Shown one piece after another: positions 1-64,000 of a stretch of 64,000 nt of DNA. The DNA is taken from contig NZ_CP016477.1 in NCBI RefSeq assembly GCF_001693275.1, forward strand, positions 1,302,001 to 1,366,000, in the 5' to 3' direction. Source of the DNA: Picosynechococcus sp. PCC 7117. GTDB taxonomy: Bacteria; Cyanobacteriota; Cyanobacteriia; Cyanobacteriales; MRBY01. The notes beneath the pieces are model-generated. The model was given only the letters and a program-made list of their open reading frames with translations. It ran no database searches and was not told where the DNA came from. Within the stretch, counting starts at the first letter, position 1, and each line of letters opens with the position of its first letter. Made by a program: the position numbers and the translations under genes.

Positions 1-126
1 CGATTCCTTGCAAGAAGATCAACGTTTCGCTATTTCTCCCCAAAGGATGCTCCGGAATATTGCTCTTCGCTATGGGGACAGGCGATCGCCCCCAGCCCAA
101 GCCTCAAATTTATCGACTATGCTTAA
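1..126 (+). other. possible 3' end of an upstream CDS
   Basis: Frame 1 is open from the window edge for 41 codons to a TAA at 124-126. In this frame the HIP1 site reads as Ala-Ile-Ala, the commonest reading of HIP1 inside real cyanobacterial genes, which favours it slightly over frame 2. I recognise no family in the fragment. It could equally be non-coding upstream sequence of the phasin-like gene that starts at 160. Confidence 0.25.
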
Positions 127-159
127 AACAGCACGCTTGATGACACAGGACTTTAGACT

Positions 160-540
160 ATGGCAGGCTTCAGTGATTTAGTACAAAAGGCCTTTTACCT
201 TGGGGTCGGGGCCGCTTCCCTCGCTGCCGAAAAAGCAGGGGCAACGATCCATGATCTGCGCGAACAGGCCCAGGTCATCGCCGATGAGATGGTGCAAAAA
301 GGGGAGATGAACGCCGAGGAGGCCAAAAAATTTGTCAATGAAATGGTCAAGCAGGCCCAACAGCGAGTGCCCCAAAGCCCAGAAACGACAACAAGCTCCA
401 ACAGCGAGACCAAAGAGCCGCGCCGCATTGAAATCCTTGACGATGACGAACCTGAAAACACCGACGCCATGGACGAAGCTGAACGGCTCCGGCGGGAAGT
501 AGAATCTCTCCAAGCAGAGCTGAATAATTTGAAACGGTAA
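160..540 (+). CDS. phasin-like coiled-coil protein
   Basis: 126 residues, no signal peptide and no membrane segment. The first 70 residues form an amphipathic helical region rich in Ala, Glu and Lys of the kind in the small phasin family (PHA granule-associated / COG3937-like). Residues 70-100 are Pro/Ser/Thr/Glu-rich and probably disordered, and the last 25 residues (from DEAERLRREV) form a short coiled coil. By family such proteins are soluble and coat granules or regulate PHA synthesis; no PHA synthase gene is in the window, so the true partner is unknown. It converges on the next gene with 22 bp between the stops. The reading frame is certain; the functional label is only a family resemblance. 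Confidence 0.7.
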   Translation: MAGFSDLVQKAFYLGVGAASLAAEKAGATIHDLREQAQVIADEMVQKGEMNAEEAKKFVNEMVKQAQQRVPQSPETTTSSNSETKEPRRIEILDDDEPENTDAMDEAERLRREVESLQAELNNLKR

Positions 541-562
541 CTCACAGGAGGCAGTTCTGGGG

Positions 563-940
563 TCATGGGAACGGCACGGGGGCCAAAGATGGGATGACTT
601 TAAGGGTTTCGAGGCGGGCGATCGCCAATTCTAATCGCTGTTTTTCTAGCAGAAGGTGATCGCGTTCCTGGGGACGATCGGCAATGACCGGATTAATTTT
701 CACGGTGTCTCCCTCTTTTACCTTGAGGTCATCGAGTTCAGTGAATTTAACTTTGAACGTATAGTGGCTGGGGCTATTGCTGACTTCTTCTACGAGGTCA
801 ATTTCCCTCTCCTCCTGTTGGGCGATGGAACCGAGGGTCAACAAAAAGGCACCGAAACTCATAAAAATCACTATCACTGAGAACAGATAGCGGACAGGTT
901 CACTGGGCTTGAGTTTTTGTGCGGCAAAATTCAGCATCAT
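563..940 (-). CDS. one-TM protein with lipoyl/HlyD-like segment
   Basis: 125 residues. Residues about 18-41 are a strong membrane segment after a short basic N-terminus. Next comes an acidic stretch, then a stretch containing LKVKEGDTVKINPVIADRP (about residues 73-91). That resembles one half of the barrel-sandwich (biotinyl/lipoyl-like) hammerhead of HlyD-type membrane-fusion proteins, including the gly-asp turn and the ADR motif that normally leads into a coiled coil. A short helix (ERDHLLLEKQRLELAIARLE) follows where the HlyD hairpin would start, and then the protein ends. It looks like an abbreviated adaptor rather than a full fusion protein. No transporter or TolC gene is adjacent. Function unknown; the ORF is well supported by codon use and topology. 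Confidence 0.65.
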   Translation of the reverse strand: MMLNFAAQKLKPSEPVRYLFSVIVIFMSFGAFLLTLGSIAQQEEREIDLVEEVSNSPSHYTFKVKFTELDDLKVKEGDTVKINPVIADRPQERDHLLLEKQRLELAIARLETLKVIPSLAPVPFP

Positions 941-1065
941 TTTCTGGTGTAAGACAAAAAATACCCTCTCCGGCTTTCAGCCACCTCCCCCAAGGGAGGA
1001 TAATTGGTCGCAGAGTGTATCAAAAAAGATGCAATAGTCGATGTGGGTAATCTGGAGGCAATAAA

Positions 1066-1374
1066 ATGACGAACAATCAGCATATTGGTTCTTCCTTGGA
1101 TGACCTGTTAGAGGAAGATGGCATTTTGGCTGAAGTCAATGCTTTAGCTCTCAAGCGGGTATTGGCTTGGCAACTGAGCCAGGAAATGGAACGACAAGGT
1201 TTGAGTCGTTCTCAGATGGCAGCTTCGATGAAGACGAGCCGTTCTTCCCTGCAAAGATTACTAGATCCTGAAAATACCTCGGTGACGTTGAAAACCATGG
1301 AAAAAGCAGCGGCGATCGTTGGGAAGCGACTACGGATTGAGTTAGATGATATTCAGGAGCCTGCAAATAGTTGA
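1066..1374 (+). CDS. XRE-family HTH regulator (HigA-like antitoxin type)
   Basis: 102 residues. An N-terminal segment SSLDDLLEEDG is followed by a helix-turn-helix of the Cro/C1 type at about residues 45-75 (GLSRSQMAASMKTSRSSLQR), ending in GKRLRIEL. This small family is common as the antitoxin or regulator member of HigBA-like modules, where the toxin usually lies directly upstream. Here the 125 bp upstream hold no toxin gene. There is only a short open stretch (1004-1069) in a frame that ends in an ATGA overlap with this start, and it does not resemble a toxin end. A good ribosome site (TGGAGG) lies 7 bp before the ATG. So it is either a solitary regulator or an antitoxin whose toxin is lost. 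The IS1 element begins 66 bp downstream. Confidence 0.8.
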   Translation: MTNNQHIGSSLDDLLEEDGILAEVNALALKRVLAWQLSQEMERQGLSRSQMAASMKTSRSSLQRLLDPENTSVTLKTMEKAAAIVGKRLRIELDDIQEPANS

Positions 1375-1431
1375 TCTGTTACTTGAAGATCAACAAAAAA
1401 TAAGCAGAAAGTTTAGAATTTGATTAATATA

Positions 1432-1439
1432 TTTTTCCC
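1432..1439. repeat. target site duplication, left copy
   Basis: TTTTTCCC immediately left of the IS1 element; an identical copy lies immediately right of it at 2220-2227. Eight or nine base duplications are typical of IS1. Confidence 0.9.
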
Positions 1440-1463
1440 GGTAGTACTAAAGGGGTAATGAGG
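1440..1463 (+). repeat. IS1 inverted repeat (insB side)
   Basis: Outer 24 bp of the element; matches the inverted copy at 2196-2219 at 21 of 24 positions, including a continuous GTACTAAA core. Confidence 0.85.
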
Positions 1464-1938
1464 AATTGTAGTGATGGATGAAATTCCACAATAGTCCAAT
1501 GTGATTAAATACACACTTGGAGAAGGCTAGACTGCGTCTCACAAACCGTGACATCCTTTGCCTCACAGTACAATTAAAGCGCTCAATATAACTGGTTTTA
1601 CCACTCTGTTTGCTAACCACCCGATGACGCTTTGAAGGGAATACGCCACGGTAGGCTTCCCACTCATCCGTGTAGAAGACTCCACATTGCCGATATACCC
1701 CAGGCAATGACGCCCACAGTGCTTTTGCACTCTCTCGACCACGGCAACCAACGTGCAGACCAATAATTTCCCGGGTTTGAACGTCAAGGGCCAGCCAGAC
1801 CCACTGTTTATTGCCTTTGTGGTCAACAAAAGACCAGAGTTCGTCACACTGCACCTTTAAAGACCCCTTTTTTTGGGGACAACCTTGGCCCTTCTTGGTA
1901 CTTGTGCTGCTTTCATATTGACGTAATTTTGCAGCCAT
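1447..1938 (-). CDS. insB: IS1 transposase InsB' (DDE catalytic part)
   Basis: Open frame for the catalytic half of an IS1 transposase. It is expressed as an InsAB' fusion by -1 slippage on the A7 run at 1868-1874, so codons upstream of about 1870 in this frame are probably not translated independently. Residues after the slip read KKGSLKVQCDELW, with the first catalytic Asp in DELW. The second Asp is in YTDEWEAY and the Glu in SYIERFN, giving a complete DDE triad. The frame is uninterrupted and the C-terminus (LLWNFIHHYN) has the family form. The gene stops 7 bp inside the left end of the element, as is usual for compact IS1 copies. Confidence 0.93.
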   Translation of the reverse strand: MAAKLRQYESSTSTKKGQGCPQKKGSLKVQCDELWSFVDHKGNKQWVWLALDVQTREIIGLHVGCRGRESAKALWASLPGVYRQCGVFYTDEWEAYRGVFPSKRHRVVSKQSGKTSYIERFNCTVRQRMSRFVRRSLAFSKCVFNHIGLLWNFIHHYNSSLPL

Positions 1939-2156
1939 TGTTCAGAAACTTGAACAGCTCTGGCGATGCCGGCCATCGAAATACGTTCGAAAAGCAGACG
2001 GTCAATCAGAGCGCGGGTTTCAGCATCAATGAGTTTATTGGTGGGATGTTCCACGAATTGACGACCGCATTGCTTGCAGAGAAAGCGCTGTTTACCGTTG
2101 TGGATGTGCCCATTTTTGACTGTATGTTGGGATTGACAGCTGGGACATTGAGGCAT
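1857..2156 (-). CDS. insA: IS1 InsA, zinc-finger/HTH DNA-binding protein
   Basis: 99 residues. The N-terminal zinc finger has the paired cysteines CPSC and CKQC separated by a short basic hairpin, followed by an HTH region (GIARAVQVSEQWLQNYV). InsA alone binds the IS ends and represses; fused to InsB' it forms the transposase. The gene ends a few codons after the A7 run (1868-1874 on the plus strand as T7), exactly where IS1 elements place their frameshift. The product is full length with no disruption. Confidence 0.93.
   Translation of the reverse strand: MPQCPSCQSQHTVKNGHIHNGKQRFLCKQCGRQFVEHPTNKLIDAETRALIDRLLFERISMAGIARAVQVSEQWLQNYVNMKAAQVPRRAKVVPKKRGL
1868..1874 (-). promoter_or_regulatory. 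A7 slippery site for InsAB' frameshifting
   Basis: Seven A residues on the minus strand (CCCC-A7-GGGG). The zero frame reads Lys-Lys-Arg-Gly-Leu-stop; a -1 shift reads Lys-Lys-Gly-Ser-Leu and continues into InsB'. Programmed frameshifting or transcript slippage at such runs is the known IS1 mechanism. Confidence 0.85.
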
Positions 2157-2195
2157 GGGTCGGAGTCAATGACTTCCGTTCTACCTTAACAAAAC

Positions 2196-2219
2196 CGTCA
2201 TTACCCTTTTAGTACCACC
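2196..2219 (-). repeat. IS1 inverted repeat (insA side)
   Basis: Partner of the repeat at 1440-1463; lies directly upstream of insA and is expected to contain its promoter. Confidence 0.85.
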
Positions 2220-2227
2220 TTTTTCCC
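2220..2227. repeat. target site duplication, right copy
   Basis: TTTTTCCC, identical to 1432-1439. Confidence 0.9.
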
Positions 2228-2290
2228 TAATTGTTTATTTTAAGCCAGTAGTAATTTATAAAAATATTTAATACTTAAGTCAATAAGTGT

Positions 2291-3334
2291 ATGAATAAAA
2301 ATAATAGCCTTTTAGGAAGTTTTTATGTATTTGTTTTTGTATTAATTATATTATCTATTCCGATTTTTATGATTACGTTTGCCGATTCTAAAATACGCTC
2401 AGAGATAAGGGATTGGCTGAAAGTAATAGGGAGCTGCCTCATTCCATTAGCCCTCTTCTATCTAAACAAAGAATTTGATAAAAGAACAAAAATGGAAGAA
2501 GAGTTAAAATCTAATGAGTCCAGGGAAAGAACAGAAAGTAAAAATGTGCAAAATTTCATGAAAAATATCAATGATATCATTGATGAAATTAGGAAAATCG
2601 AACCGACCAGCAGCGAAGAAGAAAAAGATTCTTTAAAATTTGCTCGTGCTCTTACCGTTGAGATTTTAAGCACTGTAACTAGCTCAGCGAGAAGAAATTC
2701 AATAATCTATTTTTTAAGATCTCTTGGAATAACTACGGAAAAATATAAGCTTTTTAATCATCTTCTACTTGAAAACTGTGATTTAAAGGAAATCATCATA
2801 GTAATGGACAACTTTTCTTATTCTTTATTTAGTAATAGTAATTTATCTGGGAGCAAAATCCAATGTGTGGAATTTTATCAAGCAGATTTTCAAAATGTGG
2901 ATTTTAGCTCTTCCAAAATTTTTAATTCTCGCTTTAATAATATTGATGGGGAAGAGCTTATTTTCAGAAATGTAAAAGGAGTTTCTAATGATTTTAGAGG
3001 GGCCAATTTGAAAAACGCTGACTTCTCAAAGGCATGTTTAATGAATTCTAATTTTTCTCCAGGTCTAGCTGGAGAGACACATCTAAGAATAGATACGGAT
3101 CTAACAAATGCTAAATTTATCGAAGCAGAATTAACTGCTTCAGTTTTAGATTGTACTATCTTACATAATACAAATTTTAGCGGTGCTCAATTGGAAAATG
3201 CTTCTTTACGCAATGTACAAAACATTGAGACAGCAATTTTTAATAATGCCCAACTAAAAGATACACGTCTTTCTAAAGCTCTTTCTCCAGAACAAATAAA
3301 ACAATGTAAGGTTTATGAACCGATTATAGAATAG
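2291..3334 (+). CDS. membrane-anchored pentapeptide-repeat protein
   Basis: 347 residues. Two hydrophobic segments (about residues 8-29 and 43-58) are joined by a short charged loop and followed by a Lys/Glu-rich, probably coiled-coil stretch (60-105). A helical linker then leads to pentapeptide repeats of the A(N/D)LxN/F type from about residue 175 to 320 (for example GANLKNADFS, TNAKFIEAEL, NFSGAQLENASL). The repeats should fold as a right-handed beta-helix facing the cytoplasm or the opposite face. Base composition is strikingly AT-rich and the gene lacks HIP1 sites, unlike almost every neighbour, which suggests recent acquisition. Its 5' side is the IS1 insertion. No partner gene is adjacent, and no function can be assigned beyond a membrane-tethered repeat scaffold. 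Confidence 0.85.
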   Translation: MNKNNSLLGSFYVFVFVLIILSIPIFMITFADSKIRSEIRDWLKVIGSCLIPLALFYLNKEFDKRTKMEEELKSNESRERTESKNVQNFMKNINDIIDEIRKIEPTSSEEEKDSLKFARALTVEILSTVTSSARRNSIIYFLRSLGITTEKYKLFNHLLLENCDLKEIIIVMDNFSYSLFSNSNLSGSKIQCVEFYQADFQNVDFSSSKIFNSRFNNIDGEELIFRNVKGVSNDFRGANLKNADFSKACLMNSNFSPGLAGETHLRIDTDLTNAKFIEAELTASVLDCTILHNTNFSGAQLENASLRNVQNIETAIFNNAQLKDTRLSKALSPEQIKQCKVYEPIIE

Positions 3335-3702
3335 CTCAAAGCAGAATTTAAGAAGGTGGGGACGAGTATAAAAACTTTAAAATCAAGCTGCCCGATCGCC
3401 CACTGGTCTTGAAGAATTGAAATCGCCTGGTTCAGGTCAGCATAGACTAGAGTGACCCTGGTGCCATAGACCTGAACTTCTGGGGGTAAGGAACTGGGCA
3501 GTTCATCAGGAAAATCAATGGTGATACTGCCGGAAACCAGGACAAGACTGTTGGAATAACGCTGGGCGATCGCCTCCAAACTTTCCCCTAGCGGTTCATC
3601 ATTAAAACCCTGGGTAAATGTTTGATTGACTAGTTTACGATAAACGTAGATGTTTTGGAAATGGATAACTGGAAAGAGTAATGTCTGATGCTTCTTTATC
3701 AC
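3313..3702 (-). CDS. hypothetical protein, uncertain start
   Basis: 129 residues from the only in-frame ATG, at 3702. Residues about 40-115 look like a genuine folded domain with good codon use and a HIP1 site read as Ile-Ala (LEAIAQRYSN, then ITIDFPDELPSSLPPEVQVY, then a hydrophobic strand LDFKVFILVPTF). The N-terminal 20 or so residues overlap, on the opposite strand, the start of the next gene (ATG at 3681). The stop overlaps the 3' end of the pentapeptide gene. So either the two genes overlap at their 5' ends or this is the remnant of a longer gene whose front was lost. I recognise no family. Confidence 0.45.
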   Translation of the reverse strand: MIKKHQTLLFPVIHFQNIYVYRKLVNQTFTQGFNDEPLGESLEAIAQRYSNSLVLVSGSITIDFPDELPSSLPPEVQVYGTRVTLVYADLNQAISILQDQWAIGQLDFKVFILVPTFLNSALSYSIIGS

Positions 3703-4334
3703 CCCAAACCCCAGAAGTGTATGCCGGTTACTACGGCAAATTTACGATCACCGCTGCCGATCGCCAGGAGGTTTTTCTTTATCGTCTGGGGTTGGCGATC
3801 GCCGCTGGTGCCTTTAGCTTTGGTACTGCTTTAGCTATTGCTTTAGGCGATCAGGGTTGGACGCAGGGATTAATTTCTGGACTATTCGTCGCCTTTTGTG
3901 GTGGTCTGGGTCTCAGTTTGGCCAAGATTCATATTTATCTCATTCCTCTACACCGACTGCTCCAGGGCTTTTGGCTTGTGGGCTGTGGTGCGGCGATCGC
4001 CTTCGGTCTCATTTTTCCAGAACCGCTATTCGTCACCGTTTTAGAAAAACCCCACACCCTCTGGGGCATTGGCTTTCTTTTTGCCGCCTTGACGGGAATT
4101 TTCTTTAAAGAGGGCTTTTGTTTTCGACGTTTGGAAACAATGCTTTTGACGCCCCTGGTGCCCCTGCTGCTTTTGGGTCACTTGACTCAGCTTTTACCGT
4201 TAGCAGTTGCCCAAATTGGGTTCAGTCTGTGGAGCGTTTTATTCATCATTTTTGCGGCTCGGAAATTTACACAAAAGCCCGCCGATGATATTGGTGATAA
4301 AAGTGTATTTGACCATCTCAAACAAACCCAATAA
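3681..4334 (+). CDS. DUF2301 integral membrane protein
   Basis: 217 residues, about six hydrophobic segments. The N-terminal cytoplasmic stretch has YAGYYGKFTITAADRQEVF. Later come the conserved GIGFLFAALTGIFFKEGFC and the Arg-Leu-Glu-Thr segment that are hallmarks of the DUF2301 family, which I recognise from cyanobacteria and plant plastids. Function is not established. It is followed after 3 bp by the Sua5/TsaC gene on the same strand, so the two are probably cotranscribed. The ATG choice leaves the conserved YYGKF segment near residue 15. Confidence 0.8.
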   Translation: MSDASLSPQTPEVYAGYYGKFTITAADRQEVFLYRLGLAIAAGAFSFGTALAIALGDQGWTQGLISGLFVAFCGGLGLSLAKIHIYLIPLHRLLQGFWLVGCGAAIAFGLIFPEPLFVTVLEKPHTLWGIGFLFAALTGIFFKEGFCFRRLETMLLTPLVPLLLLGHLTQLLPLAVAQIGFSLWSVLFIIFAARKFTQKPADDIGDKSVFDHLKQTQ

Positions 4335-4337
4335 TTA

Positions 4338-4931
4338 ATGCCCCTCGTTACTGCTGCTGCCCTAGTTGACCAGGCAAACAATGGCCAAGTGGTGAGCTTC
4401 CCCACGGATACCGTGCCTGCCCTCGCGGCCAAACCCGACGCCGCCCCCCTGATCTATCAATTGAAACGGCGATCGCCCGATAAACCGCTGATCCTGATGA
4501 CGGCTTCCCTGCCGGAGATTTGGGACTATGTGGTGGGTAGTGAGACAGAAAAAGCGCAATGGCAGGCGATCGCCCAAGAATATTGGCCAGGGGCATTGAC
4601 CCTTGTCCTACCTGCTTCTGAAAAGGTTTCGGCGGCGATGAATCCAACCAATTCCGGTACCATTGGCGTCCGTGTCCCCGATTTGGCCTTGGCCCAAGGG
4701 ATTTTACGCAAAACAGGCCCCCTCGCCACCACCAGCGCCAACCGTTCTGGTAGCGACCCCCTCGAATGGATGACGGCGATCGCCAAAGAATTTCCCGAAA
4801 TCCCGGTGCTCGATTGCACAACCCAGGAACAAACGGGCAAAATTGGCAGTGGACAGCCCTCGACGGTGGCCCAGTGGACAGGCTCCGGCTGGCGCATTCT
4901 CCGTCAAGGGGCAGTGAGCCTTAATTTGTAA
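4338..4931 (+). CDS. L-threonylcarbamoyladenylate synthase, Sua5/YrdC/TsaC family
   Basis: 197 residues of the single-domain YrdC type. It makes L-threonylcarbamoyl-AMP from threonine, bicarbonate and ATP for the t6A37 modification of ANN-decoding tRNAs. Visible signatures are the N-terminal VVSFPTDTVPALAA, the KRRSPDKPL segment that binds nucleotide, PGALTLVLP, and the C-terminal PLATTSANRSG. The Sua5 C-terminal extension is absent, so it is the short TsaC-like form. The start is 3 bp after the upstream DUF2301 stop, consistent with translational coupling. Confidence 0.88.
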   Translation: MPLVTAAALVDQANNGQVVSFPTDTVPALAAKPDAAPLIYQLKRRSPDKPLILMTASLPEIWDYVVGSETEKAQWQAIAQEYWPGALTLVLPASEKVSAAMNPTNSGTIGVRVPDLALAQGILRKTGPLATTSANRSGSDPLEWMTAIAKEFPEIPVLDCTTQEQTGKIGSGQPSTVAQWTGSGWRILRQGAVSLNL

Positions 4932-4953
4932 ATTTGTAAAAAATAATTTGTGT

Positions 4954-5427
4954 TTAAGCGCGGTCTTGGTTTTGGCGCATCCCAAAGACAAGGCCCAAGC
5001 CGACGATCCCCGCTAGGAACGAATAGGCAAAGTAATCATGGCTGTGTTCTGGTTGGGGCAGTTCGCTAATGGCGTTGGCGTCGATCCCCTCTGCTTGGAC
5101 GGGCACAATCAGGCGATCCCAGTGGCTATCGTCGGCGGAACCAATTTCTACGGCCCAGTCCCCGGCCTTGGTGGTGTCGGCTTTGAAGCTAAATTTCCCG
5201 TTTTCATCGGTGCGACCAATCATGATCGGTTGGTCAGGATTTTCTGGAGAGTAAACCGTAACGGGGGCATTGGGGAAAACTTCGCCATCGCCAAAGGTGC
5301 TTTGGAGCTCGAAATTGTCGAAGCGCACTTGGAAGTTCGTTTCAATGGCGTGGGCAAGGGCTGCTTTGGGGGCGAGACAGCCGACTGACAAGCAAGTGAT
5401 GGTGGTGAGGAGAGACTTAATATTCAT
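4954..5427 (-). CDS. exported protein with Ig-like/CbiL-like domain and C-terminal TM
   Basis: 157 residues from the ATG at 5427. I prefer this start because it is directly followed by a signal peptide (MNIKSLLTTITCLSVGCLA, cleavage near ALAHA); the open frame extends 33 codons further upstream but those residues look non-coding. The mature part begins HAIETNFQVRFDNFELQ and forms a beta-rich domain (VTVYSPENPDQ, GRTDENGKFSFKAD) like the carboxypeptidase regulatory/DUF4198-type folds that accompany metal uptake systems. It ends in a single membrane helix and a basic tail. No cobalt or nickel transporter is adjacent, so a metal-uptake role is only a possibility. Confidence 0.72.
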   Translation of the reverse strand: MNIKSLLTTITCLSVGCLAPKAALAHAIETNFQVRFDNFELQSTFGDGEVFPNAPVTVYSPENPDQPIMIGRTDENGKFSFKADTTKAGDWAVEIGSADDSHWDRLIVPVQAEGIDANAISELPQPEHSHDYFAYSFLAGIVGLGLVFGMRQNQDRA

Positions 5428-5578
5428 AGGTACTTTACTGAAATAGGGCGTAACCTGAAACCTAGGGTATTTTAAAAAATCTGAGGCACCAGCGCGAACG
5501 GGCCAGGGCCTTAAAATTGGCTTCAATTATAGCCAACCTTTCTGGGAAAATTTGTGAGGCAAGTTTTTCGCCCAAAAC

Positions 5579-6136
5579 CTAGGATTTGACCTGGGCGCCG
5601 TGGCTACGGGGATCACTCTGGCGGGGTTTTTGATTGGGGCGATCGAGTTTAGAAACCTGGCCCTGGTCGTAGGTGTAGGGTAAGTCGTTGTGGGCGAGGA
5701 GGGCATTGAGGTCGGCTTCTAAAATACTGCGGGGTTGTTCGCCAATGGTTTCGGCGATCGCCTCACCAGTTTCATCAAGGAAAACAAAGTGGGGAATGCC
5801 ATCAACGCGGTATTTCAGCACTTCCGGGAGCCATTTGCCGTTATCGACATTGAGCATCACAAAATTGAGGCGATCGCCGTAGGTTTGTTTGATTTGCCGA
5901 AGATCCGGGGCCATGGCCTGACAACTGGTACACCAATCCGCATAAAATTCCATCAAAGTCGGGCGACCATTGTCGAGGGCGACGGTGAGGGGCACAGCTT
6001 CGGCGGCCTGGGCTTCGAGGGTAGCGGCAGGGGGCTGGAATTTGATCCCCAGGGCGAGGGATACCGCCAAGGCGATCGCCACCAAACCAATTACGAGACC
6101 TTTGAGTTTATTTTGTCCAGAATTTGTGTCAGTCAT
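5579..6136 (-). CDS. txlA: membrane-anchored thioredoxin, HCF164/TxlA type
   Basis: 185 residues. An N-terminal membrane helix (about residues 12-31) anchors a thioredoxin domain with the active-site motif ADWCTSCQAMAP at about residues 66-77 and the cis-proline segment GIPHFVFLD. By family it faces the thylakoid lumen or periplasm and acts in disulfide reduction needed for cytochrome b6f or c assembly, receiving electrons through CcdA. The last 35 residues are hydrophilic, Gln/Arg/Pro-rich and probably disordered. The gene is separated from the preceding exported-protein gene on the same strand by 151 bp. Confidence 0.85.
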   Translation of the reverse strand: MTDTNSGQNKLKGLVIGLVAIALAVSLALGIKFQPPAATLEAQAAEAVPLTVALDNGRPTLMEFYADWCTSCQAMAPDLRQIKQTYGDRLNFVMLNVDNGKWLPEVLKYRVDGIPHFVFLDETGEAIAETIGEQPRSILEADLNALLAHNDLPYTYDQGQVSKLDRPNQKPRQSDPRSHGAQVKS

Positions 6137-6275
6137 AGCTAAGGGCCAGATTCCAAGTAAAACTTATAAGTATTGTAAAGGGCGCGTTCCGTCAGAAAAA
6201 TCCGATAAAGTAAGAAGCCTGAGTTTTTAACCCACATTTTTCACATCGCTCTAAAAAAAGGCATCGAGGCGCAAC

Positions 6276-6803
6276 ATGGCAGAACAGGATTGGATCATCA
6301 TTGGCCAGGTGGTGGCCGCCCAGGGTCTTAAAGGGGAAGTGCGAATTAATCCCAGCACTGATTTTCCTGAACGCTTCGAAGTGCCCGGTCAACGGTGGTT
6401 ACAACTACCCAACCAAGACCCCCAGTCGGTAGAACTCGAACGGGGCCGACAAATCCCTGGCAAAAATTTATTTGTGGTGAAATTTGAACATATCCAAGAC
6501 CGCACCCAAGCAGAAAATATCCGGGGTGCCAAAGTCCTGGTGCGGGCAGGCGATCGCCCCGAACTCGAAGCCGACGAATACCATGTCAGCGACCTGATTG
6601 GCCTTGAGGTATTTGATTACAACACCCAAGCAAAACTAGGGATTGTCAGCGATCTCTACACGGCGGCCCAGGACGTCCTCGAAGTCACCGATGCCAACCA
6701 GAAAAAGCACCTTGTCCCCTTCGTGAAAGCCATTGTCCCCGTCGTTGATCTGGTAGAAAATCGCCTGGAAGTGGATGCCCCTCCCGGACTTTTTGAGATT
6801 TAA
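6276..6803 (+). CDS. rimM: ribosome maturation factor RimM
   Basis: 175 residues, typical length. The N-terminal RimM domain has IIIGQVVAAQGLKGEVRIN and the C-terminal PRC-barrel has YHVSDLIGLEVF, LEVTDANQKKHLVPFV and the final acidic VDAPPGLF. The protein assists assembly of the 30S head through S19 and is needed for 16S 3'-domain processing. It stands alone rather than with rpsP or trmD. The start at 6276 places the conserved I-x-G-Q-V motif near residue 8. Confidence 0.95.
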   Translation: MAEQDWIIIGQVVAAQGLKGEVRINPSTDFPERFEVPGQRWLQLPNQDPQSVELERGRQIPGKNLFVVKFEHIQDRTQAENIRGAKVLVRAGDRPELEADEYHVSDLIGLEVFDYNTQAKLGIVSDLYTAAQDVLEVTDANQKKHLVPFVKAIVPVVDLVENRLEVDAPPGLFEI

Positions 6804-7022
6804 GTACCAAAACTCCGCCTGTAAATCTAGAAAAAAGGCGATCGCCCCCAGGGAAAAATCCGTCCAGGGTGAGCAGTCAGGATAGAATAATCCTTTGTTC
6901 TATACAAAAACTTAAGGATCTGTAGCCCTCGTGCCCACGGGAACTTCCCCCAAACCCCGCCCCCGGCGACACGACCCGCAGTATCCGACCCAAACGAAAC
7001 ATTTATATTTAATCGAATTGTT

Positions 7023-8600
7023 ATGGCTAAAGTTCTTGTTTCCGACTCTATCGACCAAGCCGGAATCGATATCCTCTCCCAGGTCGCCCAAGTAGACGTT
7101 AAAGTCGGATTACCCCTCGAAGAACTCATCAGCATTATTCCCGAATACGATGCCCTGATGATTCGCTCCGGGACCAAAGTCACCAAAGAAGTGATCGAAG
7201 CCGGTAAAAACCTCAAAATCATTGGCCGTGCTGGGGTTGGTGTTGACAATGTCGATATTCCCGCCGCCACCCGCCAAGGGATCATCGTCGTCAACTCCCC
7301 CGAAGGAAACACCATTGCCGCCGCCGAACATGCCCTCGCGATGATGTTGTCCCTCTCTCGCCACATCCCCGATGCCAACCAGTCCGTCAAAGCCAAAGAA
7401 TGGAACCGGAAAAAATTCATCGGCGCAGAAGTTTACAAAAAGACCCTCGGCGTTGTCGGTCTCGGCAAAATTGGTGCCCACGTAGCTAGCGTCGGTAAAG
7501 CCCTAGGCATGAAGCTCCTCGCCTACGATCCATTTATCTCCGAAGAACGGGCCGGACAATTGGGTTGTCGCCTCGTCGATCTCGATTACCTGTTCCGGGA
7601 AGCTGACTACATTACCCTCCACGTCCCCAAAACCCCCGAAACTACCCATTTAATTGGCGAAGAGTCCATCGCCAAAATGAAACCCACCACCCGCATTGTT
7701 AACTGTGCTCGCGGTGGCGTTGTTGACGAAGCCGCCGTTGCTAAAGCGATCCAAGAAGGTCGCCTTGGTGGGGCCGCTTTGGATGTTTTTGAAGAAGAGC
7801 CCCTGGGTGAATCCGAACTCCGGGCCTTGGATAATGTCGTCCTTACGCCCCACTTGGGTGCTTCTACTGCTGAAGCCCAGGTAAATGTTGCCGTTGATGT
7901 TGCCGAGCAAATTCGGGATGTCATTTTAGGGTTGCCAGCACGCTCTGCGGTGAATATTCCTGGCCTCAATGCCAACGTCATGGAAAAACTGCGTCCCTAT
8001 CTCCAGTTGGCGGAGACCCTAGGGAACATGGTCGGTCAGTTGGCCGGGGGCCGCATCGAAAAATTAAATGTGACCCTCCAAGGGGATTTAGCCGAAAAAG
8101 AAGCCAAACCCTTGGTTGTGGCTGCTCTCAAAGGCTTACTTTCTCCGGCATTGCGGGAACGGGTCAACTATGTAAACGCAGAAATTGAAGCGAAGGAACG
8201 GGGCATCCGGATCATTGAAACCCGTGATGAATCGGTACGTGATTACACCGGGGCTATTCACCTAGAAGCCACTGGGGCCGATGGGGAACACTCCGTCAAT
8301 GGGGCGCTGTTGAGTGATGGGGATATCCGCATTACCAGTATCAATGGTTTCCCAATCAATGTGCCGCCGACGGGCTATATGCTCTTTACGCTCCACCGGG
8401 ATGTGCCGGGGATTATCGGGAAGATTGGTTCTCTGCTGGGCAGCTTTAATGTGAACATTGCCAGTATGCAGGTGGGCCGCAAGATTGTCCGGGGTGATGC
8501 CGTGATGGTACTGAGCTTGGATGATCCGCTGCCAGAAGGCGTTCTGAGTGAGATTACGAAGGTAACCGGCATCCGGGATGCCTATACGGTTAAGCTGTAA
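7023..8600 (+). CDS. serA: D-3-phosphoglycerate dehydrogenase
   Basis: 525 residues, the long form with three domains. The first step of serine synthesis oxidises 3-phosphoglycerate to 3-phosphohydroxypyruvate with NAD. Residues 1-100 are substrate-binding, and a Rossmann fold carries GVVGLGKIG near residue 145. Catalytic Arg lies in [10 protein letters not shown], Glu in FEEEPL and His in LTPHLGAST. An intervening domain follows, and a C-terminal ACT domain covers about 450-525 ([20 protein letters not shown]), which suggests serine or related feedback control. The 219-bp spacer upstream carries the promoter; the next gene, prmA, follows after 62 bp. Confidence 0.97.
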
Positions 8601-8662
8601 GGTTAAGCTACGGGGGAAAGGTCTCTGGATACTTTCCCCTGGCCAACGACAAGGGGAAAAAG

Positions 8663-9553
8663 ATGACAACAACTTGGTGGGAATTACAGATCCTCTGCGA
8701 CCCGAGTTTAGAAGAGACGATTTTCTGGCGCTTAGATGATTTTGGCTGTCGGGGAATGGCGGGGGAGCAGAAGGGGCAGTCCTACCTGATTCGTGCCTAT
8801 AGTCCTCAGGCGGAGTTTGATCATTTAGATCTTGCGGCCTTAGCGCTGCTACTGAAACAGGATGCTTTACTTGCCCGTTTGCCTAAACCCGCGGTTAAGT
8901 GGCATCTCATTGATGAGGAAGATTGGTCAAGTAGCTGGAAGAGCCATTGGCAACCCCAAGAAATTGGCGATCGCCTGTTGATTTACCCAGCCTGGTTAGA
9001 AGTGCCCACCCATTCAGAACGCCTCCTATTGCGCCTCGATCCGGGTTCTGCCTTTGGGACTGGCGCTCACCAGACCACCCAACTGTGCCTCGAAGCCCTA
9101 GAAATGCGTTTAGGGCAGCAACCAGAAACCCAGGTAATCGCGGATATTGGCTGTGGTTCGGGGATTCTTTCCATCGGGTCTCTCCTTTTGGGGGCGAAGC
9201 AAACCTTTGGGGTGGATACGGATATTTTGGCGGTGACTGCCTCCAACAGTAATCGGGCGCTCAATAACATCGAACCAGAGCGCATGGTCGTCGCCCAGGG
9301 TAGCATCGATACCCTTCCCCAAATGTACCCGGAGCCCTTTGACGGGATTGTTTGTAATATCCTGGCGGAAATTATTATTGAGCTGATCCCCAAGATGTCG
9401 GCGATCGCCAAACCGGACACCTGGGGCATCCTCAGCGGCATTCTGATCGAACAAATTCAACCCATCGCCGATACCCTCGAGCAAAATGGCTGGGCGATCG
9501 CCGCCCTCTGGAAGAAAGACGAATGGTGTTGCTTCAATATCCGCCGAAACTAA
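8663..9553 (+). CDS. prmA: ribosomal protein L11 methyltransferase
   Basis: 296 residues. The N-terminal substrate-recognition domain (residues 1-95; [15 protein letters not shown]) is followed by a class I methyltransferase domain. This has the SAM-binding motif [15 protein letters not shown] at about residues 160-174 and the catalytic-site segment [11 protein letters not shown] near 230. The FGTGAHQTT motif just before motif I is diagnostic of PrmA. It trimethylates L11. It lies 62 bp downstream of serA on the same strand. Confidence 0.95.
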
Positions 9554-9654
9554 GTCTTTTTGCGCAAATGTGACAAAGTGCCGAAAAAAACAACCCACCC
9601 CCAGCAAATCAGTTCATAATAATTGACACTAGATGTGCAATTAAACTGAATGGC

Positions 9655-11592
9655 ATGAGTGACAACACTTCCCTTCCCCCCATTTCCCGCCGTAGCGCCC
9701 TCAAACTCCTTGGGGTGGGAGCCGCCGGATCGATGGTCGGGTACACCCGCTTCGCCAAACCCCACCCGACGATCCACCAGCAAGAATCCTTGGATTTACC
9801 CCACTATCACACCCAGGGGAAAAAAGTCGTTGTCATTGGGGGCGGTTTAGCAGGGCTGGCCGCTGCCTACGAATTAAGCCAACGGGGTTTTCAGGTCACG
9901 CTGTTAGAAAAAGCTCCCCAACTCGGTGGCAAGGTCGCCAGTTGGAAAATTAATGTCGGTGAAGACGAGTTCATGATGGAACATGGCTTCCACGGCTTTT
10001 TCCCCCAGTATTACAACCTCAAGAGCTTGGTCAGTGAACTGAGCATCAACGACAATTTTCAATCCTTAGATTTTTATTCCCTCGTTTTCAAAGATCCAGA
10101 CCGCTATCGCCCGGAGGTGTTTCGTCCCAGTAATACCGCCTTTCCTTGGAATATCGTGGATCTCGCCATTTCTTCGCCGAACCGACTCCGTTGGGGCATT
10201 AACCTCACAAAAATTAAGCATTTAGAGGTTTTCCACGCGATCACGGGCTTTAAAATCCCCCGCACCTACGACACCTACGACACTATTACCGTGGCGGATT
10301 GGGTCCGGGGTGAATTTCCCCAGGGCCTTTATGACCTCTACTTTTTGCCCTTTGCTAAATCTAGCCTCAATGCTCCTGATACCTTGAGCACAGGGGAATT
10401 GCTGCAATTTTTCCACTTCTACTTTTTTGGGAACCCAGAGGGCCTGGCGTTTAACGGCACCGTAGATGACATGGGCACGAGCCTCGTTCAACCCATTGCC
10501 AATGCCATCCGCGCGAAAGGGGGCCAAATTTTGACCGATGTGTCCGTCAGCGAAATTCAATGTCAGGACAACAAAATCCAGGCGATCGCCTACCAACAGG
10601 GAGACGAGCAAACGGATGTGCCTTTTTGGACGAAGCAGAATGAATTGATTACCGATGACAGTCTGGAATACTACGGCGCTGGAGATGCAATGTATGCGGT
10701 CAATCCGGCAACGGAGGAGGGCTTGTCCTTAACCTGTACCCACCAGGGTTGTACCGTCGGTCGGCAACCGGATGGATCTTTCCTCTGTCCCTGCCATGGC
10801 GCTCGCTATGATGCCAATGGTAAACGCCTGAGTGGCCCCGCCCAACGGGATTTAGCTCCCTTTAAAGTCCAGGCCCGTGAAGCTGATCAGGTACAGTTAG
10901 TAGCCGAAAATCCCAGTGATGAACTCCAGCGGGGCACCCTTGCCGCCGATTATGTGGTGCTGGCGACGGACGTACCTGGAACTCGCCATTTATTTACCCG
11001 CTTAGTGGGAGACCGGGATCCAGAGGCAGAACGTAAAGTTGATCAATTGGTGGTTTCTGATCCCTTTGCGGTGGGACGGTTCTGGTTGGATCGAGATTTC
11101 CCCTGGGAGCACAGTAAGTTTGCATCATTGTCGGGCTATGCCTTGACCGATAGCATTACCCTGTATCACCAAATCCAGACCCAGTTTAAGGATTGGGCCG
11201 CCCGCACCGGGGGCAGTGTGGTGGAGCTCCATGCTTACTGTTACAAGGAAAAAGAATTTCCCACCCAAGAGGCACTGTTGGCCACCTTTGAGCAGGAACT
11301 ATACGAAATTGTACCGGAACTCAAGGGAGCGACGGTGCTTCATCGGCAACTGGTGAACCAAAAGAATTTCTCTGGCTATCCCCCCAATAGCTATGGCGAT
11401 CGCCCCACCACCGAAAGCGAAATTAGCAACCTCATGTATGCAGGAGATTGGGTAAAAATGCCGTTCCCCTGTGGCTTAATGGAACGGGCGATCAGTAGCG
11501 GCTTGCTCGCTGCCAATAGCGTTCTCCAACGGGAAGGGATACAGCGGCGGCCGATTCTCTCGGTGAATCCAGAGGGAGTTTTTAAAATCTAA
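9655..11592 (+). CDS. cruE: CruE/CrtU-type carotenoid desaturase/methyltransferase with inserted Rieske domain
   Basis: 645 residues. The N-terminus carries SRRSALKLLGVGAAGS, a twin-arginine-like export or membrane signal. Then comes an FAD-binding fold, VVVIGGGLAGLAAAYELSQ, with the amine-oxidase/phytoene-desaturase continuation LLEKAPQLGGKV. At about residues 360-390 a complete Rieske 2Fe-2S motif interrupts the FAD enzyme: CTHQGC, then CPCHGARYD. The C-terminal PFPCGLMERAISSGLLAAN closes the FAD site. This layout is that of the cyanobacterial CruE/CrtU and Sll0254-like proteins, which form aromatic (renierapurpurin-type) end groups from beta-rings in the synechoxanthin pathway. The family is secure; choosing CruE over a paralogue such as CruH is inference. 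Confidence 0.78.
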   Translation: MSDNTSLPPISRRSALKLLGVGAAGSMVGYTRFAKPHPTIHQQESLDLPHYHTQGKKVVVIGGGLAGLAAAYELSQRGFQVTLLEKAPQLGGKVASWKINVGEDEFMMEHGFHGFFPQYYNLKSLVSELSINDNFQSLDFYSLVFKDPDRYRPEVFRPSNTAFPWNIVDLAISSPNRLRWGINLTKIKHLEVFHAITGFKIPRTYDTYDTITVADWVRGEFPQGLYDLYFLPFAKSSLNAPDTLSTGELLQFFHFYFFGNPEGLAFNGTVDDMGTSLVQPIANAIRAKGGQILTDVSVSEIQCQDNKIQAIAYQQGDEQTDVPFWTKQNELITDDSLEYYGAGDAMYAVNPATEEGLSLTCTHQGCTVGRQPDGSFLCPCHGARYDANGKRLSGPAQRDLAPFKVQAREADQVQLVAENPSDELQRGTLAADYVVLATDVPGTRHLFTRLVGDRDPEAERKVDQLVVSDPFAVGRFWLDRDFPWEHSKFASLSGYALTDSITLYHQIQTQFKDWAARTGGSVVELHAYCYKEKEFPTQEALLATFEQELYEIVPELKGATVLHRQLVNQKNFSGYPPNSYGDRPTTESEISNLMYAGDWVKMPFPCGLMERAISSGLLAANSVLQREGIQRRPILSVNPEGVFKI

Positions 11593-11594
11593 AT

Positions 11595-11894
11595 TTATTC
11601 AGATTTGGTCTGTTTGAGTTTGGCGATCGCCCCGACAAAACCCAAGACCACCAGCACGTTGGAGAGGGTCAAAAAAGATTCAGCGCTGCCATGGAGCCAG
11701 TCCACATTTGCCAACTCTTCGCCATATTGCACCTGGGCGTAAATGCCGGCGGGAATGGAGATCGCCACAAAAACGAGGAGGACGTAAAAGCCGATCAGGG
11801 CCAGTTTTGGCGTTTTCCCGGATTTGGTCAGGAACCATAAAAAACCGAGATAGGGAAACAGGGACAGGGCAAAAAAAGTTTCTTTGGAGAACAT
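11595..11894 (-). CDS. DUF3593 membrane protein
   Basis: 99 residues from the ATG at 11894, chosen because MFSKETFFALSLFPYLGFLWF is the conserved beginning of the DUF3593 family. The frame stays open 29 codons further but into the shared spacer. Three membrane segments are visible (about 6-22, 33-52 and 70-92), with a conserved polar stretch YGEELANVDWLHGSAESFLT between the second and third. Function unknown; the family is found in cyanobacteria and plastid-bearing eukaryotes. It converges on the CruE-like gene with 2 bp between the stops and diverges from menE with 67 bp between the starts. Confidence 0.8.
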   Translation of the reverse strand: MFSKETFFALSLFPYLGFLWFLTKSGKTPKLALIGFYVLLVFVAISIPAGIYAQVQYGEELANVDWLHGSAESFLTLSNVLVVLGFVGAIAKLKQTKSE

Positions 11895-11961
11895 TATGGA
11901 ATAATCAGCAACCAAGGGGCGTTTGTCTCCGTATTTTAAAGGATTCTGTCTATTTGCTTTG

Positions 11962-13119
11962 ATGTCGTCGCTCCAAATCATTGATCAAAAAAATCCAACC
12001 TTCTTTGCTGAAGCGTTTCAAAAAGCGATCGCCCGTCACGAATCCGTGTTGCTGGTCAATTCTACTTGGCAAACTTCAGAACGGACACAAATTAAATCAC
12101 TCTTAGGGCAAGATCAAAGGCCAGAACTTCTAACAAAAAAATCCCACATTTTAATTCCCACTGGCGGCACATCAGGACAGCTAAAGTTAGCAATTCATAC
12201 CCCTGAAACCTTGTCTGCTTCGGCCCAGGCTTTCCAACGTTTCTTCGCTTTAGAACGGGTAAATTGTTTTTGTATTTTGCCCCTCTACCATGTCAGCGGC
12301 TTGATGCAATGGTGGCGATCGCATTTGAGTGGGGGGGACTTTAAATTCGGCGACTATCAAGCTCTAAAACGCGGCATTTTGCCGGATTGGGATGTCAGTA
12401 ATTTTTGTCTATCCCTAGTACCAACTCAATTACAAGTATTACTTCAAATTTGCCCCCAATGGTTGGCCCAGTTCCGCTTAATATTACTCGGTGGTGCTCC
12501 GCCTTGGCGATCGCTCCTTGAGCAAGCCCGGCAATTGCAGCTCCGGATTGCTCTGACCTATGGCATGACGGAAACCGCTTCCCAGGTGGTAGCCCTAAAA
12601 CCAGCAGACTTTTTAGCTGGCAAAGATTGTGCGGGCCAAGTTTTGCCCCATGCCAATTTATCTTTATCAAAAACGGGTTTAATTTCCATTGCGGCCCAAT
12701 CGTTATTTCTCGGTTATTATCCCAAGTTTGATCATCCTAAAATTCTAAAAACCGATGATGTAGGTCACTTCGATCAAGCAGGCTATTTACATTTATTGGG
12801 ACGCCAAAGCCAGAAGATTATTAGTGGCGGTGAAAATATTTATCCAGCAGAAATTGAAGCGGCAATTCTAGGAACGAAATTCGTTAAAGATGCGGCAGTT
12901 TTGGGTTTGCCAGATCCTTACTGGGGAGAAGTTGTCATTGCTGTGCTGAGTTTGAAAAATCCAAGTGATTTAGACAGGGTAAAAATGGCGATCGCCAAGC
13001 AATTAAGCCCTTATAAACAGCCAAAACATTGGTTGCTGGTTGAACAATTGCCGCGCAATGCCCAGGGAAAGTTAAACCGAATCAAACTCCGCCAAATGAT
13101 TGAAAATCGCTATCAGTAA
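11962..13119 (+). CDS. menE: 2-succinylbenzoate--CoA ligase (phylloquinone synthesis)
   Basis: 385 residues from the ATG at 11962; an in-frame ATG at 11923 would add 13 poorly coding residues. It is an AMP-forming acyl-CoA synthetase with the P-loop-like IPTGGTSGQLKLA near residue 75, LTYGMTETASQV near 200 and GGENIYPAEIE near 285, ending with the catalytic lysine region NAQGKLNRIKL. The enzyme activates o-succinylbenzoate with CoA on the way to phylloquinone, the secondary acceptor of photosystem I. It is short compared with typical 450-500 residue ligases, as is usual for cyanobacterial MenE. A later pathway enzyme, DHNA-CoA thioesterase, is at 55630-56070. Confidence 0.88.
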   Translation: MSSLQIIDQKNPTFFAEAFQKAIARHESVLLVNSTWQTSERTQIKSLLGQDQRPELLTKKSHILIPTGGTSGQLKLAIHTPETLSASAQAFQRFFALERVNCFCILPLYHVSGLMQWWRSHLSGGDFKFGDYQALKRGILPDWDVSNFCLSLVPTQLQVLLQICPQWLAQFRLILLGGAPPWRSLLEQARQLQLRIALTYGMTETASQVVALKPADFLAGKDCAGQVLPHANLSLSKTGLISIAAQSLFLGYYPKFDHPKILKTDDVGHFDQAGYLHLLGRQSQKIISGGENIYPAEIEAAILGTKFVKDAAVLGLPDPYWGEVVIAVLSLKNPSDLDRVKMAIAKQLSPYKQPKHWLLVEQLPRNAQGKLNRIKLRQMIENRYQ

Positions 13120-13183
13120 AGGTTGAAACGACATTTTTGATGTAGATTTATGAAGCAAGCTTAATTTTGCCAATACATCTGCC

Positions 13184-13918
13184 ATGACTGCCCTTAGTCC
13201 TACCCACATCAACCCCAGCTACGCCCAACGTCATCCGCTGCGGGTCGTCGCCTTCGGGGATAGTTTGGTGTATGGGTTTGGCGATCCAGTCCGGGGTGGT
13301 TGGGTCGAGCAATTACGGCTCCACTGGATGGGCAATCCCCAAGGCCATGTGCTCTATAACCTCGGTGTGCGCGGTGATACGGTGAAATTGGTGGGCGATC
13401 GCCTTGGAGCCGAGTACCAACAACGGGGTGAATTGCGTAATAAACAGCCGGATTTAATTTTATTGTCCGTCGGGGTCAATGATTCGCCGCGCCTGGGGCG
13501 TCCCGATGGGAAAAGTTTTACGGATTTTGACCTTTTCCAAAGCCAGTTAGACAATTTATTAGCACAGGCGCAACAATTTTGTCCGGTAATTTTTATCGGT
13601 CAAGTGCCCGTTAATGAAGCTAAAATGCCCTTTCTCGACTGCCTATATTACAGTCACAGCGAACAATATTGTTACAAAGAATTGACGAAAAAGCTGTGCG
13701 GCGATCGCCAAATTCCGTACCTAGATATTTTTGATTTGTGGCTCAGTCGTGGCACCCACTGGGTCAATGAGCACCTCAGCGCCGATGGTCTCCACCCCAA
13801 CAGCGGAGGCTATGCGATGCTCTTTCAAGATGTGATCAACTGGCAGGCGATCGCCCAACTCGATTTTGGTAACACTTGCTCAATTTCATCGAAAACACCA
13901 GTATCCCTTGGGGTTTAA
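13184..13918 (+). CDS. SGNH/GDSL-family hydrolase
   Basis: 244 residues with the four SGNH blocks in order: GDSLVYG (nucleophile Ser, about residue 28), Gly in LGVRGDT, Asn in SVGVND and DGLHPN carrying the Asp/His pair. No signal peptide, so cytoplasmic. The fold covers esterases, lipases and acylhydrolases and the substrate cannot be read from sequence. It lies between menE (64 bp upstream) and the alpha-mannosidase (33 bp downstream), all on the plus strand. A joint role in glycan deacylation and trimming is conceivable but unproven. Confidence 0.85.
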   Translation: MTALSPTHINPSYAQRHPLRVVAFGDSLVYGFGDPVRGGWVEQLRLHWMGNPQGHVLYNLGVRGDTVKLVGDRLGAEYQQRGELRNKQPDLILLSVGVNDSPRLGRPDGKSFTDFDLFQSQLDNLLAQAQQFCPVIFIGQVPVNEAKMPFLDCLYYSHSEQYCYKELTKKLCGDRQIPYLDIFDLWLSRGTHWVNEHLSADGLHPNSGGYAMLFQDVINWQAIAQLDFGNTCSISSKTPVSLGV

Positions 13919-13951
13919 GATAAAAGTCAGTTCTCTGGCTGAAAATCTCCC

Positions 13952-16900
13952 ATGGCATCCCCTGTTATCCAAGCGACCATCGAGCGCCTAAAAAGTTTTG
14001 TTGCATTGCCGACCCAAACGACATGGCAATTTTACCAAACGGAGACCGCTGTTCCGAAAACATTTCGGCCAGATTTAGCAACCTTTCAACCCACTCAGCT
14101 CGCAGCAATTCAACCAAATAATAATGGTTATCTCGTTTTTGAAAAGGGGTTAAAGCTCGCTTGGTTTTACCAAAAAATTACGCTCCCCGAAAGTATTAAT
14201 AATTATAATATTTCCGGATTCAATGCCCGCTTAAATCTTACTTGGTGGGCCGAAATTGCCGCAATTTTTGTCAACGGTAAATTAGTTTGTGAAGGTGATT
14301 TATTTGATTCTTCAACGCGGTTACTATTAACGGATCAGGCCCAAGCAAATCAAACTTTTGAGGTGGCGATCGCCCTCGTTAGTCCGGGCCATGACATTGG
14401 CGCATTAATGAAGTCGAGTTTGATCTTTGAATCCCCGACCTTAGAGATTTCAGAAGCGGGGAGTTTTGCCACAGAATTACAAATTTTGACCGACTATTTA
14501 GCGCGTTATGATCCGGAAAAAATAACTTTTGTAGAAGCGCACTTAAATCATATCCCTTGGGCACAAGTCACAGATACACAAACATTTAATCAAACGTTAG
14601 CAGAAATTCGGACAGAACTAATACCAGTTGCCAGTTGCCTTAAAACACGAAAATTTCATGTTTTGGGTCACGCCCACTTAGATATGGCTTGGCTCTGGAC
14701 AACTTCTGAAACCTGGGAAGTAGGACAACGCACATTTCAATCGGTTTTAAATCTCCAACGGGAATTTCCTGAATTGATTTTTGGCCATAGCACCCCAGCC
14801 CTCTATGATTGGATTGAAAAAAATTGTCCTGATCTTTGGGAAGAAATTCAACAAGCAGTTAATAATAATTGTTGGGAATTATTAGGCGGAACGTGGGTCG
14901 AGCCCGATGTAAATTTGGTTTCTGGAGAATCTATTATCCGCCAATTTCTTTATGGCCAACAATACTTTTTTGAAAAATTTGGCCGACGTTCAACCATTGC
15001 TTGGTTACCGGATTCCTTTGGGTTTCCCAATCAATTTCCTCAACTGGCCCAGCATTGCGATATTAAAGCGTTTGGCACTGGAAAACTCCACTGGAATGAT
15101 ACGGCTCCTTTTCCCCATGGTTTATTTTGGTGGCGATCGCCCGATGGCACGGAACTATTAACCTTCATGACGCCTCCCAATGTCACCGGAATTATGGATA
15201 CCAATCCGCTGACGATGGCCACTTATGCCCAAAAATGGGAAGCACAAACCCATTTAAAAGATATTTTTTGGTTGCCGGGCGTGGGTGATCATGGCGGTGG
15301 CCCCACAAAGGATATGTTACAGGTGGCCCGCAAGTGGCAACAGTCGCCATTTTTTCCTAAATTAGAATTTTCCACCGCAGAAAGTTACCTCAATCATGTT
15401 AAAGAAACCCCCAATTTACCAGTTTGGCAGGATGAACTTTATTTAGAATTGCATCGTGGTTACTATAGCGTGCACCGGGATCAAAAAATTTTTAATAATC
15501 ACTGTGAAACTCTACTACGCCAGGTCGAAATTTGGTCGGCGATCGCCAACAATTTACCTCACACAGATCCCTTTAGATCAGAAATATCTCACAACCAATT
15601 AAAAGACCTCTGGAAAAAAGTTTTATTTAACCAATTTCACGATATTTTGCCTGGTACTTCGATTCCTGAAGTCTTTACAGAAGCCAACCAACAATGGCAG
15701 GAAGTGATTAATACTGGGGAAGCGATGTTGTCCCAAAGTTTTAAGGCGATCGCCTCGCAAATCACCTATGATTGCCCCTTAGAAAAAGCGGCTAAACCAC
15801 TACTTTTATTTAATGACTTCAACTGGGAGCGTACAGAGGTTGTTAGTTTAAGTATTCCAGATTTAGTGACGGTTTACGACTGGAACGGCCACAAAGTCGA
15901 GCCACAAATTATTGTTGAAGATTTACAGGCAGATCACAACGACAAAAAATATTTATCTTTTCTCGCAACAGTGCCATCCGTCGGTTATTCCCTCTACTGG
16001 TTGTGTCCCGATTCGCAAGCACCAACCCAAAGAGAAAACGATTTACAGAATGAACCAGACTTTATTTTAGAGAATGATTTTCTTCGTATTGAAATCGACT
16101 CAGAAACGGGAAATATAGCTCAATGTTTTGACAAAATAAATGAAAAAAATATCTTTTTTGATGCGGGCAATCAACTGCAAGTCTTTGAAGATAAAGGCCA
16201 ATACTGGGACGCCTGGGATATTGCCCCTGATTATGAAAGCAAACCTCTCCATTCCCCTGAAGTAGTTTCAATTCGCTGGCGAGAAAAAAATGCTGTGCGT
16301 TCAATTATCCGCGTAAAAAAGCAATTAAATCAATCCACTTTTAGCCAGGACTATCAACTCGATTGCCAGGGAAAAATGCTTAAAATTCATAGCACTGTGG
16401 ATTGGCAAGAAGAACAAGTGGTTTTAAAAGTTGCGTTCCCCTTTGCCATTAACGGGGCTACTTGCACCTATGAAACTCCCTGTGGTGCCATTGAACGAAA
16501 ACCAGAAATTGATCCCGCAAAATGGGAAGTGCCAGCCTTACGCTGGGCTGATTTTCATAATGAGAAGTATGGCGTCAGTATTCTCACCAAAAATCACCAT
16601 GGCTACGATGCAAAATCCAGTCAATTGCGCCTAACGTTACTCAAAAGTCCCCTTTGGCCTGACCCTCAAGCCGATCGAGGTAGGCATTATTTAGCCTACG
16701 CCCTATATCCCCATAGTGGCCCATGGCAAAGGGCGAGAACCGTTAATTTAGCACGGAATTTCAATTCACCTTTACGGGCAGTGGTTCCTGACATTATTGC
16801 CAACCAGAACTGTTTACAACCCCACCATTCTTTTTTGACATTAGGCTCAGATAATTTGATTTTATTGGCATTGAAACAGGCGGAATCAAATCAAGATTAT

Positions 16901-17089
16901 ATTCTCCGTTTCTATGAAGCTTGTGGCCAAACAACCAAATTAAATTATAGTAATACTTTGGGGTTAACCATCACAGAGCAAGTAAATGGTTTAGAAGATA
17001 CGATTTCACAAACAATTGACATCCCGATTCAACCTTGGAGAGTCCAAAGTTATCGCTTAGAAAAACATCAAAACGCGAAAGACACCTAG
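13952..17089 (+). CDS. GH38 alpha-mannosidase
   Basis: 1045 residues, full length for the bacterial and class II alpha-mannosidases. After an N-terminal beta region, the catalytic domain starts at about residue 230 with HVLGHAHLDMAWLW, whose His and Asp bind zinc. WLPDSFGFP holds the catalytic nucleophile Asp near residue 354. A further zinc-site His lies in GVGDHGGGPT near 450. The middle helical domain (about 500-590; NQFHDILPGTSIPEV) and the long beta C-terminal domain are present. There is no signal peptide, so the enzyme is probably cytosolic and acts on intracellular or imported alpha-mannosides. Codon use is noticeably more AT-rich than in neighbours, although HIP1 sites are present. 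A transferred but ameliorated gene is plausible. Confidence 0.93.
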   Translation: MASPVIQATIERLKSFVALPTQTTWQFYQTETAVPKTFRPDLATFQPTQLAAIQPNNNGYLVFEKGLKLAWFYQKITLPESINNYNISGFNARLNLTWWAEIAAIFVNGKLVCEGDLFDSSTRLLLTDQAQANQTFEVAIALVSPGHDIGALMKSSLIFESPTLEISEAGSFATELQILTDYLARYDPEKITFVEAHLNHIPWAQVTDTQTFNQTLAEIRTELIPVASCLKTRKFHVLGHAHLDMAWLWTTSETWEVGQRTFQSVLNLQREFPELIFGHSTPALYDWIEKNCPDLWEEIQQAVNNNCWELLGGTWVEPDVNLVSGESIIRQFLYGQQYFFEKFGRRSTIAWLPDSFGFPNQFPQLAQHCDIKAFGTGKLHWNDTAPFPHGLFWWRSPDGTELLTFMTPPNVTGIMDTNPLTMATYAQKWEAQTHLKDIFWLPGVGDHGGGPTKDMLQVARKWQQSPFFPKLEFSTAESYLNHVKETPNLPVWQDELYLELHRGYYSVHRDQKIFNNHCETLLRQVEIWSAIANNLPHTDPFRSEISHNQLKDLWKKVLFNQFHDILPGTSIPEVFTEANQQWQEVINTGEAMLSQSFKAIASQITYDCPLEKAAKPLLLFNDFNWERTEVVSLSIPDLVTVYDWNGHKVEPQIIVEDLQADHNDKKYLSFLATVPSVGYSLYWLCPDSQAPTQRENDLQNEPDFILENDFLRIEIDSETGNIAQCFDKINEKNIFFDAGNQLQVFEDKGQYWDAWDIAPDYESKPLHSPEVVSIRWREKNAVRSIIRVKKQLNQSTFSQDYQLDCQGKMLKIHSTVDWQEEQVVLKVAFPFAINGATCTYETPCGAIERKPEIDPAKWEVPALRWADFHNEKYGVSILTKNHHGYDAKSSQLRLTLLKSPLWPDPQADRGRHYLAYALYPHSGPWQRARTVNLARNFNSPLRAVVPDIIANQNCLQPHHSFLTLGSDNLILLALKQAESNQDYILRFYEACGQTTKLNYSNTLGLTITEQVNGLEDTISQTIDIPIQPWRVQSYRLEKHQNAKDT

Positions 17090-17090
17090 T

Positions 17091-17663
17091 TCAAAGCTCG
17101 ATTGTTTCATACATTTTGCTATTTTCTTCGACGCCACGGTATTGCCAGGCGACAGATTCGGGATCTTTGGCCTTCGACCACTGGGCAAAATGTTGGCCCC
17201 CTTTTTGATTGTGGCGACTCAGGGTCGAGGGATTGGAGCGGAGGCGGCGGGCTAGATCAGCTTGTTTCAGGACAAGAGGACTTTTTTTTTCGGGGCTGGG
17301 TTGGATTTCGGTGGTTTGGGCCGGGCTGTTTAATTCGGACTTGAGCAGGGCGATCGCCTGTTGAATTTCCGTTTGTACCCATTCCTGGGTTGGTACATTA
17401 CTGGGGAGGGTTTTAGAGACAATGGCCTGGAGTTCATCTTTGTCTAAAACAGGGGTAGGGGTGTTGCCATTGAGGTCAGCACTAAAAAAGATCCGCAGCA
17501 CTTCGATAATGCCTGTGCCCAGGGCGGGCTTCTCTTTGCCGCTTTTTTTGCCTTGGCGGGACAGACCATTTTCCAAACAAAAAGCGGTCAGACGTGCTTC
17601 AATTTCTTCGGGGAGATAGGCGGTGACGGCTTTATTTTTGGTACCCATGTTGTCATAGTCCAT
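17091..17663 (-). CDS. putative DNA-binding protein (RHH-like N-terminus, HTH C-terminus)
   Basis: 190 residues from the ATG at 17663, chosen because GAGGAAAG lies 5-6 bp before it; the frame continues 9 codons upstream. Residues about 8-30 (KAVTAYLPEEIEARLTAFCL) resemble a ribbon-helix-helix strand and first helix. A Pro/Gln-rich middle follows. A C-terminal segment near 130-165 (LKQADLARRLRSNPSTLSRH) reads as a helix-turn-helix that would contact DNA, followed by WSKAKDPESVAWQYR. Similar proteins occur singly in cyanobacterial chromosomes and plasmids. The targets are unknown. It converges on the mannosidase with 1 bp between the stops. Confidence 0.7.
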   Translation of the reverse strand: MDYDNMGTKNKAVTAYLPEEIEARLTAFCLENGLSRQGKKSGKEKPALGTGIIEVLRIFFSADLNGNTPTPVLDKDELQAIVSKTLPSNVPTQEWVQTEIQQAIALLKSELNSPAQTTEIQPSPEKKSPLVLKQADLARRLRSNPSTLSRHNQKGGQHFAQWSKAKDPESVAWQYRGVEENSKMYETIEL

Positions 17664-17764
17664 TACTCTTTCCTCGATTTTACAGAACAAGTAATGGATT
17701 TAGTCAATTACTATACTTTTTCGAGGTGTAAACGGTTCATGATGAAGGGCTTGGCTAAAGAACC

Positions 17765-18757
17765 ATGGCAGAAATGAAATGTCTCAAGGATTTTGGGGAA
17801 GCAGAGATTCTCCAGCGGTTGCAGCGGTTTTGTCCGGCAGAAATTATCGGCGATGATGGAGCGGTTTTAGGGTTTCCCCCTGGTCAGAATTTGGTCGTGA
17901 CGACGGATGTGCTGGTGGATGGGGTGCACTTTGGCGATCGCACGATGCCTCCAGAGAAAGTGGGCTGGCGCGCAGTGGCGGCGAATTTATCGGATCTAGC
18001 GGCAATGGGGGCCACGCCAATCGGCATTACTGTGGGTTTATCTCTGCCGCCGGAAACACTAATCTTTTGGCTTGATCAGCTCTATCAAGGACTGGCCGCC
18101 TGTTTGGGTCGTTATGGTACGCCTCTGGTCGGTGGAGATTTGACGCGATCGCCCATCAAAACCATTGGCATTACGGCCTTTGGGGTCGTGTCGCCGCACC
18201 GCGCAATTCAACGTAGTACCGCAAAAGTGGGCGATGTGATTCTTGTCACGGGTTACCACGGGGATTCCCGTGCGGGTCTGGAATTGCTGCTCCATAATGA
18301 TTCTCGCGCCCAAACTTTATCGACAGGCGATCGCCAAGCTTTGATCCGCGCTCACCAAACGCCCAAACCCCGCCTGGATGTGCTGGCGTATTTAAACCCC
18401 TCAGATTCGCCCCCAGCGGGGATGGATAGTAGCGATGGCTTAGCCGATGCCGTGCTGCAAATTTGTCAATGCAGTGGTGTCGGTGCCGTAGTGGAAGCAG
18501 AGAAAATTCCCCTGTCCCCGGCCCTCCGGCGTTATCAAAATCCAGAAACGGCTTTGCGGTGGGCTTTGTATGGTGGCGAGGATTTTGAACTGGTGCTTTG
18601 TCTCCCCCCGACGGCGGCGGAACAGCTCCTGGCCAAGCTTTCAGGTCAAGGGGCGATTATCGGCCAGATTACCGCCGAGCAAACGGTGGCGATCGCCAAT
18701 GGTGCAGGCCAAACCATGCCATTAAGCCAAACCCAAACCTTTCAGCACTTTGCCTAA
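17765..18757 (+). CDS. thiL: thiamine-monophosphate kinase
   Basis: 330 residues. It phosphorylates thiamine monophosphate to thiamine diphosphate in the last step of cofactor synthesis. Motifs: IGDDGAVLG, TTDVLVDGVHF, a VGGDLTRS segment, GYHGDSRAGLELLL and MDSSDGLADAV, all in the order of the AIR synthase/ThiL fold, with YGGEDFELVL near the C-terminus. An in-frame start at 17765 fits the family length. No riboswitch-like element is apparent in the 100-bp upstream spacer. Confidence 0.95.
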   Translation: MAEMKCLKDFGEAEILQRLQRFCPAEIIGDDGAVLGFPPGQNLVVTTDVLVDGVHFGDRTMPPEKVGWRAVAANLSDLAAMGATPIGITVGLSLPPETLIFWLDQLYQGLAACLGRYGTPLVGGDLTRSPIKTIGITAFGVVSPHRAIQRSTAKVGDVILVTGYHGDSRAGLELLLHNDSRAQTLSTGDRQALIRAHQTPKPRLDVLAYLNPSDSPPAGMDSSDGLADAVLQICQCSGVGAVVEAEKIPLSPALRRYQNPETALRWALYGGEDFELVLCLPPTAAEQLLAKLSGQGAIIGQITAEQTVAIANGAGQTMPLSQTQTFQHFA

Positions 18758-18828
18758 CGTTTTCCTTGCCGAGATCCCCAGCCGAATGTGACAAAATAAG
18801 GCTGCAATCTTCTCCATGTCGGCCCTCC

Positions 18829-19650
18829 ATGAATCGCCTGAAAACCGCTGCCACTTATCTCCTTCTGGGGGCGATCGCCCTAGTGATGCTTTTTCCCCTG
18901 CTCTGGTTGTTGAGCACTGCCCTCAAATCCCCCACCGAAAACGTCTTTAGCTTTCCACCCCAACTCATTCCCCAAGCGCCGACCCTGAATAATTTCATCA
19001 CAGTCTGGCAACAACATCCCTTTGGCCGCTACCTCTTCAATAGCACCCTCGTTGCAGTCCTCACCGTGGGCTTCAATCTTCTGTTTTGCGCCTTGGCAGC
19101 CTATCCCCTAGCACGTCTGGACTTCCGGGGCCGGGATGCTATTTTTGCCACCATCGTCTCGACGATCATGATCCCCTTTCAGATCGTGATGATTCCCCTG
19201 TATGTCCTGACCGTGCAGCTTGGTCTGCGTAATACTTACTTGGGGATTATTTTTCCCAGTCTGGCCTCTGCCTTTGGGATTTTTTTGCTGCGACAGGCGT
19301 TTCAAGGGGTGCCCAAAGAATTAGAAGAAGCGGGCCGCATTGATGGCTGTTCGGAACTGGGCATTTGGTGGCACATTATGGTGCCTGCCGTGCGTCCGGC
19401 TTTGATTACCCTGGCAATTTTTGTCTTTATCGGTGCCTGGAGCGATTTCCTCTGGCCGCTGATCGTCATTGACCGTCCGGAATTTTATACTTTGCCCCTG
19501 GGGGTGGCGACCTTGGCGGGCCAGTTTTCCCTCGATTGGCGCTTGATCGCGGCGGGTTCGATTATCTCTATCCTGCCGGTGATGATCCTGTTTGTTTTCC
19601 TCCAGCGTTACATCATCCCCAGTGACAGCAGCAGTGGTGTTAAGGGTTAG
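18829..19650 (+). CDS. carbohydrate ABC transporter permease (MalG/GgtD type)
   Basis: 273 residues from the ATG at 18829; the open frame begins 77 codons earlier inside thiL, but those codons are the shadow of thiL. Six membrane helices are expected. The permease EAA loop that docks to the ATPase is intact: EELEEAGRIDGCSELGIWWH followed by the IMVPAVRPAL segment. The family members import maltose-like sugars or compatible solutes such as glucosylglycerol. No partner permease, binding protein or ATPase is nearby, so the gene must work with components encoded elsewhere. The stop overlaps the 3' end of holB on the other strand by 11 bp. Confidence 0.87.
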   Translation: MNRLKTAATYLLLGAIALVMLFPLLWLLSTALKSPTENVFSFPPQLIPQAPTLNNFITVWQQHPFGRYLFNSTLVAVLTVGFNLLFCALAAYPLARLDFRGRDAIFATIVSTIMIPFQIVMIPLYVLTVQLGLRNTYLGIIFPSLASAFGIFLLRQAFQGVPKELEEAGRIDGCSELGIWWHIMVPAVRPALITLAIFVFIGAWSDFLWPLIVIDRPEFYTLPLGVATLAGQFSLDWRLIAAGSIISILPVMILFVFLQRYIIPSDSSSGVKG

Positions 19651-20593
19651 CTTGGCAAAATTCTAAGAAAAAAGTTTCCCACACGAGACGGGGCTGAACA
19701 TAATTACGGAGGTATTTTCGGGTGGTTTCGAGGCGCTGGATCAGTTGATCATTGTGAAACCGTTGCCAGTACTGATATTGGAGGTAGTCAATGAGTTGCA
19801 ATTGCACTTCTATGTCAAGGGCATTGTGAATTTCCTTCGCGAGGCTAAAAGCGCCAAGGGGGTTTTGGGGGAGTTGCTGGAGGCTTTGTAATAAATCTTG
19901 GGGGACATTACTCAGTAGCTCGTAAATTTGAATTGCGGCACCGGGACTCCCCTGGGCGATCGCCAAAATCGTTTCATCGGCCAAAATGTGTCGATAACCT
20001 TGGGCCGTTAAAATTTGCGCCACATCGTCCTGGGAAAGGCGATAAAAGGGGATCTTTTGGCAGCGGGAAACGAGGGTCGGCAACAAACTATCGCCGCTGG
20101 GGGCTAACAAAATTAACGTCGCGTTGCCGGGTTCCTCTAGGGTTTTTAAAAGAGCATTAGCCGGAGCCTCTGCCATGGTCTGGGCCGCCTCGATCACCAC
20201 CACACAACGAGGAGCTTCCAGGGCAGGACGACTGAGAAATTCCCCCAATTGGCGGATCTGTTCAATGCGAATCTGGGGCGGTGCCTTCCGTTTTAAGCCA
20301 GCTTCCTGGGCCTGGGCTGGGGTGTAGAGTTTGCCTTGGTGCTGGTAGGTGGGTTCTACCCACAGCAAATCGGGGTGATTATTTTTTAGGAGCTTATAAC
20401 GAATCAGACGTTGGGCTGCTTCTGGTACTTCCTGGGTCATAAGGGCCGTCGTAAAACCCCTGGCTGTCAAACTGCGACCAATGCCCTCTGGCCCCGCAAA
20501 TAGGTAGGCAGGAGCCAGACGATCCTGGGCGATCGCCTGACGCAAGAGTGAGACGGCTTGGGGTTGACCAAGAACCTGATCGAGAGAAATCAT
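19640..20593 (-). CDS. holB: DNA polymerase III subunit delta'
   Basis: 317 residues. An AAA+ clamp-loader domain starts LDQVLGQPQAVSLLRQAI. Its P-loop is altered to GPEGIGRSLTARG, with Arg in place of the usual Lys, as expected for the non-ATP-hydrolysing delta' subunit. ALLKTLEEPGNATLILLAP and the arginine-finger region PTLVSRCQKIPF follow. The zinc-binding cysteines typical of DnaX and some delta' proteins are missing from the first 150 residues. The dnaN clamp is 10 kb away at 30478-31662. Confidence 0.88.
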   Translation of the reverse strand: MISLDQVLGQPQAVSLLRQAIAQDRLAPAYLFAGPEGIGRSLTARGFTTALMTQEVPEAAQRLIRYKLLKNNHPDLLWVEPTYQHQGKLYTPAQAQEAGLKRKAPPQIRIEQIRQLGEFLSRPALEAPRCVVVIEAAQTMAEAPANALLKTLEEPGNATLILLAPSGDSLLPTLVSRCQKIPFYRLSQDDVAQILTAQGYRHILADETILAIAQGSPGAAIQIYELLSNVPQDLLQSLQQLPQNPLGAFSLAKEIHNALDIEVQLQLIDYLQYQYWQRFHNDQLIQRLETTRKYLRNYVQPRLVWETFFLEFCQANP

Positions 20594-20660
20594 TCGGTTA
20601 GGGGCCTCCCGTTCGGTAATATAAAAAAGAATGCTTCAGCATGGTTGAAAGATATTTTTT

Positions 20661-21008
20661 ATGGCGCGTTATACTTGCTCCTACTTCGTTGGACTCTCCG
20701 AACCAGAGATGCTCGCTTCCCTCAGGGATATCATCCAGGAATGCGACCTCAACCTCACCTATGAGACGGGAGGTTACATCATGGCCAAAGAAAAACCCGG
20801 CAACGTCTCTTTCACCAAACTTGTGGAGCTTGAAGTCTTATTTGACCGCAACAAAGTTCAAGATGGCAAACTGCAAGTGGATTTTGTGGCGAAAAACCAA
20901 GAACTCCCCCTCCATACCGATAACCATTGTCGGTCGATCTTTGAACAGATTTTGAAAACCGTGAACGCCCAACAGCCCTGGGAATTAGAAACAAATAACC
21001 TCGATTAA
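20661..21008 (+). CDS. conserved hypothetical protein
   Basis: 115 residues, soluble, no signal or membrane segment. Starts MARYTCSYFVGLSEPEMLAS and has a Lys/Glu-rich central part with a charged beta region (KLVELEVLFDRNKVQDGK). I do not recognise the family, but the codon use and position between holB and psb28 on the coding strand are those of a real gene. It lies 67 bp from holB, divergent, and 122 bp before psb28. Confidence 0.7.
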   Translation: MARYTCSYFVGLSEPEMLASLRDIIQECDLNLTYETGGYIMAKEKPGNVSFTKLVELEVLFDRNKVQDGKLQVDFVAKNQELPLHTDNHCRSIFEQILKTVNAQQPWELETNNLD

Positions 21009-21130
21009 TCCCTGATTTTCCCCCAGGCTTTTGTCAAAAAAGTCCCGCTTTTCCCGACCCAGGCCATCAACAAACCGATGGGAGTATGAGAAGATAGGGG
21101 CACAAATATATGAAGAAAAATTAAATTATT

Positions 21131-21466
21131 ATGGCCGTTATTCAGTTTTCCCAAGGCGTTAATGAACCCGAAGTTCCCGGTATCCGCTTAACCCGTTCCC
21201 CCGATGGTAGTACCGGCACCGCTGTATTTTCCTTTGAAGATCCCGCCGCCCTCGCCCAAGAAAGTACCGATGAAATTACGGGTATGTACCTCATCGACGA
21301 AGAAGGCGAAATTGTCACCCGCGAAGTCAAAGCAAAATTTTATGATGGGAAACCACGCATTATTGAAGCGCGCTTGGTGATGCGCTCGACCGCTGAATGG
21401 GATCGTTTTATGCGGTTTATGGAACGTTATGCGGCGGAAAACGGCCTCGAATTCACTAAAGCTTAG
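21131..21466 (+). CDS. psb28: photosystem II assembly protein Psb28
   Basis: 111 residues, family length. Begins [20 protein letters not shown], with the conserved [34 protein letters not shown] and a Trp-Asp-Arg-Phe-Met-Arg-Phe-Met helix near the C-terminus. Psb28 binds transiently to CP47 and the RC47 assembly intermediate of photosystem II. Single gene with its own spacer on each side; an AT-rich stretch lies just before the ATG. Confidence 0.95.
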
Positions 21467-21812
21467 GCCCGGCCAAACGTCTCTCCGTCCTTGGTATTCG
21501 GTTGCCTGCTCCAGGAATATTGCCTGTCACGGTTGCGCAAATTATGATGCGTCAGATTGTGGCTTGCTTTGGTATTCACGAGCCAAATGCCAGGGGCGAT
21601 CGCCTTTTGATCGCCGATAGAATTCTATGGCCTGGCGTATTTTCCCCACTCTCTCACCGAAAACGGGAGTGATAACATAATTAAAAAAAGTTATTAAATT
21701 AATATTTGCGATCGCCCAACGCCAAAACCCAAAATTGGGAAAATAGCGTTCAGTTAGTGCCAGCGCAATGCATATTTTTCTCCCCTAATCCTCCGTTTGT
21801 AATCAAAATCCT
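21467..21812. other. 346-bp spacer psb28-secA
   Basis: No ORF with coding character. Holds two HIP1 sites (about 21596 and 21706) and an AT-rich run around 21675-21705 that probably belongs to the secA promoter. No recognisable RNA gene. Confidence 0.5.
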
Positions 21813-24629
21813 ATGTTTAAAAAGCTATTTGGTGACCCCAACGCCCGCAAACTCAAAAGGTTTCAGCCCCTCGTCGCTGAGATCAACCTGCTCGCAGAGG
21901 ATTTTGCCAACCTTACAGACGAAGCCTTAGCCCAGAAAACCGTAGAATTTCGCGCCAAGCTCGACAAAGCCAATAGCGACGAAGAAACCGAAGAAATTTT
22001 AGACGAAATCCTCCCCGAAGCCTTTGCCGTTGTTCGCGAAGCCGCTTGGCGAGTACTCCAGATGCGCCACTACGATGTCCAGCTTTTGGGGGGGATCGTG
22101 CTCCACAAAGGGCAAATCGCCGAGATGAGGACTGGGGAAGGAAAAACCCTCGTTGCCACCCTGCCCGCCTATCTCAACGGTCTCACGGGGAAAGGGGTTC
22201 ATGTGGTCACCGTGAACGATTACCTCGCCCGCCGGGACGCCGAATGGATGGGGCAGGTACACCGTTTCTTGGGCCTTACTGTGGGGCTAATCCAGTCCAG
22301 CATGGGGCCAGCCGAAAAGATTGAAAACTACCGCTGCGATATTACCTACACCACCAACTCTGAATTAGGGTTTGATTATTTGCGGGACAATATGGCCACC
22401 ACAATCCAAGAGGTCGTGCAGCGTCCCTTTAACTACTGCATCATTGACGAAGTCGATTCGATCCTCGTTGATGAGGCCAGAACGCCTCTGATTATTTCTG
22501 GTCAAATCGAACGCCCCACTGAAAAATACCTCCAAGCGGCGGAAATTGCGAAACAGTTGGTGCCCCAAGTCGAAGAAGACGGCCCCGGTGACTACGAAGT
22601 CGATGAAAAAGCGCGCAACGTTTTGATGACCGACGAAGGGTTTGCCAAAGCAGAACAATTGCTAGGAGTGACGGATTTATACGACGAGCAAAATCCTTGG
22701 GCCCACTATATTTTCAATGCCGTTAAAGCCAAGGAACTATTTAAGAAAGATGTGAACTACATCGTACGCGGCGATGAGGTAGTAATCGTCGATGAATTTA
22801 CGGGCCGGATTATGCCAGGACGACGCTGGAGCGACGGCCTCCACCAGGCGATCGAAGCCCAAGAAGGGGTCACGATCCAAAAAGAAACCCAGACCCTCGC
22901 CAATATTACCTACCAAAACTTTTTCTTGCTCTATCCCAAACTTTCTGGGATGACGGGGACAGCCAAAACCGAAGAAACAGAATTTGAAAAGGTCTATAAC
23001 CTTGAGGTGACGATCATCCCCACTAATCGTCCCACCAAGCGGCAAGATCTGGCGGATGTGGTTTACAAAAATGAGAAAGCGAAGTGGCGGGCCGTTGCCG
23101 AAGAATGTGCCCAGATGCACGAAACAGGTCGGCCGGTGCTAGTCGGGACCACCAGTGTAGAAAAGTCAGAGATTATTTCAGCCTATCTCCATGAGTTGGG
23201 TATTCCCCATAATCTCTTGAATGCGCGACCTGAAAATGTCGAGAAGGAATCGGAAATTGTCGCCCAGGCGGGTCGTAAAGGGGCTGTGACGATCGCCACA
23301 AATATGGCGGGTCGTGGTACAGATATCATCCTCGGCGGGAACTCGGAATATATGGCTCGCCTGAAGATGCGCGAATATTTTATGCCCCAGATCGTTAAAC
23401 CAGAGGATGAGGGCAATTTTGCGATCGCCGGTAGTGGTAAAAACAGCGGCGGCCAGGGTTTTGATACCAACAATAAACAGAAGAAAAAAACCTGGAAAAC
23501 CACCCTCGACATTTATCCAACGGAACTGCCCACAGACCTAGAACAGCAGCTTAAGGAAGCGGTAAAATTCGCGGTTGATCAATATGGCAACCAAAGTTTG
23601 ACGGAACTAGAGGCCGAAGAAAAGTTGGCGATCGCCTCGGAAAATGCCCCCACCGCCGATCCTGTGGTGCAAAAATTGCGGACGGTATACCATGCCATCG
23701 AAAAAACCTACCATGACCTCACCAGCGTGGAGCATGACGAGGTGATTCAAAATGGCGGTCTTCACGTCATTGGGACGGAACGCCACGAATCCCGCCGGAT
23801 CGATAACCAACTGCGGGGCCGGGCCGGTCGTCAAGGGGACCCCGGTTCAACGCGATTTTTCCTCAGTCTCGAAGATAACCTCCTGCGAATTTTCGGGGGC
23901 GATCGCGTCGCTGGTTTGATGAATGCCTTCCGGGTTGAAGAAGACATGCCCATCGAATCAAAAATGCTTACCAACTCCCTCGAAGGTGCCCAGAAGAAAG
24001 TCGAAACCTTCTACTACGACGCCCGGAAACAGGTATTTGAATACGACGAAGTAATGAACAATCAACGGCGGGCCATTTATGCTGAACGCCGTCGGGTCTT
24101 AGAGGGGCAAGATCTCAAAGAGCAGGTCATCCAATACGCCGAAAAGACCATGAGCGAAATTGTCGAGGCCTACGTTAACCCCGAACTGCCCCCCGAAGAG
24201 TGGAAACTCGATAAGCTCCTCGATAAAGCGAAGGAATTTATCTACCTCCTCGAAGATCTAGAACCCAAGGATATTGAGGATATGACCGTTCCAGAAATTA
24301 AAACCTTCCTCCATGAAGAAGTGCGTAAAGCCTACGACCTCAAGGAAGCCCAGGTGGAGAAAAGTCAACCCGGTTTGATGCGCCAGGCAGAACGGTTCTT
24401 TATCCTCCAGCAGATCGATACCCTCTGGCGGGAACACCTCCAGGCCATTGATGCCCTACGGGAATCTGTCGGTTTACGGGGCTATGGTCAAAAAGATCCT
24501 TTGATTGAATACAAACAAGAGGGTTACGAAATGTTCCTGGAAATGATGATCGACATCCGCCGGAATGTGGTTTACTCCCTGTTCCAATTCCAGCCCCAAC
24601 GGCAACCCCAACAACCCCAAGCGGTATAA
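21813..24629 (+). CDS. secA: preprotein translocase ATPase SecA
   Basis: 938 residues. Walker A is [14 protein letters not shown] near residue 105; Walker B lies in [22 protein letters not shown] and [11 protein letters not shown] mark the second nucleotide-binding fold; the helical wing and scaffold domains end the protein. The C-terminus is [11 protein letters not shown] and lacks the zinc-binding cysteine cluster of E. coli SecA. A variable segment around residues 535-580 ([20 protein letters not shown]) interrupts NBD2, an insertion of the kind seen in cyanobacterial and plastid SecA. It drives Sec export into the periplasm and the thylakoid lumen. A terminator hairpin follows at 24654. 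Confidence 0.97.
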
Positions 24630-24653
24630 ATATCTCTTTAAATACCGAATGGC

Positions 24654-24676
24654 TCCCCCTCCTTGGGGGATTTTTT
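24654..24676 (+). terminator. intrinsic terminator of secA
   Basis: CCCCC-tcctt-GGGGG stem with T-A closing pair and a T6 run, 25 bp after the secA stop. Confidence 0.85.
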
Positions 24677-24717
24677 GTTTTATGTTTTTCTTTGGATCAA
24701 TTTAAGTATGGGCAGCA

Positions 24718-25029
24718 ATGTTGGAGTTTTCACAATTTGAGGCGGGCTATATTATTTCCCAAAAAGACCTGGAGCAGGCAGTGGGCTATCGGCAACGGGA
24801 TCAGCCAGAGGCCTTTGATTATTTTTTAGCGGATGTCTATGGCCTTGTGTTGCAAGCTCTGGAGGAATGTTTACCCCATTTAAAGGTTTATCCGGCGTTA
24901 AATTTCCATGGGTTGATTATCCTGGATCCGACCCAGATGACCCCAGAGGAAACGAAGCTCTACCATAGCCGCCGCGATCGCCTTTTGAGAAAGCAAGCCG
25001 AGCAAGATATTCGCCGCTCAGAACTCTGA
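24718..25029 (+). CDS. hypothetical protein
   Basis: 103 residues, soluble, rich in Leu, Tyr, Asp and Glu. Contains FDYFLADVYGLVLQALEECL and a C-terminal Arg/Lys-rich end (RRDRLLRKQAEQDIRRSEL). A HIP1 site in its 3' half reads as Arg-Asp-Arg. I do not recognise a family. It has its own promoter space after the secA terminator and converges on the large kinase with 20 bp between the stops. Confidence 0.6.
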   Translation: MLEFSQFEAGYIISQKDLEQAVGYRQRDQPEAFDYFLADVYGLVLQALEECLPHLKVYPALNFHGLIILDPTQMTPEETKLYHSRRDRLLRKQAEQDIRRSEL

Positions 25030-25049
25030 GATCAAGGGTTGTTCGGCCA

Positions 25050-28000
25050 TCAGTCGGGGGATTCGAGGTAGGTCTGGATAAACTGGTGGGCCGCCTGGAA
25101 ATGGGTTTCGATCTGCTGGGAAAGCGTCTGGATCGTGGCGTAGTTTTCGGTGGCGAGGGCGAATTCGATGGCAATGCACCAGTCTGGAATTTTACGAACA
25201 CTCACGCTACTGGCGGCTCCCTTGAGGCGATGGGCTTCGTAGGAAATTTTTTTGGCATCCCGATTGGCGATCGCCCCTTGGAGTGCTTCGATGTAGCTGG
25301 CGGCAAAGTCTAAAAATTGCTTGAATACTTCCCGGTGAAAATTGGGATTATCGCCATAAAAATGCACCAACTGTGTTAGATCTACAGGCGCGTCAGGATC
25401 TGCGACCATTTCTGGGTTTTCCTGGATCGTTGGCGCGGCGATCGCCCCTATGGATCGACTTTTTTCGGACTTTTGTAAACACTTATCAATGACCTGACGG
25501 AGAGTCTTAATACTGGTAGGTTTGGCAATGTAGCCATCCATCCCCGCCGCTAGACATTTTTCGCGATCGCCTTTCATCGCATTGGCTGTCATCGCGATAA
25601 TCAATTGGTGGGTATCCTCCTGTTCTTGTTGACGGATCATTTCCGTGGTCGTATAGCCATCTAGTTCCGGCATCAGACAATCCATCAAAATCAGGTCATA
25701 GGTCCGCTGTTGGAGCTGGGCGAGGGCTTCGCGGCCATTACTCACACAATCGATGCTGCGAAAACCAATAATTTCAAGCTGATTGAGAATAACCGTTTGG
25801 TTAATGGGCGTATCTTCGACCACGAGGATTTGAATATCTGGCGATCGCTCCCCCTGATCACCCAAAATTTCTGCTAAAGTCCAATCCAAATCTGGGTCAT
25901 CTGCCATTGTCTGATCCAGCCTTTTTTCCGCTTGGAGGCAACGTAAAAGCGCTTCCTGTTGGAGGGGGCGGAGAAGATAACGGAGTCCTTGGGGCTGCAG
26001 CCAATTTTTTAAGCGAGGATAATCCACCGCCGATAGCAGCAGCACTAAATTTTCCCGGGGGAGGAGCGTTTTTACTTTATCTAAAACCGTTTCGATGCCT
26101 GCCTGATTACCAACAATGGGTAAAGCCAAGAGCATCAGATCAAAACTATCCTGCTGTTCGAGGGCGAGGATTCCCCCCATAAAATCCCCATAGGCCGTGA
26201 CACTGACCCCGTAGTGACTGAGCTGCCGACGCGTCGCTTCTAAAGACAAGGGCTGGGAGTCAATGAGCAGAACGCGGTAGGGAGCCAGTTGGGGCAGGGG
26301 AGAGGGCGTTTCTAACCGTTGGAAACGGGCCGTAAACCAAAAGGTTGAACCTTGGCCAGGACTACTTTCTAAACCAATATCTCCGGCCATGAGACTGACC
26401 AAATGTTTGGCGATCGCCAAGCCGAGACCTGTTCCCCCATATTCCCTTGTCGTAGACGGATCAACCTGGGAAAAAGACCGGAATAATTTTGCTTGATCTG
26501 CTTTATCAATGCCAATCCCAGTATCAATGACCTCAAACTTCACCAAAACAGAAGCCTCATCTTCGGCCATGGGTAGAGCGCGGATCACCACAGAACCCCG
26601 ATGGGTAAATTTAATCGCATTACCAACTAAATTCGTCAATATCTGCCGCAACCGCATTGAATCTCCCGTGACTGTCCCTCCCAGTTGTGGATCAATGGTG
26701 GTGATCAATTCCACCTGTTTCGTTTGGGCCTGAATAGCCAGTAGCTCTGCCACCGACTCCACACAGTCAATAATCTGTAGAGGCACGGATTCGAGGCGCA
26801 TTTCCCCGGCTTCTAACTTAGAAAAGTCCAGGATATCGTTGATCACATAAAGTAAATGGTTCGCGCTTTGGCTGAGGGTTTTTATAAAATCCTGTTGCTG
26901 GGGATTCAGTTGAGTCGTTTGTAAAAGCTCCGCAATGCCAAGAATGCCGTTCATGGGAGTGCGAATTTCGTGGCTCATATTCGCCAAAAAGCTCGATTTA
27001 AGGCGGGATGCAGCGAGGGCAGCCTCACGACCTTCGACAAGATCATTGATATTTTGGGTGACAATCACTACCCCACCCACTTGATTTTCCCGGTGATACC
27101 AGGGTTGGACTGTCCATTTGAGATACTGTTTTTTGCCATCATGCTGGACGTAGCAATCTTCTTCGCAGGTAATTACTTGACCGCCTAGGGCTGTTTGGAG
27201 GTGCTGTTGGTAGTCTTCCTGGAGATTGCCAAAAACTTCACGGTGCGATCGCCCCACGAGGGTTTCTTCCCCAAGTTGATAGTCAACAAGCCACTGATGA
27301 CTATGGGCCACGTAACATAGCTTTTTGTCTAACATCGCCATCGCCACGGGCATATTTTGGATCAGTTGCCGCAGTTGCCGCCGCTCTTGATCAAGGGCTT
27401 GGCTAGCCAGTTTGCGGTCAGTGACTTCGATCATCACCCCTTCTAGGCGAATTAAATGACCGGTTTCATCAAAAATTCCCCGTCCCTGTTCAAAGACCCA
27501 ACAAATGTTTTGGTCAACGCGCACAAGACGGTATTCATCGGTATAGGTGGGATTATCGGGGGTGAGTGTGCCCAAAGAGGCAAGAACCCGTGGGTAATCT
27601 TCGGGGTGGATAATGTCTCCGAAGGCACGAATTTGATTATGTAAAAAATCCGTTGCCGGGTAGCCAGTAATTGGTTCAATACCATTGGAAAGAAACTGCA
27701 TTGTCCATTGTGCGTCGGGGAGACAACGGTACACAGCACCGGGGATATTGAGCACTAAACTACGGTAACGGGCTTCACTGCTCCGGAGCGTTTCGTTCAC
27801 TGTTTTGAGCGCTTGGGTGCGGGCGGCGACCTTTTCTTCGAGTTGGTTATTAATGGTTTCGAGTTGATTATTGGCCCAGGCAAGTTCGTCTAGGGCGCGT
27901 TTCCGCTCAATTTCTGCGGCGGCCCGGGCGGCAAAAATACGGGTTAATTTTGTGGCTAGCTCTTGGTCAATGGTGGGTTGATAGTGCTGCACATGGAGGG

Positions 28001-28742
28001 TACCGATGGTGCGAGAATTGCGGTCTTTGATCGGGAACTGGAGCGTTTGACTGGTGTCGGATTCCGTAGCAGGGGAGGCGATCGCCACTGCTGGGATCGA
28101 GGGAAATTTAGGATTTTTCCAGGTGGCAAGGGTTTGTGGCGAATGAGTGTCATTGTCGAGGATTTCACGAATGGCGACATAACAAACATCAAGGGCGATC
28201 GCCAAATTTTCCGCTAGGGCCGAGAAAAAATCACGTCCTGTAACCGCAGCCGTGCCCGCCACAATACGACTCAAAATGCTTTCTGCTTTTTGGCGTTCCT
28301 GCACTTCGAGTTGTAATTTTTGGTTGATAATTGCCAACTCTTCCGGGCTTTTGAGCGCTAAAAATTTTGGTAAAAGAGTATACAGTTCTATGGCGGTATA
28401 GCAGGAAATCAAAGCCGTAAAACTGCCTTCGATCCCATCAATCCAATAAATGGGAAACCAGAGGGTCAACATATCTAAAAAGTGACCAATTCCACAGGCA
28501 GTAATGAAAGTACTAAATAGGATAAACACTCGTGAAAAAGGCATATCCTGCCGCTTTTTGACAAAATAAACCAGCATAATCGGGATCGAAAAATAGGCGA
28601 TCGCCGTAAGCAAATTCGCCATCAGATGTAGCCCAACTAGAGGGGTTTGCCATAGATAGCAGCTTCCGTGGGGCATATACATCCGCCCCGTCAAAAAGCC
28701 CCGCAGACTTTCCCAGGTCAAAGCACCAGAAAAACTCACCAT
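25050..28742 (-). CDS. hybrid histidine kinase with ETR1-like ethylene-binding-type domain
   Basis: 1230 residues from the ATG at 28742 (SD-like GGGG before it; a GTG three codons upstream is possible). Domains: three-helix membrane domain with the ETR1 signature IAYFSIP and the copper-ligand pair Cys83-GIG-His87, about 1-128; helix, then GAF about 160-280; PAS about 330-440 and a second PAS about 445-575; HisKA with NMSHEIRTPMNG; HATPase with GTGLGLAIAK; a receiver-like domain about 825-935 whose phosphoacceptor position reads LLALP, without Asp; an intact receiver (LILMDCLMP) about 965-1080; and a C-terminal HPT with AHRLKGAASS. A complete multistep phosphorelay in one protein. The position matching ETR1 Asp25, 40 residues before the Cys, is Asn43. 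Resembles Slr1212-type sensors. Confidence 0.88.
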   Translation of the reverse strand: MVSFSGALTWESLRGFLTGRMYMPHGSCYLWQTPLVGLHLMANLLTAIAYFSIPIMLVYFVKKRQDMPFSRVFILFSTFITACGIGHFLDMLTLWFPIYWIDGIEGSFTALISCYTAIELYTLLPKFLALKSPEELAIINQKLQLEVQERQKAESILSRIVAGTAAVTGRDFFSALAENLAIALDVCYVAIREILDNDTHSPQTLATWKNPKFPSIPAVAIASPATESDTSQTLQFPIKDRNSRTIGTLHVQHYQPTIDQELATKLTRIFAARAAAEIERKRALDELAWANNQLETINNQLEEKVAARTQALKTVNETLRSSEARYRSLVLNIPGAVYRCLPDAQWTMQFLSNGIEPITGYPATDFLHNQIRAFGDIIHPEDYPRVLASLGTLTPDNPTYTDEYRLVRVDQNICWVFEQGRGIFDETGHLIRLEGVMIEVTDRKLASQALDQERRQLRQLIQNMPVAMAMLDKKLCYVAHSHQWLVDYQLGEETLVGRSHREVFGNLQEDYQQHLQTALGGQVITCEEDCYVQHDGKKQYLKWTVQPWYHRENQVGGVVIVTQNINDLVEGREAALAASRLKSSFLANMSHEIRTPMNGILGIAELLQTTQLNPQQQDFIKTLSQSANHLLYVINDILDFSKLEAGEMRLESVPLQIIDCVESVAELLAIQAQTKQVELITTIDPQLGGTVTGDSMRLRQILTNLVGNAIKFTHRGSVVIRALPMAEDEASVLVKFEVIDTGIGIDKADQAKLFRSFSQVDPSTTREYGGTGLGLAIAKHLVSLMAGDIGLESSPGQGSTFWFTARFQRLETPSPLPQLAPYRVLLIDSQPLSLEATRRQLSHYGVSVTAYGDFMGGILALEQQDSFDLMLLALPIVGNQAGIETVLDKVKTLLPRENLVLLLSAVDYPRLKNWLQPQGLRYLLRPLQQEALLRCLQAEKRLDQTMADDPDLDWTLAEILGDQGERSPDIQILVVEDTPINQTVILNQLEIIGFRSIDCVSNGREALAQLQQRTYDLILMDCLMPELDGYTTTEMIRQQEQEDTHQLIIAMTANAMKGDREKCLAAGMDGYIAKPTSIKTLRQVIDKCLQKSEKSRSIGAIAAPTIQENPEMVADPDAPVDLTQLVHFYGDNPNFHREVFKQFLDFAASYIEALQGAIANRDAKKISYEAHRLKGAASSVSVRKIPDWCIAIEFALATENYATIQTLSQQIETHFQAAHQFIQTYLESPD

Positions 28743-29239
28743 ACACAACACCCCGAATTATTTTTGTAGCATTGTTGTCAGTTATTTTGGAGGGGAGAAT
28801 TGCCTTAATTATTTCCCCTAAATTGGCTTGAGTATTTAAGCAAATTTTAACAGCCCTTTTACTGACCTAAAGTGAAATTCAGCATAAAGCGATCATTTTT
28901 TAACCTTGATTTTTAAGCATGAAAGTTATGTTTTCTCGCAAAAAGGCGATCGCCAAATTACTAAATCAATTTAGATTCTCCCCAAAGCTCAAAAATTTAT
29001 CCTGATTGAAAAATAGGATACAAATTTAATTTAAATCGCCTTGTCCAAGACGCAACACCACGAGCTGTTCCTGCTTTTGGCTCAATGGCGTTACAGAGGC
29101 TGGCCATGATTCTCTAAATTTTCCCTTGGGCTGCAGCGAGCTGACAAAATTTTGAGAAAGGGGAAGCGATCGCCAAAGTCTTCAGGCATAATGAAAAAAA
29201 TCTATTTCAGTTACCCAAAAGTCAAGGTAGGAGTCGTCA
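28743..29239. other. 497-bp spacer between the hybrid kinase and the serine-hydrolase gene
   Basis: Divergent promoter region. Two HIP1 sites near 28948 and 29167 and an AT-rich block at 28780-28930. No ORF with convincing coding character and no RNA gene that I can recognise. Confidence 0.4.
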
Positions 29240-30481
29240 GTGGTTGGTAAGTCCCGTCGTTCTAAACGCAGAAAATCCCCAGCGCCACGATCATTGAATG
29301 CTGCGACCAATACTAAGGTGATCGCCTTTGAAGCCCGTCATCGGCAAGGAAATTCCCCCCAGGCGATCGCGCTCCAGGCCCCCCCCAACTCCCCAAGGAC
29401 AAATCGCCGTTCTCGCCGCCCAGTCCGCCAAGCACGCCTCAAATTACCCCGGCCCTTCCTGTATCCTCTCCGTTTACTCATCGTGGGTGTGGGCGTTAGT
29501 GCTTGTATTGGCACCATTCTCAGCGCGGCGAACCTACGCTCCGTCCCCACGGTTACTCCCCCCGACAACGTAACGAGCCAACAGCTCCTCTCTGAACAGG
29601 TTTCTCCTCCCCCGGCCCCGGCGCCACTCCCCCTAAAAAAGCCCCTCACCCAACTGGCAGAAACCACCCAAGCGGCGATCGCCGCTGACTCTACCCTCGA
29701 TGCGTCTTTGCTCTTTGTGGATTTAGACACCGGGGAATATTTAGATGTGGCTGGCGATCGCCCCCTCTCCGCCGCCAGTACGATCAAAATTCCCATTCTT
29801 GTGGCCTTCTTTGAAGCCGTTGACAGTGGCAAAGTCAACCTCGATGATTCCCTCACCCTCACTCAAGAGGTCATCGGGGGTGGATCTGGCGGCATGCAGT
29901 ACAAAACCCCAGGCAGCACCTACACCGCCCTCTACACCGCCACGGAAATGAGCGTCAACAGTGACAACACCGCCACCAACATGATCACCGAGTTGTTGGG
30001 GGGGGATGCCGTCCTCAACGCCAAATTTCAGCAGTGGGGCATGACCCAAACCCAATTAAACAACCCCCTGCCGGATCTCGAAGGCACAAACCTCACCAGC
30101 GCTAAGGATCTTGCCCATCTCCTGGCCCGCGTTAACCAAGGCGAAATCTTGTCTGTCCGCTCCCGCGATCGCCTGTTTCGGATCATGGGAGCCACGAGTA
30201 ATGATCGCCTTTTACCCCAGAGTTTGGGCCAGGGAGCCGACATCGTCCATAAAACCGGAGACATCGGCAGTATCATCGGCGATGCGGGAATTGTTGATCT
30301 GCCCAATGGCAAGCGTTACGTTGCCGCAATTTTTGTCGAGCGTCCCTACAACGACCCTAAAGGAAAAGAGCTACTCCACAAAATCAGCCGTCAATTCTAT
30401 GACCACATGGCTAAAAAAGAGATTATCCAAGCGCCTAGCCAACCAGTCGCCCCAGAGACAGCCCCAGCCCCAACGCCTTAA
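29240..30481 (+). CDS. membrane-anchored class A beta-lactamase-fold serine hydrolase
   Basis: 413 residues from a GTG with GGTAGGAG about 7 bp before it. A basic 70-residue N-terminus (Arg/Lys/Ser-rich) is followed by one membrane helix (about 74-97), a Pro-rich linker (110-136) and a class A beta-lactamase fold. Motifs: Ser180-Thr-Ile-Lys183, Ser241-Asp-Asn and Lys338-Thr-Gly. At the spot of the deacylating Glu166 (three residues before the Leu-Asn in TQTQLNN) the sequence has Gln270. So it may act as a slow or non-hydrolytic penicillin-binding protein or carboxypeptidase rather than a true beta-lactamase. The C-terminal 20 residues are Pro/Gln/Ala-rich. Converges on dnaN with a 4-bp stop overlap. 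Confidence 0.85.
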   Translation: MVGKSRRSKRRKSPAPRSLNAATNTKVIAFEARHRQGNSPQAIALQAPPNSPRTNRRSRRPVRQARLKLPRPFLYPLRLLIVGVGVSACIGTILSAANLRSVPTVTPPDNVTSQQLLSEQVSPPPAPAPLPLKKPLTQLAETTQAAIAADSTLDASLLFVDLDTGEYLDVAGDRPLSAASTIKIPILVAFFEAVDSGKVNLDDSLTLTQEVIGGGSGGMQYKTPGSTYTALYTATEMSVNSDNTATNMITELLGGDAVLNAKFQQWGMTQTQLNNPLPDLEGTNLTSAKDLAHLLARVNQGEILSVRSRDRLFRIMGATSNDRLLPQSLGQGADIVHKTGDIGSIIGDAGIVDLPNGKRYVAAIFVERPYNDPKGKELLHKISRQFYDHMAKKEIIQAPSQPVAPETAPAPTP

Positions 30482-31662
30482 CTGCGGATCTGCACGGGCA
30501 TAATCAAATAAGTCATTTGCACTGCACCCAGGGGCGTAAAAATGACTGGCTGGTTATTCTCATTCAACTGCATCTTGATCTCATTACTCGGTAAAGCCTT
30601 CAAACCATCGATGAGATACCTCACGTTAAAGGCGATCTCTAGGTCTGTCCCTGAAACCTGGGCGGGCAACGCTTCTTCACCACTGCCCACATCCTGGGCT
30701 TCCACAGCGAGGTGAAGTTTTTGTTCGGCGCTGTTGAGGCGGAATTTGACAATATTATTTTTTTGATCGGCCAGAACCGCCACCCGTTCAATGCTGCTAA
30801 TCAAAGCCCGCCGCTCTAGGGTGACATCGCGGCTAAACTGGCGGGGAATTAACTGATGGTAAGCGGGGTAGGCACCGTCTAGTTTGCGGCTGGTGAGGCG
30901 CTGGTGGTTGACTTCAAAAATGACTTGGCTATCGTCTAAATGCAGGGCAATCAAATCCGCTTCATTGGCGGTGGTCAACATTCGTTCTAGTTCCCGGAGC
31001 GCCCGTGCAGGAATGGTTAAAGCAAAATCTTCCAGGGTTGAGGTGGGAAGTTTACCGGTTTCGCTGGATTCTGGCTCTGGACTGACCTGATCACTGGTTT
31101 CAACGAGGGCAAGGCGGTGGCCATCGGTCGCGGCAAACTCAAGGCAATCCTGGTGATGGGTGAGATGGACGCCCGTGAGAACTTGCTTGGTTTCATCGGG
31201 GCTTGCGGCGAATAGTACACCTCCTAGGCCTTCACTCAAGGCGATCGCCGGCAACATTAATTTTTTACCGTCCTGGATCGTTGGTAATTCTGGGAATTCC
31301 TCGGCCCCCATCCCTCGAATCTGAAACCGTCCCGTAGCAGCAGTTAGGGTCGCCTGGGCATCGCCTTTCATCAAAGTATCCGACGGACAACTCAAGGTCA
31401 CTTCCCCCTCAGGCAGACGCGACACAATATCATTGAGCAACTTCGCTGGCAGGGTTAGGGTGCCCCCTTCGATGACTTGGGCCGGAAAACTCGTGCGAAT
31501 GCCGAGGCTGAGATCAAAAGCGGTGAGTTGAATCTGGTGGCGGTTCGCATCCGCAGTCAACAGCACATTTCCCAAAATAGGGTGGGTAGGCCGCGAGGGC
31601 ACCGCCCGACCGACGAGGGACAGTTGGCTATTTAGATCACTTTGACTGCAAACAAACTTCAT
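30478..31662 (-). CDS. dnaN: DNA polymerase III sliding clamp (beta)
   Basis: 394 residues from the ATG at 31662, where MKFVCSQSDLNSQL is the conserved start; the frame runs 46 codons further upstream with no coding character. Three homologous clamp subdomains are visible: IRTSFPAQVIEGGTLTLPAK in the first, DGHRLALVETSDQVSPE in the second and the C-terminal MPVQIRS, all family-specific. The ring-shaped dimer tethers the polymerase to DNA. cp12 diverges upstream. Confidence 0.95.
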   Translation of the reverse strand: MKFVCSQSDLNSQLSLVGRAVPSRPTHPILGNVLLTADANRHQIQLTAFDLSLGIRTSFPAQVIEGGTLTLPAKLLNDIVSRLPEGEVTLSCPSDTLMKGDAQATLTAATGRFQIRGMGAEEFPELPTIQDGKKLMLPAIALSEGLGGVLFAASPDETKQVLTGVHLTHHQDCLEFAATDGHRLALVETSDQVSPEPESSETGKLPTSTLEDFALTIPARALRELERMLTTANEADLIALHLDDSQVIFEVNHQRLTSRKLDGAYPAYHQLIPRQFSRDVTLERRALISSIERVAVLADQKNNIVKFRLNSAEQKLHLAVEAQDVGSGEEALPAQVSGTDLEIAFNVRYLIDGLKALPSNEIKMQLNENNQPVIFTPLGAVQMTYLIMPVQIRS

Positions 31663-32007
31663 GGCTTTTTCTGGAGATCTCCAAGCAGAGCAGATAGATT
31701 CTACTACAACATCCCCTAGCCGGCGGGATTTTTTCTGGGGCGGCGATGGCGCAATACCCGATCTAAAATAAACCGACCCACCAGGTTTCCTACGGTACAA
31801 TGGGGAGCAGTAGGGACTTTTTATTTTTCGAATTTAATCCTGCGCTAATCTCCATCGGTGAATGCCAATCACTGCCAAGAAAAGCAAAGAGTTTCGTTCC
31901 TACGCCAGTGGCTGTTGTCTTTTCTTTTTGCTGAGCTTAAGCAAACATTGCAACATTCGTCACTGGAGCCCTTAATTAAAAAAGATAGCAAGATAAAACG
32001 AGGATTC
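31663..32007. other. 345-bp divergent region dnaN-cp12
   Basis: Contains promoters for both genes. No secure -35/-10 pair, riboswitch or RNA gene recognised. A frame open across part of it into CP12 reads without coding character. Confidence 0.35.
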
Positions 32008-32229
32008 ATGACAAATATTCATCAAAAAATTGAACAAGAACGTGATGCGGCTCGGGAAGCTTGTAGTACTGACTCCACTTCCGCTGAATGTGCAGCTGCT
32101 TGGGACGCCGTTGAAGAACTCCAGGCGGAAGCCGCCCACCAACGGGAAAAAGAGCCGGAAAAAAGTCCCCTAGAAAAGTTTTGTGATGATAACCCCGACG
32201 CGGATGAATGCCGTCTTTATGAAGACTAA
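32008..32229 (+). CDS. cp12: CP12, redox regulator of GAPDH and PRK
   Basis: 73 residues from the ATG at 32008, which has CGAGG a few bases upstream. Cys19 and Cys28 form the N-terminal pair around TDSTSAE, the AAAWDAVEEL core is intact, and Cys59 and Cys68 form the C-terminal pair in KFCDDNPDADECRLYED, which binds GAPDH. When oxidised, CP12 assembles GAPDH and phosphoribulokinase into an inactive complex and so switches the Calvin cycle off in the dark. The protein is intrinsically disordered when reduced. The 3' side ends in a strong hairpin at 32336. Confidence 0.96.
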   Translation: MTNIHQKIEQERDAAREACSTDSTSAECAAAWDAVEELQAEAAHQREKEPEKSPLEKFCDDNPDADECRLYED

Positions 32230-32335
32230 TTTTGTCGGCGATCGCCTTTATTTCTGTTAAAAAAATTAATTGATGCGCTTTTGGTCATTGATCTTGGCTT
32301 CGGTAAGGTCAAAAAACGTGCTAAAGGCTAACCCC

Positions 32336-32372
32336 CAAAGCAGTGGTTTCTCTCCGTAGTGCCACTGCTTTG
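32336..32372 (+). terminator. 11-bp perfect hairpin downstream of cp12
   Basis: CAAAGCAGTGG pairs with CCACTGCTTTG across a 15-nt loop. It is followed by ACTTGTGT rather than a run of T, so it may be a 3'-end stabiliser or part of a small RNA instead of a simple intrinsic terminator. Confidence 0.5.
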
Positions 32373-32427
32373 ACTTGTGTATACTGTGAAAAATCAATCT
32401 TAATTTGTCTCAAACCCCACATAAACC

Positions 32428-33021
32428 ATGGATGAAACGTTACTACAGCAATTGGCCTGGATGGACTACCGTTTGGCGGTCATTTTTACGGTGATGGTGC
32501 CGATTGCACTGTTGATCTGGAGTTTCGTCGCGAAGGTGGAATCGATGCAGCGGCTCCTGGGCATTTACTGGAAAGTGGCCAGCTTGTTAATGGTGACGGT
32601 GTATCTGTTGATTCCCAGTTGGTCAGTGGGCTATCTGACAGGGCTGTTGTCACGGATTTTGATCCCCATTGGGTTATGGTTTTGGATTGATCTCAATGAA
32701 GAAATTCGCGATCAGCCGGGTAGTCGTCTAAAACTCGCGTTTACGGCTTGGCGTTGGGCGGTGACAGTTTACTGTGCGCTCGGGGCGATCGCCAATCTAC
32801 CATTTTTGGGCTGTGCCTTTTCGACGGCGATGCGCCAAGGAACCTATTGCCAAGTGTGGCTAGAAGCACCCAGCCGTTACCAACAAATTTTGCACGCCAA
32901 CTCGACACCCGGTTTTCTCGGCTTCTTAGGAATTGTCGGCTTGGTGATTTATGTCGTGTATTTACTGACGTTTTTGGTGTTCCGTTTGGGACGTCAGGGC
33001 CGCATTGCCATCGAAGAATAA
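32428..33021 (+). CDS. DUF3177 membrane protein
   Basis: 197 residues, four or five hydrophobic segments. Conserved spots that I recognise as DUF3177: WMDYRLAVIFTVMVPI near the start, FWIDLNEEI in the middle and the C-terminal YVVYLLTFLVFRLGRQGR. Function unknown; found almost only in cyanobacteria. It has its own promoter region after the cp12 hairpin and is followed by tRNA-Phe 98 bp downstream. Confidence 0.8.
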   Translation: MDETLLQQLAWMDYRLAVIFTVMVPIALLIWSFVAKVESMQRLLGIYWKVASLLMVTVYLLIPSWSVGYLTGLLSRILIPIGLWFWIDLNEEIRDQPGSRLKLAFTAWRWAVTVYCALGAIANLPFLGCAFSTAMRQGTYCQVWLEAPSRYQQILHANSTPGFLGFLGIVGLVIYVVYLLTFLVFRLGRQGRIAIEE

Positions 33022-33072
33022 TGGAAAAAACCCCGTAAAAAACTTTTTTTGAGAAAAATCTAGGCTTAGGGG

Positions 33073-33101
33073 TTGCCAATTTAAAATTGCTTTGCTAAAT
33101 T
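33073..33101 (+). promoter_or_regulatory. sigma70-type promoter of tRNA-Phe
   Basis: TTGCCA at 33073-33078, a 17-bp spacer and TAAATT at 33096-33101, with the tRNA 5' end 18 bp further on. Spacing is ideal and both hexamers match the consensus at four or five positions. Confidence 0.6.
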
Positions 33102-33119
33102 AGAACTTGTGCGCAAAAC

Positions 33120-33192
<73 letters not shown>

Positions 33193-33201
33193 CTGCATAA
33201 A

Positions 33202-33231
33202 GAGAGTTCACCTCGGTGGGCTCTTTTTTTG
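33202..33231 (+). terminator. intrinsic terminator of tRNA-Phe
   Basis: GAGTTCAC/GTGGGCTC stem (two G-T pairs) with a CTCG tetraloop and a T7 run, 10 bp after the tRNA. Confidence 0.9.
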
Positions 33232-33273
33232 TTTGAAAAATATTTTTAGAATCAAGTTGTTTCCGCTACAAAG

Positions 33274-33299
33274 AAACCCAACCGGGCTAGGCTGGGTTT
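33274..33299 (+). other. hairpin upstream of the 25-residue ORF
   Basis: AAACCCAAC pairs with GCTGGGTTT (one A-C mismatch) around CGGGCTAG. A T-rich run starts 10 bp later. Could be an attenuator or a 5'-UTR structure. Confidence 0.4.
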
Positions 33300-33329
33300 G
33301 AACGCAGATTGTATTTTTAGGGAATTTGT

Positions 33330-33407
33330 ATGGGCGTACTCATGATCCTGGGGCTTTTGCTCCTAATTCTCCTCGGCGGGCTAATCCTGGGTTTGGGCAA
33401 TGATTAG
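33330..33407 (+). CDS. candidate 25-residue single-helix membrane protein
   Basis: ATG at 33330 with AGGGA 6 bp upstream; 25 codons to TAG at 33405. The product [12 protein letters not shown]..., ending GLILGLGND, is almost entirely one hydrophobic helix (residues 2-22) with a Gly-Gly kink and an acidic end. It has the size and form of the tiny photosystem and cytochrome b6f subunits but does not match PetG, PetL, PetN, PsaM, PsbT, PsbI or Psb30 as I know them. It lies between the tRNA-Phe terminator and the convergent lysC, and its stop overlaps the lysC stop by 3 bp. Translation is unproven, but the SD and the composition favour it. Confidence 0.5.
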
Positions 33408-35218
33408 GCGGGGACTTCCACCTTTGCTTCACCACCGAGGGCAAAGGCTTCATGGACGAGTTTCAGGGCGGCCTGGCCTTGGGTTTCTGGGACGACGCAA
33501 CTAATTTTAATCTCAGAAGTGGTGATCATCTGAATGTTAATTTTTGCCGTGGCGAGGGCTTGGAAGAAACGAGCCGCAACCCCTGGTGCGCCAATCATCC
33601 CAGAACCGACAATACTGACTTTGGCGATCGCCGGATCTACTTCGATTTCCCCAAAGTTTAGCTGTTCCGCCATGCTAGAGAGGGCGAGGCGAGCCGCTTC
33701 AGCATCCCCCTGGGCGACGGTAAAGGCAATGTCACGGGTTTTGATCCCATTGAGCACACGGCACCGTTGGGATTGAATAATCATATCGACGCTGATGTTT
33801 TGGTGGGCCAACAGCGAAAAAATTTGGGCAGCCATACCAGGACTATCCGGCACGTGACGAATGGCCAGTTGCGCTTGTTTGAGGTCAAGGGCGACACCCC
33901 GGACGGGGGGGTGATCTTCGGGATTGAGAGCCGCCGGGGTCGCATTCATCGGGGAAGAGGCAATGTCAAAAACATCGCAGAGGGTGGCGATCGCCCGGTC
34001 ACAATCCGTCTGCTGGATAACGCAACTCACCTTCACTTCCGAGGTAGAAATCATCTCGATATTAATCCCTGCATCAGCTAGGCTTTGGAACATGGTGGCG
34101 GCAATTCCGGGACGGCCAATCATCCCAGCCCCAGAGATGGTGATTTTGGCAATGTCATTGGCGCTCATCACTGCAACGTCGCTTAAATCTTGGTCTGTAC
34201 CAGCGCAGAGGGTAGGGGCAATGGCTTCGGCGATCGCCTGGGCCTGGGTGGCGGCATTTTCGGTCACGGTAAAGGCAATATCATTACTGTTGCCATCGTG
34301 GATCGACTGGATAATTAAATCCACATCGACATTGTGGGTGGCGATTTCCCCAAATAATTTGGCGGCGACGCCGGGGCGATCAGGGATGTGCAGCATCGCA
34401 ATACGGGCCTGGTTGGTATCAAACTCCACCGCATCGACGGCCTTGGCAATTTCGAGGTTAATCAAGGGGCGATCGCTCACCGGGGCAGAGGTCACCCAAG
34501 TCCCCGGATCCTCCGTCCAACTGGAACGCACCACCAAAGGCACCCCATAATTTTTCGCAATTTCGACAGCACGGGGATGGAGCACCTTCGCCCCTAAACT
34601 GGCAAGCTCTAGCATTTCATCGGATGTGACTTCGGCCATCAGTTGCGCTTCAGGGACGATACGCGGGTCGGTGGTTAAAATTCCTGGCACATCGGTATAA
34701 ATTTCACAGCAGGAGGCCTTGAGGGCGGCGGCGATCGCCACCGCAGAAGTATCCGATCCGCCCCGACCCAGGGTAGTAATTTCTAGATCTTCGGTTTTGG
34801 AAATGCCCTGGAAACCCGCCACGACGATTACCTCTCCCTTTTGCAGGTGCCGCTGGAGACGGTCGGTTTTAATTTCGAGGATGCGGGCACGGCTATGTTC
34901 AGCTTCGGTGACGATCCCGACTTGGGCACCAGTAAGGGAAATTGCCGGTTGTCCCAGTTCCTGGAGGGCCATACTGAGTAAAGAAATCGAGACCTGTTCC
35001 CCCGTAGAGAGAAGCATATCCATTTCCCGCCGGTTGGGATTACCACTAATTTCGTGGGCTAATTTCACCAAACCATCAGTGGTTTTTCCCATGGCAGAGA
35101 CCACCACGACAATTTGATTGCCCGCTTGGGCCCGTTGCTGTACCCGCTTGGCCACCGCTTGGATTCTTTCCACCGAGCCGACGGAGGTACCGCCATATTT
35201 TTGAACGATCATTGCCAT
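33404..35218 (-). CDS. lysC: aspartate kinase with duplicated ACT pairs
   Basis: 604 residues. The kinase domain covers 1-245 ([34 protein letters not shown]). Two pairs of ACT domains then follow, four in all, twice the usual number. Each pair has the repeated form S-N-D-I-A-F-T-V or R-D-I-A-F-T-V and I-S-G/V-G-S-G-M-I-G. The enzyme makes aspartyl phosphate, the entry to lysine, threonine, methionine and isoleucine. The four ACT modules are the usual cyanobacterial form and fit feedback control by lysine and threonine. asd and dapA, the next steps to lysine, lie at 42-44 kb. Confidence 0.96.
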
Positions 35219-35812
35219 GGAACCTGCCTCACTCTCCCGAACTTAAAACACAATTCGCTTTCCATAGATGTTTTGGAAAATCGGTGATCCACTCTAGCAA
35301 ATCCTACCGACTTTTCTGATCGATCTTTCACATTCTGTTGTGTGGTGCCGTCATCTCTGTTACGTTCAGGGGCAATTTTTTCACCCAAGGTTTACGATGG
35401 ATTATCGTTCACCAAAGCCACGGCATCGAGAAAATTTCAGGCGATCGCCATAGCATAAATTCCCTGGGGAAAACGGAAAAAAACGTTAAGTGACTTGTCT
35501 TTCCGCACCATTTACCCCATAATGGGTCACTCGATGGTGCTATACATTCTGTAACGTTCACGGTAAAGTAAAAATTCCAGAGCAACCGCACGATGTGAAG
35601 TATGCCACCACTGCTCCTGTGACAGACAAACCGATCAGTTTTCACCGAAGGCCCTAGGGCACAACAACACTGGATGATCAGTCTTTTTACAGTTAAATTT
35701 TTTTGTATGCAAGGTCAAAGGCGATCGCCACATTATCAGCACTTGATCCCTGGACGAGTTTGTCCCCAAACCAGTTTTTCATCTAACCCAACCAACATCT
35801 AGGAGGTTCCCT
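35219..35812. other. 594-bp divergent spacer lysC-rbp with structured leader
   Basis: Contains no ORF with coding character. Notable items: two similar TAACGTTCA-type words near 35355 and 35550; a hairpin with GCACCAT (35505-35511) pairing with ATGGTGC (35534-35540) and an inner ACCC/GGGT stem; a HIP1 site near 35722; and a strong SD (AGGAGG) at the rbp start. A long 5' leader or a small RNA is possible. Confidence 0.45.
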
Positions 35813-36247
35813 ATGTCCGTACGTTTGTATGTCGGCAATCTGCCCAAAGACGTCGTCGAAAAACAAGCCCTGGTTGATTTCTTTGCTGAAGCAGGCGAAA
35901 ACGCAACCACCAAAGTGATCAAAGACCGGAAAACAGGCAAATGCCGTGGTTTCGCCTTCGTTACCGTCCCCACCGACGAAGAAGCCGATGCTTTCATCGA
36001 AAAGTACAATGGCCAATCCTTCATGGACAGTCCCCTCAAAATTGAGAAGGCTCTCCCCCGTAGCAAAGGCGATGACAAACCCGCCGAAGCCAGTAACGCC
36101 AAAGGCGGCAAGCGCAAGCGCAGTGGTGGCAGCAGCAAAAAGCAATCCAGCTACGGCGATGCAACTTCCGCTCAACCCGACCCCCGCTGGGCCAGTGAAC
36201 TGGAGAAGCTCAAAGATATGCTCCAACAGCAAACCGCTAACGTTTAG
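35813..36247 (+). CDS. RRM RNA-binding protein (Rbp family)
   Basis: 144 residues. A single RRM covers 1-82, with RNP2 RLYVGNLP and RNP1 KCRGFAFVTV both complete. A Lys/Arg/Gly/Ser-rich tail (85-125) follows, and then a short acidic C-terminal helix (WASELEKLKDMLQQ). The long tail and C-terminal helix match the Rbp3 type (Slr0193-like) more than the short Gly-tailed Rbp1/Rbp2; Rbp3 has been linked to placing thylakoid mRNAs near the membrane. The perfect AGGAGG lies 8 bp before the ATG. A terminator hairpin follows at 36266. Confidence 0.85.
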   Translation: MSVRLYVGNLPKDVVEKQALVDFFAEAGENATTKVIKDRKTGKCRGFAFVTVPTDEEADAFIEKYNGQSFMDSPLKIEKALPRSKGDDKPAEASNAKGGKRKRSGGSSKKQSSYGDATSAQPDPRWASELEKLKDMLQQQTANV

Positions 36248-36265
36248 GCCTTGGGTCATTGATTT

Positions 36266-36302
36266 TCCTGCTGCAGATCGTGTGGCAGGATTTGTTTTGT
36301 TT
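36266..36302 (+). terminator. putative terminator of the RRM gene
   Basis: TCCTGC pairs with GCAGGA around a 13-nt loop and is followed by a T-rich run (TTTGTTTTGTTT). Confidence 0.5.
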
Positions 36303-36363
36303 ACGCCAAAAAATTTTTCAGCATTAATTTTTTTATTCAACTTTTTTCTCGGAGGGATACACA

Positions 36364-37065
36364 ATGGATGCCGTCACGGTCATGAAACAGGAAGTGGGCA
36401 AAGCCGCCGCCGCCCTAGTCCAGTCCAACTCAGTGGTTGGTTTAGGCACTGGGTCAACAACGGCCTATGCAATTCAATACATTGGTGAGCGTTTAGCCGC
36501 AGGTGAACTGGAGAATATTGTCGGGATTCCCACCTCCTTCCAGGCAGAAGTTCTCGCAAAACAGTACAACATTCCCCTAAGCAGTTTGGATGCCGTCGAT
36601 CACATTGATGTGGCCATTGATGGGGCCGATGAGGTCGATCCCCAGAAAAATTTAATTAAAGGGGGCGGTGCGGCCCACACCCGGGAAAAAGTTGTGGATG
36701 CCCTCGCCAACAAATTTATCGTCGTGGTAGATAGCGGCAAGCTGGTTGATCGTTTGGGTTCAACCTTTTTATTACCCGTGGAAGTTATTCCCATGGCCAT
36801 TACGCCAGTGATGCGTCAACTAGAAGCATTGGGTGGTAAACCAGAACTCCGGATGGGGGTAAAAAAGGCTGGCCCCGTGGTGACCGATGAAGGAAATTTA
36901 GTCGTGGATCTTAAATTTGCTGGCATCGACGACCCGGCAACCCTAGAGCAAAAGATTAATAATATCCCTGGCGTCCTGGAAAACGGTCTGTTTGTTGGGG
37001 TGGCTGATGTGATTTTGGTCGGCGAAATTATTGACGGACAACCCCGCGTCCGGGAAATTCAATAG
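36364..37065 (+). CDS. rpiA: ribose-5-phosphate isomerase A
   Basis: 233 residues, family length. VGLGTGSTT binds phosphate, DGADEVD carries the catalytic acid pair, and [11 protein letters not shown] has the catalytic Lys. It interconverts ribose-5- and ribulose-5-phosphate in the Calvin cycle and pentose-phosphate path. A GGAGGG SD lies 8-9 bp before the ATG. It has its own promoter region after the RRM gene. Confidence 0.96.
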
Positions 37066-37092
37066 CGTTTTTTTGTTGAACAGGTGAGTCTA

Positions 37093-37117
37093 GGCCTCCT
37101 CATTGCAGGGGGTTTTT
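37093..37117. terminator. weak convergent terminator rpiA/ruvA
   Basis: CCTCC...GGGGG stem followed by TTTTT in the 58-bp spacer between the converging stops. Confidence 0.4.
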
Positions 37118-37123
37118 GTCTTG

Positions 37124-37753
37124 TTATGTCTGGCTTAGGAGAGTGATGGCCTGCCGGATCCATTCGTCGGCATTGTCATTTTGCAACAGAATCGAGTCTT
37201 GACTGAGGGTGGCGATCGCCCCACGGATCTCAGTTTCCTGGTATCCCAAGGCCAACAAGGTTAACTCCAAATCTTCGTGGACGGCAGCATTGGGTTGAGC
37301 GGCTGTGTCGGGAAGCGAAAACTGATCCCGCCATTGGCTGAGTTTGCTGCGCAGTTCGAGGGCAAGCCGTTCGGCGGTTTTTTTGCCAATGCCCGGCGCT
37401 TTGGCTAGCTGGCGATGATCGGCGGTGACAATGGCCTGTACCAATTCCGGCAAGGTTAGGGTATCGAGGAGGGCGATCGCCCCTTGGGCACCAATGCCAC
37501 TGACACTGATGAGCTGACGGAACAAATCCCGCGTGGCACCATTGGCAAAGCCGTAGAGATAGGTGCCGTCCTCCCGTTGCTGGCTGTGGACAAAAATGTG
37601 TTGGGGCTGGCCGATTGCGGCTGCCAACTCCTGGGCGAGGCGTCCTGGCACTTGGATCTCGTAGCCAATGTCCCTTACTTCGAGAATTAGAAAAAAACGC
37701 CCCTGCAAATTCCGGTGGATGGCGATCGCCTCTCCCTTAAGATAACTAAACAT
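37124..37753 (-). CDS. ruvA: Holliday junction DNA helicase subunit RuvA
   Basis: 209 residues from the ATG at 37753 (MFSYLKGEAIAIHRNLQGRF is the conserved N-terminus); the open frame extends 16 codons more. Domains: OB fold 1-65, HhH motifs with GIGAQGAIALLD and APGIGKKTAERLALEL near 107-130, and a C-terminal RuvB-binding UBA-like domain (LTLLALGYQETEI). The tetramer binds the four-way junction. No ruvB or ruvC gene is adjacent. Confidence 0.95.
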   Translation of the reverse strand: MFSYLKGEAIAIHRNLQGRFFLILEVRDIGYEIQVPGRLAQELAAAIGQPQHIFVHSQQREDGTYLYGFANGATRDLFRQLISVSGIGAQGAIALLDTLTLPELVQAIVTADHRQLAKAPGIGKKTAERLALELRSKLSQWRDQFSLPDTAAQPNAAVHEDLELTLLALGYQETEIRGAIATLSQDSILLQNDNADEWIRQAITLLSQT

Positions 37754-37898
37754 GAAATCCCCTCTGCCTAATGCCTGCGATCTTCCCATTGCCTCTGACA
37801 TTCCAGCAAGTCCCGGTGGCGATCGCTATTTTCATTTTCAATCAGTACGTTTAGACTATTAAGAAAGCGTTTCCTTACGCCCCACATCCTCCCCAACC

Positions 37899-39275
37899 AT
37901 GGCCGATTCAACTCCCGCTTTTCCCGGTAACGCCCTTCCGCCCCAAAATATCGAAGCCGAAGAATTTATTCTGGGGGGGATTTTAATGGACCCAGAGGCT
38001 ATGGGGCGGGTAGTGGATGTCCTGGTGATCAATGCTTTTTATGTCCAGGCCCACCGGGATATTTATCAAGGTTTGTTGGTGCTCCATAACCAAGGCAAAC
38101 CGACGGATTTATTGGCCCTGAGTACCTGGCTCCAGGACAACGAACGTCTCGAAAAAGTCGGCGGTATTCCCAAGCTTTCCCAATTGGTGGATCGCACCGT
38201 CTCCGCTGTGAATATTGACCACTATGCGGAACTGGTCATGGATAAATACGTGCGGCGACAACTCATTGCTGGGGGTCATGAAATTATTGATCTAGGCTAT
38301 GACACCGTTAAAACTCTGCCCGATGTCCTAGATGAATCCGAGCAAAAAATCTTTCGGCTCACCCAGACCCGTCCCCAGGATGGCCTAACCGCCATTGCCG
38401 AAACCATTGCCGAAGCCTTTAGCAATATCGAAGAACGCCAGACCAAACAGCAGGAAAAAGAAATGCTGTCGGGGCTTTCGAGTGGGTTTTATGATCTCGA
38501 TGCGATGACCAATGGCTTCCAACGCTCTGATCTGGTGATTATTGCCGGACGTCCCGCCATGGGGAAAACCAGTTTTTCGCTAAATGTGGCCACTAATATC
38601 GCTAAAAAGGAACGGCTTCCCGTGGCAATTTTTAGTTTAGAAATGTCTAAGGAGCAATTGGTGCAGCGCCTTTTGGCTGGGGAGGCTCAGATTGAAAGTA
38701 ATCGTCTCCGGGCCGGACGCCTTGATGAGGTTGATATGCGCCCTCTCCTCAAGGCGGTGGAATTTTTGTCGGATGTGCCTTTATTTATCGATGATACGGC
38801 AAATATCACAGTGGGTCAGATGCGATCGCAAGCTCGGAAACTCCAGGCAGAACAGGGGGGAAAGTTAGGATTAATCCTCATTGACTATCTGCAACTCATG
38901 GAAGGTGGTGGCGATAATCGTGTCCAAGAACTCTCAAAAATCACGCGATCGCTCAAAGGGCTCGCCCGGGAATTAGACGTGCCCATTTTTGCCTTATCCC
39001 AGTTAAGTCGAGGGGTTGAGGCCCGCAACAGCAAACGCCCGATGATGTCCGACCTGCGCGAATCAGGTTCCATCGAGCAGGATGCCGACCTGGTTTTGAT
39101 GCTCTACCGCGACAGTTATTACAATCCAGATACCCCGGAGCGAGATATTGCCGAGGTGATTATTGCGAAACACCGTAATGGCCCCACCGGGACGGTTAAG
39201 CTGATTTTCCAGCCGGAGCTAACAAAGTTTTTGAATCTGGCCCAGAGTCCCAGCCCCTATGCAGAAACCTATTAG
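37899..39275 (+). CDS. dnaB: replicative DNA helicase DnaB, intein-free
   Basis: 458 residues. The N-terminal primase-interacting domain starts NIEAEEFILGGILMDPEAM. The RecA-like motor has Walker A IIAGRPAMGKTSFSL near residue 215, Walker B ILIDYLQLM and the DnaB-type arginine-finger segment RESGSIEQDADLVL. The frame is continuous through the places where some cyanobacterial dnaB genes carry inteins, so none is present. The helicase unwinds the fork and binds primase. Confidence 0.96.
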   Translation: MADSTPAFPGNALPPQNIEAEEFILGGILMDPEAMGRVVDVLVINAFYVQAHRDIYQGLLVLHNQGKPTDLLALSTWLQDNERLEKVGGIPKLSQLVDRTVSAVNIDHYAELVMDKYVRRQLIAGGHEIIDLGYDTVKTLPDVLDESEQKIFRLTQTRPQDGLTAIAETIAEAFSNIEERQTKQQEKEMLSGLSSGFYDLDAMTNGFQRSDLVIIAGRPAMGKTSFSLNVATNIAKKERLPVAIFSLEMSKEQLVQRLLAGEAQIESNRLRAGRLDEVDMRPLLKAVEFLSDVPLFIDDTANITVGQMRSQARKLQAEQGGKLGLILIDYLQLMEGGGDNRVQELSKITRSLKGLARELDVPIFALSQLSRGVEARNSKRPMMSDLRESGSIEQDADLVLMLYRDSYYNPDTPERDIAEVIIAKHRNGPTGTVKLIFQPELTKFLNLAQSPSPYAETY

Positions 39276-39664
39276 AATTCAACAAAATCTGCGTGGCTAT
39301 GATTTGTTTTATTTATCAAGAGCGGTCATATTTGCCTGAATTTTGGGGATCAGAGCTTCTTTTTGAAGAGATTCTAATTTTTTAAAACGCAAATGCTAAG
39401 ATGCTGCTAGCATCAAGGCCAAAGCTTGATCAAAATTCTCCAAAAAATTGTGGTGAATTTCGGTCTTGAAATTTTTTACATCTTAATGATTTGGGCGATC
39501 GCCTCGATCCATTCTCAGCGCATCTACTGTCATTTAAACATCGGCAAAATTATCGATCATTTTTTCTAAAAAGGCTTGTTATAAGCATTATCAATCAAAG
39601 AAAAATGCTTCGATAACTTCAGGTTACGCGATTTCTTGTTTTTTTAGTGTTGGATCCTGTGTTC
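39276..39664. other. 389-bp spacer after dnaB
   Basis: AT-rich. Holds a perfect GATGCT/AGCATC inverted repeat near 39400 and a HIP1 site near 39496. No ORF with coding character and no RNA gene recognised. Confidence 0.35.
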
Positions 39665-40087
39665 ATGTACGGCTTCTCCCCTCCACAATCACCCCGGCAA
39701 CAGACCCCCATTTCTCTCCAGAAACGTCGCCATAAGCAAGATCAAAAAAGCGCTGGCCCATCAACAGCAGCAAATAAGCAGCATCGGTTCGCTTGCTGGG
39801 AATTGGCAGCGCAGATTTCTGTAAATTGTCTCCTCGGTGGGGTGGCGATCGCCTCCATTGCCCAATTGTTACCAGCCCAACTATCCCAACAGCAGCAGTT
39901 ATCTGTTCTCAAGGGCGAAGTCACCGAAGCAGAACAACGGGTCGCCAAACTACGCCAAGAATTTAACCGTCACTTCGATGCCTACGGGAGCCATCGACTA
40001 ATGCAGGAGTACACCATAAAAGTCGATCCCAAACAACAGCGCATTATCTGGGTAGATCCGGCCCAGGCTCAAAATAGCGAAAATTAA
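39665..40087 (+). CDS. one-TM coiled-coil hypothetical protein
   Basis: 140 residues from the ATG at 39665; a GTG 18 bp upstream is possible. A Pro/Gln/Lys-rich, probably disordered N-terminus (1-40) is followed by a membrane helix (about 50-73, LGGVAIASIAQLLPAQL), a short coiled coil (75-110, VLKGEVTEAEQRVAKLRQEF) and a Tyr/Lys end containing QQRIIWVDP. The layout resembles the small FtsL/DivIC-like septum proteins, but no residues prove it. I do not recognise a family. Confidence 0.6.
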   Translation: MYGFSPPQSPRQQTPISLQKRRHKQDQKSAGPSTAANKQHRFACWELAAQISVNCLLGGVAIASIAQLLPAQLSQQQQLSVLKGEVTEAEQRVAKLRQEFNRHFDAYGSHRLMQEYTIKVDPKQQRIIWVDPAQAQNSEN

Positions 40088-40153
40088 TTTTTCTAAGAGC
40101 TTGGCTATCAGCTAAGCATTTTCTCGAATTTTTTTAAGGCTCTAAATCCGTAA

Positions 40154-40188
40154 ACACGAAAGGGAGTCATTATGGCTCCCTTTCGTGT
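40154..40188. terminator. 13-bp perfect hairpin between converging genes
   Basis: ACACGAAAGGGAG pairs perfectly with CTCCCTTTCGTGT around a 9-nt loop, placed midway between the stops at 40087 and 40250. No long T-run on either side, but it sits where a bidirectional terminator is expected. Confidence 0.6.
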
Positions 40189-40249
40189 ATTTCTCTGAAT
40201 TCAAATGCTTACAAGAGACTTAGAGCAAATCCCAAATCCTTTTCCTTTA

Positions 40250-42076
40250 TTAGGAAGCAAGGGATGCTGTGGGACGACGACGACGGCGCTGGGTTCTAAC
40301 GGCAGTCTGTTCGCTGACCTGCATCAAAAAGACCACGAGGGGTTCCCCTTGTAATTCTCGACGGGCAAGGCGTTGCAGGGATGCTTCGATCTCTAGGCGA
40401 ATGTCAGTCCAGTCAATGTCTTCGTTGCTGCGCTTGCCATGTTCTTTGTACTCTGCGAGGCGATCCTCCAACACATTTTCGACATTCCGCTGGATTAACT
40501 GGTGGAGTAACTTATTGTTCGCTGCGGTAACCACACCCCGGAGATGAATTTCTGGCGGCGCAATTAGATTACCGTCCTGGGCGATCGCCACGGCCACCGT
40601 AATCACCCCTTCCTCGGCCAACTGTTGCCGTTCCTGGAGTACCGAATCATGGACAATACCAGAACGGTCTACTAATTCAATTCCCGAAGGCACTTTCCCG
40701 GTAACACCAATGGAATTTTCTGTGAGTTCTACAATGTCACCGTTATCGATAATCACAATATTTTCTTCCGGTACCCCCATCGATTGGGCCGTTTGGGCGT
40801 GCTTCACCAACATCCGGTGTTCCCCGTGGAACGGAATGAAAAACTTCGGCTTCGTCAAGGCCAACATCAACTTGTGATCATCTTGGGCGCCGTGACCAGA
40901 AACGTGGATTCCTTCCCCTTTACCGTAGATGACTTTCGCGCCGCGCATCATCAAACGATCAATGGTATTGACCACGGCGATCGTATTGCCAGGGATTGGA
41001 TTGGCCGAAAAGACCACCGTATCCCCTTCCTTAATTTTGATGTGGCGGTGGGCATCGTGGGAGATCCGGGTCATGGCCGATAGGGTTTCACCTTGGGAAC
41101 CCGTTGTCAGGATCAAAACATCCTCATCCTTCATACTTTTGAGTTGTCGCAGAGGAATGAACAGCTCATCCAAACATTTCATGTAGCCTAAATTGCGGGC
41201 ATGGGAAATGACGTTTAGCATGGAACGGCCCACCACAGCCACCTTACGATTGTGTTTTTGCGCCAGTTCTAAAATAATGCTGACCCGGTGGACAGAAGAG
41301 GCAAAGGTCGTCACAAAGAGTCGTCCTTGGGCCTGACCAAAGATTCTGTCTAAATTCGGCTTCACTGAGGCTTCTGAAGGGGTGCGACCGGGAACTTCGG
41401 CGTTCGTCGAATCACTTAAAAGACAGAGAACGCCTTTTTCGCCATGCTCAGCGAGCCGTTGGAAATCAAACTGTTCACCGTCAACGGGGGTAAAGTCTAC
41501 TTTGAAGTCCCCTGTGTGAATAATCACGCCGATGGGGGTATGGATCGCCACGGTAAAGCTATCGGCAATGGAGTGGGTATTGCGAATGTATTCTACGAGG
41601 AAATTTTTACCAATGCGCACCATGTCCCGTGGCATGACGCTGTGGAGTTTGGTGCGATCGCTTACGCCTGCTTCATCTAGTTTGTCGGACAGCAGAGACA
41701 TGGCTAGGCGGGGGCCATAGATGACGGGAATATCAAACTGCTTGAGGTGATGGGAAATACCACCAATGTGATCTTCGTGGCCGTGGGTGACAATCATCCC
41801 CTTAATTTTGTGGCGGTTTTCCCGGAGATAGGTTGTATCTGGCAGAACAATGTTGACCCCGTGCATCCCATCCGTCGGAAAGGCTAGTCCCGCATCAAGC
41901 AGCACGATTTCATCGTCATATTCAAAAACACAGGTGTTTTTACCAATTTCGTGGAGACCACCCAGGGGAATAATTTTAATACTGTCCTGGGGGTTGAGAT
42001 TTTCTGGCTTGGTCGTTTGTTTTTGGCTGGTGCGGGTTCTTCTACGGGTTGTGGGTTGGGGTTTGCTCTTGTTCAT
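40250..42076 (-). CDS. rnj: ribonuclease J
   Basis: 608 residues. Metallo-beta-lactamase/beta-CASP nuclease with the metal-binding motif VTHGHEDHIGG near residue 98; further metal-site motifs IIHTGDFKVD and the beta-CASP RSMLNV segment. The C-terminal domain and a basic tail (RTQRRRRRPTASLAS) follow. In cyanobacteria RNase J acts beside RNase E in mRNA turnover. The first 30 residues are Lys/Arg/Thr-rich and probably disordered. It is the third gene of the asd-dapA-rnj run, all on the minus strand. Confidence 0.95.
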   Translation of the reverse strand: MNKSKPQPTTRRRTRTSQKQTTKPENLNPQDSIKIIPLGGLHEIGKNTCVFEYDDEIVLLDAGLAFPTDGMHGVNIVLPDTTYLRENRHKIKGMIVTHGHEDHIGGISHHLKQFDIPVIYGPRLAMSLLSDKLDEAGVSDRTKLHSVMPRDMVRIGKNFLVEYIRNTHSIADSFTVAIHTPIGVIIHTGDFKVDFTPVDGEQFDFQRLAEHGEKGVLCLLSDSTNAEVPGRTPSEASVKPNLDRIFGQAQGRLFVTTFASSVHRVSIILELAQKHNRKVAVVGRSMLNVISHARNLGYMKCLDELFIPLRQLKSMKDEDVLILTTGSQGETLSAMTRISHDAHRHIKIKEGDTVVFSANPIPGNTIAVVNTIDRLMMRGAKVIYGKGEGIHVSGHGAQDDHKLMLALTKPKFFIPFHGEHRMLVKHAQTAQSMGVPEENIVIIDNGDIVELTENSIGVTGKVPSGIELVDRSGIVHDSVLQERQQLAEEGVITVAVAIAQDGNLIAPPEIHLRGVVTAANNKLLHQLIQRNVENVLEDRLAEYKEHGKRSNEDIDWTDIRLEIEASLQRLARRELQGEPLVVFLMQVSEQTAVRTQRRRRRPTASLAS

Positions 42077-42258
42077 AAAACTCCTTAGATTTGCTTGTGG
42101 TTAAAACTAGAGAAAAGGTTGAAATAGAAAACTTTTAGGCTGGTATTTAAAGACCAACGGCTAGATATGACCAGCGATCAATCGGGTGCTGGTAATTGGC
42201 GCAATACTGTTCAGTTGTCAAAAGCCATGGCAGTGGACTGTTCGTCCCATGCTCTGTT

Positions 42259-43149
42259 TTAGAGGAGGGACAGATCCTTCAATACCTGGGTGAGTTGTTT
42301 TGTGCGATCAGGGCTGAGGGGACAGAGGGGCGGACGAAAGCTACCTAAACGCCATCCCTGAAGAATGAGAGCGGTTTTCACGGGGAGGGGGTTGGTATCA
42401 CAGAATAGGACACGGAATAGGGGGAAAAGCTTTAGGTGGAGGGCGATCGCCTCCTGGGTACGGCCAGCAAGAAAGGCTTGGATCATCGCCTGCATCTGCG
42501 GCCCGACAAGGTGACTGGCCACGCTCACAACGCCCTGGGCTCCTACACTCATCAAAGGTAGAGTTAGACTATCATCCCCTGAGTAAATTTCAAAGGTAGA
42601 ATCTACACCACAACGAATTTGGGCGGCCTGGTCGAGGTTCCCGCTGGCTTCTTTGATGGCCACGATGTTGTCCACTGTGGCGAGGCGAATCACGGTTTCG
42701 GGCAACAGATTACAACTAGTGCGCCCCGGCACGTTGTAAAGCATCAATGGGATATCAGGGCAGGCCTCGGCGATCGCCTTGAAATGCTGATAAAGTCCTT
42801 CTTGGGGAGGCTTATTGTAATAAGGAACAACTTGCAGCGAACCGTCTAAGTTCAGTTTAGCGGCTTTTTGGGTGGCGGCGATCGCCTCACTGGTGGAATT
42901 AGAACCCGTACCCGCGATTACCTTAGCCCGTCCAGTGGCAGCATTTTGCACAGCCCGGAATAGCTCATACTCCTCATCCCAAGTCAGGGTGGGTGATTCT
43001 CCGGTGGTGCCGCAGACAACAAGGGCGTCACTCCCCTGGTCAATGAGATGGGCCGCTAATTTTTCCGCCATCGCGTAATCCACCTGCCCCTCTTCCGTAA
43101 AGGGGGTCACCATTGCGGTGATCACTCGACCAAATCTTGTACTTGTCAT
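42259..43149 (-). CDS. dapA: 4-hydroxy-tetrahydrodipicolinate synthase
   Basis: 296 residues from the ATG at 43149; seven further codons are open upstream. [16 protein letters not shown] holds the active-site Thr pair, [14 protein letters not shown] the Tyr, and [12 protein letters not shown] the Schiff-base Lys. It condenses pyruvate with aspartate semialdehyde as the committed step to lysine. asd lies 36 bp upstream and rnj starts 182 bp after the stop. Confidence 0.96.
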
Positions 43150-43185
43150 AAACGAATCGACACAACACACATAAATCTTACTGGA

Positions 43186-44229
43186 CTAGACCGCCGTTGC
43201 GATCGCCGCTGGTTGGAGCCAATCTTTTTCCCAAAGCAGTTCCGCAATCTGGACGGCATTAAGGGCTGCTCCTTTCCGAATCTGATCGCCACAGAGCCAC
43301 AATTCCAGGCCATTATCTTGGGAAATATCCCGACGAATACGACCCACCAGCACCGGATCTTTCCCCGTTGCATCCATGGGCATCGGGAAATAATTGTTTT
43401 CCCAATCCTCTACTACGGTAACACCAGGGGCCGTGGTGAGGATGTCTTTGGCTTGGGCTGGCTCGAAGGGCTGCGCAAACTCTAGGTTAACCGCTTCAGA
43501 ATGGGCCCGCAGCACCGGCACCCGGACACAGGTGGCACTAATCCGCAGGTCAGGCGTCCCAAAGATCTTCCGGGTTTCGTTCACCATTTTCATCTCCTCT
43601 TGGCAATAGCCCGCGTCATCGATGGGGGTATTGTGGGGAAAAAGATTAAAGGCGAGGGGATAGGGGAAAGATTCTGTGGGGGGTTCTTCGCCCGCCAAGA
43701 TCGCCTGGGTTTGCTGCTTGACTTCTTCCATGGCCCTAGCCCCAGCACCACTGGCAGATTGATAGGTAGAAACCACAATCCGCTGGATGGGTTGCACTTG
43801 ATGGAGGGGATAAATTGCCACCCCCATGAGAATGGTTGTGCAGTTGGGGTTCGCGATAATACCCTGGTGTTGTTGGGCTGCCGCTGGGTTAATTTCTGGC
43901 ACCACGAGGGGCACATCAGGATCCATGCGGAAGGCGCTGGAGTTGTCGATCATCACAGCACCGGCTTCGACGATCGCCTTGGCCCATTTTTTCGAAGTGC
44001 TTCCCCCGGCGGAGGCGAGGACAATATCGATCCCTTCAAAGGCTTCTGGGCTGACGGCTTCGACGGTAATGGGTTGGCCTTTAAAGGTGAGGGTTTTCCC
44101 GGCAGAACGGGGCGAGGCCAAAAGTTTTAGGTTGTTGAGGGGAAAATCCCGCTCTTCTAACAACTGTAAGAGTTCTGCGCCAACGGCTCCGGTAGCACCA
44201 AGAATGGCGACATTGACTAATTTTGACAA
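43186..44229 (-). CDS. asd: aspartate-semialdehyde dehydrogenase
   Basis: 347 residues. An NADP-binding fold begins VAILGATGAVGAELLQLLEE. The active-site Cys is in GIIANPNCTTILM, and STYQSASGAGARAMEEV and the acid-base His in LRAHSEAVN follow. It reduces aspartyl phosphate made by LysC and hands the product to DapA, encoded next in the run. A GGAGG-like element is seen before the ATG (AGGAGGTTTATTC). Confidence 0.96.
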   Translation of the reverse strand: MSKLVNVAILGATGAVGAELLQLLEERDFPLNNLKLLASPRSAGKTLTFKGQPITVEAVSPEAFEGIDIVLASAGGSTSKKWAKAIVEAGAVMIDNSSAFRMDPDVPLVVPEINPAAAQQHQGIIANPNCTTILMGVAIYPLHQVQPIQRIVVSTYQSASGAGARAMEEVKQQTQAILAGEEPPTESFPYPLAFNLFPHNTPIDDAGYCQEEMKMVNETRKIFGTPDLRISATCVRVPVLRAHSEAVNLEFAQPFEPAQAKDILTTAPGVTVVEDWENNYFPMPMDATGKDPVLVGRIRRDISQDNGLELWLCGDQIRKGAALNAVQIAELLWEKDWLQPAAIATAV

Positions 44230-44642
44230 AGAATAAACCTCCTAATGACTTTGGGTTAAGGGTAATGAAATTAAAAAGTAAAAATCTGGTTGGGGCGATC
44301 GCCTAGGGGGAATTTTTCACTGTGGCGGGGCTGACTTGATCACCCCAGAGGCGAGGATTTGGCGAGGATAAGCAGGGCCGCTTTTGTCGTTCTGTGCTGG
44401 GGCATCCCTTTCGCAAGACTTTGTATATCGAAGCTCTAATTATACTATTATCAGATAGGTTAACCCCTCGTAAAAACGCAATAGACCGACCCAAACATAT
44501 TCTGGGTAATCCTGCGTTTGGGTTACTGACCTTAGGATATCATGGAGCGCTCAATTCAGACCCCTAAAGGGGCGATCGCCAACGAACAGAACTATCCTAA
44601 GACCCTTAGTTGTAACTTATATATTAGAACCTTTAAACATCG
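44230..44642. other. 413-bp divergent spacer asd-tig
   Basis: Promoters for both genes. ACCCAAAC (44489-44496) and GTTTGGGT (44516-44523) form an 8-bp stem around a 19-nt loop. HIP1 sites are near 44297 and 44572, and an AT-rich block is near 44440. No ORF with coding character. Confidence 0.4.
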
Positions 44643-46007
44643 ATGAAAGTTATCCAGGAAAAGCTTCCTGCCAGCCAAGTTGGGCTAGAAATCGAAGTCC
44701 CCGCTGACGTCACCCAAAAAGCCTATGATGACACAGTGCGGAAACTCGCCCGTACCGTGAACCTCCCTGGTTTCCGGAAAGGGAAAGTTCCCAAGCAGAT
44801 TTTGATCCAACGGTTAGGCCCCAATCGCATTAAGGCGTCTGTCCTTGAGGATTTGATCGACGATAGCTTAAAAGCGGCGATCGCCCAAGAAAACATTGAG
44901 GCCCTAGGAAATTTCCAACTCAAATCTTCCTTCGATGACCTGATCAGCGCCTACAAACCCGGTGAAGCCTTCACTTTCAAGGCCGCCGTGGATGTCCCCG
45001 CCACCGTCACCCTCAACAGCTACAAAGGCCTCAACTTCAAGGCCGAAAAGAGTGAATATGACCCGGCGGATCTCGATGAATTTCTCACCCAAAAACAACG
45101 CGAGCTTGCTACCCTTGTCCCCGTCGAAGACCGGGCCGCCCAAATGGGAGATGTGGCGATCGCCGATTACGAAGGTCGCTATGTAAACGACGCTGGTGAA
45201 GAAGAAGCAGACATTATCCCCGGCACCCAAGCCGAAGACTTTTCCCTCGACCTCGAAGAAGGCAAATTTATCCCAGGCTTTGTGGATGGTTTTGTCGGCA
45301 TGAAACCCGAAGAAACCAAGAAATTCACCGTTACCTTCCCCGAAGACTACGGCAACGAAGAAATGGCGGGGAAACAAGTCTCCTTCACCGTCACCCTCAA
45401 GGAACTCAAGAGCCGCGAACTACCAGAACTCGATGATGAGTTTGCCAGCGAAGCCACCAACGAAGAATTTGAAACCCTCGCGGCTTGGCAAGAAAGTCTA
45501 GAAGCCCAGCTAAAAGAAAACGCTGAAATCAGCACCAAAAACAGCGTGCGTCGTTATCTGCTAGAACAACTCGCTGCCAATAACAGCGCCGAACTGCCAG
45601 AAGTGAGCGTCAACGAAGAAATTACCGCAGTCCTCACCCAGCAGATGATGGAATTCAGCCGCATGGGCATCGATGTGAATCGGATCTTTACTAAAGATAT
45701 GATTCCTAAACTGCGAGAAACGGCTCGCCCAGAAGCAGAACAACGGCTCAGCAACTCCTTGATTCTCACGGAAATTGCCAAGGTCGAGAAGATCGAAATT
45801 GATACCGACAAATTTAACGAGCGCCTAGAGGAAGCCAAGGCAGAACTTCAGGAAGGCTTTGATGAAGAGCGTCTCCAGGAAGCCATCAAAGAAGAGTTGA
45901 CCATTGATGCAACCCTCGATTGGCTCGAAGAGCAGTCTGAGATCGAATTTGTCCCTGCCGGAACTCTCGAAGCAGAAGAGGCTGAAGCAGCAGACGGAGA
46001 AGAATAG
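44643..46007 (+). CDS. tig: trigger factor
   Basis: 454 residues. The N-terminal ribosome-binding domain carries NLPGFRKGKVPKQIL, whose GFRxGxxP signature docks to L23. An FKBP-type prolyl isomerase domain covers about 155-245 (QMGDVAIADYEGRYV). The long helical chaperone domain ends in an unusually acidic tail (AEEAEAADGEE). It captures nascent chains. clpP and clpX, often next to tig, do not follow here: a terminator and then convergent map do. Confidence 0.96.
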   Translation: MKVIQEKLPASQVGLEIEVPADVTQKAYDDTVRKLARTVNLPGFRKGKVPKQILIQRLGPNRIKASVLEDLIDDSLKAAIAQENIEALGNFQLKSSFDDLISAYKPGEAFTFKAAVDVPATVTLNSYKGLNFKAEKSEYDPADLDEFLTQKQRELATLVPVEDRAAQMGDVAIADYEGRYVNDAGEEEADIIPGTQAEDFSLDLEEGKFIPGFVDGFVGMKPEETKKFTVTFPEDYGNEEMAGKQVSFTVTLKELKSRELPELDDEFASEATNEEFETLAAWQESLEAQLKENAEISTKNSVRRYLLEQLAANNSAELPEVSVNEEITAVLTQQMMEFSRMGIDVNRIFTKDMIPKLRETARPEAEQRLSNSLILTEIAKVEKIEIDTDKFNERLEEAKAELQEGFDEERLQEAIKEELTIDATLDWLEEQSEIEFVPAGTLEAEEAEAADGEE

Positions 46008-46048
46008 AGCTTTAGACGCTTACGTTTAAACTCTAAAACTAATTGTGA

Positions 46049-46074
46049 AAAGACCCCAAGTGGGGTCTTTTTTG
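46049..46074 (+). terminator. intrinsic terminator of tig
   Basis: AAGACCCC/GGGGTCTT stem with AAGT loop and a T-run; can also act on map from the other strand because the left side is A-rich. Confidence 0.9.
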
Positions 46075-46112
46075 TTGGTATCTCAGGTTTTCAAGCTATC
46101 CCATCACACCCT

Positions 46113-46883
46113 TTATGCCGACAGGGTTAAAATTTCTGGCCCTTCTGGGGTGATCGCAATCGTATGTTCAAACTGGGCCGAAAGCTTACCGTCCTTAGTT
46201 ACCGCTGTCCAACCATCACCGAGTAGCTGGCTCTCATAGGTGCCTTCATTGATCATTGGTTCGATGGTAAAAACCATCCCCGGACGAATTTTGGTGCCCT
46301 TGCCGCGTTTGCCATAGTGGGGAACCTGGGGCTCTGTGTGGAAGACATTACTAATGCCATGGCCGACAAAATCACGCACGACTGAATAGCCTTGGGATTC
46401 GGCATATTCTTGGATCGCCGCCCCAATATCACCAATGCGACCGTTGGGTTGAGCCGCTTCAATGCCGATGTACAGACATTTTTCCGTTACTTCGACTAAT
46501 TTTTTAACCCTGGGTGCTGGGGTGCCCACAAAAAAAGTCCGGGACGTATCACCATGGTAGCCATCGAGAATGGGGGTCACATCGATATTGATGATGTCGC
46601 CGTCTTTGAGCACTTTTTTCTTACTGGGAATGCCGTGACAAATTACTTCATTGACACTGGTGCAGATAGACTTTGGGTAAGGATTACTCTTGCCATAACC
46701 GAGGGGGGCACTTTTTGCACCGTGTTTTTGGGTCCATTCCTCCGCCGCATCGTTCAATTCGAGGGTCGTCACTCCCGGCTTAACTAGAGGCCCTAGATAA
46801 TCAAGGAGTTGCGCCGCTAGCCGTCCCGCATTGCGCATTTTTTCAATTTCTCGTTTTGATAGCAGAACGATGCCTTTACCCAT
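46113..46883 (-). CDS. map: type I methionine aminopeptidase
   Basis: 256 residues. Removes the initiator Met. The metal ligands are all visible: Asp in INIDVTPILDGYHGD (two Asp), His in GHGISNVFH, and the Glu pair in FTIEPMIN and QFEHTIAIT. The substrate-pocket Cys is in ICTSVNEVICHGIP. Without the N-terminal zinc-finger extension it is the single-domain form. Confidence 0.96.
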   Translation of the reverse strand: MGKGIVLLSKREIEKMRNAGRLAAQLLDYLGPLVKPGVTTLELNDAAEEWTQKHGAKSAPLGYGKSNPYPKSICTSVNEVICHGIPSKKKVLKDGDIINIDVTPILDGYHGDTSRTFFVGTPAPRVKKLVEVTEKCLYIGIEAAQPNGRIGDIGAAIQEYAESQGYSVVRDFVGHGISNVFHTEPQVPHYGKRGKGTKIRPGMVFTIEPMINEGTYESQLLGDGWTAVTKDGKLSAQFEHTIAITPEGPEILTLSA

Positions 46884-48206
<1,323 letters not shown>

Positions 48207-48258
48207 TCGAGAAATTAGATTGATTTAATATCTAACAACAATATTAAGTTAAACCGAT

Positions 48259-48290
48259 TAGGTGAGAGTCAGTGATTCTCACCTTTTTTC
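48259..48290 (+). terminator. intrinsic terminator of ilvC
   Basis: AGGTGAGA/TCTCACCT stem around GTCAGTGAT and a T6 run. The T-run ends at the stop of the convergent methyltransferase. Confidence 0.9.
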
Positions 48291-49115
48291 TTAATTGGGC
48301 GGTTTCACTTGGGCAATGTGGGCAGCGCAAATATATTGGGTGGGAATCGTCTGAATTTTTCGAGCTTGAAAAACAGCCTTTAGTTCATCGAAGAGTTGCC
48401 TGCGAACAGTGGAATCTAGGGCAATGTAGGGAGAAAGAGTTGTGAGTAATTTGAGGTAATCGTTGGGGGAATAATCTTTGGTTTCAATGACCTGGGTTAG
48501 TTCTAGGTTTTGAAAACAATTTGAATCAAGCAAACCCTGGCTGATGTTCTTGAGATTTTGTTCTTGGACAGCGATATTTTCAAAGCTGGCAAAGCTGGGC
48601 ATATATTTTTCATAGAGAGGCAAGAGATCCTGAAAAATGCTGGGATCCGGTTGGGGCACGGTATTCCAAAGCAGAACTATGTTCCCCTGGGGCTTGAGTA
48701 AACTGGCGATCGCCTGGCATCTGGTGTCTGGTTGTAGCCAGTGAAAAGAAGTACTGGCAAGGATAGTATCGAATTTTTCTGGGGTCGGTTGCCATTCCTC
48801 AAAGGTGGTATTAATAATTTGAATTGGGTAATTTTGAAAACGTTGGGCGGCAAATTCACAGGCTCGTGGGTTCGGCTCTAGACAGATTAATGAAAAACCC
48901 CGTTGGGCAAAATGTTGCGTTGCATTGCCTGGGCCGCTGCCAATTTCTAGAATGACACTTTCCGGCTTGATTTTTTCGCAGATTAAATCAATAATTTTCG
49001 GCACATAGGGGGCACGATATTGGTCATAGGCTTGGGTTGCCTCTGCGTACCAATGTTGACGAGCTTCGATGGGTTGAGCATAAATTTTTTGAAAAAAGGC
49101 GTCAAAATTTTTCAT
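48291..49115 (-). CDS. class I SAM-dependent methyltransferase
   Basis: 274 residues. SAM motif I is ILEIGSGPGNATQHFA near residue 58; the acidic loop after it is LICLEPNPRACEFA; motif IV is FDTILASTSFHWLQPD. The HWLQPD form is shared with trans-aconitate- and ubiquinone-type methyltransferases. Substrate unknown. No partner gene adjacent. Confidence 0.85.
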   Translation of the reverse strand: MKNFDAFFQKIYAQPIEARQHWYAEATQAYDQYRAPYVPKIIDLICEKIKPESVILEIGSGPGNATQHFAQRGFSLICLEPNPRACEFAAQRFQNYPIQIINTTFEEWQPTPEKFDTILASTSFHWLQPDTRCQAIASLLKPQGNIVLLWNTVPQPDPSIFQDLLPLYEKYMPSFASFENIAVQEQNLKNISQGLLDSNCFQNLELTQVIETKDYSPNDYLKLLTTLSPYIALDSTVRRQLFDELKAVFQARKIQTIPTQYICAAHIAQVKPPN

Positions 49116-49303
49116 GTTTTAGAAGTTTAAAAGGGCAATATTTTTGAATCATTCAAGATCAGTTATTTTTTTGATGATTAAAATTGAGCAAGCAAAAAAG
49201 AATCTCCTTTTTACAATAAAACAAATCCCTGGGGTGATGAAATGGCGGGATTATGGGAAGATCATCATAGTCGATTGCTCCTTGAATTGTTCCGTAAGTA
49301 TTA

Positions 49304-52225
49304 ATGACAACGCCGCTGCTGCTCCTAATTGATGGTCACTCCCTCGCCTTTCGCTGCTACTACGCCTTTGCCAAGTCTAGACAAGGGGCGCTGCGGACTT
49401 CAACGGGAATTCCGACGAGTATTTGCTTTGGCTTTCTCAATGCCCTTGTGCAGGTGATCGAACGCCAAAAACCCGATGCGGTGGCGATCGCCTTTGACCG
49501 ACCTGAACCCACCTTTCGCCACACCGCCGACGAGAACTACAAGGCCCAACGTAAGCCCGCCCCAGACGATTTCCGGCCCGATTTTGAAAATCTCCTCGAC
49601 CTGCTCGATAGCTTAAATGTGTCCCGGGTGACTGCCGTGGGTTACGAAGCCGATGATGTGCTTGCGACCCTCGCCCGACAAGCCAGTGAAGCGGGCCAAC
49701 AGGTAAAAATTTTGACCGGCGATCGCGATCTTTTTCAGTTGGTAGACCCTGACAAAAAAATCAGCATTCTTTACCTCGATACCAAGGGCGTCAAAAGCGG
49801 TAGCTATGAAGAATTCACCCCAGAGCTTGTCGAAGCAAAATTAGGTGTGAAACCAGAGCAAGTCGTAGACTTCAAAGCCCTTGCGGGTGATTCCTCCGAT
49901 AATTACAAAGGTGTCCAGGGCATTGGTGAGAAAACTGCCATTAAGCTCATCCATGAATTTGGCAGTTTAGATAATATTTATGCCAACCTCGATAATATTA
50001 AAGGCGCCACTAAAAAACGCCTAGAAGCCGACAAAGACGCCGCCTATCATTGTCAAAAATTAGCAAAAATTGCCCAGGATGCGCCCCTTGATATTCTCTT
50101 AAATGAGCTTCATTTAACTGGCTTTAATCTAGAGCAAGCAATCGGGATTTTAACGAAATTAGAACTCAAAAAATTTATTCAAGATATTGGTAGAATCCAG
50201 CAAATTTTTGGCGCAGAAACGATTGAAATTCCCACCCTAGAATCTGTCCAGTCCAATAATACAATCGTTGACGAAGCAGGGAACGCACAATTATCTATTT
50301 TTGCCCCCTCAGATCCCGACCAAAATCAAGCCCAGACGCCTCCAACTGCGACTATCTCGCCGATCCAGCCCCTGATTATTGACACGACAGAAAAGCTCAC
50401 CCAGTTGGTTGATCAACTCAAAACCCAAACCGATGTCAATCACCCCGTGGCCTGGGATACAGAAACCACTGGTTTAGATCCCCGGGAAGTTGATCTCGTC
50501 GGTATTGGGTGCTGTTGGGGGAGAGACCCAGGCAATATTGCCTACATTCCCATTGCTCACCATAACGGAAACCAACTAGAAAAAACGCAAATTTTTCAGG
50601 CCCTAAAACCGATTTTGGAAGCAAAAAAATATCCAAAAGTTTTTCAAAATGCGAAGTTTGACCGTGCCATTTTTGCCCACCAGGGAATCAGCCTAGCTGG
50701 GGTAGTGTTCGATACGATGTTAGCAAGTTATGTTTTACATCCAGAGATGAAACACAATTTAACGGATCTAAGCCTACGTTATCTGGGAAATATCATTGCT
50801 AAAAGCTATAAAGATTTAGGGTTAACCAAAAAACAAACCATTGCAGATTTAGAGATCTCCGTTGCGACAGAATACTGTGGCTTAGATGTTTATACAACTT
50901 ATTTAGTCTGCCAAAAATTAAAAGTCGAGCTTAAAGATTACCCCGATTTAGAAAAACTTCTAGAAGAAGTTGAAACGCCCCTAGAACCAGTACTCTGTGC
51001 CATGGAGAATACAGGTATTCGCATTGATCAAGACTATCTTCAGCAATTAGCCGAAGAATTGGGGGCTGATTTAACAGACCTAGAAACCAAAGCTTACAAC
51101 GCAGCAGATGAACGATTTAATCTTAATTCCCCCAAGCAATTAGGAGAAATCCTTTTTGAAAAGTTGGGGTTAAACACAAAGAAAACACGAAAAACCAAAA
51201 CAGGCTATTCAACAAACCACGCTGTCCTCGAAAAATTACAAGGGGATCACCCAATCATTGATTACATTCTTGAATATCGTACCCTTGCAAAATTAAAATC
51301 CACCTATATTGATGCTTTGCCGACCCTCGTTAGCCCAAAAACGAACAGAATCCATACAGATTTCAATCAAACTTTAACCAGTACAGGGCGACTTTCTTCA
51401 TCGAACCCCAATTTGCAAAATATTCCGGTACGCACTGAATTTTCCCAACGGATTCGGCGGGCATTTATCCCTAAAGAAAACTGGGTACTTGTCGCGGCAG
51501 ATTATTCACAAATTGAACTCAGAATCCTGACCCACTTAAGTCAAGAACCGATTTTATTACAGGCCTACCAAGCCGGAGAAGATGTCCACCGGGTCACGGC
51601 ACAGATGATTTTTGATCGGGACTCGCCCCAGGCCGTCACTGCTGCAGAACGACGGATTGGTAAGATTATCAATTTTGGGGTGATCTATGGGATGGGTGCC
51701 CAGCGGTTTGCCCGGGAAGCGGGCGTTTCTAAGGAAGAAGGACGGGCTTTTATTGACCGCTACCATGAACGCTATGCTAAGGTTTTTGAGTATTTAGAAC
51801 TGGTTAAAAAGCAGGCGATCGCCCAGGGTTATGTGAGTACGATTTTGCAGCGACGGCGCAACTTTGACTTTATCAGTAACTGTTTAATTGAACTAAAAGG
51901 CAGCGACCCCAAAGCAATTGATTTAGATAGCCTCGATTATGCCTACAACGATGCCCAATTATTACGGGCAGCGGCTAATGCACCAATCCAAGGATCCAGT
52001 GCTGATATTATCAAAGTGGCGATGATCCAAATTCACGAATTATTAAAGGATTATCAGGCTCGTTTGTTACTCCAAGTTCACGATGAATTGGTTTTTGAAA
52101 TGCCCCCAGAAGAATGGGAAGAATTAGGCCCTAAAATTAAAACCACAATGGAGCAAGCGATACCTTTATCTATTCCTTTAGTGGTTGATATTCACTGCGG
52201 TAAAAATTGGCTCGACGCGAAGTAA
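49304..52225 (+). CDS. polA: DNA polymerase I
   Basis: 973 residues with all three activities intact. The 5'-3' exonuclease (1-290) has [17 protein letters not shown] and [18 protein letters not shown]. The 3'-5' exonuclease (about 365-555) has the proofreading DxE in [10 protein letters not shown] and YCGLDVYTT. The polymerase (about 600-973) has motif [17 protein letters not shown], motif [16 protein letters not shown] and motif [12 protein letters not shown]. The following bioF starts 3 bp after the stop, so the two are likely cotranscribed. Confidence 0.97.
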
Positions 52226-52227
52226 TC

Positions 52228-53415
52228 ATGGCGAATTCTGATCCTATTTATGGCTGGCTAGAGACCGCTTTGGCCACTATCAAAAAAGCAAATTGGTATC
52301 GACAACCGAAAACAATCACCAGTCAATCGGGGGCGACGGTCACCTTAAATGGTCAATCGGTGGTTAATTTTGCCAGCAATGACTATCTGGGTTTAGCGGG
52401 CGATCGCCGCTTAATTGATGCTGCCATAGCGGCCACCAAGACGCTGGGGACGGGGAGTACAGGCTCTCGGCTCACCAGTGGCCACCGACAACTCCACCGG
52501 GATTTGGAGCAGGCGATCGCCGATCTCAAACAAACCGAAGATGCCCTAGTATTTAGCTCTGGTTACCTAGCCAACCTCGGCACCATTAGCGCCATTACCA
52601 ACAAAAAAGACCTGATTTTAGGGGATCAGTACAACCATTCGAGTTTAAAAAATGGGGCAAAATTAAGCGGCGCGACGGTGCTGGAATATGACCACAATGA
52701 TTTAGACGCATTACGTCAGCTCCTCGAAACCCATCAACAAAACTACCGCCGTTGCCTGATCACCACCGATAGCGTTTTTAGTATGGATGGCGATCTCTGT
52801 TTACTGCCCGAATTGTTGGCGATCGCCAAGGAATTTTCCGCCATGCTACTTGTGGATGAGGCCCACGGGACTGGGGTTTTGGGCCAAAAAGGTGCCGGAG
52901 TCGTAGAACATTTTCACTGTACCCAGCAACCGCTTATCCAAGTGGGCACCCTCAGCAAAGCCCTGGGCAGTCTCGGCGGCTATGTAGCGGGCAGCAAAGC
53001 TCTGATTGATTTTCTCCGTAACCGTGCTTCGACTTGGATTTACACCACCGGACTCTCCCCAGCGGATACGGCGGCCGCCCTCGCCGCGATTCATATTTTG
53101 CAGGCAGAACCCCAACGACGCCAGCAACTCTGGGACAATATTTGTCAGTTAAAAAGCGCCCTTGGGAACCATGAATTGGTGCCTTCTGAGTCGGCGGTGC
53201 TTTGTTTTGGTCTCGCTAATCCCCAGCAAGCACTAGCCATGGGCGATCGCCTTTTAGCCGCAGGTTTTTTTGCTCCCGCCATTCGCCCGCCAACAGTCCC
53301 TACCAGCCGCATTCGCGTGTCGGTGATGGCGACCCACAGCCCCCAACAGATCCAAGGATTTATCGAAATATTCCAGCGGTGCTTTGCGGAATTTTCTGGG
53401 TCATCGAATCTTTAA
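52228..53415 (+). CDS. bioF: 8-amino-7-oxononanoate synthase
   Basis: 395 residues from the ATG at 52228, directly after the polA stop. PLP enzyme of the alpha-oxoamine synthase group: [29 protein letters not shown], the aldimine Lys in [16 protein letters not shown]. It condenses pimeloyl-thioester with alanine in biotin synthesis. Other bio genes are not in the window. The KBL/ALAS sister families share the same motifs, but the N-terminal WYRQPKT and C-terminal IRPPTVP fit BioF best. Confidence 0.88.
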
Positions 53416-54251
53416 TTTTCCTCAATTTGGAAAGCCTCTTTTTCCGCCTCTAGGATCTCCGGCGGCACCTGAAAGCGGGGTCTGCCATTTTCATCAATGC
53501 GAACAATGACCCCCATCGCCTCTAGCTCGGCGATCGCCCGTCTCTGGGTTTCCACATCCCGCGCCTGCCCCAAAATCGACGACCAAGCCGTTACCCGCGC
53601 CATAATACTGCGGGGATCCCGTTCCAAAAAGGCAACACTGGCTTCAGAGCGTTGTTGGGCATTTTGACTTTCGGGGTCATCATAGTAGGCCGCCCAGGCC
53701 GCCGCCGTTTTGTAGGATTGAATGGCGGCGGGGATATCACCGAGGAAAAGATGCTCGTCAATGGCTTTCATGCGCCAGAGATAAAAACTTTGATCCGGGA
53801 CAGTAGGGGTCATCTCGGCCAGGCCACGATTTAACAACTCGACGGTGCGGTCTGGGGTACCAGCGTAGAGGGAACTGCTCCCCGATAGATAGTAATAGCC
53901 TTCCTTAAACCAAGGGTCTAAATCAACGATGACCTCAAAATAATCCGCACTGAGGCGATAATCCCCCAATTTTCGCGCCTCATCATCCCCAAAGTATTGT
54001 AAAAATCGCAGAAAAATCCAATCAGAAATTAAATTGTCGTAACCGTAGGTGGGCAGTTGTTGCCACAGGTCTAAACTAGCCGCTTCCGTTTGTGCCTGAC
54101 GCTCGACAATTTCTGGGGTTAAGTCGGTGGCTTGCTTCAAATTATTGAGACGGAACTGTTGCAGGGTAATAATTGCGGCTCCAGAAGCCAATGCTAACGC
54201 GCCTAGCCCTAGACTTTTTAGTCCTTTACCCACAAGTGCGATCGCCACCAT
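53412..54251 (-). CDS. one-TM protein with TPR-like helices
   Basis: 279 residues. N-terminal membrane helix (about 10-31). The rest is helical and reads like degenerate TPR units: [36 protein letters not shown] and a final repeat near [13 protein letters not shown]. The C-terminal end is acidic. Family not recognised by name; it is the type of conserved cyanobacterial protein found in thylakoid or plasma membrane. The stop overlaps that of bioF by 4 bp. Confidence 0.65.
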
Positions 54252-54353
54252 AATCCGAGAGTGCTAAGGTTTTTGAAAACACTCCAATTTTAGCTTGCTG
54301 GGCTACCGATCCTGATGACATTTACTTGTCGCAGCGCTATTGACTGGTTTTGT

Positions 54354-55577
54354 TTATTTCCTAAGCTGATTTAGTTTTTTAAAGAGTTGACTGGCCGTAT
54401 GTTCAACCCAAGCCAAAAGGTGATCCACCGCCTTTAAAAGCCGCTCCAAAAAATGTTGCTCGTAACCAACGCTGAGGGCCTCCGCTTCTATCCACTCCGG
54501 TTTCGCCTCGATCTCCGTCGCATTGGGGGGGGCATCCGGCTGGGTGAGGCTCTGGGTCTGGGATTCAACTGTGGCGATCGCCCCCGATTCAGGGCGAGAA
54601 ATTGGTTGGTCTAAAGTTGTGATCAATGGCGGCAGTGGACTCAGTTGAGCCTGAGGCGAATTAAGATTAGCTTGATCAATGGCCTCGGCAGATTTTGTTT
54701 TGGCTTGGAAGAGGTCGGCCCAGGTCAGCCAAGGCTTGGGGGTAACAACGGGGTCAGGGGTCGTAATGGCACTGGTGGCGGGTTGAATCTTAAACCAGTT
54801 GCGAAAAAAACGTTGCAGGGGTGGTAAGGCTTCGACGGGAACCGTGGGCGCCAGAACCCGCTGTTCTAACTGGGCTAGCCGTTGATCTAAGGGCTTAAGC
54901 ACTGGGGCGAGGGGCAATGGGGGTAAAAGCTGGGGCGAATAAATTTCGGGGGGAACCACCGCCGTGTGCCAATGGGATTCACCGAAGAGATCAATGGCGA
55001 TCGCCACCGGACTTTGTTCAAGCCAACTTAAACCCTGCATCAACCAACGTACCGGAGCGAGAAGCCGGGGATTGTGGTGATGCACGGGCGGGAGAATCCG
55101 AGGATTTGGGGTTTGGCTCGCGAGATCCTGCTGTCTTTTTTGATAGTTAACGCTGCCGAGGTGAAAACTGATTTGTCGCTGTAGCTCCGTTTGGGATTGC
55201 TGGGGTTCAACGGTGTGATTGTCTTGATCGACAAATAAAATGTCCTGGGTTTTGAGGTCGCAGGCAATGCCTTGGAGGGGGGGCTGAGTTGTACCGTCAC
55301 CTCCAGAAATGCTGATGGGAAAATCCGATGTTTGGGTCGCTGCCTCCGCGAGGGCAAGGCGTTTGCGTTCTGTTTGGGCGGCGGCAATTTGACGCACCGC
55401 AACGCGGCTGGTTTGCACCAGTAGATACAGCGGATACAGAGCGATTTGGCTACCCCACTCCACCGTAATTTTGAGGCGGCGGGCGGCCTGGGTCAGTCGG
55501 CTTCCCCACTGGATCGATTGACGATTGAGAAAGTTAAAGAGTTTACTTTGGTAGGGGCCTGGAGCAGACATCGTCAT
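54354..55577 (-). CDS. conserved hypothetical protein, long disordered middle
   Basis: 407 residues. An amphipathic or membrane-associated N-terminus (about 15-65; IALYPLYLLVQTSRVAVRQI) is followed by a short beta region, GIACDLKTQDILFVDQDN. A long Pro/Gln-rich middle covers 110-370, and a C-terminal helical segment (LLKAVDHLLAWVEHTASQLF) ends the protein. The beginning and end look conserved while the middle has low complexity. No catalytic motif. I do not recognise the family. Confidence 0.6.
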   Translation of the reverse strand: MTMSAPGPYQSKLFNFLNRQSIQWGSRLTQAARRLKITVEWGSQIALYPLYLLVQTSRVAVRQIAAAQTERKRLALAEAATQTSDFPISISGGDGTTQPPLQGIACDLKTQDILFVDQDNHTVEPQQSQTELQRQISFHLGSVNYQKRQQDLASQTPNPRILPPVHHHNPRLLAPVRWLMQGLSWLEQSPVAIAIDLFGESHWHTAVVPPEIYSPQLLPPLPLAPVLKPLDQRLAQLEQRVLAPTVPVEALPPLQRFFRNWFKIQPATSAITTPDPVVTPKPWLTWADLFQAKTKSAEAIDQANLNSPQAQLSPLPPLITTLDQPISRPESGAIATVESQTQSLTQPDAPPNATEIEAKPEWIEAEALSVGYEQHFLERLLKAVDHLLAWVEHTASQLFKKLNQLRK

Positions 55578-55629
55578 TTTTGCGGCACAACGCTTTTATT
55601 GTCCCATAGAGATTTCGGAATCGAAGTTT

Positions 55630-56070
55630 ATGGCTTACGCTTATCGACGAACCATCCATTTGGCGGATACCGATGCCGCCGGGGTGGTCTATTTTGCCCA
55701 GCTTCTCCATATTTGCCACGAGGCTTATGAAATATGTCTCACAGAAAACGGTATGGATTGGTCTGGGTTACTCCGGGAGGGAACCGTTGCCCTGCCCATT
55801 GTCCATAGTGCCATCGATTTTTTGCGGCCAATTACCTGGGGCGATCGCCTAGACATTCAGCTTTACCCAGAACTTGAAAATTTTCGCCAATTTAAGATTT
55901 CTTACCGGATTTTTAAGGAAAATCAAGACTCCCCCCCAGAATCGCCCCTGGCCACAGCCCTTACCCGCCACGTGGCGATCAATCCTAGAACTCGTCAGCG
56001 TTGTAGCCTACCTCCGGTAGTCGAAACATGGTTAAGGAATGCACCGAAAATCGAGGACAGCAAAATTTAG
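55630..56070 (+). CDS. 1,4-dihydroxy-2-naphthoyl-CoA thioesterase (hotdog fold)
   Basis: 146 residues. 4-HBT-type hotdog fold with the catalytic Asp in IHLADTDAAGVVYFAQLL, which is the form seen in cyanobacterial and plant peroxisomal DHNA-CoA hydrolases (Slr0204 type). It releases DHNA from CoA in phylloquinone synthesis, downstream of MenE, encoded at 11962. The gene begins 52 bp from the divergent hypothetical gene. Confidence 0.87.
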   Translation: MAYAYRRTIHLADTDAAGVVYFAQLLHICHEAYEICLTENGMDWSGLLREGTVALPIVHSAIDFLRPITWGDRLDIQLYPELENFRQFKISYRIFKENQDSPPESPLATALTRHVAINPRTRQRCSLPPVVETWLRNAPKIEDSKI

Positions 56071-56130
56071 CCTGTACAATTGTCTTGAATCTAACGATAT
56101 CTTTTTACCTGTGATGCTAAAACAAGGTAG

Positions 56131-56532
<402 letters not shown>

Positions 56533-56589
56533 AATCGCCCCTGGTGCTCAGTTAAGTTTTTTTAAAATTGTCCACAACTATCCCCCACA

Positions 56590-56620
56590 GCTCCCTCTTG
56601 ATTTGAGGGAGTTTTTTTAC
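56590..56620 (+). terminator. intrinsic terminator of glnB
   Basis: CTCCCTC/GAGGGAG stem with a TTGATTT loop and T7; its last bases overlap the stop of the convergent cupredoxin gene. Confidence 0.9.
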
Positions 56621-57081
56621 GAATCAGCAATGACTTGAATGGTGCCAACCATCCCTGCTGCGGCATGGCCAGGGACAGAACAATGCAGTTCAAATTTGCC
56701 TGTCTTTTGGGGAATCAGGATCCATTCGGCGATCGCCCCTGGTTTGAGTTCGAGTTCGTGAATCGCTCCTTTTACTTCCACCTTGCCCGCTTCGACTTTT
56801 TGAGTCCAACTGGTATCGGCAAAATCCTTGGCCGTGAAGTAGTGTTTTTGATTGCTGGGATTGTCGAGGAGTAATTTGTAGCGTTGGCCAGCGACAAATT
56901 CTAACTGATCAGGGACAAATCGTAGGGCGCCACTGGTTGTACCCAGATGGATCTGCATTTCCTGGAGGGGCTGTTGGGCAGGAACGGGTAAGGCGATCGC
57001 CGCTGGGGTCAGACAAAACCAGATTAATCCGAGTAAAACCAGCGCTCTACAGCCATGGACGAAGCATGTATGAAATACCAT
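56617..57081 (-). CDS. exported cupredoxin (blue copper protein)
   Basis: 154 residues. Signal peptide (residues about 12-33) then a single cupredoxin domain. Type 1 copper ligands are visible: His in NQKHYFTAKDF and Cys-His-Met in HCSVPGHAAAGMVGT. It is not plastocyanin or cytochrome-oxidase CuA by sequence and is closer to the sulfocyanin/nitrosocyanin-like single-domain group. It would act in the lumen or periplasm as an electron carrier or copper carrier. Converges on glnB. Confidence 0.85.
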   Translation of the reverse strand: MVFHTCFVHGCRALVLLGLIWFCLTPAAIALPVPAQQPLQEMQIHLGTTSGALRFVPDQLEFVAGQRYKLLLDNPSNQKHYFTAKDFADTSWTQKVEAGKVEVKGAIHELELKPGAIAEWILIPQKTGKFELHCSVPGHAAAGMVGTIQVIADS

Positions 57082-57129
57082 TGATTTTCTCCATTGCGCT
57101 TGAAAATTTAGCTTTCTTCGATGGTTCTG

Positions 57130-60100
57130 TTATACCCTGGCTTCCTCTAACACCCCCTGCATTCTGCCGAGCCACTCGATAAGATTATCCAACTGTTGCT
57201 GAGGTTTCATCGCCCCTAAACCCCGCACCGTCACTTTTTTAGAGGTGTACACAAAGCGGGACTGGAGATGGGACGGTAACTTTTCGGCGAAGCGCTGCCA
57301 GGCGGGTTCCTCCATGGGCGTTTCTAGGACGATATTTTGTTTGCCTTCGGGTTTGATGCGCGCAAAACCAAGGGATTTGGCAATCATTTTTAACTCAATG
57401 ACCTGGAGCAGTTGCTCGACCGAGGGGGGTAATTTACCGTAGCGATCGCCCCAATCAGCAGCAATTTGCATCAGTTCCGGTTTGGAGTTGGCCTGGGTAA
57501 TCAGACGATAGGCATCAAGTTTTTGGTCGGCATCGGTGATGTAGTTGCTCGGAATAAAGGCCGTGAGCCGTAGATCCACCTGGCAATCATCCACCTGGGG
57601 AATTTCCTGGCTGCGAATTTCACTGATGCAATCCTGGAGCATCTCCATGTACAGATCGAAACCAATGGCCTCCATTTGCCCGGACTGCTCTGCCCCAAGG
57701 AGATTCCCCACGCCGCGAATTTCCATATCCCGCATCGCCAATTGATAACCAGACCCCAGTTGACTAAATTCCTGCAAGGCGCGCAATCGTTTCCGGGCTT
57801 TTTCGGTCAGTTCCCCTTTGCTCGGATAAAGGAGCCACGCGTGGGCCTGGATCCCGGAGCGTCCCACCCGACCCCGCAGTTGATAGAGCTGGGAGAGGCC
57901 AAATTTTTGGGCATCTTCGACGATAATCGTGTTCACCCTGGGAATATCTAAGCCAGACTCCACAATGGTCGTACAGAGAAGAATATCCGCCTCGCCATTA
58001 TTAAAGGTCAACATTGTCGTTTCGAGGTCGGCTTCGTTCATCTGACCGTGGGCGATCGCCACCCGCGCCGAGGGAATCATTTCTTGTAATTGGGTGGCAA
58101 TGGTTTCGATTCCTTCAACGCGAGGCACCACATAGAAAATTTGTCCGCCCCGATCTAATTCATTGCGAATGGCAGTGCGAATAATTTCAGGGTTATGGCG
58201 GGACACATGGGTTTGGATCGGGCGACGGGAAGGCGGTGGCGTGGTGATCAGGCTCATTTCCCGAATGCCGGACAGGGACATATACAGGGTGCGCGGAATC
58301 GGGGTGGCGGACAACGTCAAAACATCAACCTTCGTTTTGAGGGCCTTAATTTTTTCCTTTTGATTCACCCCAAAGCGTTGTTCTTCATCGACCACGAGTA
58401 AACCCAAATCCTTAAATTGCACGTCTTTGCCAAGGAGTTGTTGGGTGCCGACCACAATGTCTAATTCGCCCTTGTGGAGCCGCTCCAAAATGTCCTTGCG
58501 TTCGGAGGCGGTGCGGAAGCGGTTTAAAAGGCCAATATTGATCGGATAGGGAGAAAAGCGTTCTTTTAAAGTGTGGTAATGCTGTTGGGTCAAAATTGTG
58601 GTCGGTGCCAAGAGAGCCACCTGTTTATGGCCGCCAGTCACCACCTTAAAAATGGCCCGGATCGCCACCTCTGTTTTCCCAAATCCCACATCGCCACAGA
58701 CGAGCCGATCCATTGGGCGATCGCTTTCGAGATCCCGCTTAATATCCTGGACGGCCTTCAGTTGGTCTGGGGTTGCTTGGTACGGGAAAGAATCCTCCAT
58801 TTCCTGTTGCCAGGGGGTATCGCTTGGGTAGGTTGTGCCCTTCATTTCCGCCCGCTGGGCATAGATTTTCAACAGATCAACGGCCAGCTTTTTAACGGAC
58901 TTTCTGACCTTGGCCTTGGTTTTTTCCCAGGTTTTGCCGCCCATGCGGTGGAGTTCCGGGCGTCCCTTGGCGGTGTGGCGATAGCGGGACAGGGTATCTA
59001 AAGAATCTGCGGGAATTCTCAAAATTCCATCGGCATATTTGAGAACTAAATATTCTCGACTTTGGAGGGTTTCAATTTTAATAAAGCGACCAATACCGTG
59101 GCTTTTGTGGACAATATAATCACCGGGATTGAGCTTATTAACGTCAACGGTTTTTGAGGCGGCCCGCCGACGTTTTCTGATGTAACCAAAGGTGGTGAGG
59201 GCGTGTTGGCCATAGAATTCTCGGTCGGTAACAACGGCAATTCTAAAGGTGGGTAGAATAAAACCTTCGAGTTCTGCTTGGCCTTTATACTTAAGGGCGA
59301 TCGCCGTGCCTTGGCGTTGGTGCTTTTCGATGGCGGGATAATCCCTGGGGTTGGGGATGAACTGGGCGGCGCAGTCATGTTCCTGGAGTAGGGACACAGA
59401 GCGTGAGGGTTGGGCCGAGACCAGCCAAGCATTGTATTTATCGAGGGTAATGGTGCTGTAGATTTCCCGTTTACCCCGCAAAATTTCTGCTAATTTACCA
59501 AACTGGTGCGGTGTAATGGGCACCGGGCGACTGGACAGGTTGACACTGGCTTCACTGACATCATCAAGTTCTGTCAGAGTGATTTTTTGATACCGTTGGC
59601 TGACTTGGTCGAAATTTTCTTGCACCCTGCGGTGAATTTTCGGCAAGGGAAAGTCGCCATTGAGTAACTGCCACTGGGCCTCGCTGGTTTCGTAGGTGCG
59701 ATCGCCATGGGCCAGACATTGGGAGAGTTCATCGATGGCCACCAAGGTATTTTCGGGTAAATATGCCAGAATCGAGGCCACCTGATCCGCAAAGGCGATC
59801 CCTAAAAAGCGTTGCATTCCCTCCGGGTAAACACCATCCGCCCATTGTTCTTTTTCCTCTGGGGTTAAAGGGAGATCCGCCGGATCAAGGATCTGTTGAC
59901 CAATTAAAGGAGCCCAGGCCGTGGGGGTCAAAACCAGTTGGTCTACTTTATCGAGGGAACGCTGGCTGTTGGGGTCAAACTCCCGGATGCTTTCGAGCTG
60001 ATCACCGAAAAAATCTAAGCGGATCGGTAACTCCCCCGACACCGGAAAAATATCAACAATATCCCCCCGACGAGTCCATTGGCCTTCGGTTTCGACGATG

Positions 60101-60618
60101 TTCACCCGCTCATAACCCAGGCGCGTTAACTGAGTGGCGATCGCCCCGGCGTGATCGAGTTCTTCTCCCGGCGTTAAGGTCAAACAATAATCTTGGAAAA
60201 CCGTTTGGGGTGGCAGATGGGGCTGGAGAGCGCGCTCCGTTGTCACCACGACCATGCCCTTACCAGCATTAGACGACTGACCCTGGGCGATCGCCCCTAG
60301 GGTTTGCATCTGCCCCCAGATCATTTCTGACTCTGGATCAAAGGCCTCGTAGGGGGACGCTTCCGAGGTGGGATAAAACAAGACCTGCCCCCAGCCCATG
60401 GCCTCTAATTGGGCCGCCCAACGTCCGGCTTCCTCTAGGGTGGCACAAACTACTAATAAATTTTTCTCCTGCAACTGCGCCAAACTTGAGGCCAGCAGCC
60501 CTTTGGGGAGTCTTGGCAGGCCACTTAATGCGAGTTCCCCTTGGGTCTGGAGCTTTTGGTTTAATTCTGCGGTGAGGGCAGCGCGGCTCAAAAAACGGAC
60601 AACCGAGGAAAAAGTCAT
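57130..60618 (-). CDS. mfd: transcription-repair coupling factor Mfd
   Basis: 1162 residues, full length. The N-terminal UvrB-homology modules include [17 protein letters not shown]. The RNA-polymerase-interacting CarD-like domain has [17 protein letters not shown] near residue 490. Superfamily 2 translocase: Walker [24 protein letters not shown] and [13 protein letters not shown]. The C-terminal D7 domain is present ([16 protein letters not shown]). It removes stalled polymerase and recruits UvrA. Confidence 0.97.
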
Positions 60619-60748
60619 AGGTAATGGCGACGGTGACAGGAAGCATTTAGGGGTTCATTCAATGTATTACAGTTCTTTACAGGGCCGCAAAATCAATAAA
60701 AAAATCAATAAAAGATTACGGCGATCACTTCGGCTTTTTGAGGCTTGT

Positions 60749-61078
60749 TTAGGATTGCGCTGCCTGCTGTTCAAAGAAGTCTGCTTGGGTCGCAAAAATT
60801 TCAAACACACGGTTCATATTGGTCAACTCAAACAGCATTTGTACCTGTTCATTGACGTTGCATAAAATCATTTTCGCCCCGTGGGAGCGCACCGTTTTTA
60901 ATAATAAAACCAATGATCCGAGGCCGGCACTGTCCATAAATGTGATTCCAGCAAAATCAAGGACAACAACTTCTTTTTTTTCCTCGGTAATACTTTTGAG
61001 TAAATCATCTTTAAACTCAAGGGATTTAATATTATCAAAAATGCCCGTGGGGTGAAAGACTGCAATTTTGTTATCCAT
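60749..61078 (-). CDS. STAS-domain anti-sigma factor antagonist
   Basis: 109 residues, a complete STAS domain. The phosphorylated Ser is in FMDSAGLGSLVLL, with LLKTVRSHGAKMILCNV after it. Such proteins form partner-switching modules with Ser kinases and PP2C phosphatases, as in the IcfG system of Synechocystis. The partner kinase and phosphatase are not in the window. It is 130 bp upstream of mfd on the same strand. Confidence 0.88.
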   Translation of the reverse strand: MDNKIAVFHPTGIFDNIKSLEFKDDLLKSITEEKKEVVVLDFAGITFMDSAGLGSLVLLLKTVRSHGAKMILCNVNEQVQMLFELTNMNRVFEIFATQADFFEQQAAQS

Positions 61079-61429
61079 AATGAACGCAGAATCGTTAAAA
61101 AAGAATCAAAAACTAGGTAAAAATTTTAAATCAATCTTGATGGTCAAGAAGGTGAGGCGTTGTCCTCAAGCGCAGTGACCCAGGGAGACTGTTTTAGCTT
61201 AGTCTACATTGTCGTCCTTTGAACCAGACCTATTCTTTTCAATCCATGGGCTTGGCAACAAATGGCGTTTCTACCTTAAATATTATCCGAGCCTAGGGGC
61301 AACCTGGCGGGGAAAATTGGATTTTTTAGGCTCAGGCTTGCGGTGGCGTGGTGGGTCGTTGTCTACTGTCTCAGGGAGCAGCCTGATAAAATGCCCAGGG
61401 TGTGGCAGCCAGAGTACAGGATAGCGCCG
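61079..61429. other. 351-bp divergent spacer
   Basis: Promoter region for the STAS gene and the saccharopine-dehydrogenase-like gene. A frame open from 61343 runs into the latter but has no coding character before 61430. Nothing else recognised. Confidence 0.4.
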
Positions 61430-62521
61430 ATGGTAAGGAAGATTTTGATTTTGGGGGGCACGGGCCGCATCGGTCAACGGGTGGCAGCGGCGATCGCCCC
61501 CCTGGGTTCAGTGACAGTTACAGGGCGTTCTGGGCGGACAGCAAAGGCGCTCCAGGGAACATTTCTGCGCCTTGATTTAGAAGATTTAGCAGCTTTAGAA
61601 AAGGCGATCGCCAACCATGATCTGGTGATTCACTGTGCGGGGCCATTTCACCGCCGGGATGGGCGAGTGCTACAAACCTGCATCCACCAAGGCAAAAATT
61701 ACATTGACGTTAGTGATCACCGTTGCCTGTACCAAAAGCTCAAACCCCTGACCCAAGCCGCTACGGAAGCCGGAATTATTGCGGTGTGTAATGCAGGGGT
61801 CTTTCCGGGGATTTCTAACAGTATGGTGCGCCTCGGTGTAGAGCAGCTCGACGAACCTCACAAAATTGAGCTTTATTATGGTGTCGCAGGTTCCGGAGGC
61901 GCTGGAGAAACGGTGCTGACCACGACTTTTCTGGGGTTAGGAGAACCTTTTCTGGTGTTCCAAGGGGGCACTTGGCAAGCCAAACAACCCTATTCCAAGC
62001 CGACGATTATCGATTTTCCGGCACCCATTGGCAAAACAACGGTGTATTGGTTTGATGTGGCGGAAACTTTTACCTTTGCTGAGTCTTTTCCGGTAGAAAC
62101 GGTGGTCACAAAATTTGGTTCTCTGCCCAATTTTTATAATCAGCTGACGCGGGCCATGACCCTATTGCCGGAATCATTACGCCAACATCCCCGCATCATT
62201 CAAGGTCTCAGCAAAATTGGCTACGGTATGACCAAGCTCACGGATTCCTTTACGGGGGTTGGGGTGGCGATGCGAGCGATTGTTAGCGGCATAAAAGATG
62301 CTACGCCCCAGCAGGTTACGGTGGATTTTGTTCATGAACACACGGCGATCGCCGCTGGCTTAGGGGTTGTTCTGGTGGCGGAGTTAGTTTTGAGTGAGCA
62401 AATTAACCAGCCTGGTCTCTATCCCGTCGAGCAGATTATTCCCAGTGATTTGTTTTTGGCCTGGGCACGCCAGCATCAACTCCAACTTTCTTGGAACATT
62501 CAACCTTCTGAAAAGAATTAG
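61430..62521 (+). CDS. saccharopine dehydrogenase-like NAD(P)-binding protein
   Basis: 363 residues from the ATG at 61430, since VRKILILGGTGRIGQRVAAA starts the Rossmann fold; the open frame is 29 codons longer. The domain has the saccharopine-dehydrogenase-type IANHDLVIHCAGPFHR and GVFPGISNSMVRLG. A central substrate-binding domain and a C-terminal helix complete the fold. The family includes many uncharacterised reductases in cyanobacteria; no substrate can be given. It converges on isiC. Confidence 0.8.
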   Translation: MVRKILILGGTGRIGQRVAAAIAPLGSVTVTGRSGRTAKALQGTFLRLDLEDLAALEKAIANHDLVIHCAGPFHRRDGRVLQTCIHQGKNYIDVSDHRCLYQKLKPLTQAATEAGIIAVCNAGVFPGISNSMVRLGVEQLDEPHKIELYYGVAGSGGAGETVLTTTFLGLGEPFLVFQGGTWQAKQPYSKPTIIDFPAPIGKTTVYWFDVAETFTFAESFPVETVVTKFGSLPNFYNQLTRAMTLLPESLRQHPRIIQGLSKIGYGMTKLTDSFTGVGVAMRAIVSGIKDATPQQVTVDFVHEHTAIAAGLGVVLVAELVLSEQINQPGLYPVEQIIPSDLFLAWARQHQLQLSWNIQPSEKN

Positions 62522-62564
62522 GCGATCGCCAATTGAACATTCACTAGAAATCTGGTCACTATTT

Positions 62565-63290
62565 TTAAACTGTCGCTGTTAGGGCCGATTGCTTGAGTTG
62601 CAGGAAAGTCGAAATTTTATGGGCCACTTTTTCAGGATAAAAATAATGGAAAAAGTATCGACCTTGGGGGCATTGCCACAGGGTATCCTCCGGCTTGAGC
62701 CAAGGCTGCCAATCTGTTTGAAGTTTCTGATCAATCACCACATCATCACTGCTCCCACAAACCAACAAAGGCATTGAGACCGAGCGGGGCGGCAAAGATT
62801 GATTCCGACAAAGGGTGTGGAGAGGCAGGGCCGTTTTGAGGTCGCTTTCGAGCACGTCCCGCAGTTGATAAACGGTGGCTGGCGGTTGAATCCCAAATAG
62901 GTTGTAAACGGTCTGCTTTAGGAGAATACTTCTCGGACAAGGTAACAGGCGCAACTGGGCATAATAATGGGCCTGCCAATCCACCGCCGGATAAGCCCCT
63001 ACCGACAGCAAGGTCAGGGATTTCACCCGTTCTGGGTGGCGATCGCCGTAGAGCAATGCCACTAATCCGCCAGTGCCATGGCCCAGCAAATGGACGGGGC
63101 GATCGCACTGCTTGAGGTAATCATGAAGCAAGACTAAAACATCATCAAGGGAACGGGCTTCGTCCATCGATTGCTGATATTCCCAATAGTGAACTGAGTG
63201 TTTTTTTGCTAATACCTTCAGGAGAGGTATATCAAAGGATTTAAAAGCGGGATTAACGTTTAACCACAGCACATCATTGGTTTGGTACAT
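62565..63290 (-). CDS. isiC: IsiC-like alpha/beta-hydrolase-fold protein with degenerate nucleophile
   Basis: 241 residues. Alpha/beta-hydrolase fold with the elbow segment HLLGHGTGGLVALLYG near residue 98, where the catalytic Ser position of G-x-S-x-G reads Gly (G-H-G-T-G). The acid is probably in CGSSDDVVIDQ and the His in GRYFFHYFYP, so only the nucleophile is lost or replaced. It follows flavodoxin isiB on the same strand (140 bp), matching the isiABC order known in Synechocystis, in which isiC encodes a hydrolase-like protein expressed under iron limitation. Gene name rests on this context and on fold; catalytic activity is doubtful. Confidence 0.78.
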   Translation of the reverse strand: MYQTNDVLWLNVNPAFKSFDIPLLKVLAKKHSVHYWEYQQSMDEARSLDDVLVLLHDYLKQCDRPVHLLGHGTGGLVALLYGDRHPERVKSLTLLSVGAYPAVDWQAHYYAQLRLLPCPRSILLKQTVYNLFGIQPPATVYQLRDVLESDLKTALPLHTLCRNQSLPPRSVSMPLLVCGSSDDVVIDQKLQTDWQPWLKPEDTLWQCPQGRYFFHYFYPEKVAHKISTFLQLKQSALTATV

Positions 63291-63430
63291 TTTTATTTTT
63301 AGAATAATTTTTTATTGTTGTTATTGATTAAAAAAATTTATTTGGAAAAATCCCTTTACCGAATTCCTTTTGATTCCACCAGAGGAAGAGTACAACAAGC
63401 TCCTCCCCTGAATGACATTAATCAAGCGTT

Positions 63431-63943
63431 CTACAGACCAAAGGCTGGTTTAAGTTGGGCAACCCAAGCTTGAATACGTTCTGCCGTCAATTCCGGTTGA
63501 TTATCTTCATCGATCGCCAAACCGATAAATTTACCGTCCCGTTCCGCTTTGGATTCGCTGTGGTCATAACCAGCGGTGGGCCATTGGCCTACGGTTTTCC
63601 CGCCAAGGCTGGTAATTTTTTCTTCTAAAATGCCCATGGCATCCTGAAAATTGTCGGCATAGCCCACTTGATCCCCAGCCCCAAAATAGGCAATGGTTTT
63701 TCCTGAAAAGTCTACGTCATCGAGATCATCATAGAGGGCTTCCCAGTCTGACTGTAGTTCTCCCACATTCCAGGTTGGACAACCAATGATCAGCTGATCA
63801 AAATCCCGTAGTGCTTCGATATCAACCTCAGCCACATCAAAAAGTTCGACAATGTCTGAACCACCAAAGGCCGCTTGGATCGCTTGGGCAAGTTCTTCTG
63901 TGTTGCCTGTTTGTGTGCCGAAAAATAAACCAATTTTTGACAT
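63431..63943 (-). CDS. isiB: iron-stress flavodoxin
   Basis: 170 residues, long-chain flavodoxin. FMN phosphate loop FFGTQTGNTEELAQ, CPTWNVGELQSDWE with the flavin-stacking Trp, and FGAGDQVGYADNFQDA with the other flavin contact. It replaces ferredoxin under iron starvation. isiA, which usually precedes it, would lie past the right end; only 57 bp of upstream sequence are visible and contain no clear Fur box. Confidence 0.97.
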   Translation of the reverse strand: MSKIGLFFGTQTGNTEELAQAIQAAFGGSDIVELFDVAEVDIEALRDFDQLIIGCPTWNVGELQSDWEALYDDLDDVDFSGKTIAYFGAGDQVGYADNFQDAMGILEEKITSLGGKTVGQWPTAGYDHSESKAERDGKFIGLAIDEDNQPELTAERIQAWVAQLKPAFGL

Positions 63944-64000
63944 GATTAAAACCGTAATCTTGCTTTAGAAAGTTGTTTGAATTGAAAAATCAATTACTCT

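Follow-up and report, generated by a model that had tools for sequence, protein, structure and literature searches.

Gene content of the locus

The DNA analysed here, a stretch of 64,000 nucleotides from a genome of 3.43 Mb (hereafter, the window), carries an intact gene for a pentapeptide-repeat protein that lies, together with an antitoxin gene, an insertion sequence and parts of two other genes, between two chromosomal genes. The features of the region, in window coordinates, are the following:

160–540, + strand: chromosomal gene to the left of the insertion
537–3639: whole inserted segment (3,103 bp), a pAQ5-family plasmid fragment with a cargo slot
563–940, − strand: HlyD-like plasmid gene, N-terminal part, cut by the left junction (125-aa frame)
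945–996: short intergenic repeat, also found elsewhere on plasmids
1044–1045: scar of the loss of a RelE/ParE toxin gene, from alignment with pAQ5 and the PCC 73109 plasmid
1066–1374, + strand: intact Xre-type antitoxin gene without a toxin (102 aa)
1432–1439: left copy of the IS1 target duplication, TTTTTCCC (8 bp)
1440–2219, − strand: IS1-family element (780 bp), with an InsA-like frame at 1857–2156 and the transposase at 1447–1938
2220–2227: right copy of the IS1 target duplication, TTTTTCCC (8 bp)
2291–3334, + strand: membrane-anchored pentapeptide-repeat protein gene, intact, with an ATG start (347 aa, G+C 30.7%)
3335–3639, − strand: YdjM-type metal-dependent hydrolase gene, C-terminal part, cut by the right junction
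3681–4334, + strand: conserved chromosomal gene (DUF2301) to the right of the insertion

Base composition sets the pentapeptide gene apart from the rest of the window. Its G+C content of 30.7%, falling to 23.6% at third positions, compares with a window mean of 49.0%, and the lowest value that a window scan gave for any 1,044-bp stretch clear of the gene was 39.0%; an initial annotation, made from the sequence, had rightly described the gene as AT-rich. It had also placed the gene in a patch free of HIP1 sites. The gap is real, with sites at 618 and 3566 and zero between them, and is the longest among the 115 gaps in the window, but it is not significant: when 116 sites were placed at random in 64 kb, in 20,000 trials, a gap at least as long appeared in 40% of the placements (P about 0.40), so that the absence of HIP1 adds little and was dropped as a sign of foreign origin. 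The case for such an origin is carried by base composition and synteny, and little by HIP1.

The segment is absent from the chromosomes of related strains

The segment from 537 to 3639 is missing from all five congeners examined. In each of them the flanking genes are adjacent, the left-hand gene ending within about 45 bases of the DUF2301 gene, and the latter is present in six of six genomes of the genus, that of the window included. The insertion junction was read to the exact base against the nearest relative (G002) only, in whose chromosome TTTGAAACG is followed immediately by ATAAACGTAG; the window has 3,103 bp between these two sequences. The left-hand gene now takes its stop codon, TAA, from the insert, so that its protein keeps its length. 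A second scan of contigs for the chromosomes of closer strains yielded two loci, with protein identities of 66% and 54%. The initial annotation had named the presence of the gene at this locus in most relatives as the result that would speak against its proposal of a foreign patch; the absence of the segment from the five congeners speaks for the proposal. That patch does exist, although with limits (537–3639) that are wider than the 1375–3335 first proposed for it.

Probable origin from a plasmid of the pAQ5 family

Both ends of the segment are plasmid genes, in agreement with the suggestion that the pentapeptide gene could be the cargo of a mobile patch. At the left end, positions 537–960 show 88% DNA identity to a 42-kb plasmid-like contig of the same genome (contig C5) and 83–88% to plasmids of strains PCC 7002, 73109 and 8807. 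They include the N-terminal part of the HlyD-like gene, whose full size on pAQ5 and on the PCC 7003 plasmid is 313–314 aa; the HlyD label is weak (26.5 bits vs a cut-off of 208.65 for NCBIfam HlyD, 24.7 vs 129 for NCBIfam DevB, and zero matches in Pfam), and on pAQ5 the gene is followed by one of the TolC family (TolC/OEP). At the right end, positions 3369–3623 show 90% DNA identity to contig C5, where they correspond to the end of a YdjM-type hydrolase gene whose intact copy matches PF04307. The last 24 bases of the insert (3616–3639) match the hydrolase gene further upstream, which indicates that a short piece was lost near 3616–3623.

The HlyD-like and hydrolase genes occur in the same order and orientation, with a slot between them, on plasmids of the Picosynechococcus strains PCC 7002 (pAQ5, NC_010479), PCC 73109 (NZ_CP014002), PCC 8807 (NZ_CP016488) and PCC 7003 (NZ_CP016475), which we refer to as the pAQ5 family. 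In addition, pAQ5 shares the Xre antitoxin with the insert, and the PCC 73109 plasmid shares the scar of toxin loss. Unlike these plasmids, the insert is a mere fragment, is chromosomal and carries a different AT-rich cargo. Relative to G002, no target DNA is missing at the junctions, and 0–3 bp are shared at the right end; an apparent 7-bp target duplication, taken from the overlap of BLAST matches, was overturned when the plasmid bases at both ends of the insert were compared, and this short shared junction replaces it.

We consider it probable (about 0.75) that a captured fragment of a pAQ5-family plasmid carries the pentapeptide gene as its cargo, and that the gene encodes a member of a membrane pentapeptide family with a putative docking role. 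A piece of such a plasmid, from inside the HlyD-like gene to inside the YdjM-type hydrolase gene, occupies the chromosome between positions 536 and 3640; the linear fragment would have entered by end-joining rather than by transposition. Its slot contains an Xre antitoxin that remained after toxin loss, a copy of IS1 and the AT-rich membrane pentapeptide gene. Taken jointly, the observations made on the sequences, that is, a plasmid fragment in the chromosome, variable slot contents and the architecture of the protein family, appear close to certain. As an event the capture is ordinary but well resolved, and the captured fragment carries one representative of a membrane pentapeptide family that is uncharacterised. 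It offers a clean case of plasmid cargo turned chromosomal, in a cyanobacterial genus that includes laboratory strains, and the sequences resolve the donor plasmid family, the empty site and the two junctions to single bases.

As a separate observation, the short intergenic repeat at 945–996 (ccctctccggctttcagccacctc...) recurs on these plasmids, and partial copies of it are found at several chromosomal sites of the genus.

The plasmid slot holds a variety of genes

The contents of the slot between the hydrolase and the HlyD-like gene vary from plasmid to plasmid. On pAQ5, the slot holds a TPR gene, a gene of 239 aa and a RelE/Xre pair; the PCC 73109 plasmid carries the TPR and 239-aa genes with a frameshifted antitoxin that has no toxin. 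Only one gene, of 89 aa, is found on the PCC 7003 plasmid, and the slot of the PCC 8807 plasmid is reduced to about 220 bp with zero annotated genes. In contig C5 the slot contains IS-like frames, an Avs2-like NTPase, a DUF6375 protein and a radical SAM protein, and in the window it comprises the Xre antitoxin, the IS1 copy and the pentapeptide gene. Several of these genes are likewise AT-rich, with G+C contents of 31.4% for the pAQ5 TPR gene, 36.5% for the 239-aa gene and 34.8% for the DUF6375 gene; those for the Avs2-like, radical SAM, Xre, 89-aa and RelE proteins are not (43.0–46.7%). HIP1 sites were found in two of the compared slot genes, one in each, and zero in the rest. Among the plasmids searched, we found the same pentapeptide gene in no other slot, so the gene could also have entered after the capture. 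In all, the variable slot of the pAQ5-type plasmids is worth cataloguing.

The C5 slot spans positions 11911–18801 of the locus extracted from this contig (L045), with the Avs2-like NTPase at 13179–17441. This protein scores 377 bits in PADLOC over its first 952 residues and 292 in NCBIfam, where the cut-off is 1000, and is thus not filed as Avs2. The radical SAM protein encoded nearby has some similarity to viperin. The pAQ5 slot also contains a diverged IS1-like remnant (L057, 2861–3032), 70% identical to one end of the IS in the window.

An intact antitoxin gene without its toxin

The solitary antitoxin-type regulator that had been noted on the 5' side of the pentapeptide gene (1066–1374) is indeed the antitoxin of a RelE/Xre pair, and its toxin has been lost. 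The product is identical to the pAQ5 antitoxin in 97 of 102 residues (95%), but, unlike the RelE/ParE (PF05973)-Xre module, the window copy lacks the adjacent toxin gene, which has been deleted; the pAQ5 toxin matches PF05973. The sole relative of this toxin that we found in the genome is an open frame of 73 aa, with 48% identity across 59 residues. On the PCC 73109 plasmid, the frameshifted copy of the antitoxin gene (L058, about 3090–3370), likewise devoid of a toxin, is absent from the gene table.

An intact antitoxin so close to that of pAQ5 might shield the cell when plasmids of this type enter with their RelE toxin, a role of the kind proposed for chromosomal or orphan antitoxins elsewhere (PMC7354431), and the pentapeptide gene would then be a passenger. 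With pAQ5 as the outgroup, the changes assigned to the window copy number 10 synonymous and 4 non-synonymous, where a non-synonymous share of 77% would be expected (P 1.4e-4, a small count that ignores transition bias). They would fit such a role, as would the frameshift in the sister copy of PCC 73109, and they suggest that the orphan antitoxin may have stayed under constraint. However, the frameshifted copy too has fewer non-synonymous changes than expected (11 of 24, with 13 synonymous; P 8e-4), so that the constraint may be old, and the breakpoint at 1044/1045 coincides with that of the PCC 73109 plasmid, a common scar which indicates that the toxin was most likely lost on the plasmid, before the capture. 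Protection against addiction is thus an unlikely account of the locus.

A scattered family of membrane pentapeptide proteins

The assignment of a pentapeptide domain to the 347-aa protein holds, with 65.5 bits for Pfam PF00805 (cut-off 20.2) and with PF13599 and PF13576 also above their cut-offs; the repeats extend from about residue 175 onward. The two N-terminal membrane helices predicted with it fare unequally: the first is strong (hydropathy of 2.87 from residue 13), but the second is weak (1.23 over 19 residues, or 1.79 over the 17 residues 42–58). At the threshold used, hydropathy peaks number two in 14, one in another 14 and none in 3 of 31 homologues. A single-sequence AlphaFold model was poor, with a mean pLDDT of 43.6 and no resolved beta-helix, so the C-terminal fold is taken from Pfam.

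In a single-sequence search, relatives of the N-terminal part appeared in two genomes besides its own among 148 genomes of the order, and two Nostoc plasmids carry relatives at 26–27% identity. A family profile made from five N-terminal parts, that of the window protein included, has hits with E up to 1e-5 in 124 of the 291 class genomes searched, again with its own genome in the count; many of the weaker matches cover just the helical motif and may represent a sister family. Searches for close relatives confirmed none in the genome contigs or the viral contigs, and found none in phages.

Fifteen proteins, hand-chosen among those of the 31 homologue loci and the window itself, align in a common order of membrane anchor, second segment, coiled linker, the motif RARTLSILRRL..ERK.SVI.FL and pentapeptides, and KTLWDWL precedes the second segment in most of them. 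We define from this an unnamed cyanobacterial family with a membrane anchor, a coil and pentapeptides, of which the window protein is a divergent member: its identity within the family alignment is 18–27%, and the W.GIG.D loop that separates the two membrane segments is missing from it. Judged by its residues, the linker of the family is charged and coiled, and the positive residues that follow the second segment point to a cytoplasmic location of the repeats. The family is scattered and has no role in the literature searched.

Like the window protein, HglK of Nostoc PCC 7120 has N-terminal membrane segments followed by pentapeptide repeats, as described in a review (PMC8145042), which gives it four predicted membrane segments, 36 repeats and 727 residues; compared by architecture, the window protein differs in its one or two segments, its coiled linker and its 347 residues. 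The same review describes the biochemical functions of cyanobacterial pentapeptide proteins as almost completely unknown (PMC8145042).

From this architecture, we tentatively propose, at rather less than even odds, that both ends of the protein lie in the cytoplasm, that the N-terminal helices anchor it, and that the helical motif and the beta-helix offer a docking surface for another protein. A docking surface on a membrane anchor would make it a single-gene scaffold or sensor that is tethered to the membrane and has no operon partner of its own. Of the readings that fit the arrangement of its parts, a membrane-tethered docking protein is the least committal.

Neighbourhoods of the homologues and the question of defence

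The neighbour survey covered 31 homologue loci with 452 open frames, a count that takes in the 31 homologues themselves; some genomes contribute two loci, and a few loci are short at contig ends. Clustering of the homologues and a list of their neighbours, the check advised in the initial annotation, revealed no conserved operon partner, since no neighbour family occurs in more than 3 of the 31 loci. Among the recurrent ones are tyrosine integrases, with one cluster in three loci and one in two (four of the five proteins identified by domain search and the fifth by annotation), other pentapeptide proteins (3 of 31 loci) and the YdjM-type hydrolase family (2 of 31, each protein 43% identical to that of C5). 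Such neighbours are in keeping with a gene that belongs to mobile elements and has no fixed partner. In the two loci with the hydrolase, which come from two other cyanobacteria, the membrane pentapeptide gene lies 3.7 kb (L107, 11192–12235) and 0.5 kb (L114, 5284–6303) from it; in the latter, the hydrolase flanks the pentapeptide gene on the side opposite to that in the window slot.

The patch had also been proposed as cargo for defence, and the protein might act at the membrane as the effector of an anti-phage system, for instance one of the Hailong type, in a slot that serves as a defence hot spot. In Hailong, the effector HalA adjoins its nucleotidyltransferase partner HalB. The window protein does give a weak match to HalA, but at 17.5 bits it falls far below the cut-off of 250 and covers residues 147–225, in the repeats only, and the family has no widely shared neighbour in the 31 loci. 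In the Pfam scan of the main frames of the insert, no nucleotidyltransferase appears. Hailong is treated in general terms elsewhere (PMC12657230). The protein has no match in PADLOC at E up to 0.1. Around the homologues, 95 neighbour genes (up to two per side, of at least 100 aa) matched 50 PADLOC models, and 93 control genes matched 113, so that there is no excess of defence genes by this crude measure; the comparison is weak because matches are counted per model rather than per gene and the control, 20 preset regions from nine of the same genomes, by chance includes BREX-type genes. Two of nine hand-picked neighbours had a PADLOC match. Phage_integrase matches 3 of the 95 neighbours and is not among the 25 families listed for the control.

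In favour of the idea, this slot is occupied on the plasmid of the strain itself by the Avs2-like NTPase and the radical SAM protein with some similarity to viperin, a Nostoc homologue on a plasmid has TIR and SEFIR genes less than 9 kb away, and pentapeptide repeats are listed among the domains fused to Orc/CDC6 in proposed counter-invader systems (PMC10853773). Direct support for a defence role is nevertheless nil, and the Avs2-like NTPase in the same slot is a hint; a defence effector therefore seems quite improbable, and the claim of defence cargo is not upheld. We also think it improbable that the slot is a true hot spot of conflict genes, from which the capture would have given the host two functional parts, an antitoxin against the incoming pAQ5-type toxin and a single-gene membrane pentapeptide effector; in the literature searched, no effector of this sort is described as defensive. 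Our literature searches found no title on this locus or slot. The Nostoc homologue mentioned above belongs to plasmid p057_F of Nostoc sp. C057 (L052, 3082–13062), where an integrase gene is also found.

Comparison with DNA mimics and with an ancestral origin

HetL, Qnr and MfpA share pentapeptide repeats with the window protein by sequence, but the latter has an extra membrane anchor and linker and remains below the cut-offs of the three families (54.8 vs 260 for HetL, 29.1 vs 240 for Qnr and 20.1 vs 360 for MfpA). Its beta-helix might still imitate B-DNA in the manner of MfpA or Qnr and bind gyrase or another DNA-binding protein at the membrane, and its repeats, its acidic C-terminal part (net charge −6, pI 5.1) and weak sequence matches to Qnr models and QnrB1 chains are compatible with this. 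Those matches reach 18–30 bits, against cut-offs of 240–500 for Qnr-type models, and the length of the repeat region varies widely within the family. According to the review cited above, MfpA acts as a head-to-head dimer formed through C-terminal helices (PMC8145042); the window protein has a membrane anchor instead of dimer helices of this type. DNA mimicry is thus very unlikely.

Although absence alone cannot separate gain from loss, the view that the segment 537–3639 is original to the chromosome and was lost by the relatives is next to impossible, because both of its ends are truncated plasmid genes in plasmid order and the flanking genes are adjacent in the five congeners examined.

The IS1 element and its copies

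The IS noted on the 5' side of the pentapeptide gene (1440–2219) belongs to the IS1 family, as indicated by 69.8 bits vs 24.1 for PF03400 and by the 8-bp duplication TTTTTCCC. Its ends and this duplication lie within the insert, so IS1 was not the vehicle of the patch and was ruled out as such. Among the matches listed, with at most 40 candidates scored, the genome contains at least 13 further near-identical copies, and each of the three that we inspected has its own duplication; the copy number reflects a recent burst. The near-identical copies, at least 14, are distributed between two contigs, with eight in C1 and six in C6.
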